This document shows, one piece after another, positions 1-24,654 of a DNA stretch of 24,654 nt. The position numbers were made by a program, and so were the translations under genes. The DNA is from a virus: positions 1 through 24,654 of the IMG/VR virus record IMGVR_UViG_3300008116_000274; one strand, 5' to 3'. The stretch's first letter is position 1, and every line of letters begins with the position of its first letter. The notes beneath the pieces are model-generated. The model worked only from the letters and a program-made list of their open reading frames with translations. It was not told the origin of the DNA and did not search any database.

Positions 1-1
1 C

Positions 2-802
2 GCGCAGTACGAGGGCACGACGCTCGGCCGTCAGGAACTGTACGGCGAGCTGATCGATCCGGAAGAGAGCGCCATCGTGCAGCGCCGCTGGATCAACCTG
101 TGGCCAGCCGACAAGCCGCTGCCGAGGCTCGACTTCATCATCATGTCGCTCGACACGGCCTACACCGAGAAGAGCCTCGACCGTAAGGGCGACCCACACC
201 CGACGGCGTGCGGCGTGTGGGGCCTCTTCACGTACAAGGAGATGAGCCACATCATCCTGCTCGACTGTTGGGAAGACCATCTCGGCCTGCCCGACCTCAT
301 GAAGCGCGTCAAGAAAGAGCTCGAGGTGCGCTACGGCGACGACGAGGACGTGGCCATGATCAGGCCCATGTTCGGCAGCGCCAAGCCGCTGTCGTCGGGG
401 CGCAAGCCCGACCTGTTGCTGATCGAGGACAAGGGCAGCGGCATATCGCTGCGCCAGATGCTCGATCGCGAGGGCATTCAGGCCTTCGCATACAACCCCG
501 GACGCGCAGACAAGCTGTCGCGACTGCACATTGCGTCGCCCATCTTCGCCCAACGCCGCGTCTGGATGCCCGAAAGCGACAAGAAGCCGGGCAAGCCACG
601 ATCGTGGTGCGAGCCGGTGATCCATCAGCTGTGCAGCTTCACCGGCGAGCGCAGCATCAAGCACGACGACCACGTCGACCAGACCACGCAGGCGATCCGC
701 GTCCTCATGGACAAGGGCCTCCTGCGCCTAACCAAGCCGCCGAAGCGCATCGAGGGTGACAGGCCTGCACCAAAAGTGTACAGAAACCCGTATAGCCAGT
801 GA
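2..802 (+). CDS. terL: Terminase large subunit, C-terminal part (5' truncated)
   Basis: This is the nuclease half of the phage DNA-packaging motor, which cuts concatemeric DNA as it is pumped through the portal. The frame is open from base 2, so the gene continues off the left edge and the ATPase domain is missing. The first visible residues (TTLGRQELYGEL) match the stretch just before the nuclease domain in TerL proteins. RNase H-like nuclease acids can be placed: Asp in SLDTAY (codon at 152), the acidic pair in LLIEDKGSG (codon at 425) and the Asp residues of HDDHVDQTTQA (codons at 668 and 677). The last motif is close to the usual DDQVDSTTQ form. An in-frame GTG at 77 is only an internal codon. 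The stop overlaps the region just before the portal gene, the classic TerL-portal order. The fold assignment is firm; the subfamily is not resolved. Confidence 0.92.
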   Translation, partial: AQYEGTTLGRQELYGELIDPEESAIVQRRWINLWPADKPLPRLDFIIMSLDTAYTEKSLDRKGDPHPTACGVWGLFTYKEMSHIILLDCWEDHLGLPDLMKRVKKELEVRYGDDEDVAMIRPMFGSAKPLSSGRKPDLLLIEDKGSGISLRQMLDREGIQAFAYNPGRADKLSRLHIASPIFAQRRVWMPESDKKPGKPRSWCEPVIHQLCSFTGERSIKHDDHVDQTTQAIRVLMDKGLLRLTKPPKRIEGDRPAPKVYRNPYSQ

Positions 803-806
803 AGGA
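801..806 (+). promoter_or_regulatory. Ribosome binding site deciding the portal start
   Basis: GAAGGA lies 7 bases before the ATG at 814. It argues for that ATG rather than the in-frame GTG at 799, which overlaps the terminase stop and would sit upstream of this site. Confidence 0.6.
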
Positions 807-813
807 CGATACA

Positions 814-3384
814 ATGGACGAAGACGAGATGCCCGAAGGCGAGTACGTGGATCTGCCCGACGTTGACGACGACGAGGTCGAAGACACCGAGGACGGCGGC
901 GCGATCGTGCGCTTCGGCGACGACGCCGCACCGAAGGCCGAGAACGAATTCTACGCCAACCTTGCCGAGGACATGCCCGAGCACGAGCTGGCCAGCCTGT
1001 CGACGCAGCTCCTCGACCTGATCAGCAAGGACAAGGACGCACGCAAGAAGCGTGACGAGCAGTACGAGGACGGCCTGCGCCGCACAGGGCTTGGCGACGA
1101 CGCGCCCGGCGGCGCGCAGTTCGAGGGTGCGTCGAAAGTCGTGCACCCCGTCATGACCGAGGCCTGCGTCGACTTCGCGGCGCGCGCCATGAAGGAAATA
1201 TTCCCGTCAGGCGGCCCCGCCAAGGACGCAATCAGCGGCCCGACGACGAGCGACAAGGTCGACAAGGCGAAGCGCAAGACGAGCCTGCTCAACTGGCAGA
1301 TGACGGTGCAGTGCCCCGAGGTACGCGCCGAGCTCGAGCAGCTCATGACGCAGCTGCCACTCGGCGGCGCGCAGTACCTGAAGCTCGGCTGGGACACATC
1401 CCGCAACCGGCCGACGTTCCTATTCGTGCCGATCGACGACATGCTCCTGCCTTACGCCGCGACGAACTTCTACACGGCGCAGCGCAAGACCCACGTGCAA
1501 TATATTACCAGTTTGGACTACGAAAACCGCGTACGCGACGGAATGTACCGCGACGTGGATCTGGCACCGTCCAGCATGGAGCCCGAGCAGTCCGTGGCCG
1601 GACAGGCCAACGATCGCATCGAAGGCCGCGACGCCACCAGCTACAACGAGGACGGCCTGCGCATCGTGTACGAGACCTACGTCACGATGGAAGTCGAGGA
1701 GGGCGAGGGCAACGCGCCGTACATCGTCAGCGTCGACAAGACGACGGGCAAGGTACTTGCAGTTTATCGCAACTGGGACGAGGAAGACGAGGCCCGCGAC
1801 GAGATGTACTGGTTCGTCGAGTTCCCGTTCATCCCGTGGCGCGGTGCGTACCCAATCGGCCTGCCGCACATGATCGGCGGCCTGAGCGGCGCGGCCACCG
1901 GCGCGCTGCGTGCGCTGCTTGACAGTGCGCACATCAGCAACAGCCAGACCATGCTCAAGCTCAAGGGCGGCACGGCAGGCGGGCAGAGCCTGTCGCTGCA
2001 GCCGGGCCAGACCGAGGAGATCGAGGGTGGCCTGAACGTCGACGACGTGCGCAAGCTGGCCATGCCGCTGCCGTACAATCCGCCGTCGCCTGTGCTGTTC
2101 AGCCTGCTCGGCTTCTTGGTCGACGCGGCCAAGGGCGTTGTGCGCACGTCGATGGAAGACATCGCCGACGGCAACCCCAACGCACCAGTCGGCACGACGC
2201 TTGCCAAGCTGGAGCAAGGCGCAGTCGTCTACTCCGCGATCCACAGCCGTCTGCATGACGCAATGGGCCGCATGCTGCGCATCCTCGATCGGCTCAACGG
2301 CTTCAATCTCGACGACGAGAAGCTGCAGAAGGAGGCAGGCGAGGAGCTGGCGACACGCGCAGACTTCGACGGCGTCCTCGACGTTGTGCCAGTCAGCGAC
2401 CCGAACATCTTCTCCGAGGCGCAGCGCTACGCGCAGGTGCAGGCAGTGGCGCAGCGCGCCGCCGCCATCCCCGGCATGTACAACATGCGCAAGGTCGAGG
2501 AGCGCATCCTCGAGACGCTGAAGGTGCCGAACGCGAAGGAGCTGCTCAACCCAGCCGTCGAGCCGTCGGAGCAGAACGCAGTGAACGAGAACGTCGCCGC
2601 ATCGCTCGGTCGGCCCGTCACCGCGTTCCCGAACCAAGACCATCTGGCGCACTTGCAGACGCACATTGCGTACCTGATGTCGCCGACGTTCGGCATGAAC
2701 CCAGTCTTCGCGCCGGTGTACATCCCCGCCATCCTCAACCACATCAAGGAGCACGTCGCGCTGTGGTACGCCAGTAGCGTATTCGACGTGTCGACCGATG
2801 CACTGGGCGGCGAGGATCTCGGCGACCTGATGCGCGACATGGAGCCGAAGGACGTCGAGGGCCGCAAGGCGCTCGATCGCATGTTGGCCGAGGCGTCGAC
2901 GACTGCGTTGACCGAGGGCGGCCAGTTGTTCGCGCAGATACCGCAGATCATCCAACAGGCGCAGCAAGTCATGCAGCAATTCCAACAGCCGCCGATGCAA
3001 GACCCGCGTCTGGCATTGGAAGGCCAGAAGCTGCAGCTCGATCAGCAGAAGATGCAGGCCGAGCAACAGGCCGACGCGCAGCGCGCACAAATGGATGCGC
3101 AAACGGAGGCCGCGCGCATGCAAATGGATGCTCAGCAAATGCAGATGGATGCCCAGAAGATGCAGATGGACGCGCAAATGGGCGCGGCCGAGCTGCAGGC
3201 GAAGGTCACCATCGAGCAACAGAAGCAGCAATCCGAAGACGCACGCACGGCCGCCGAGCTTCAGGCCCGCATGGCCATGAACCAGCAAGACAATCAGACC
3301 GCGATGGCATTGGCGCAGGCCGAGATCCAGAGCGGCGAGAACTTCGCAGTGTCAACCGGCACTGGGATAAACCCGCAACCATAG
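814..3384 (+). CDS. Portal protein with long coiled C-terminal tail
   Basis: The product (856 residues from ATG 814) forms the dodecameric ring at the head vertex through which DNA enters and leaves. The call rests on position directly after terL, on size, and on the N-terminal block around residue 105 (GASKVVHPVMTEACVDF, then ARAMKEIFP), which resembles large portals of podovirus-like environmental phages. The first 50 residues are strongly acidic. The body holds mixed alpha/beta sequence with a conserved-looking SMEDIADGNPNAPVGTT stretch typical of the portal core. From about residue 710 the chain becomes Gln/Met/Ala-rich with no prolines after the first part, predicting a long coiled coil that could form the barrel extending into the capsid, as in P22 gp1. 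It is longer than P22 gp1 (about 725 residues), mostly because of this tail. An in-frame GTG at 799 is an alternative start. Portal identity is likely; subfamily is inferred. Confidence 0.85.
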   Translation: MDEDEMPEGEYVDLPDVDDDEVEDTEDGGAIVRFGDDAAPKAENEFYANLAEDMPEHELASLSTQLLDLISKDKDARKKRDEQYEDGLRRTGLGDDAPGGAQFEGASKVVHPVMTEACVDFAARAMKEIFPSGGPAKDAISGPTTSDKVDKAKRKTSLLNWQMTVQCPEVRAELEQLMTQLPLGGAQYLKLGWDTSRNRPTFLFVPIDDMLLPYAATNFYTAQRKTHVQYITSLDYENRVRDGMYRDVDLAPSSMEPEQSVAGQANDRIEGRDATSYNEDGLRIVYETYVTMEVEEGEGNAPYIVSVDKTTGKVLAVYRNWDEEDEARDEMYWFVEFPFIPWRGAYPIGLPHMIGGLSGAATGALRALLDSAHISNSQTMLKLKGGTAGGQSLSLQPGQTEEIEGGLNVDDVRKLAMPLPYNPPSPVLFSLLGFLVDAAKGVVRTSMEDIADGNPNAPVGTTLAKLEQGAVVYSAIHSRLHDAMGRMLRILDRLNGFNLDDEKLQKEAGEELATRADFDGVLDVVPVSDPNIFSEAQRYAQVQAVAQRAAAIPGMYNMRKVEERILETLKVPNAKELLNPAVEPSEQNAVNENVAASLGRPVTAFPNQDHLAHLQTHIAYLMSPTFGMNPVFAPVYIPAILNHIKEHVALWYASSVFDVSTDALGGEDLGDLMRDMEPKDVEGRKALDRMLAEASTTALTEGGQLFAQIPQIIQQAQQVMQQFQQPPMQDPRLALEGQKLQLDQQKMQAEQQADAQRAQMDAQTEAARMQMDAQQMQMDAQKMQMDAQMGAAELQAKVTIEQQKQQSEDARTAAELQARMAMNQQDNQTAMALAQAEIQSGENFAVSTGTGINPQP
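3091..3180 (+). repeat. Short tandem repeat encoding QMDAQ heptads in the portal tail
   Basis: Copies of ATGGATGC or ATGGACGC begin at 3091, 3124, 3145 and 3166; the last three are exactly 21 bases apart. They encode a seven-residue unit of the form QMDAQxM, matching the heptad period of a coiled coil. The repeat lies wholly inside the portal gene. Confidence 0.75.
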
Positions 3385-3396
3385 GAAGGAAGCGAC

Positions 3397-3534
3397 ATGA
3401 AGAACGACGCAGCACTGAGCAAGGGCAAGGCCAAAGGCAGCTTCACTGCCGATAACACCAACATGCACAAGCTCATGAAAATGGGAATGGACCCAAAGAC
3501 CGCAGTAACTGGTAGTAAAAAGACACCAGCATGA
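3397..3534 (+). CDS. Small basic hypothetical protein (45 aa)
   Basis: This short gene encodes 45 residues beginning MKNDAALSKGKAKG and ending GSKKTPA. It starts 12 bases after the portal stop behind an AGGAAGGAAG ribosome site, a very good initiation context. Its stop overlaps the next start as ATGA, which signals translational coupling. The protein is Lys-rich (10 Lys) and has a Met/Lys-rich centre (MHKLMKMGMDPKTA). No transmembrane segment or known domain is visible. The strong ribosome site, tight fit between neighbours and coding-like composition support a real gene. Its location between portal and co-chaperonin suggests a head-assembly accessory, but that is inference only. Confidence 0.65.
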   Translation: MKNDAALSKGKAKGSFTADNTNMHKLMKMGMDPKTAVTGSKKTPA

Positions 3535-3725
3535 AGATAGAAATGCTGCTCCAGCGCTTGGAGACTGAGCAGGCAAGGCTTGCACGGGAAGCGCTGGAGC
3601 ACCCCTCGGGCCGAGAGCTGTTCGACTACGGTCGGGCTGTCGGCATGTACGCGGGGCTTGAGCACGCGAAACGAACTCTTATCGACATGGTCGCCGAGAG
3701 GGAGACGAAAGACAGGTTTTTATAA
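3531..3725 (+). CDS. Small helical hypothetical protein (64 aa)
   Basis: The product is 64 residues and looks almost entirely alpha-helical. It starts MKIEMLLQRLETEQARLARE, continues through HPSGRELFDYGRAVGMYAG and ends in an amphipathic helix (LEHAKRTLIDMVAERE). The ATG overlaps the preceding stop by four bases and the stop is followed at once by the ribosome site of the co-chaperonin gene, so the three genes should be co-translated. I recall short proteins with a similar RELFDYGR.VG..AGLE pattern in the head region of environmental phages, without an assigned role. No catalytic motif is visible. An accessory role in head assembly is a guess from position. Confidence 0.7.
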   Translation: MKIEMLLQRLETEQARLAREALEHPSGRELFDYGRAVGMYAGLEHAKRTLIDMVAERETKDRFL

Positions 3726-3730
3726 AGGAG
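3724..3730 (+). promoter_or_regulatory. Ribosome binding site deciding the co-chaperonin start
   Basis: AAAGGAG lies 5 bases before the ATG at 3736. The same frame is open back to 3580, but that extension would run through the upstream gene in another frame and add residues with no similarity to the co-chaperonin fold. Confidence 0.7.
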
Positions 3731-3735
3731 CGCAC

Positions 3736-4164
3736 ATGCAAGAATTAGCGAATAAAGTAGACTTCGGTTACGCCAGCGTGGACGAGGCATTCCCGCCTTG
3801 CGAGCCGGGCATACACCCATTTGGCAGCCGCGTGTTGGTGCAGATCCGCACGCCGAAGGCCAAGACGAAGGGCGGGATCATCCTGACTTCGGAGACACGC
3901 GAGACGGACGCGTGGAACACCCAGATCGCGAAGGTGATTTTGGTGGGAGAACTTGCGTTCAAAAACCGTACGACAATGGACCCGTGGCCTGAAGGAAGCT
4001 GGTGCAAGCCGGGCGACTTCGTGCGCGTGCCAAAGTACGGCGGCGACCGCTGGACCGTCAAGACGACCGATGGCGAAAATGAAGCGCTACTGGTAATTTT
4101 CAACGACCTCGATCTTGTGGGCAAGGTGACCGGCGATCCGCTGACCATCAAAGCTTTCATATGA
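3736..4164 (+). CDS. groES: GroES-like co-chaperonin (Cpn10 family)
   Basis: The 142-residue product looks like a phage-encoded co-chaperonin that caps the host GroEL chamber and helps fold capsid proteins. The Cpn10 core begins at HPFGSRVLVQI (about residue 31). It is followed by the mobile loop TKGGIILTSE, which closely matches the GroES loop GGIVLT that binds GroEL. A strand then leads to IAKVILVGELAF (compare the GEVLAVG strand of GroES). KPGDFVRVPKYGGDRW corresponds to the GD-V-F strand that usually precedes the C-terminal half, and EALLVIFNDLDLVGKV to the final strands. It is longer than bacterial GroES (about 97 residues) through an N-terminal leader of about 30 residues, a longer loop before the GD motif and a C-terminal tail. 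It sits upstream of scaffold and capsid, as expected for an assembly helper comparable in role to T4 gp31. I am fairly sure of the fold. Confidence 0.85.
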   Translation: MQELANKVDFGYASVDEAFPPCEPGIHPFGSRVLVQIRTPKAKTKGGIILTSETRETDAWNTQIAKVILVGELAFKNRTTMDPWPEGSWCKPGDFVRVPKYGGDRWTVKTTDGENEALLVIFNDLDLVGKVTGDPLTIKAFI

Positions 4165-4195
4165 TCGATAAGGCTACACAGAAGGGAGCCGGTTT

Positions 4196-5116
4196 ATGAC
4201 TGACAATACACTCAAAGAAGACGACGAGCTAATCCCCATCGAGACCCCGCCCGAGGAGAACGAGGAGGACAGCAAAGTCGAGGCCGACACGTCCGAGGAC
4301 GATGACGACGAGGAAGACGATCGTCTGGCCGACAGCGACGAGGACAACGACGAAGAGGTGCGCACTGGCCGCAACCGGCGTCGCCAACGTCGCCGCGACA
4401 TCCATCGCCGCGCTAGGGAGACCGCCGAGGAGAAGATCCGTCTCCTTGAACAGCAGAACGCAGAAATGCTTCGCCGTCTGTCGTCCGTTGAGGGGCACGC
4501 GATGAACAGCAATGCGCAGACGCTCGACGAGCGTTTGGCAAAGGCGCAGCGCGACATCCAACAGGCAGAGCACTTCATCGCCAAGGCGACTGAGGCTGGC
4601 AATGGCGAGGACGTCGTTGCGGCAATGCGTATCCGCGATCAGGCGATGGCCGAGACAAACCAACTGCAGCAGGCGCGTCAGCAGTTTGAGGAAGCGCGCA
4701 AGCAGAGCGCGTCGCCGCAGGTCAACCCTGCCGTCGTCAACTACGCCAAGGAGTGGATGGCTGCCAACTCATGGTACGACCCGTCGGGCCGTGACCGCGA
4801 CAGCGCACTGACCAAGGCCATCGACAACGAGATCGTGCAGGAGGGCTACAACCCCGCCACGCGCGAGTATTGGGAAGAATTGACGGCCCGAGTGGCGGAC
4901 GCGTTGGGTGAAGGAAACCCAGCTCCGAAGCCAAAAAGGCGCGGCCCGCCAACCGGAAATACACGGGAACACGCGCCCGTAAGCACAAAACGCGAAATAT
5001 ACGTGACACCAGAGCGGAAACAGGCTATGATTGAGGCTGGAGTGTGGGACGACGCCACACTCCGCCAACGCTATCTTAAGGCGTATCAATCGTATGATGC
5101 TGGTCCGGCTCGCTAA
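4196..5116 (+). CDS. Head scaffolding protein (putative)
   Basis: The product (306 residues) has the layout expected of an internal scaffold that shapes the procapsid and is then lost. The first 55 residues are extremely acidic. Residues 56-75 are Arg-rich (GRNRRRQRRRDIHRRARE). A long coiled coil follows (about 75-175) with EEKIRLLEQQNAEMLRRLSS and further Gln/Ala/Glu heptads. A more ordered stretch holds VVNYAKEWMAANSWYDPSGR, and the end is basic (LRQRYLKAYQSYDAGPAR), which could bind the capsid protein. ATG 4196 follows a GAAGGGAG ribosome site. It lies between the co-chaperonin and the capsid gene, the usual slot for a scaffold. No protease motif is visible. The call rests on composition, coiled coil and position, not on a specific sequence signature. 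Confidence 0.7.
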   Translation: MTDNTLKEDDELIPIETPPEENEEDSKVEADTSEDDDDEEDDRLADSDEDNDEEVRTGRNRRRQRRRDIHRRARETAEEKIRLLEQQNAEMLRRLSSVEGHAMNSNAQTLDERLAKAQRDIQQAEHFIAKATEAGNGEDVVAAMRIRDQAMAETNQLQQARQQFEEARKQSASPQVNPAVVNYAKEWMAANSWYDPSGRDRDSALTKAIDNEIVQEGYNPATREYWEELTARVADALGEGNPAPKPKRRGPPTGNTREHAPVSTKREIYVTPERKQAMIEAGVWDDATLRQRYLKAYQSYDAGPAR

Positions 5117-5118
5117 CT

Positions 5119-5123
5119 AGGAG
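5119..5123 (+). promoter_or_regulatory. Ribosome binding site deciding the start at 5132
   Basis: AGGAG lies 8 bases before ATG 5132 and overlaps an in-frame GTG at 5123, so the ATG is the better start. Confidence 0.65.
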
Positions 5124-5131
5124 TGAGACAA

Positions 5132-5686
5132 ATGACAGATAATACAGAAGATAGCCGCCTTAAGAAAGCACCGGAATTCGACGTTGTTGGACGCCGCGAC
5201 ACGAGACGCACGGAGACCCGAGAGGTTACCGAACGCCGTGAGACAAGCGAGGACGACCGACTGGAGATGTTCCGAAACCAACTGTTTAACGACGCACTAC
5301 CTGATTTGCCCGAGATACCGGGGTATCACTTGTGCTGGCTTACTACTACCAACCCGCGTGATCCTATTCACCGGCGTACACAGCTCGGCTACGAGCCAGT
5401 GAGGCCCGAAGAGGTTCCCGGAATGGAGTATGCCTCGGTCAAAACCGGCGAGTATGCCGGTATGATTGCCGTTAACGAGATGCTTGCGTTTAAGCTGCCC
5501 TTGAGCCTTTACGAACGGTTCATGCAGGAAGCTCACCATGATGCTCCGCTACGCGAAGAGGACAAATTGGCTGAAGTCGCAGAAATGATGCGATCAGACG
5601 CCGAGCGAGCCGGTTCAGCGCTACTTGAGGGTGACGGCATGCAGGACATGCGTGAACATAAGCCGCGACGGGGGATTTTCTCCTAA
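5132..5686 (+). CDS. Hypothetical head-cluster protein (184 aa)
   Basis: I do not recognise a named domain. The first 55 residues are charged and probably disordered (RRDTRRTETREVTERRETSE). A folded part follows, starting near LPEIPGYHLCWLTTTNPRDP and continuing through RRTQLGYEPVRPEEVPGMEY and GEYAGMIAVNEMLAFKLPLS. The C terminus is an acidic helix followed by a basic end (EHKPRRGIFS). The GYHLCWLTT--P----R---GYEPV pattern is one I have seen beside scaffold and capsid genes of environmental podovirus-like phages, so a conserved head-assembly role is plausible. The codon usage is less GC-rich than that of the portal and terminase. Start chosen at ATG 5132 because of the AGGAG just upstream. 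The function is unknown. Confidence 0.75.
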   Translation: MTDNTEDSRLKKAPEFDVVGRRDTRRTETREVTERRETSEDDRLEMFRNQLFNDALPDLPEIPGYHLCWLTTTNPRDPIHRRTQLGYEPVRPEEVPGMEYASVKTGEYAGMIAVNEMLAFKLPLSLYERFMQEAHHDAPLREEDKLAEVAEMMRSDAERAGSALLEGDGMQDMREHKPRRGIFS

Positions 5687-5714
5687 GCGGTCAACGCAAC
5701 TCAATCAAAGGTAA

Positions 5715-6281
5715 ATGGACATGAGCACAGTTTCTCAACCGTTCGGCCTTCGTCCTTCGTATTCGCCAAGTGGTGTGGTTCGCCCCACCGCGTACACGAT
5801 TGCATCGGGCTACAGCGCGAACATCCTGCAGAGCCAGCCAGTTAAGATTGGCACTGACGGGACCATCCAAGCAGCCGCCATCGGCGACCGTTACATCGGT
5901 ACGTTCCAAGGCGTTGAATTCACCGACAGCGACGGCCGTCGTCGCGTAAGCAACAAGTGGACAGCCTCTCAGGTTGGTACCGACGTCGTTGCATACGTCA
6001 CGCTCGACCCAAGCATTGTCTATGAAATTCAGGCAAATGGTTCGATCGCCGTGACCGACATCGGCAAGCAAGCGGACTTCACAGTAATCACTGCAGGATC
6101 GACCGTAACAGGTCTGTCGGCGATGATGCTCGACACCGCAACGCTGACCGACACCGGTAACGCGCAAATGCGCATTATCGACCTCGCACCGGCACCAGAC
6201 AACAACTTCGGCGACAACTTCACGATTGTTCAAGTTCAGGTTTCTGAGCATCAGAACGTCGCTGATCGCGCCGCGTACTAA
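5715..6281 (+). CDS. Putative capsid decoration or minor head protein (188 aa)
   Basis: The product is rich in Thr, Val, Ala and Gly with few charged residues, typical of a beta-rich virion protein. It begins MDMSTVSQPFGLRPSYSPSG and carries short strands such as GTDGTIQAAAIGDRYIGTFQ, VVAYVTLDP and FTVITAGSTVTGLS. The end (FTIVQVQVSEHQNV) is also strand-like. It lies immediately upstream of the major capsid gene, where many phages keep the decoration protein or a capsid-stabilising protein. Two starts are possible: ATG 5715 and ATG 5721. The AAAGG at 5707-5711 is 3 bases from the first and 9 from the second, so 5721 may be the true start. No catalytic motif is visible. The structural role is inferred from composition and position. 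Confidence 0.7.
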   Translation: MDMSTVSQPFGLRPSYSPSGVVRPTAYTIASGYSANILQSQPVKIGTDGTIQAAAIGDRYIGTFQGVEFTDSDGRRRVSNKWTASQVGTDVVAYVTLDPSIVYEIQANGSIAVTDIGKQADFTVITAGSTVTGLSAMMLDTATLTDTGNAQMRIIDLAPAPDNNFGDNFTIVQVQVSEHQNVADRAAY

Positions 6282-6295
6282 GGAGGGCTTGAACA

Positions 6296-7210
6296 ATGGC
6301 TACCCCAATGAGAAGTACAGACTTCCGCTCCATCGTTGAACCAATCCTAAACGAAGAGTTCAACGGCATCTATGACCAACGCGCTGACGAATGGTCGCAG
6401 GTCTTCAAAGAGTTCAAGGGCATCCCTCGTAACTACCATGAAGAGCCTGTCCTGTTCGGCTTCGGTGCCGCGCCAGAATTGCCAGACGGCATGCCTGTCA
6501 CGTACCAATCCGGCGGCGTGCTGTTCATCCAGCGCTACGTGTACCGCGTCTACGGCCTTGCCTTTGCATTGACAAAGGTTCTGGTGGAAGACGGCGATCA
6601 CATCCGTATCGGTCAGACCTACGCTCGTCACCTTGCGCAGTCGCTGATCGAAACCAAGGAAACCCTTGGTGCCAACATCCTCAACCGCGCATTCAACAAC
6701 GCGTTTGCAGGCGGCGACGGCGTATCGCTCGTTAACACGGCTCACCCAACTGCCGCAGGCACGTTCTCGAACCAGCTCTCGACCGCTGCGAACCTTTCGC
6801 AAACGTCACTTGAGCAGTTGCTGATCCAGATCCGCAACGCGGTAGACAACAACGGCAAGCGCATCCGCTTGACACCTAAGAAGATCGTTTCCGGTCCTTC
6901 GAACGTGTTCCAAGCTGAAGTATTGCTGAAGTCCGCACTGCGTGCAGGCACTGCAAACAACGACGTCAACCCTGTCCGCTCGATGGGAATGTTGGACGGC
7001 GGTCAGGCCAACTTGTCGCGTATCACCTCGACCACTGCATGGTGGATCCAGACTGACGCGCCAGAAGGCCTGAAGCTTGCAATGCGTCGCGGTCTTGAGA
7101 AGAGCATGGAAGGTGATTTCGAAACCGACAGCATGCGCTACAAGGCCACAGAGCGTTACAACTTCGGTTGGACCGATCCACGCGGCGTATACGGTACGGC
7201 TGGCATCTAA
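6296..7210 (+). CDS. Major capsid protein
   Basis: The 304-residue product is the likely shell protein with an HK97-type fold. It follows scaffold and the decoration-type gene. It has one of the best ribosome sites in the window (AAGGAGGG at 6280-6287, 8 bases before ATG), as expected for the most abundant virion protein. Recognisable stretches are the N-arm-like start (TDFRSIVEPILNEEFNGIYD), an extended E-loop-like region (QSGGVLFIQRYVYRVYGLAF), the long spine-helix-like segment (HLAQSLIETKETLGANILNR), an AHPTAAG turn, and a P-domain-like stretch (RLTPKKIVSGPSNVFQAEVL). It ends WTDPRGVYGTAG, a common capsid terminus. The length fits unprocessed capsid proteins without a delta domain. A strong hairpin follows directly. 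The pattern recalls the Mu gpT-like branch, but that is less certain than the capsid call. Confidence 0.88.
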   Translation: MATPMRSTDFRSIVEPILNEEFNGIYDQRADEWSQVFKEFKGIPRNYHEEPVLFGFGAAPELPDGMPVTYQSGGVLFIQRYVYRVYGLAFALTKVLVEDGDHIRIGQTYARHLAQSLIETKETLGANILNRAFNNAFAGGDGVSLVNTAHPTAAGTFSNQLSTAANLSQTSLEQLLIQIRNAVDNNGKRIRLTPKKIVSGPSNVFQAEVLLKSALRAGTANNDVNPVRSMGMLDGGQANLSRITSTTAWWIQTDAPEGLKLAMRRGLEKSMEGDFETDSMRYKATERYNFGWTDPRGVYGTAGI

Positions 7211-7212
7211 TT

Positions 7213-7239
7213 GGGTTGGGGGACTTCGGTCCCCCTCCC
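7213..7239 (+). terminator. UUCG-loop hairpin after the capsid gene
   Basis: GGGGGAC (7218-7224), loop TTCG, GTCCCCC (7229-7235) form a perfect 7-bp stem with the extra-stable UUCG tetraloop. GGG at 7213-7215 can pair with CCC at 7237-7239 across a small internal loop. The following bases (TTCTCT) are only moderately T-rich, so it may act as a partial terminator or as a 3' stabiliser of capsid mRNA rather than a full stop. Confidence 0.7.
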
Positions 7240-7259
7240 TTCTCTAAAGGAGAAACTAA

Positions 7260-7703
7260 ATGTCACAAACTACTTGGAGCGGACCACTCGCCTCTGGCGA
7301 CCGCAACGCAGGCGAAAGCGGCGGCCCGAACATCGGCCTCGTCACTCTTAGCCAAACCGCGCTGATCAACTTCGACGCCACACTGGTACAAAACGCGACG
7401 TTCAACATCCCTGCGTCTTCGCAGATTGTTGACTTCTACGTTGACGTGCTGACGGCGTACGACAGTGCAACGTCCGCGACGCTTTCGGCTGGTACCGCTT
7501 CTGGCGGCACCCAGTACCTGAGCGGCGTGAGCGTCAAGACGGCGGCTCGCCGCTCGAATGGCTTCAGCGCTGCGCAGCTTGCTGCAATGGACGATGTTGG
7601 TACGAACCGCTCGGTCGTCGCAACTGTAACCTCCGTCGGCCAGCCGACTGCAGGTCAGGTTCGCGTCACCATGCTGTACGTTCAAACAACGGCTGATGAC
7701 TAA
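7260..7703 (+). CDS. Putative structural protein, beta-rich (147 aa)
   Basis: The product is 147 residues, Ala/Thr/Ser/Val-rich and low in charge, with alternating strand-like segments (FNIPASSQIVDFYVDVLTAY, VRVTMLYVQTT). The N terminus (SGPLASGDRNAGESGGPNIG) resembles openings of minor capsid proteins. ATG 7260 follows AAAGGAG at 7246-7252. The gene lies between two strong hairpins, so its transcript level may differ from that of the capsid gene. No domain name can be given with confidence. Position directly after the capsid gene and composition suggest a head or decoration protein, but a head-tail joining role is also possible. Confidence 0.7.
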   Translation: MSQTTWSGPLASGDRNAGESGGPNIGLVTLSQTALINFDATLVQNATFNIPASSQIVDFYVDVLTAYDSATSATLSAGTASGGTQYLSGVSVKTAARRSNGFSAAQLAAMDDVGTNRSVVATVTSVGQPTAGQVRVTMLYVQTTADD

Positions 7704-7716
7704 TCGCTAAAGCGAT
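7703..7716. repeat. Short perfect palindrome after the structural gene
   Basis: ATCGCTAAAGCGAT begins at the last base of the stop codon: a 6-bp arm, AA, and the complementary arm. It is too tight for a normal hairpin loop but could extend the terminator region just downstream. Confidence 0.4.
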
Positions 7717-7723
7717 GGTATAG

Positions 7724-7769
7724 TGCGTGCGGGTAGTGGATCGGAAGTCCCTGCTACCCGCCGCATTTT
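7724..7769 (+). terminator. Rho-independent terminator
   Basis: The arm TGCG-T-GCGGGTAG (7724-7736) pairs with CTACCCGC-CGCA (7754-7765), giving 12 pairs with one bulged T. A further GGA/TCC pairing is possible inside the loop (7738-7740 with 7748-7750). TTTT follows at 7766-7769. This is a strong intrinsic terminator between two late structural genes. Confidence 0.75.
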
Positions 7770-7784
7770 ACAAGGAACACACAG

Positions 7785-8195
7785 ATGGCAGATGCAGTAG
7801 CAACACAGATCCTGTTCGATGGCGAGCGTACTGCCATCATGAAATTTACGAACATCTCCGACGGCACCGGCGAGACCAAGGTGACCAAGGTAGATGTATC
7901 GGCCCTAAGCCCAAGCTCTTTCGACCGGCCCTGCGATGGCGTGACGATCACCAAGATCCACGCCATGACGCACGGCATGGAGGTCGACATGTACTGGGAC
8001 GCCACCACGGACGTCCTCATCACGTCAGTCCCGCAACAGCAGATGTACTCGATGGACCTGACGCAGTTCGGCGGCCTCTGGAACAACGCAGGCGCAGGCA
8101 AGACCGGCGATGTTCAATTCTCAACTCGCGACGCAAGCGTTGGTGATACGTACATGATCATCCTTGAGATGGTAAAATCCTACGCCGATGTCTGA
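7785..8195 (+). CDS. Putative minor structural protein (136 aa)
   Basis: The product is 136 residues with a beta-rich pattern: FDGERTAIMKFTNISDGTGE, VDVSALSP and VTITKIHAMTHGMEVDMYWD, then DVLITSVPQQQMYSMDL and a late GKTGDVQFSTRDASVGDTYM. Repeated hydrophobic/polar alternation and aromatic residues are typical of virion beta-sandwich proteins. I recall similar sequences next to capsid genes in environmental phages, annotated only as structural or hypothetical. ATG 7785 follows AAGGAA with 7 bases spacing and lies just after the terminator at 7724-7769. The stop lies 5 bases inside the next gene, so the two should be coupled. The exact role is unknown. Confidence 0.72.
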   Translation: MADAVATQILFDGERTAIMKFTNISDGTGETKVTKVDVSALSPSSFDRPCDGVTITKIHAMTHGMEVDMYWDATTDVLITSVPQQQMYSMDLTQFGGLWNNAGAGKTGDVQFSTRDASVGDTYMIILEMVKSYADV

Positions 8196-8469
8196 CCTTG
8201 CTGTTAAGCGCGCCAAGGGAGGCGCGTGGACCCGCAAGGAGGGGAAAAACCCCGAGGGTGGCCTCAATGCCAAGGGCCGCGCATCGCTGCGCGCTCAGGG
8301 GCATGACATAAAGCCACCCGTTTCGGCCAAACAGGCGAAGAAATCACCCAAATCCGCCGCGCGTCGCAAGTCATTTTGCGCAAGAATGTCTGGAATGCCG
8401 GGGCCGATGAAGGACGACAAGGGTCGACCGACCCGCAAAGCACTATCACTGCGCAAATGGGACTGCTGA
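8188..8469 (+). CDS. DUF6321-like basic protein (93 aa)
   Basis: The 93-residue product matches, from memory, a small phage family annotated as DUF6321. It starts MSDLAVKRAKGGAWTRKEGK, has GGLNAKGRASLRAQG, then GHDIKPPVS, KSAARRKSFCARMSGMPGPM and ends RPTRKALSLRKWDC. The SFCARMSGMPGPM block and the final RKW-C are the family's most conserved parts. It is very basic, so binding to nucleic acid or to the capsid interior is plausible, but I know of no demonstrated function. The start overlaps the previous gene by 8 bases with no clear ribosome site, implying coupled translation. Two cysteines (in SFCARM and at the C terminus) could pair or bind metal. Family recognition is good; role is open. 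Confidence 0.82.
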   Translation: MSDLAVKRAKGGAWTRKEGKNPEGGLNAKGRASLRAQGHDIKPPVSAKQAKKSPKSAARRKSFCARMSGMPGPMKDDKGRPTRKALSLRKWDC

Positions 8470-8470
8470 C

Positions 8471-8638
8471 ATGAGCGATTTAGCCGTTTGGGACAAGAAA
8501 CGCCCGAAAGACCTCGGAAAACCGAAAGATTTGTCGGTTAAACGCAAAAAAGCCGCAAAAGCTCGCGCCAAAGCGGCCGGACGACCCTATCCAAACCTCG
8601 TTGATAACATGGCTGCGGCCCGCAAGAAAGGTAAGTAA
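8471..8638 (+). CDS. Small Lys/Ala-rich basic protein (55 aa)
   Basis: The product is 55 residues, too short for many gene finders. It begins with the same six residues (MSDLAV) as the upstream gene, then WDKKRPKDLGKPKD, a Lys/Ala-rich helix (SVKRKKAAKARAKAAGRPYP) and the end NLVDNMAAARKKGK. The RPYPN--DN--AARK ending is a pattern I have seen in very small conserved phage proteins. It starts one base after the previous stop and ends one base before the next ATG, a tight fit that supports it. Its many Lys and Arg residues suggest DNA or RNA binding inside the head. No domain is identified. Confidence 0.75.
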   Translation: MSDLAVWDKKRPKDLGKPKDLSVKRKKAAKARAKAAGRPYPNLVDNMAAARKKGK

Positions 8639-8639
8639 C

Positions 8640-9038
8640 ATGGACGGTTTCAAAAACAGCACCAAAACTAAGTATATGTGCGGCGGCCCAGTTAAAAAGG
8701 CTCGCGGCGGCATGATGGACGAGGGCATCTCCACCCGTCCGGTAGACAAGTACGGTCGCCGCATGACGAATGAAGAACTCGGCATGACACCGGGTGGGGT
8801 AGATCCCGCCAAGAAGAAGCCAGTAGCAAAAAGCATGAACAGTGTGGCTGAACGCGAAGGCCGCGCCGTCAAGAAGAAGCCAATGCCTGCCGCCATGAGC
8901 GATTTGGACCGAGCACGGATGATGGCGACACGTCCCTTGGCCAGAAAAGCGGGCGGTGGCGTTCCGGCGCACAGCGACAAGCCTATGATCCGCCGCAGCA
9001 AGGGCGGTCTGGCCTCGATGCCAAAGGGCAAGTGCTAA
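8640..9038 (+). CDS. Basic Gly/Lys/Met-rich protein (132 aa)
   Basis: The 132-residue product is highly basic with no obvious folded core. It starts MDGFKNSTKTKYMCGGPVKK and has ARGGMMDEGISTRPVDKYGR. Two copies of a KKKP segment lie exactly 60 bases apart in the DNA (8811 and 8871). The end is PMIRRSKGGLASMPKGKC. The KxMCGGPVKKARGG and KGGL patterns occur in small phage proteins of unknown role. ATG 8640 has AAAGG at 8627-8631 within the end of the previous gene; the frame is open back to 8601 but without a ribosome site. It is the third basic protein in a row and is followed by a terminator, so the three may form a packaging or capsid-lumen set. Function is inferred only from composition. 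Confidence 0.75.
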   Translation: MDGFKNSTKTKYMCGGPVKKARGGMMDEGISTRPVDKYGRRMTNEELGMTPGGVDPAKKKPVAKSMNSVAEREGRAVKKKPMPAAMSDLDRARMMATRPLARKAGGGVPAHSDKPMIRRSKGGLASMPKGKC

Positions 9039-9049
9039 TAACATCTAAG

Positions 9050-9080
9050 GCAGTCTCGGTATTGTAGCCGAGACTGCTTT
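9050..9080 (+). terminator. Rho-independent terminator closing the head gene block
   Basis: GCAGTCTCGG (9050-9059) pairs perfectly with CCGAGACTGC (9068-9077) around an 8-base loop, followed by TTT. This 10-bp stem is the clearest terminator in the window. Confidence 0.85.
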
Positions 9081-9155
9081 CGTGTATGCGTATCAGGTCA
9101 GAAATGTGCGCTAACGCTTGCGCGCTGCTGCGTTGAAACAGCGAGCAAAAAAATT
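9081..9155 (+). promoter_or_regulatory. Leader after terminator; probable new transcription start region
   Basis: This stretch lies between the terminator and ATG 9156, so a promoter or read-through is needed for the downstream genes. TTGAAA at 9133-9138 resembles a -35 box, but no convincing -10 at the right spacing was found. An A-tract (GCAAAAAAATT) precedes the ATG and no Shine-Dalgarno match is present, so initiation may rely on the A-rich leader. The regulatory role is inferred. Confidence 0.3.
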
Positions 9156-10142
9156 ATGGCCTATTCGAACACAGTATCGCAGACAGTTTTTAATACGCGA
9201 CGCGTTATTGAAAACGCGGCGCGACGCTGCAAACTTCCCGCGCAGTCCCTCACGCCAGAGCATGTGGACATCGCAAACGACCAGCTCTTCATGTTGCTGT
9301 CGGACCTCTCCAATCGTGGCATCCAGCTTTGGTGCATCGACAAGCAGATATACCCGCTGTACAACGGCGTCGGCGACGTCACCCTCGTCACAGGCACGCT
9401 TGACGTCCTGAACAGCAACTTGCGCACACTGCAGCAAGTAACCGGCATCAATTACGACACGTCAACGGCGCGTGAAGTCAACTTCACCACACCGACCTTT
9501 GTCACCACTGTTGGCGTCAAGTGGGCGGCAAATGCCGTGCCGCTGGCTCTTGAGCGCAGCGACGACGGCGTGACGTGGGTTGTCGTCCAGACCGAGACGC
9601 CGTCCGCAACGGCGGGCCAGTGGACGTGGTTCGACCTCGAAAGCAGCGTCGCGACGACATTCTTCCGCGTACGCGCAACATCAGGCACGTTGAGCTTCAG
9701 CCGCGTGTATCTGGCCAACACGCCGACCGAGATCCCATTGGCGCGTCTCAACCGCGACGACTACACGAACTTGCCAAATAAGTCGTTCCAGTCGAACCGG
9801 CCGCTGCAATACTGGTTCGATCGGCAGGTTCAGCAGCCGATAATGCACTTGTGGCCGGTGCCAAACCAAGAGGCCGAAGTGTACCAGATCGTGCTGTGGC
9901 GTCAGCGCTACATCATGGACGTCGGCACCATGACCGAGGAAATCGAAGTCCCACAGCGCTGGTACGAGGCCATTGTGGCCATGCTCGCCGCGCGTCTGGC
10001 ACTGGAGTATCTCGAAGTCGATCCAAGCATGATCTCAATGCTCGACGCGAAGGCCAAGGAAAGCCTCTACTTCGCGCAGCAAGAGGAGCGGGACAACAGC
10101 CCGATGATGATCTTGCCAAATATCGCAATGTACACGCGCTAG
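9156..10142 (+). CDS. Head-tail connector/adaptor-like protein with inserted beta domain
   Basis: The 328-residue product resembles neck adaptors that bind under the portal (P22 gp4-like group). The N-terminal helical part (NTRRVIENAARRCKLPAQSL, then DIANDQLFMLLSDLSNRGIQ, LWCIDKQIYPL) matches the usual 'helix, helix, then beta hairpin' adaptor start. The C-terminal half has FDRQVQQPIMHLWPVPNQ, a YQIVLWRQRYI strand and helices at EVPQRWYEAIVAMLAARLAL and LDAKAKESLYFAQQEE, again adaptor-like. Between them, about residues 98-188 form an extra beta-rich domain (PTFVTTVGVKWAAN, LERSDDGVTWVVVQ, FFRVRATSG) whose pattern recalls discoidin/F5-8C carbohydrate-binding modules. The gene follows the head block after a terminator and precedes small neck proteins and the fibre. 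The adaptor call is reasonable; the nature of the inserted domain is tentative. Confidence 0.72.
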   Translation: MAYSNTVSQTVFNTRRVIENAARRCKLPAQSLTPEHVDIANDQLFMLLSDLSNRGIQLWCIDKQIYPLYNGVGDVTLVTGTLDVLNSNLRTLQQVTGINYDTSTAREVNFTTPTFVTTVGVKWAANAVPLALERSDDGVTWVVVQTETPSATAGQWTWFDLESSVATTFFRVRATSGTLSFSRVYLANTPTEIPLARLNRDDYTNLPNKSFQSNRPLQYWFDRQVQQPIMHLWPVPNQEAEVYQIVLWRQRYIMDVGTMTEEIEVPQRWYEAIVAMLAARLALEYLEVDPSMISMLDAKAKESLYFAQQEERDNSPMMILPNIAMYTR

Positions 10143-10147
10143 GGCCG

Positions 10148-10378
10148 ATGCCAGTAGAGGGCTTCCTTGACACGCGCGGAAAGAAGTGGCTGGCCGTTGG
10201 CCTGTGCGACCGATGTAAGCGCAAATTCCCGTTGGAGGAGTTGTGGAGCGACCGCAACAATCCGGCGCTGAAGGTGTGCCGAGACGACCTCGACGAATAC
10301 GACCCATATCGCTTGCCTGCACGGACTGGCGAGCGGATCGCCCTGCGCTTCCCTCGTCCTGACGAGGCCCTGAGCTAA
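10148..10378 (+). CDS. Zinc-ribbon-like small protein, first of a tandem pair (76 aa)
   Basis: The product (76 residues) has a CDRCKRKFPLEEL knuckle (CxxC at residues 20 and 23) and a lone third cysteine in LKVCRDDLDEYDPYRLPARTG. This fits a known phage pattern in which 'CxRCGFKYpxxxL...LxVCxxxxDxxxPxxxxR' small proteins sit between neck and tail genes. With only three cysteines, the fourth zinc ligand would have to be an Asp or another residue, so metal binding is not assured. The ATG lies six bases after the adaptor stop with AGGG just upstream. The stop overlaps the next ATG (TAATG). The next gene is a clear paralogue. The frame is open well upstream (to 9851) but that part is a shadow of the adaptor gene. 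Function is unknown. Confidence 0.75.
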   Translation: MPVEGFLDTRGKKWLAVGLCDRCKRKFPLEELWSDRNNPALKVCRDDLDEYDPYRLPARTGERIALRFPRPDEALS

Positions 10379-10698
10379 TGCCGCTGTATCTCAACACACG
10401 CGGCAACCCGACACTGGGCATCGGCATCTGCGGACGCTGCAGCCGCAAGTTTCCGCTGCACATGCTGCGTCCCGATTACAATTCACCGGGCCTGCGCGTC
10501 TGCGAGGCTGATCTCGATCACCTCGACCCGTACCGCTTGCCCGCACGCCAGACGGAGAACATCACGCTTCCGTTCATGCGTACGGACACGCCCATACCCA
10601 CCAACCCCAGCGGCGTCATTGCTCAGAATGGGGACCAGTTCCTCATCACTGAAGACGGCAATGATTTCCTAATTTTCTTCGAGGATGACGAGCTGTGA
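10378..10698 (+). CDS. Zinc-ribbon-like small protein, second of a tandem pair, with acidic tail (106 aa)
   Basis: The first 65 residues are clearly related to the upstream gene: FLDTRGKKWLAVGLCDRC in that gene versus YLNTRGNPTLGIGICGRC here, then RKFPLHMLRPDYNSPGLRVC and DLDHLDPYRLPARQTEN. The CxxC knuckle and third Cys are kept. The C-terminal extension (about residues 70-106) is new: GVIAQNGDQFLITEDGNDFL, ending FFEDDEL, a repeated 'NGDxFLITEDG' pattern that I have seen in other phage virion proteins as a short beta repeat. The ATG overlaps the preceding stop as TAATG and the end overlaps the giant fibre gene, so the pair is translationally linked to the fibre. A neck or fibre-attachment role is inferred from position. 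Confidence 0.75.
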   Translation: MPLYLNTRGNPTLGIGICGRCSRKFPLHMLRPDYNSPGLRVCEADLDHLDPYRLPARQTENITLPFMRTDTPIPTNPSGVIAQNGDQFLITEDGNDFLIFFEDDEL

Positions 10699-13600
10699 GC
10701 GTTCCTACCAACCTAATTCCAACGCTAATCACCGGCCTCCAAGAGTACACCGGTAGCAGCACACTCGGCTACATGCCGTACATCCTCGACGGTCGGACGT
10801 ATAAGGTTCAATTTGCGAATATTGCGGCCGTTGGCGCGGTTCCGTCCTCGCGCGTCATTGCTGCGGGCACAGGCCTTGCGGGCGGCGGCGATTTGTCGGC
10901 CAATCGCGTCATCTCGATCGCCAACGGCGGCGTCGGCTTCGACCAACTGGCCTTGAGCGGCGTCACGCAAGGCACGTACGGCTCGGGATCTGCCGTGCCG
11001 ATCCTGACCGTCGACAGCAAGGGCCGCATCACGAGTGCCACGACGGCACCCCTCGACGTCACGGGCTTCGTGCCCACGTCGCGCACAATTACGGCCGGTG
11101 ACGGCCTCACAGGCGGCGGCTCGCTTGCCAACAACATATCACTCGCGGCCAATTTCTCCGCAACAACGCCATCGGCACTCGGCACTGCGTCGGCGGGCAC
11201 GGCCATCACCGTATCGCGTGGGGACCACGTCCACCCAGCGGTGAACCTGTCCGACACCAGCCAAACCCAAGGCGCGCTCCCCTTGGGTCGCGGCGGCACT
11301 GGCGACGCCCTCTCTCCCGTTGCCGGTGCCGTCGTATACTCGACGGGCTCAAAGTTCGCGCTAACCAACCCCGGCATTGTGGGCCAAGTCCTCGTATCTA
11401 ACGGCACGGACGAGCCCCAGTGGCAGACGATCCTCGGGACCGGCACGGTGACCTCGGTTTCCGTGAGCACCGCTAATGGCTTCGCGGGCTTTGTCGCGAA
11501 CCCCGCCACGGTTCCCGATATCACGCTCTCGACGACCGTCACTGGTATGCTCAAGGGCGACGGAACTGGCATGTCTGCGGCCACCGCAGGCGTTGATTAC
11601 GTTGAGCCGGGCGCATACACCGCCAGCGGCCTCACGATGGCCTCTGCGCGGCTTCTGGGCCGCACTACGGCCTCGGTCGGCGCGGCGCAGGAAATAACCG
11701 TCGGCACGGGCCTGACGCTCTCCGGCGGCTCGCTCATAAACGCCGCGCCCGATCAGACCGTCAGCCTGACGGCAGGCACCGCAATCTCGGTCACAGGCAC
11801 GTATCCGTCGTTCACGGTTACCAACACCGCGCCAGACCAAGTCGTGTCTCTGACAGGCGCAGGCACGACGACCGTCACCGGCACGTACCCTAGCTTCACA
11901 ATCACATCGAACGACAGCACGTCAGGCACCGTGACCAGCGTCAATGCCAGCGGCGGCACAACGGGCATGTCGTTCACCGGCGGCCCTGTCACGTCGGCAG
12001 GCACACTGACCCTCAACGGCACACTCGCTGTGTCCAATGGCGGCACAGGCGCAACCGACGCGGCCACTGCTTTAACGAACCTCGGCGCGTATCCCGCGAG
12101 CAACCCCGCCGGATACACGACGAACGTGGGTACGGTGACGTCAGTCTCAGGCACCGGCACCGTCAGCGGCCTGAGCCTGAGCGGGACCGTGACGTCCGCA
12201 GGCTCGCTGACACTCGGTGGGACGCTCGCCGTCCTTCCGTCCAACTTCGCGTCGCAGACGGCCAACACGGTCCTCGCGGCACCGAATGGTTCGGCAGGCG
12301 TGCCGACGTTCCGCAGCCTTGTTGCCGCAGATGTGCCCACGCTCAACCAGAATACGACCGGAACGGCCTCAAATGTCACCGGCATCGTCGCCGTGGCCAA
12401 TGGCGGCACCGGCGCGAGCGTAGCGGGCACGGCGCGCACGAACCTCGGCGCGGCGGCCTCTGGGGCCAACACCGACATCACGTCCATCGCGCTCACCACA
12501 GGCACGATCAGCACGTCGCCAGTCAACGGCACCGACATCGTCAACAAGGCGTATGCCGACAGCATCGCGTCGGGCATCAACTTCCACCAGTCCGTGCGCT
12601 TGGCGACGGCTGCGGCTTTGCCTGCGAACACGTACAACAACGGCACCAGCGGCGTTGGCGCAACGCTCACGGCCAATGCCAACGGCGCGCTTACGGTCGA
12701 TGGCGTAGCTGCCGTTGCGGGCAACCGCATCTTGGTCAAGAACGAGGCAACGCAGGCCAACAACGGCGTCTACACCGTAACGCAGGTCGGCGACGGCTCG
12801 ACGCCGTACATCCTAACCCGCGCCACTGACTTCGACAGCGCAGGCACTGGCGTTGACCAGATCGACGCGGGCGACTTCTTCCTCGTTACGGCGGGATCGA
12901 CGCTGGCCAACACGTCGTGGGTACAACAGACACCACTGCCGATCACTGTCGGAACGACGGCGATTGTCTTCTCGCAGTTTGCCGCACCTGTTCTGTACTC
13001 GGCGGGCACGGGCCTGTCGCTGACTGGCACGACCTTCAGCATCACGAACACAGGCGTAAGCGCATCGACCTACGGCAGCGCGTCGTCCGTGCCTGTCATC
13101 GCGGTCAACGCGCAGGGGCAGATCACGTCGGCCTCGGCGTCTTCCATCGCCATAGCGGCCTCCCAGATCACGTCTGGCGCACTTGCCATCGCCAATGGCG
13201 GTACAGGCGCGACGAGCGCGGCAACGGCCCTGACGAACCTCGGAGCGTACCCCGCGAGCAACCCGTCAGGCTTCACGTCGAACACAGGCACCGTCACTAG
13301 CGTCAACTTGACGGCTGGCACAGGCGTCAGCGTCTCTGGCGGCCCGATTACGGCATCCGGCTCCATCACCGTCACCAACACCGCTCCCGATCAGGTCGTC
13401 AGCCTGACAGGGTCTGGCGCTACGACCGTGACGGGCACGTACCCGAACTTCACCATTTCATCGACTGCGGGCGGCGCAGGCACCGTGACGAGTATCAACG
13501 TCAGCGGCGGCACCACCGGCCTGACGACGTCTGGCGGCCCAGTTACAAGCAGCGGCACGATCACGCTCGCTGGCACGCTGAACGTCGCCAACGGCGGCAC

Positions 13601-16600
13601 AGGTGCAACGACACTGTCCTCTGGCTATCTGGTCAAAGGTAACGGCACATCTGCTGTCAGCGCGTCTGTGGTGTACGACAACGGTACGAACGTCGGGATT
13701 GGTACGGCGTCGCCGCAAGCACTTTTCACCATCTCGTCCGGTGCTGGAACGAAGGCTGTTTGGCAGACCACGCGAAGCTTTACGGTAAACCGCAACTTCC
13801 AACTAGCTGTCGATGAATATGTCGAAGGTGCGTTTACGATTACGCCAAGCACAACGCTAGGAGGCTCAACCTACACGACCCCTACGGTTGCGGTTACTGG
13901 CGCGGGCAACGTCGGGATTGGTACGTCTTCGCCCTCAAGTCGTCTAACTGTCGTGTCGTCTACCTCGTCGCTGGCCCAGTTTACCGGCCCAGAATATTCG
14001 CAGATACGCCACTCAGACGGCACGCGTACGTTGTTCACGCAGGTCTTCAACAACGAGGCTCGGCTGTTTACCGAAACATCCACCCCGCTTACTTTCGGCA
14101 CCAACAACTCAGAACGTATGCGCATCACCAGCGCGGGTGATGTCGGTATTGGGACGACTTCGCCTAGTCAAAAACTTAATGTTGTTGGCAACACTCTTAT
14201 CCCCATCACTAATTCGTATTTCTGCTACACCAACGACTACGGTATCGGCACTCCCGATAGCAACGGCCTTCAGGTCTTCGCGTCGAATGGTGATGTTCTG
14301 CGCTTCGGCCACCGCACTGGTGGGACAACCTTCACCGAAGACATGCGAATTGCCTCGAATGGCAACGTCGGGATCGGTACGGCTTCGCCGGGAGAAAGAC
14401 TTACTGTCGCGGCCACAGCAAACAATGCGGCCCGAATTACGTCAACGGCCACTACGACTGCATTGGTTCTTGACAATACCAACGCAAATGCTTGGGGTAG
14501 CAATATCGCTATTGCTACTGGCGGCACTACGGCGGGTTTCTTCGGCACAATCGGCTCTTTGCTTGGTAGCACAGCCCAAGACCTTGCTGTTTATGCCGCC
14601 ACCGGCAATGGTTTCCGTGTCTATACGAACGGAAATAACGAAAGGATGCGTGTCACCAGCGCGGGTCTCGTCGGGATTGGTACGGCTTCGCCAACTGCGG
14701 TACTTAACGTAAATGGCGCTGGGCCAATGGCGCGCTTCCAATCTGGTGCTGCTGCAGATGGCCGCATAGAGTTCGCGTACAACACAACCGACATTGGCTA
14801 CCTGAATATGGCTTCGGCAACTCAGCTTGAGTTGTATGGCCGTTCCGGCGTGGCTTTGGCATTTGGTGCTGGCGGCTCAGAACGCATGCGCATCACCAGC
14901 GCGGGCAACGTCGGCATCGGGACCGGTACGCCAGCACAAAGGTTAGATGTAACCGGCTCAGAAAACTCTGTCCAAGCGCGATTTGGGAGTGTCCCCGGTC
15001 GTGGGCTGACAATCGGAACAGCGGTAGTAACCGGCACAAATGATGCTGGTGTTGTTTTTAATGCGCCCACCACAGAAGGCACATTTATTTTCCAGACCGT
15101 GTCTACAGAACGTATGCGTGTCACCAGCGCAGGCAACGTCGGGATTGGTACGAGTTCGCCAGCGGCAAAGTTAGATGTAACTGGCCCAGATAATGGCGGC
15201 GGCGCAGGTGTTTTGGTGTACTCGGCCAACCGGACAGCTAACTTACAAATAGCGTTTAACAACATTACAACAACCGCCAATAGCGGCGCATTAACTCTCG
15301 CGGCAGGTGGTGCGACACCAGTTATATTCAACACCAACTCCACAGAACGCATGCGCATCGACAGCAGCGGCAACTTGGCCCTCGGAACATCAACAGCGGC
15401 TAATAGGCTTACTGTTTCCGCCGCAGGTTTGGGCATTACTGGCGGTAATGCCATTAACGGCACAAATATGCAGGGCATACGGCTGCAAAACACCCTAAAT
15501 GACAATAGTTCATTGGGCCTCTGGTTCGGCACAAATAATGTTCACTGGGCTGGTATATCTGGGCAACGCACAAATTTTGCAGGGGATTGGACTACAGATT
15601 TACGCTTTTACACCCATGAAGCAGCATTGGTTGATGTAACGTATGCGCGTGAACGCATGCGTATTGACGGCGCGGGCAACGTCGGTATCGGTACGACTTC
15701 GCCTGCTGGGAGATTTCACGCTCTTGGCCCTGCTGGCACAGACGTTTTGTACCGTCTCGAACCTGCATACACTTATGCCTCTAAGCTCCTCATCATTTCA
15801 GTAAGCTCTGGCGATGGTGGTATCCGATACGGCACAAGCAATGACCTGACCGTCCTGACCTATAGCACAATTCTGTTTAATACCGGCGCTATTAGTGGCA
15901 GCCTCGGCACTGAACGTATGCGCCTTAGCGATAGTGGCAACTTGGGGATCGGCACGAGTTCACCCGGCGCAAGGTTGGAGACTTTTAATAATTTAGGTGG
16001 CCAACAAGCCATCCGCATGAACACGAACTTTGCCGGTGGCAACTACGTCGATCTTAACCCGTTCATCAGCGGCGTGTCCAACGGCGGGTATTCTGTATCG
16101 CTTAACGGAGTTATCCAACAGGTAATCAGCGTTGGCGGCGACTTTGGGATTGGTATCAGTGCGCCAGCACGCAAGTTAGATGTTCGTTCAGGTTCTACAG
16201 CGGGGACAGTACAATTTTTATCTACAGCTACTACTGCTTACAGTTCGGCAGGGTATAACGGCGCTTCCGCACGGCTTCTCATGTATGGGGGCAATTCTGC
16301 CGGTTCGTTCACCGGGATGCAGTTCTCTCACGGTGGTAACTTTGAGGCATTCTTCGGCGCTGTCCAAAATGGTTCCAACACCGCTGACTTTGTATTCCAA
16401 GGGTATAGTGGTTCGTTCTACGCAGAACGTATGCGTATCAACGCTGCGGGCAACGTCGGGATCGGTACGACTACACCATCTACAAAACTTGTCGTGTCTA
16501 ACAGCGGCGCTGCGGGGCTGGAGTTTGAGCCTACTGGTGGCATTAACGGCGGTTCATACATTCAATCGTATAATCGAGGTACTGCATCTTACATTCACAA

Positions 16601-17246
16601 CACTAACTACGCATCGGCGCAAACTTGGTATGTCGGCAATGGCAGCAGGGCCATGGACCTCACCTCTAGCGGCCAGTTGCTAATTGGCACGACAACAGCC
16701 GTCCAGACGCTGACGATTGGAAGCACTGCTTCAACATCTTCCGGCATCAACCTACGCACAACGCAGACTGATTTCACCATCGTGCCAAGCAACAGTGCCG
16801 CTGGGGGTGTGACTATCGGCACAAGCTGGGTGTCTGGCGGTCAAGGTCCGCTAATCTTCACCAATGCTAACGGCGAGATAATGCGCCTTTCCGCAGCCAG
16901 AGGGTTGTCCGTCGGTACCACGACCGACGCTGGCGCTGGCAACATCCTCGCATCCGGCAACGTCACTGCGTACTCGGACATCCGCGTCAAGGACAACGTG
17001 GAACAGATTGCAGGCGCGTTGGATCGCATTCAGCGCATCCGTGGCGTAACATACACCCGCACAGACCTAGAGGACACAGAGCGCCGCTATGCAGGTGTCA
17101 TCGCGCAGGAAATTGAAGAAGTACTGCCCGAAGCGATTTTCGATAGTGGCGAACTGAAGGCTGTGGATTATAACGCCACAATCGGTTTGTTGATCGAAGC
17201 AATCAAAGAACTTACCGCCCGCGTGGCGCAACTAGAAGGAAAGTAA
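10695..17246 (+). CDS. Giant tail fibre with C-terminal S74 intramolecular chaperone (2183 aa)
   Basis: This is a very long fibre or host-recognition protein. Residues 1-40 (LIPTLITGLQEYTGSSTLGY, YILDGRTYKVQF) are the likely virion-attachment end. Residues 40-990 are Thr/Gly/Ser-rich fibre repeats, including GGTGATDAATALTNLGAYPA units and NTAPDQVVSL-TG blocks. A distinct domain with GNRILVKNEATQANNGVYTV lies near residues 625-765. Residues 995-2080 hold about 14 spaced copies of the ERMRITSAGNVGIGTTSP type. The end is a Peptidase_S74 chaperone: SDIRVKDNVEQI (Ser 2094), then YAGVIAQEIEEVLPEA and a final coiled coil (IGLLIEAIKELTARVAQLEG). S74 domains trimerise the fibre and usually cut themselves off at the Ser-Asp site. 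The GTG start overlaps the previous stop with GAGG 10 bases upstream. GC content falls markedly in the second half of the gene. Confidence 0.9.
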   Translation: MSVPTNLIPTLITGLQEYTGSSTLGYMPYILDGRTYKVQFANIAAVGAVPSSRVIAAGTGLAGGGDLSANRVISIANGGVGFDQLALSGVTQGTYGSGSAVPILTVDSKGRITSATTAPLDVTGFVPTSRTITAGDGLTGGGSLANNISLAANFSATTPSALGTASAGTAITVSRGDHVHPAVNLSDTSQTQGALPLGRGGTGDALSPVAGAVVYSTGSKFALTNPGIVGQVLVSNGTDEPQWQTILGTGTVTSVSVSTANGFAGFVANPATVPDITLSTTVTGMLKGDGTGMSAATAGVDYVEPGAYTASGLTMASARLLGRTTASVGAAQEITVGTGLTLSGGSLINAAPDQTVSLTAGTAISVTGTYPSFTVTNTAPDQVVSLTGAGTTTVTGTYPSFTITSNDSTSGTVTSVNASGGTTGMSFTGGPVTSAGTLTLNGTLAVSNGGTGATDAATALTNLGAYPASNPAGYTTNVGTVTSVSGTGTVSGLSLSGTVTSAGSLTLGGTLAVLPSNFASQTANTVLAAPNGSAGVPTFRSLVAADVPTLNQNTTGTASNVTGIVAVANGGTGASVAGTARTNLGAAASGANTDITSIALTTGTISTSPVNGTDIVNKAYADSIASGINFHQSVRLATAAALPANTYNNGTSGVGATLTANANGALTVDGVAAVAGNRILVKNEATQANNGVYTVTQVGDGSTPYILTRATDFDSAGTGVDQIDAGDFFLVTAGSTLANTSWVQQTPLPITVGTTAIVFSQFAAPVLYSAGTGLSLTGTTFSITNTGVSASTYGSASSVPVIAVNAQGQITSASASSIAIAASQITSGALAIANGGTGATSAATALTNLGAYPASNPSGFTSNTGTVTSVNLTAGTGVSVSGGPITASGSITVTNTAPDQVVSLTGSGATTVTGTYPNFTISSTAGGAGTVTSINVSGGTTGLTTSGGPVTSSGTITLAGTLNVANGGTGATTLSSGYLVKGNGTSAVSASVVYDNGTNVGIGTASPQALFTISSGAGTKAVWQTTRSFTVNRNFQLAVDEYVEGAFTITPSTTLGGSTYTTPTVAVTGAGNVGIGTSSPSSRLTVVSSTSSLAQFTGPEYSQIRHSDGTRTLFTQVFNNEARLFTETSTPLTFGTNNSERMRITSAGDVGIGTTSPSQKLNVVGNTLIPITNSYFCYTNDYGIGTPDSNGLQVFASNGDVLRFGHRTGGTTFTEDMRIASNGNVGIGTASPGERLTVAATANNAARITSTATTTALVLDNTNANAWGSNIAIATGGTTAGFFGTIGSLLGSTAQDLAVYAATGNGFRVYTNGNNERMRVTSAGLVGIGTASPTAVLNVNGAGPMARFQSGAAADGRIEFAYNTTDIGYLNMASATQLELYGRSGVALAFGAGGSERMRITSAGNVGIGTGTPAQRLDVTGSENSVQARFGSVPGRGLTIGTAVVTGTNDAGVVFNAPTTEGTFIFQTVSTERMRVTSAGNVGIGTSSPAAKLDVTGPDNGGGAGVLVYSANRTANLQIAFNNITTTANSGALTLAAGGATPVIFNTNSTERMRIDSSGNLALGTSTAANRLTVSAAGLGITGGNAINGTNMQGIRLQNTLNDNSSLGLWFGTNNVHWAGISGQRTNFAGDWTTDLRFYTHEAALVDVTYARERMRIDGAGNVGIGTTSPAGRFHALGPAGTDVLYRLEPAYTYASKLLIISVSSGDGGIRYGTSNDLTVLTYSTILFNTGAISGSLGTERMRLSDSGNLGIGTSSPGARLETFNNLGGQQAIRMNTNFAGGNYVDLNPFISGVSNGGYSVSLNGVIQQVISVGGDFGIGISAPARKLDVRSGSTAGTVQFLSTATTAYSSAGYNGASARLLMYGGNSAGSFTGMQFSHGGNFEAFFGAVQNGSNTADFVFQGYSGSFYAERMRINAAGNVGIGTTTPSTKLVVSNSGAAGLEFEPTGGINGGSYIQSYNRGTASYIHNTNYASAQTWYVGNGSRAMDLTSSGQLLIGTTTAVQTLTIGSTASTSSGINLRTTQTDFTIVPSNSAAGGVTIGTSWVSGGQGPLIFTNANGEIMRLSAARGLSVGTTTDAGAGNILASGNVTAYSDIRVKDNVEQIAGALDRIQRIRGVTYTRTDLEDTERRYAGVIAQEIEEVLPEAIFDSGELKAVDYNATIGLLIEAIKELTARVAQLEGK
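11744..13462 (+). repeat. Diverged direct repeats in the N-terminal half of the fibre gene
   Basis: Blocks encoding 'APDQxVSLT-G-----TGTYPxFT' begin near 11744, 11823 and 13377. Blocks encoding 'NGGTGA---A-TALTNLGAYPASNP' begin near 12033 and 13192, with a shorter relative near 12398. The copies are similar at DNA level but not identical, so they are old enough to have drifted yet could still recombine. Confidence 0.75.
13685..16720 (+). repeat. About 14 spaced GNVGIGT repeats in the C-terminal half of the fibre gene
   Basis: DNA close to AACGTCGGGATTGGTACG recurs near 13689, 13909, 14145, 14366, 14668, 14907, 15137, 15375, 15679, 15943, 16146, 16452 and, weaker, 16680. Spacing runs from about 200 to 306 bases. 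Each repeat is usually preceded by 'ERMRI-SAG' and followed by '-SP--KL-V'. The sequence between repeats varies in both length and content. Confidence 0.85.
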
Positions 17247-17247
17247 A

Positions 17248-17598
17248 ATGGCTATTACCAACACTTGGGGCGTCGTGCAGATGGACGCATATCCAGAATT
17301 TGACGGCGAGACCGATGTGGTCTTCACCGTACATTGGACACTGACCGGCACCGAGACGGTCTCCGGCACAACTTACACCGGCTACGTCTACGGCTCGGTC
17401 GGCGTCAGCCTCGACGAGGGCGCGACATTCACACCCTATGCAGACCTCACTGAAGCGCAGGTCATTGGCTGGGTGCAAGATGCACTTGGCGAAGAGCAAG
17501 TTGCAAGTTATGAAGCTAACGTGGCGCAACAGATCGAAGACCAGATAAACCCGCCCGTAGTGACGCCGCCACTGCCTTGGGCCGAAGGAGCAGAATAA
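17248..17598 (+). CDS. DUF7936-like hypothetical protein (116 aa)
   Basis: The product has a beta-rich N-terminal half (TWGVVQMDAYPEFDGETDVV, FTVHWTLTGTE, TTYTGYVYGSVGVSL) and a helical C-terminal half (LTEAQVIGWVQDALGEEQV, SYEANVAQQIEDQINPPVV) ending PLPWAEGAE. This order, with the final '-PW' motif, matches a small phage family I recall as DUF7936, found next to fibre genes in cyanophages and environmental phages. ATG 17248 follows AAGGA with 7 bases spacing, right after the fibre stop. Its stop overlaps the next ATG (TAATG). A role as a fibre chaperone or fibre-linked virion protein is possible, but only by position. The family name is from memory. Confidence 0.75.
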   Translation: MAITNTWGVVQMDAYPEFDGETDVVFTVHWTLTGTETVSGTTYTGYVYGSVGVSLDEGATFTPYADLTEAQVIGWVQDALGEEQVASYEANVAQQIEDQINPPVVTPPLPWAEGAE

Positions 17599-17753
17599 TG
17601 GAAATCAATCTTACTTTGAACCTCGAAGAAGTTAACGCAGTCCTCCAGACGCTGGGCAATCTGCCGACATCTTCTGGCGCGTTCCCGCTTCTCATGAAGA
17701 TTAAGCAACAGGCAGAAGCGCAAGTCCCCAAGGAAGAGGAAACCGCCGAGTGA
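17598..17753 (+). CDS. Small conserved phage protein (51 aa)
   Basis: This short gene encodes 51 residues: MEINLTLNLEEVNAVLQTLG, then NLPTSSGAFPLLMKIKQQAE and an acidic end. Its start overlaps the previous stop and is preceded by AAGGAG at 17585-17590, a strong context. Its own stop overlaps the next GTG start. The 'LT-EEVN-IL--LG-LPT-SGA-PL--KI--QA' pattern is one I recall as a common small protein in cyanophage and marine phage genomes, without known function. It probably folds as a short strand plus two helices. The size, overlaps and ribosome site together make it a convincing gene. Confidence 0.8.
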   Translation: MEINLTLNLEEVNAVLQTLGNLPTSSGAFPLLMKIKQQAEAQVPKEEETAE

Positions 17754-18112
17754 TTGAGGATCTCATCAGCCGCGTGTTCTACGCACGCAATGTCGCGCAC
17801 TTTGAGCACTGGCGCGCCAAGGGTGATGGGAGCTTCGCAAAGCACAAGACGCTTGGTCGGTTCTACGACGACGTGATCGACGCAGTCGACCGTCTCGTAG
17901 AGGCCTACCAAGGCGCGTTCAAACTCATCGGCAACATACCGGCCCCGAAGGTGTCTGAACGCGACGTGCTGAAGCTCCTAGAGGCCGACGCCGCGTGGAT
18001 CGAAGAGCATCACGAGGACATCTGCGAGGGCAACCGCGCAGTGGCGAACCTAATCGACGGTGTAACGGAGGTGTACCTCTCCGCCGTGTACAAGCTGCGG
18101 AACCTGAAATAA
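17750..18112 (+). CDS. DUF5856-like helical protein (120 aa)
   Basis: The product (120 residues) is nearly all helical. It starts with ISRVFYARNVAHFEHWRAKG, continues FAKHKTLGRFYDDVIDAVDR and LVEAYQGAFKLIG, and ends VANLIDGVTEVYLSAVYKLR. The His and Glu spacing in AHFEHW, KH, and EEHHEDI recalls a ferritin/Dps-like four-helix bundle, and I recall a phage family with this pattern named DUF5856. If correct it could bind metal or DNA, but no activity is known to me. The GTG start overlaps the previous stop by four bases and the stop overlaps the next ATG, so it is embedded in the coupled operon. Family recognition is moderate; function unknown. Confidence 0.75.
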   Translation: MIEDLISRVFYARNVAHFEHWRAKGDGSFAKHKTLGRFYDDVIDAVDRLVEAYQGAFKLIGNIPAPKVSERDVLKLLEADAAWIEEHHEDICEGNRAVANLIDGVTEVYLSAVYKLRNLK

Positions 18113-18339
18113 TGGACACCGCGACCCTCTTCACCGTCCTTGGCTTCGTTATCACCGCCCTGAGCTTCATCGGGGCGTTGATAACTGTTTGGGTGAACCT
18201 CACCAATAAGCTGACGCTGCTTGAGGCGCGTCTCGGCTTCGGTGACGAGAAGTTCAACACCATCGACGAGAGGTTCAAGGAGGTGATGATCCACCTCCGT
18301 CGGATCGAAGACAAACTGGATAACAAGGCGGATCGGTGA
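18112..18339 (+). CDS. Small membrane protein with coiled-coil tail (75 aa)
   Basis: The product has one N-terminal hydrophobic segment (about residues 5-28: TLFTVLGFVITALSFIGALI, TVWV) and then a charged coiled-coil tail (LTLLEARLGFGDEKFNTIDE, RFKEVMIHLRRIEDKLDNKA). This layout fits a small inner-membrane protein with a soluble helical domain, as seen in holin accessory proteins and in some spanin-like or anti-holin proteins. It is not a clear match to XhlA, whose membrane segment is at the other end. The start overlaps the previous stop (TAATG) and the end overlaps the next gene (TGATG). It opens a run of membrane and exported proteins that ends with the endolysin, so a lysis-related role is plausible but unproven. 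Confidence 0.75.
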   Translation: MDTATLFTVLGFVITALSFIGALITVWVNLTNKLTLLEARLGFGDEKFNTIDERFKEVMIHLRRIEDKLDNKADR

Positions 18340-19346
18340 TGAATAAAAGGTATTGGGTTCTTGTGTCTCTCGGCTGGTGTAGCGTGGCGCTTGCGCAGAC
18401 CGCGCCGGTGTCTGTGGCCCCGACGGAGTACGTGTACACCACGACAACGACCAGCACATCGGACAACACCAATACCAACACGAACAACAGCAATTCCACC
18501 AGCACGTCGACGAACACGAATAACAACAACAACACGTCCGCCAGCACGTCGACGAACACCAATACGAACTTCAACACCAACGAAAGCACCAGCACGTCGG
18601 TCAACACGAATAACAACGTGAATGCCAGCACGAGCACGTCGCTGAATACGAACAACAATAACAACGTCAGTTCGTCGACCAACACCAACATAAATCAGAA
18701 CACTGGGACGATGACCAACATCAACCAGAATACGAACATCAATTCTGGCACGATGACCAACATCAACCAGAATACCAACGCCAGCACATCCGAGGCGACA
18801 AACCGCAATTTCAATACGGACGTCAGCAACAGCACCGTCAATCAGACGGTCAACAGCACCGTAAACACCAACAACACGAACAACGACACCAGCACGATCA
18901 ACCAGACGACGAACAGCAACAACAATAACGTCAACCAGAACAACAACGTCAACGTCTCCGACAGCAAGAGCTACAGCGAGAGCGTCAATCGGCAGGTGAT
19001 CGACCAGAACATCAAGTCGCCACCGCCCAGCGCCATTGCGCCGTCCATGATGTCCTACAGCCAAGACCTCTGCACCACTGGCCAGAGCGGCGCAGTGCAG
19101 ACGCAAATCATCGGCCTGTCGGCTGGCCGCACCGTGCGCGATCAGAACTGCGAGCGGATGAAGCTGTCGAAGACCCTGTACGACATGGGTATGCGCGTCG
19201 CCGCCGTGAGCCTCCTGTGCCAAGACCCCCGCGTATTCGGCGCGATGGAGATGGCTGGCACGCCCTGCCCGTTCATGGGTTTGATCGGCGAGGAAGCCCG
19301 CGCCGCGTGGACTGAGAACGTCGAGCTTCGCCCTGTCGAGGACTAA
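18339..19346 (+). CDS. Exported Asn/Thr/Ser low-complexity protein with Cys-containing C-terminal domain (335 aa)
   Basis: The product begins with a signal-peptide-like segment (MNKRYWVLVSLGWCSVALAQ, likely cut after AQ). Residues about 34-215 are almost only Asn, Thr and Ser, with a 14-residue internal repeat (GTMTNINQNTN). The last 110 residues are a different, ordered domain: IKSPPPSAIAPSMMSYSQDL, then GAVQTQIIGLSAGRTVRDQN, CERMKLSKTLYDMGMRVAAV and MEMAGTPCPFMG. Four cysteines (about 245, 271, 294, 310) could form disulfides outside the cytoplasm. I recall this C-terminal domain joined to similar Asn/Thr tracts in cyanophage genomes, always without a function. ATG 18339 overlaps the previous stop; an in-frame GTG three bases earlier is less likely. 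It may be a virion surface protein or an envelope-located lysis or exclusion factor. Confidence 0.8.
   Translation: MNKRYWVLVSLGWCSVALAQTAPVSVAPTEYVYTTTTTSTSDNTNTNTNNSNSTSTSTNTNNNNNTSASTSTNTNTNFNTNESTSTSVNTNNNVNASTSTSLNTNNNNNVSSSTNTNINQNTGTMTNINQNTNINSGTMTNINQNTNASTSEATNRNFNTDVSNSTVNQTVNSTVNTNNTNNDTSTINQTTNSNNNNVNQNNNVNVSDSKSYSESVNRQVIDQNIKSPPPSAIAPSMMSYSQDLCTTGQSGAVQTQIIGLSAGRTVRDQNCERMKLSKTLYDMGMRVAAVSLLCQDPRVFGAMEMAGTPCPFMGLIGEEARAAWTENVELRPVED
18705..18779 (+). repeat. 42-base tandem repeat inside the Asn/Thr-rich gene
   Basis: Two nearly identical 33-base copies start at 18705 (GGGACGATGACCAACATCAA) and 18747 (GGCACGATGACCAACATCAA), giving a 42-base period. They encode GTMTNINQNTN twice. 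The surrounding tract (18440-18990) has many looser AAC/ACC/ACG-rich repeats. Confidence 0.8.
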
Positions 19347-19356
19347 GACATACGTC

Positions 19357-20997
19357 TTGCAGGCGGCCCTCCTGCTGACTTGCGCGACGCCTCTGCGTGC
19401 GCAGACCTATGAGCCTGCCTTAATTCCCCCGCAAATAAACGGCGCTCCCACAACGATGACGCCCCTCAACCTTGGCGACGATAACACGCGGAACGTAGCT
19501 CTTGGCTTTGAGTTTGAGTATTGGGGCCAGACGTTCACCGACGCGTGGGTGTCGTCCAACGGCTTCGTGTCGTTCCAGAGCGGCGCGCATCTGTGCTGCA
19601 ACGGCCAGCCCGTCGAACTGGCGCAGCGCAATACGATATACGCATATTGGTCTGACCTGATTAGCTACACCGGCAATCCATATTACCGCCGCGACGACGG
19701 CTCGATCCTCTTCGGCTGGTACGGCGTGAACGAGTTCGGCACGAACAACAGTAGCACCTTCGAGATCGGCCTGTTTGCTGATGGCAAGATACAACTGAAC
19801 TTCGGCAGTCTGGGCTTCTCCGGTCGGCGCGACTTTACCGCAGGCATCACCGGCCCAACTGCGGACGACAACATACCGCTTTTCTACGGTCGCAACGCGC
19901 AGTTCCTACAGAACCAGTCTGGCCTCTTGACTTGGGTTGCACCTGTCCCAGAGGTCGTGGCTGTTGACTGCAACGTGACGCCAATGGACCCAAGTTGCCC
20001 GCCAGCCGCCGTCAACGTCGGCGCACCTGATCCGACTGAGAGCGCGTTGGAGGCCGCCGTGGCCTCGGTCGAACAGGCGGCGATGGAAGAGACGCAGCAA
20101 GAAGTTGCGGTTGAAGACGTCGCCGACATCGAACAGGTGCTTGAGACCGCGCAAGAGGCGCTGGAGACAGCCGACGCGTCTGTCGAAGCCGAAACGGACG
20201 AGCCTGTCGCGGACGAGGAGCCTGCCGAGGAGGACACCCTTGAGGAGTTGACTTCGGAGCGGGATTTAGAAGATACCGGCTCCAATGCAGAGCGACTGTC
20301 GCCGGACGAATTGGCGGCACTGGCGGCGCAAGGCCCAGAGGACGCTACCGCTGACGAAACGGAAGCACTGGCATCACTAGAACTGGATGGCACAGAGAAC
20401 GCCGTAGGGGGCCAAGACGCATCGTCAGGCGCGTTGGAGCAGGAGGCATCCAATCAACTCGCTACGGCGCTGGAAGAAAGTGGGCAGCAATCCGCATTCT
20501 TTGAAGAGGCGGCAGAAGTCAGCCAAACATCGGCATTCGAGAACAGTTCACAGGCGTCGCAAAGTTTCGGCGGCTTCCAAATGCGCGTCGATTTCGGATC
20601 AAGCACTTCGGCTGGTGGTGGGGTTGGTTCTGGCGTAGGCTCATCGCCACTGGACGCTGTTGTCTCGGCAAGCAGCCCCATGTCGATGTCCACCACATTC
20701 GAGATACTGAACAATATCGGCGGTCAAAGCAGCGCAGCGCCCGTCGCAACAACCGCGTCATCTGAAAAATCAGAAAGCGAAATGGCAGAAGGTCAGGGCG
20801 AGACCATCGCGGAGATGGGTGCCGTGCCGGGCTTCGCTGCGTACACACAGGCCTCATTACAAGATAGGGCTGACTTTTACGCAATCCGTGATATATACAG
20901 CCGACGTAGGCTGCGAGACGCAAACTTTGAATTGTATCGCATGATGCAGACAAACGATGCCCGTTGGCAGGAGATGGTAGATGAGCAGTACAGATGA
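19357..20997 (+). CDS. Exported nidogen-like (NIDO-type) protein with acidic linker and conserved C-terminal helix (546 aa)
   Basis: From TTG 19357 the product starts with a hydrophobic segment (MQAALLLTCATPLRAQ) that looks like the end of a signal peptide. Residues about 45-195 form a beta domain with VALGFEFEYWGQTFTDAWVS, SNGFVSFQSG, NTIYAYWSDLI, DGSILFGWYGVNEFGTNNSS and FTAGITGPTADDN, reminiscent of nidogen-type extracellular domains. Residues 225-355 are extremely Glu/Asp/Ala-rich and probably disordered. Residues 360-475 are Ser/Gly/Ala-rich. The last 60 (GFAAYTQASLQDRADFYAIR, RRLRDANFELYRMMQ) look like a conserved helical anchor. No ATG or GTG start fits. A CTG at 19333 would add SRTKTYV and give a normal basic signal-peptide n-region. 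The gene directly follows another exported protein. Its role is unknown: virion adhesin or envelope factor. Confidence 0.75.
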   Translation: MQAALLLTCATPLRAQTYEPALIPPQINGAPTTMTPLNLGDDNTRNVALGFEFEYWGQTFTDAWVSSNGFVSFQSGAHLCCNGQPVELAQRNTIYAYWSDLISYTGNPYYRRDDGSILFGWYGVNEFGTNNSSTFEIGLFADGKIQLNFGSLGFSGRRDFTAGITGPTADDNIPLFYGRNAQFLQNQSGLLTWVAPVPEVVAVDCNVTPMDPSCPPAAVNVGAPDPTESALEAAVASVEQAAMEETQQEVAVEDVADIEQVLETAQEALETADASVEAETDEPVADEEPAEEDTLEELTSERDLEDTGSNAERLSPDELAALAAQGPEDATADETEALASLELDGTENAVGGQDASSGALEQEASNQLATALEESGQQSAFFEEAAEVSQTSAFENSSQASQSFGGFQMRVDFGSSTSAGGGVGSGVGSSPLDAVVSASSPMSMSTTFEILNNIGGQSSAAPVATTASSEKSESEMAEGQGETIAEMGAVPGFAAYTQASLQDRADFYAIRDIYSRRRLRDANFELYRMMQTNDARWQEMVDEQYR

Positions 20998-21502
20998 GGA
21001 ACCCAAGGTCTCTTTCGACGAGAGCGGCTTTAGTTTCAACATTGGTGGTCTGAGCAGCGGCAAGATTGCCATTATCTTTGCTGCATTCTCAACAATCCTT
21101 GGCGGCCTGTGGGCTGGCTTCCAAGTGTATCAGCAGTTCTTGACCATGCAGGAAGTTACGGCTGCGTATGTGCCGCCAGACCTGTCTGGCATCGAGGGCC
21201 GCATCTCGGTATTGGACGAGCGCGTCACGAGCGTCGAACGTCTGACCAAGATCAACAGCGAAGCCCTGAATTACATGACTGGGTCGATCTCAAGCAGCGT
21301 CAGCGGTACACGCCAGACGGTCGATGCGGTGTCGAGCAGCGTCAGGAACAGTGACGCGCAGAACATGGCGATGCAGCGCGCTGTCATAGAACAACTGCGC
21401 CAACAGGATCAGGAACAACAGCGCCGGATCAAGGAGCTTGAGACCGAGACTGCTGAACGTATTCAAAAGACGCTGGCGAACCCGCTGGCAGGGAAGGACT
21501 GA
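20981..21502 (+). CDS. Single-pass membrane protein with long coiled coil (173 aa)
   Basis: The product has a short polar N terminus, one transmembrane segment at about residues 29-50 (IAIIFAAFSTILGGLWAGFQ, VYQQF) and a long Gln/Glu/Ser coiled coil (SGIEGRISVLDERVTSVERL, MQRAVIEQLRQQDQEQQRRI) to near the end. An 'AYVPPDLSGIE' segment joins the two. I recall the same membrane-plus-'PDLSGI' layout in conserved proteins of T4-like cyanophages. The 17-base overlap with the previous gene and the AGGAG at 20969-20973 support ATG 20981. With its membrane anchor and extended periplasm-length coil it could act like an i-spanin or a lysis accessory, but no lipobox or partner o-spanin was found. The topology is not certain. 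Confidence 0.75.
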   Translation: MSSTDEEPKVSFDESGFSFNIGGLSSGKIAIIFAAFSTILGGLWAGFQVYQQFLTMQEVTAAYVPPDLSGIEGRISVLDERVTSVERLTKINSEALNYMTGSISSSVSGTRQTVDAVSSSVRNSDAQNMAMQRAVIEQLRQQDQEQQRRIKELETETAERIQKTLANPLAGKD

Positions 21503-21504
21503 AG

Positions 21505-21981
21505 ATGGAAGATAAACTAATGGACGCGCGCATCAAGGCGCTCCTCATGGCTGCTCGGACGATGGCGTTCGTGATTTGCGCTATTACCTGCGCCATGATT
21601 GCTGGATTGTTCGTGAGCAACGAAGTGATAGATAACAAGGACGTCTTCGGCCTCCTTAGCTACGTCATGACCTCGGTCGTCGGCGCTGTCGCTGGCTCTT
21701 ACGCCACGCTGATGGGCATGAAGGGCGAACTGGTCCCACCACCACCACCGGAAGACCGCAACGACCCTGAACCAGACCCGCTACCGCTTACACCTGACAT
21801 GGTCGCGCCAAAGACGTATGACGACCAGCAGGCCACCGTCTTCATCCACACACCTGAAGAAGGAGACGATGACGATATGGAGCCGTGGGAGAAGTACCGC
21901 AACGATATGCGGTATGACGCGAATGGCGACGGTGTGGTCGACGCAGACGATTTCCCTGATTGGCGGAGTGCTGGCAAATGA
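21505..21981 (+). CDS. Holin-like two-pass membrane protein with EF-hand-type loop (158 aa)
   Basis: The product has two hydrophobic segments (about 17-38: RTMAFVICAITCAMIAGLFV; about 47-70: VFGLLSYVMTSVVGAVAGSY) separated by a short polar turn, as in small class II holins. The rest is unusual: a Pro-rich stretch (LVPPPPPEDRNDPEPDPLPL), a DDDDMEPWEKY acidic patch, and at residues 138-149 a loop DANGDGVVDADD, which fits the calcium-binding EF-hand or dockerin pattern (ligands at 1, 3, 5, 9 and 12). The gene sits directly before the endolysin, overlapping it by four bases, and follows AAGGA at 21494-21498. A holin or lysin-regulating role is likely from position and topology. The EF-hand-like loop is a clear sequence pattern but metal binding is not shown. 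Confidence 0.72.
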   Translation: MEDKLMDARIKALLMAARTMAFVICAITCAMIAGLFVSNEVIDNKDVFGLLSYVMTSVVGAVAGSYATLMGMKGELVPPPPPEDRNDPEPDPLPLTPDMVAPKTYDDQQATVFIHTPEEGDDDDMEPWEKYRNDMRYDANGDGVVDADDFPDWRSAGK

Positions 21982-22598
21982 GCATGATTGAACTTCAGAA
22001 GAAGATTGGCGTAACGGCTGACGGGGCTTTTGGCCCCGGCACGCTGAAGGCCGCTGCGGCCTATTACAAGCTGTCGCCCAACCGCGCTGCCCACTTTTTC
22101 GCTCAGTGCGCGCATGAAAGCGGCAACTTCAAGGCGTTCAGTGAGAACCTGAACTACGGCGCGAAGGGTCTGCGCGGCATTTTTGGGAAGTACTTTCAGA
22201 CAGACGCAATAGCCAAGGCTTATGAACGCCAGCCGCAACGCATTGCTAACCGCGCCTACGCCAACCGCATGGGTAACGGCGACGAAGCGTCGGGCGAAGG
22301 GTTCGCATACAAGGGTCGAGGCCCCCTCCAACTCACCGGGAAGAACAATTACCGCGCATTTGGCCGGTACATTGGTCGCGAACAGGAGATTTTGGACAAT
22401 CCAGACCTTGTGGCTACTGAACTGGGCTTTGAAAGCGCCCTGTGGTTCTTCGACGCAAACAAGCTGTGGGGCATCTGCGATCAGGGCATCAATGACGCCT
22501 CGATCCTAGCACTGAGTTCCAGAATTAACGGCAGCAAAAATCCGCATGGGTTGGCTGACCGCAAACTGAAAACCAAGAAATATGCTTCTTGGTTGTAA
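21978..22598 (+). CDS. Endolysin, GH19 chitinase-like muramidase (206 aa)
   Basis: The product should cut the glycan strands of peptidoglycan to release phage. The first 30 residues (IELQKKIGVTADGAFGPGTL, KAAAAYY) look like a short peptidoglycan-binding motif with the D-G-x-F-G-P-x-T signature. The GH19-type catalytic part follows: QCAHESGNFKAFSENLNYGA holds the likely catalytic Glu47 and Glu56, then FAYKGRGPLQLTGKNNYRAF is the family's best conserved block, and GFESALWFFDANKLW and RINGSKNPHGLADR complete the usual order. Length is typical for GH19 phage lysins. No signal peptide is seen, so export would need a holin. ATG 21978 overlaps the previous stop as ATGA and follows GGCGGAG. A second ATG at 21984 is possible, and an in-frame TTG at 21960 is unlikely. 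Confidence 0.92.
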   Translation: MSMIELQKKIGVTADGAFGPGTLKAAAAYYKLSPNRAAHFFAQCAHESGNFKAFSENLNYGAKGLRGIFGKYFQTDAIAKAYERQPQRIANRAYANRMGNGDEASGEGFAYKGRGPLQLTGKNNYRAFGRYIGREQEILDNPDLVATELGFESALWFFDANKLWGICDQGINDASILALSSRINGSKNPHGLADRKLKTKKYASWL

Positions 22599-22609
22599 GG
22601 AGAACGACT

Positions 22610-22795
22610 ATGCTTAATTTGAAGAAACTCATCCAGAAGGAAGCCGAGAAGGCCATCCTCAAGAAGGCTGTAGGCAAAATCCTGCCAATGGACGCGGAAG
22701 CAAAGCCTGCCCTCGGCTGGAAAGCCAAGCTTGCGGGCGGGTTAGCGGTCGTTGCGACGATCGCCGGTCTGCTTTCACAGTACCTTGCTGGGTAA
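22610..22795 (+). CDS. Small C-terminal-anchored membrane protein (61 aa)
   Basis: The product starts MLNLKKLIQKEAEKAILKKA, a strongly amphipathic Lys-rich helix, and ends with one hydrophobic segment (LAGGLAVVATIAGLLSQYLA). It follows the endolysin by 11 bases with a strong AAGGAGA ribosome site. A basic helix plus a single membrane segment could be a pinholin-like or antiholin-like partner of the lysis genes. The total length (61) is in the range of small holins, but with only one membrane segment and no known motif the call is by position and topology. An earlier in-frame start at 22589 overlaps the lysin end and precedes the ribosome site, so it is not favoured. Confidence 0.7.
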   Translation: MLNLKKLIQKEAEKAILKKAVGKILPMDAEAKPALGWKAKLAGGLAVVATIAGLLSQYLAG

Positions 22796-22803
22796 TCAAC
22801 AAA

Positions 22804-22826
22804 TTCGCCGCGCCAGTCGCGGCGAA
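22804..22826. terminator. Perfect inverted repeat after the lysis block, possible terminator
   Basis: TTCGCCGCG (22804-22812) pairs exactly with CGCGGCGAA (22818-22826) around the loop CCAGT. No T-run follows directly (GGCTGTTATTCT), so it may be a weak terminator or mRNA-end stabiliser. The AT-rich stretch that follows (22830-22858) could hold a promoter but no good -35/-10 pair was found. Confidence 0.45.
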
Positions 22827-22865
22827 GGCTGTTATTCTAACTTAAATCTGTTATAGGGGCGTATT

Positions 22866-23519
22866 ATGGCCACTGCGATGACGTTTACATCTCTAAAGCA
22901 GGACGTGCAGCGCTACCTTGAGCGTGGGGATACGCTTGCCTCCGACCCAATCGTCTTCGAGCAGATCCCGCGTCTGATCAACCTCGCCGAGCGTCGCATC
23001 GCCCGCGAGCTGAAGATCCAAGGCTTCATCAACGTCGTCACTGCGCAACTATCTGCGGGCAATCCCGTAGTGGACAAGCCCGACAGGTGGCGCGACACCG
23101 TGTCGATGTTTATCGGCACCGGCGCAGACAACAACAGCCGCACGGCGTTGTACACGCGCAGCTACGATTATTTGCGCAGCTATTGGCCCGACGCCACCGA
23201 AACCGCGCAGCCGATATTCTACAGCGACTATGACTATAATCACTGGCTCGTCGCGCCGACACCCGACGTAGATTACCCAATCGAGATCCTGTACTACCAA
23301 CTGCCGCCGCTCCTCGACGAGGAGGCGCAGACAAACTGGCTCACCGAAAACGCACCCGAAATCCTTCTGTATGCCACCCTCCTAGAGGCGACGCCATTCC
23401 TGAAGAACGACGAGCGCATCCCTGTATGGCAAAATATGTACGACCGTGCGGCTGGCATGTTGAATGGCGAAGACCTCGCCAAGATACTCGACCGCAGCGC
23501 CACTCGTAAGGAGGCTTAA
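22866..23519 (+). CDS. Phage adaptor protein (SU10-type)
   Basis: The 217-residue product matches the adaptor family that forms a ring beneath the portal in SU10-like podoviruses. It begins with TFTSLKQDVQRYLERGD, then the typical IVFEQIPRLINLAERRIARE helix, followed by LKIQGFINVVTAQLSAGNPV, DRWRDTVSMFIG, and RSYDYLRSYWPDATETAQPI. WLVAPTPDVDYPIEILYYQL and the helical end LLYATLLEATPFLKNDERIP also fit the family order. ATG 22866 follows AGGGG, in a fresh transcription context after the hairpin at 22804. It is separated from the head block by the whole fibre and lysis region and is directly followed by a second fibre gene. Family recognition is good. Its relation to the adaptor-like gene at 9156 is unclear. 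Confidence 0.85.
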   Translation: MATAMTFTSLKQDVQRYLERGDTLASDPIVFEQIPRLINLAERRIARELKIQGFINVVTAQLSAGNPVVDKPDRWRDTVSMFIGTGADNNSRTALYTRSYDYLRSYWPDATETAQPIFYSDYDYNHWLVAPTPDVDYPIEILYYQLPPLLDEEAQTNWLTENAPEILLYATLLEATPFLKNDERIPVWQNMYDRAAGMLNGEDLAKILDRSATRKEA

Positions 23520-23521
23520 AG

Positions 23522-24654
23522 ATGTCTGGCAGTTTCACTCAAGTCTTCGGCGGCACGACGATATACCCCGCAGACGTTTCCTACCTCTCGCTGGCGCTCA
23601 ACGCCGACATCGCGCTTAACTGGCCAGTTGGCGCAGGCGAGGGCGACAGCGTCGTCGCACGCATCATCGACATCACACCGACAGGGCCGTTCACCGTCAC
23701 GCTTCCCGACGCGACTGCCGTCAGCGTCGGCCAGACAATCCTGTTCAACAACCTCGGCCCCGACACCATCACCATCGACAACGCCGCAGGCAACGCAATT
23801 CTGAGCATTGGCGCAGGCGAGCAGTGGCAGGCGTACCTCATTAACAACACCACCGTCGGCGGTATTTGGCGCACGTTCCGCTACGGCGCTGCCGTGGCGC
23901 AGGCACAAGCTGCGGCCCTCGCCGGTGCCGGTCTGATCGCAGACGGTTCGGAACTCGCACAGAATTACGAAGTCGTTGACTTCTCCATCACGCCCTACAG
24001 CCTCACGGCCCCTGACCGCGCTAAGATCTTTGTCTGGACCGGCGGCCTCGGCACGCTGAACTTGCCGACGGCCGTTGGCGCTGGCGACGGCTGGTTCGTG
24101 CAGGTCCGCAACGGCGGCCAAGGCGACTTGACCATCGACCCGTCTGGCACGGAGCTCATCAACGCGGCGTCCACGCTCCGCCTGCAGCCGGGCGACAGCG
24201 CCGTGGTCGTCAGCGACGGCATCCAGTGGTACACCATCGGCCTCGGACAGCAGGCCGTCTTCGCCTTTGACTACACGACCATCGCCGTCACCGGCGGCAC
24301 GTACACGCTCTCTGGATCTGAGCTGAACCGTATCGCGTACAAGTTCAACGGCACGCTGACGTCCAACGCCAACATCGTCGTGCCAGCAACGGTCCAACAG
24401 TATTGGGTGAACAACGCCACGACCGGCGCGTTCACACTCGGCATCAAGACCGCCAGCGGCGCGGCCACACTGGTTACTCAGGGCGAGACCGCGATCCTGT
24501 ACTGCGACGGTACGGACATCATCTCGGCAACTACATCCGCGCCCTTCGCGGGCATCTTACCTGTATTGCAGGGCGGCACCGGCGCGAACAACCCAACCTC
24601 GGCGCGCACCAACTTGGGCGCGACGGGCATCGGCGCTGCGCTCTTCACTGCGGC
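23522..24654 (+). CDS. Second fibre or virion structural protein, 5' part (3' truncated)
   Basis: The frame is open from ATG 23522 to the window end (377 residues seen), so the gene continues to the right. It starts SGSFTQVFGGTTIYPADVSY, LSLALNADIALNWP, then shows three loosely similar beta units of about 85 residues: one around FTVTLPDATAVSVGQTILFN, one around GTLNLPTAVGAGDGWFVQVR and one around TSNANIVVPATVQQYWVNNA. Each ends with a 'G---W' or 'G---ILYCDG' strand. The visible end has GGTGANNPTSARTNLGAT, the same fibre repeat type as in the giant fibre upstream. The strong ribosome site AAGGAGG at 23508-23514 and the position after the adaptor support a major virion protein. It could be the main side fibre or a nozzle-associated fibre. 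Confidence 0.85.
   Translation, partial: MSGSFTQVFGGTTIYPADVSYLSLALNADIALNWPVGAGEGDSVVARIIDITPTGPFTVTLPDATAVSVGQTILFNNLGPDTITIDNAAGNAILSIGAGEQWQAYLINNTTVGGIWRTFRYGAAVAQAQAAALAGAGLIADGSELAQNYEVVDFSITPYSLTAPDRAKIFVWTGGLGTLNLPTAVGAGDGWFVQVRNGGQGDLTIDPSGTELINAASTLRLQPGDSAVVVSDGIQWYTIGLGQQAVFAFDYTTIAVTGGTYTLSGSELNRIAYKFNGTLTSNANIVVPATVQQYWVNNATTGAFTLGIKTASGAATLVTQGETAILYCDGTDIISATTSAPFAGILPVLQGGTGANNPTSARTNLGATGIGAALFTA

Follow-up and report, generated by a model that had tools for sequence, protein, structure and literature searches.

Introduction

The closest described counterparts of the locus examined here are the two-component spanins, such as Rz/Rz1 of lambda. These are encoded by overlapping genes within a lysis cassette, and they pair an i-spanin, which has an N-terminal transmembrane segment (TM), a coiled coil and a conserved C-terminal motif, with a small, Cys-rich lipoprotein, the o-spanin. 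A survey of 677 phages detected no spanin in 91 (PMC6139136), which leaves room for other systems. Curli genes also occur in some marine phages, where they have been proposed to act in superinfection defence or sibling capture (PMC9599517, PMC7029224); those that pelagiphages carry for curli or type VIII secretion (PMC7029224, PMC9599517, PMC9004378) form a multi-gene exported module in SAR11 phages, with a proposed tie to the envelope or to lysis.

We analyzed a window of 24,654 nucleotides, the stretch from position 1 to 24,654 of the IMG/VR virus record IMGVR_UViG_3300008116_000274. The initial annotation described seven head-to-tail open reading frames at 18112-22795 as a single coupled unit of membrane, exported and lysis proteins. 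All seven are present on the + strand, at the coordinates and in the order first given, and lie between tail-fibre genes. Each reading frame overlaps its neighbor or begins almost where that one ends, except at the annotated start of B and ahead of F, where 11 nt intervene.

g1: 18112..18339, + strand, 75 aa, one N-terminal TM and a coiled coil; usual upstream partner of A
A: 18339..19346, + strand, exported Asn/Thr/Ser-rich protein of 335 aa with a conserved C-terminal core
A core domain: 19005..19343, + strand, four invariant Cys; predicted beta-hairpin and helices
B: 19333..20997, + strand, exported protein; start probably CTG 19333, not TTG 19357
B N-terminal beta domain, tentatively nidogen-like: 19405..19941, + strand, residues 17-195 in TTG numbering
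B C-terminal motif (F/W)Y...IY...DN...QY: 20812..20994, + strand, conserved, after a hypervariable acidic stalk
C: 20981..21502, + strand, TM near the N terminus, coiled coil and NPLAGKD end; i-spanin-like build
D: 21505..21981, + strand, two-TM holin-like protein with an acidic tail and an EF-hand loop
D EF-hand loop DANGDGVVDADD: 21916..21951, + strand, invariant in 26 of 26 homologues
E: 21978..22598, + strand, GH19 endolysin without a signal peptide
F: 22610..22795, + strand, 61 aa, C-terminal TM; variable member

Results

Conservation of the gene order

The A-B-C-D-E order is unbroken among related IMG/VR contigs. C-D-E is intact in all 71 contigs with enough downstream sequence, and A stands ahead of B in all 62 with enough upstream sequence. 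Of the two flanking genes, by contrast, u3 persists in only 28 of 53 contigs and d1 in only 33 of 60; the arrangement is therefore far from chance. Roughly half of the related contigs have other structural genes next to this block. Mean identity within the clade is 89% for the A core, 87% for C and 85% for the endolysin, versus 54% for the adjacent structural and fibre genes. Coupling is nevertheless unequal across the seven genes, since g1 (53 of 62 related contigs) and F (53 of 60, with 57% identity within the clade) come and go.

The initial annotation proposed examining whether the same order recurs in unrelated phages, and the recurrence is strong. Downstream of the four-Cys core of A come an exported B and, at 47 of 52 diverse loci, a C protein ending in NPL or NPM, an ending found in only 3 of 6385 minus-strand ORFs. 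Holders of A-B-C include T7-like, T4-like and other pelagiphages as well as roseophages. Neither a scatter of homologues nor ordinary tail proteins emerged; nearly all complete members examined carry the export signals of A and B. The A-B-C trio is the unit that travels between unrelated phages, and D and E are its fixed partners only in this clade. We found no description of this trio in the open-licence literature.

Lysis genes in the neighborhood of A-B-C

Many marine phages carry A-B-C, usually close to genes for lysis. The suspected link to lysis is borne out by recognized lysis genes of several kinds beside A-B-C: GH19 in the window and in L158, an M15 endolysin in HTVC023P, an amidase in HTVC033P, a lysozyme and a holin in L171, a lysozyme in L156 and L253, and Rz/Rz1 with a lysozyme in L234. 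Because the adjoining lysins (GH19, lysozyme, M15 peptidase, amidase) are non-homologous, we regard the link as real. Among 101 neighboring ORFs at 22 loci, Phage_lysozyme is the commonest Pfam family (9), and Rz-like spanins account for 4. In L156 the order g1-A-B-C, TM protein, lysin is rebuilt from non-homologous parts, and TM-plus-coiled-coil proteins resembling g1 adjoin A in CRP-810 (gp54), L158 and L156. In Votkovvirus S28C10 A-B-C lies between a holin-like gene and the terminase genes; in its close relatives HTVC200P and HTVC119P (TerL 77-78% identical) the same site holds a TM coiled-coil and small secreted pair and a small TM protein, respectively. Other settings were also found. In Mosig A-B-C is located near primase and ribonucleotide reductase genes and not near a known endolysin, and in Achromobacter phages a distant A-like protein is encoded in a replication or early region, paired with another exported protein.

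Domain analysis of the exported proteins A and B

Protein A starts at ATG 18339 (alternative start, GTG 18336) and matches phrog_20531 (4e-15), as do most of the A proteins tested from pelagi-, roseo- and Achromobacter phages. This family has no assigned function, and neither B nor C is linked to it in the sources that we found. A signal-like N terminus is present in nearly all complete A members, and their low-complexity tract spans 12-496 aa, mostly with 40-80% N/T/S. The core is conserved at 69% mean column identity across 44 diverse loci. Its AlphaFold2 model (pLDDT 76.9, pTM 0.54) has no fold match in the PDB, and its matches in BFVD are uncharacterized phage proteins only. Neither A nor B carries a lipobox.

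Read from TTG 19357, B has a signal peptide without positive charge, whereas translation from CTG 19333 (LSRTKTYVLQAALLLTCATPLRAQ) gives a good signal peptide, conserved among homologues and overlapping A; we therefore moved the start to CTG 19333, which is probably the true one. B had been described as an exported nidogen-like protein. The export signal stands, but the nidogen-like label for its N-terminal domain is weakly supported: NIDO (PF06119) matches 2 of 56 B proteins (best E 0.0019), and the B of the window is not among them and has no match in Pfam. The AlphaFold2 model is mostly confident over the beta domain at residues 17-195 and of low confidence elsewhere, and the full model has no fold match in the PDB. 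Sequence searches against solved structures gave nothing useful, and neither B nor D, used as query, had a match among cultured phages. The N-terminal domain shows 78% mean identity within the clade and is swapped from one lineage to another (NIDO-like, carbohydrate-binding-like), with the C-terminal end retained. In L152, L153 and L158 the position of B is filled by a different exported protein.

Protein C and the spanin question

By hydropathy prediction, C has the single N-terminal TM and the coiled coil of an i-spanin. It shares with the two-component spanins this build, a conserved C-terminal motif, overlapping genes, a position in the lysis cassette and a Cys-rich partner, but differs in having two large exported partners in place of a small lipoprotein o-spanin. 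A lipobox scan detected an o-spanin-like lipoprotein in each of the positive controls L176, L234 and L242, none in the window and no credible one in the 59.6 kb of the relative G001. A phrog_20969 'Rz-like' match elsewhere in the window (7260-7703) was rejected as a spanin, since the protein is soluble and has neither a TM nor a lipobox. The best Rz-family (phrog_739) match in near relatives is a C-sized ORF of 173 aa, with a weak score (E ~0.02) in a comparison where 14 of 14 control genomes also match; the C of L250 matches known spanin families at 6.8e-5. Such matches between C and Rz families may reflect the coiled coil alone.

In L234 and L176 A-B-C coexists with Rz-like and Rz1-like genes and is therefore not needed there as a spanin substitute. 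We accordingly rejected strict spanin replacement as a general rule and keep the idea for the present clade; A-B-C is not simply a spanin pair.

D, E and the comparison with curli

Protein D was first described as a two-pass holin-like protein with an EF-hand-type loop. Two TMs (predicted from hydropathy only) and the invariant loop, which fits the canonical 12-residue calcium pattern, agree with this, but D scores 13.6 bits against the Pfam EF-hand models, below the gathering score of 25.4-25.9, and matches no holin family; its sole family match is phrog_38564 (E 0.37). Its relative in L169 reaches 24.1 bits against an EF-hand cut-off of 25.9, and the one in L242 matches Phage_holin_3_6 below the cut-off. 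D is likely a holin: it resembles class II (two-TM) holins in its two predicted TMs, with a likely N-in/C-in topology, and in adjoining an endolysin that lacks its own export signal, and it differs from them in the missing family match and in its EF-hand tail, which is predicted to be cytosolic. We found no description of EF-hand holins in the open-licence literature. The identification of E as a GH19 lysin is secure (PF00182, 43.6 bits with a cut-off of 25.5; phrog_181, 8e-55), and E is a plain member of the GH19 phage endolysins.

Although A-B-C resembles the pelagiphage curli genes as a multi-gene exported module, it differs from them in lacking CsgG, curlin repeats and a secretion pore. 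CsgG and curlin repeats were each absent from all 11 records searched (the window, four relatives and six named phage genomes), with positive E. coli controls for both, and this rules out a curli identity for A-B-C.

Discussion

The position of the genes suggests that A-B-C helps to breach the outer envelope. We favor, tentatively, a complex made late in infection that spans the envelope and, during lysis, breaks its outer layers or remodels them. Going beyond the observed order, conservation, predicted domains, export-type N termini and lysis neighborhood, we infer complex formation, topology, timing and outer-membrane action as follows. A-B-C would be made late, as one complex attached to the lysis cassette. 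The TM would fix C in the inner membrane, the coiled coil lying in the periplasm and the NPL end docking to A or B, both of which would be exported via the Sec route. The disulphide core of A and the conserved C-terminal end of B may form a shared body, from which the Asn/Thr/Ser tract of A and the beta-sandwich of B would reach outward to peptidoglycan, outer membrane or cell surface. Once D fires and E removes the peptidoglycan, A-B-C would break or remodel the outer layers and virions would exit. The complex might replace spanins in this clade and act beside them in others. A bolder version, which we consider unlikely, makes A-B-C an undescribed envelope-breaching machine without an o-spanin, in use at lysis among many marine phages and triggered in this clade when the cytosolic EF-hand tail of D, as the holin, senses the first seawater calcium to enter across the damaged membrane, making lysis sudden.

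Several observations count against a lysis complex: the co-occurrence with Rz/Rz1 (L234, L176), the lack of a lipobox in A and B, the resemblance of the N-terminal domain of B to a surface-binding module, the Mosig context, the early-region A-like protein of Achromobacter phages and the B-slot swaps in three phages. The envelope-spanning complex was one of the roles first suggested for the cassette, and order and lysis neighborhood favor it, with superinfection exclusion, adhesion and virion roles as less probable alternatives. Somewhat unlikely, in our judgment, is that the lectin- or nidogen-like domain of B and the flexible tract of A are displayed on the infected cell as an adhesin or decoy anchored by C, blocking competitors or holding siblings, the link to lysis genes merely reflecting late expression. 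The swapping of the B N-terminal domain over a retained C-terminal end, the low-complexity exported tract of A, the early-region pair in Achromobacter phages and the roles proposed for the curli genes of other marine phages (PMC9599517, PMC7029224) would fit such display; however, no outer-membrane secretion pore accompanies A-B-C (CsgG is absent), the B domain is conserved and not diversifying within the clade, and lysis genes are frequent neighbors.

It is improbable that A-B-C has no part in lysis and instead supports host-envelope physiology in the infected cell (nutrient uptake or pre-lysis stabilization) from a general late-gene hot spot. No lysis gene is recognized near A-B-C in L168 and CRP-810, and assorted auxiliary genes (nuclease, Hsp20, lipase) occur nearby, but an endolysin is the commonest annotated neighbor, and the rebuilt order in L156 also speaks against this. 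We hold it improbable that A and B form part of the virion, or decorate virions that cross the periplasm at lysis, and lend them a carbohydrate-binding surface. The location between tail-fibre genes agrees with that role and the modeled beta domain of B would suit binding, yet the export signals of A and B are retained across lineages, C is membrane-anchored, and A-B-C stays whole while the adjacent structural and fibre genes swap. The export signals and this swapping likewise counter a role for A and B as ordinary tail proteins.

To our knowledge, little is understood of the route by which phages that infect SAR11 or other marine bacteria pass the outer membrane. This clade has no recognizable spanin, and an ordered, exported A-B-C in unrelated lineages with cultured holders makes the question testable. 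The trio also provides hypotheses of function for families labeled hypothetical or misnamed lysozyme, OmpA or TonB. Were D to prove a holin that responds to calcium, the timing of lysis would be tied to the seawater ion gradient.

Conserved gene order of the cassette

The 24.7-kb window is an IMG/VR virus record with terminase, portal and head proteins encoded in its left part, a 2183-residue fibre (10695-17246) left of the cassette, and more structural and fibre genes to the right. The initial annotation described a layout of seven coupled genes, and the seven ORFs agree with that description, trans-membrane (TM) helices and export signals being assigned from hydropathy and by eye.

Genes of the cassette in order
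g1, first: one TM and a coiled coil
A, second: exported, Asn/Thr/Ser-rich
B, third: exported, nidogen-like
C, fourth: one TM and a coiled coil
D, fifth: two TM and an EF-hand
E, sixth: GH19 endolysin
F, last: small TM protein

The TTG annotated as the start of B gives a poor signal peptide, and the stretch upstream, from CTG 19333 on, is conserved among homologues; it is probably translated as part of B, whose true start would then precede the called TTG and probably be CTG 19333, or else a different non-ATG codon (19333-19357).

Conserved gene order had been set beforehand as a test of the cassette, and it was borne out. B matches 80 related IMG/VR contigs. Downstream of B the succession C-D-E holds in all 71 contigs with enough sequence, neighbors from B to E overlapping or lying at most 3 nt apart, and A is upstream of B in 62 of 62, while u3 and d1, which flank the block, persist in just 28 of 53 and 33 of 60 contigs. 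Pairwise identity averages 89% in the A core (a stretch of 115 residues at the C terminus of A that has four invariant cysteines), 87% in C, 85% in the endolysin, 78% in the nidogen-like domain of B and 76% in D, against 54% in adjacent structural and fibre genes; the acidic stalk of B is hypervariable (45%). This gene order is far from chance, and fixed order and high identity amid changing flanking genes indicate that the block travels and comes under selection as a whole.

A-B-C as a wider unit

On a wider scale, A, B and C make up the unit. The A core was matched in six cultured pelagiphages and two roseophages, in three complete genomes of uncultured phages, in at least 597 IMG/VR stretches and in a handful of contigs assigned to bacterial genome bins; across 44 diverse loci its mean column identity is 69%. 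A sizeable ORF occupies B's position after A in 232 of 243 loci. A C-terminal motif, approximately (F/W)Y...IY...DN...QY, is common to most complete B proteins and is preceded by unrelated N-terminal domains that are annotated as carbohydrate-binding in some pelagiphages; NIDO and CBM_4_9 are the recognizable domains. In the roseophages and one spring phage the B slot holds a different exported protein. After B comes, usually at once, a TM protein with a terminal NPL or NPM (47 of 52 diverse loci); such ends occur on just 3 of 6385 minus-strand ORFs.

In L167 (2970-4245), L169 (4971-6234) and L256 (7239-8510; L-numbers denote compared loci), three extra exported proteins of unassigned family lie between B and C. 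Only in L166, L168, L188, L238, L244, L250, L255 and L256 does A end in a Gly-rich stretch and leucine run, which by its sequence would resemble a C-terminal sorting or anchor signal. In a 4.1 Mb bin labelled Maricaulis (G008, source of L171), A occurs four times, each copy on its own contig; these contigs are presumably of phage origin. Database labels in CRP-810 (L153; gp51, gp53), CRP-207 (L152; gp73) and MW202481 (L156; 'tonB') call C 'lysozyme', A 'OmpA family' and B 'transport protein tonB', and these look wrong.

Curli modules have been described in pelagiphages (PMC7029224, PMC9599517, PMC9004378) and are a different system. Models of CsgG and curlin repeats found no match in the window, four relatives and six named A-carrying phage genomes, which rules out a curli identity for the cassette.

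Spanins and a candidate holin

A lipobox scan, which recovers the lipoproteins of L176, L234 and L242, gave no o-spanin (Rz1-like) candidate in the window; the 59.6 kb scanned from a near relative of 60 kb yielded only an antisense artefact and a single ORF judged implausible. Among near relatives, a 173-residue, C-sized ORF matches the Rz family phrog_739 best, in a search that also matches all control genomes. Window 7260-7703 matches phrog_20969, labelled 'Rz-like spanin' (6e-9); the product is a soluble protein adjoining the major capsid gene, and the label looks wrong. Lack of a spanin has precedent (91 of 677 phages surveyed, PMC6139136), and the trio A-B-C may act in place of spanins in the window's clade. 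True Rz-like and Rz1-like genes stand beside A-B-C in L234 and L176, therefore the trio is not a simple spanin equivalent everywhere.

E has no export signal and thus needs a holin, for which D is the best candidate. The EF-hand loop is kept in 26 of 26 D homologues, preceded by a variable linker, and the two-TM EF-hand build recurs near A-B with the loop at the opposite end in L169, L238, L242, L230, L166 and CRP-207.

Two-TM EF-hand proteins beside A-B-C
window 21505-21981
L169 6752-7084
L238 5729-6073
L242 8232-8564
L152 (CRP-207) 3870-4226

The phages carrying these proteins are unrelated, and the positive-inside rule predicts a cytosolic loop in both forms. The proteins are possibly calcium-responsive holins; calcium entry would then quicken the firing of D.

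Lysis neighborhood and proposed function of A-B-C

Phage_lysozyme is the commonest Pfam family flanking A-B, with 9 among 101 ORFs of 22 diverse loci, alongside four Rz-like spanins and two three-TM holins (all raw counts without a matched background). The lysins near A-B-C are non-homologous across cases.

Lysins near A-B-C
GH19: window, L158
M15: HTVC023P
amidase: HTVC033P
lysozyme and holin: L171
lysozyme: L156, L253

MW202481 rebuilds the window order g1-A-B-C, TM protein, lysin from different parts. The T7-like Votkovvirus S28C10 carries the trio with a holin-like gene on one side and the terminase genes on the other. At that site HTVC200P, a relative (TerL 78% identical) without the trio, encodes a coiled-coil protein with a TM together with a small secreted protein; HTVC119P has a small TM protein there, and HTVC115P carries both the trio and a pair of the HTVC200P kind. 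A class 3 lipase is encoded two genes after C, between C and the endolysin, in L253 (8940-9713), and lipases are also among the neighbors at other loci.

AlphaFold2 models B as a beta domain (residues 17-195), for the most part with good confidence, then disorder and a C-terminal helix; in its model of the A core, helices come after a beta-hairpin (mean pLDDT 77, pTM 0.54). A PDB fold search matched neither. The A core's matches in BFVD are uncharacterised phage proteins only, one of which, from Achromobacter phage phiAxp-2, is a distant A member adjoining another exported protein in a non-lysis region, a caution against linking A exclusively to lysis. This pair of neighboring genes is common to the Achromobacter phages phiAxp-2, 2-1 and AXY1 (L257 44598-45710, L258 4269-5402, L259 3409-4555); in phiAxp-2 the two encode exported proteins, among them the distant A (phrog_20531), and stand apart from any lysis region.

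We tentatively favor an envelope-breaching complex used at lysis, a reading to which we give somewhat less than an even chance, over a surface adhesin or exclusion system, which seems less likely still. As far as our searches reach, A-B-C is an undescribed module of marine phages.
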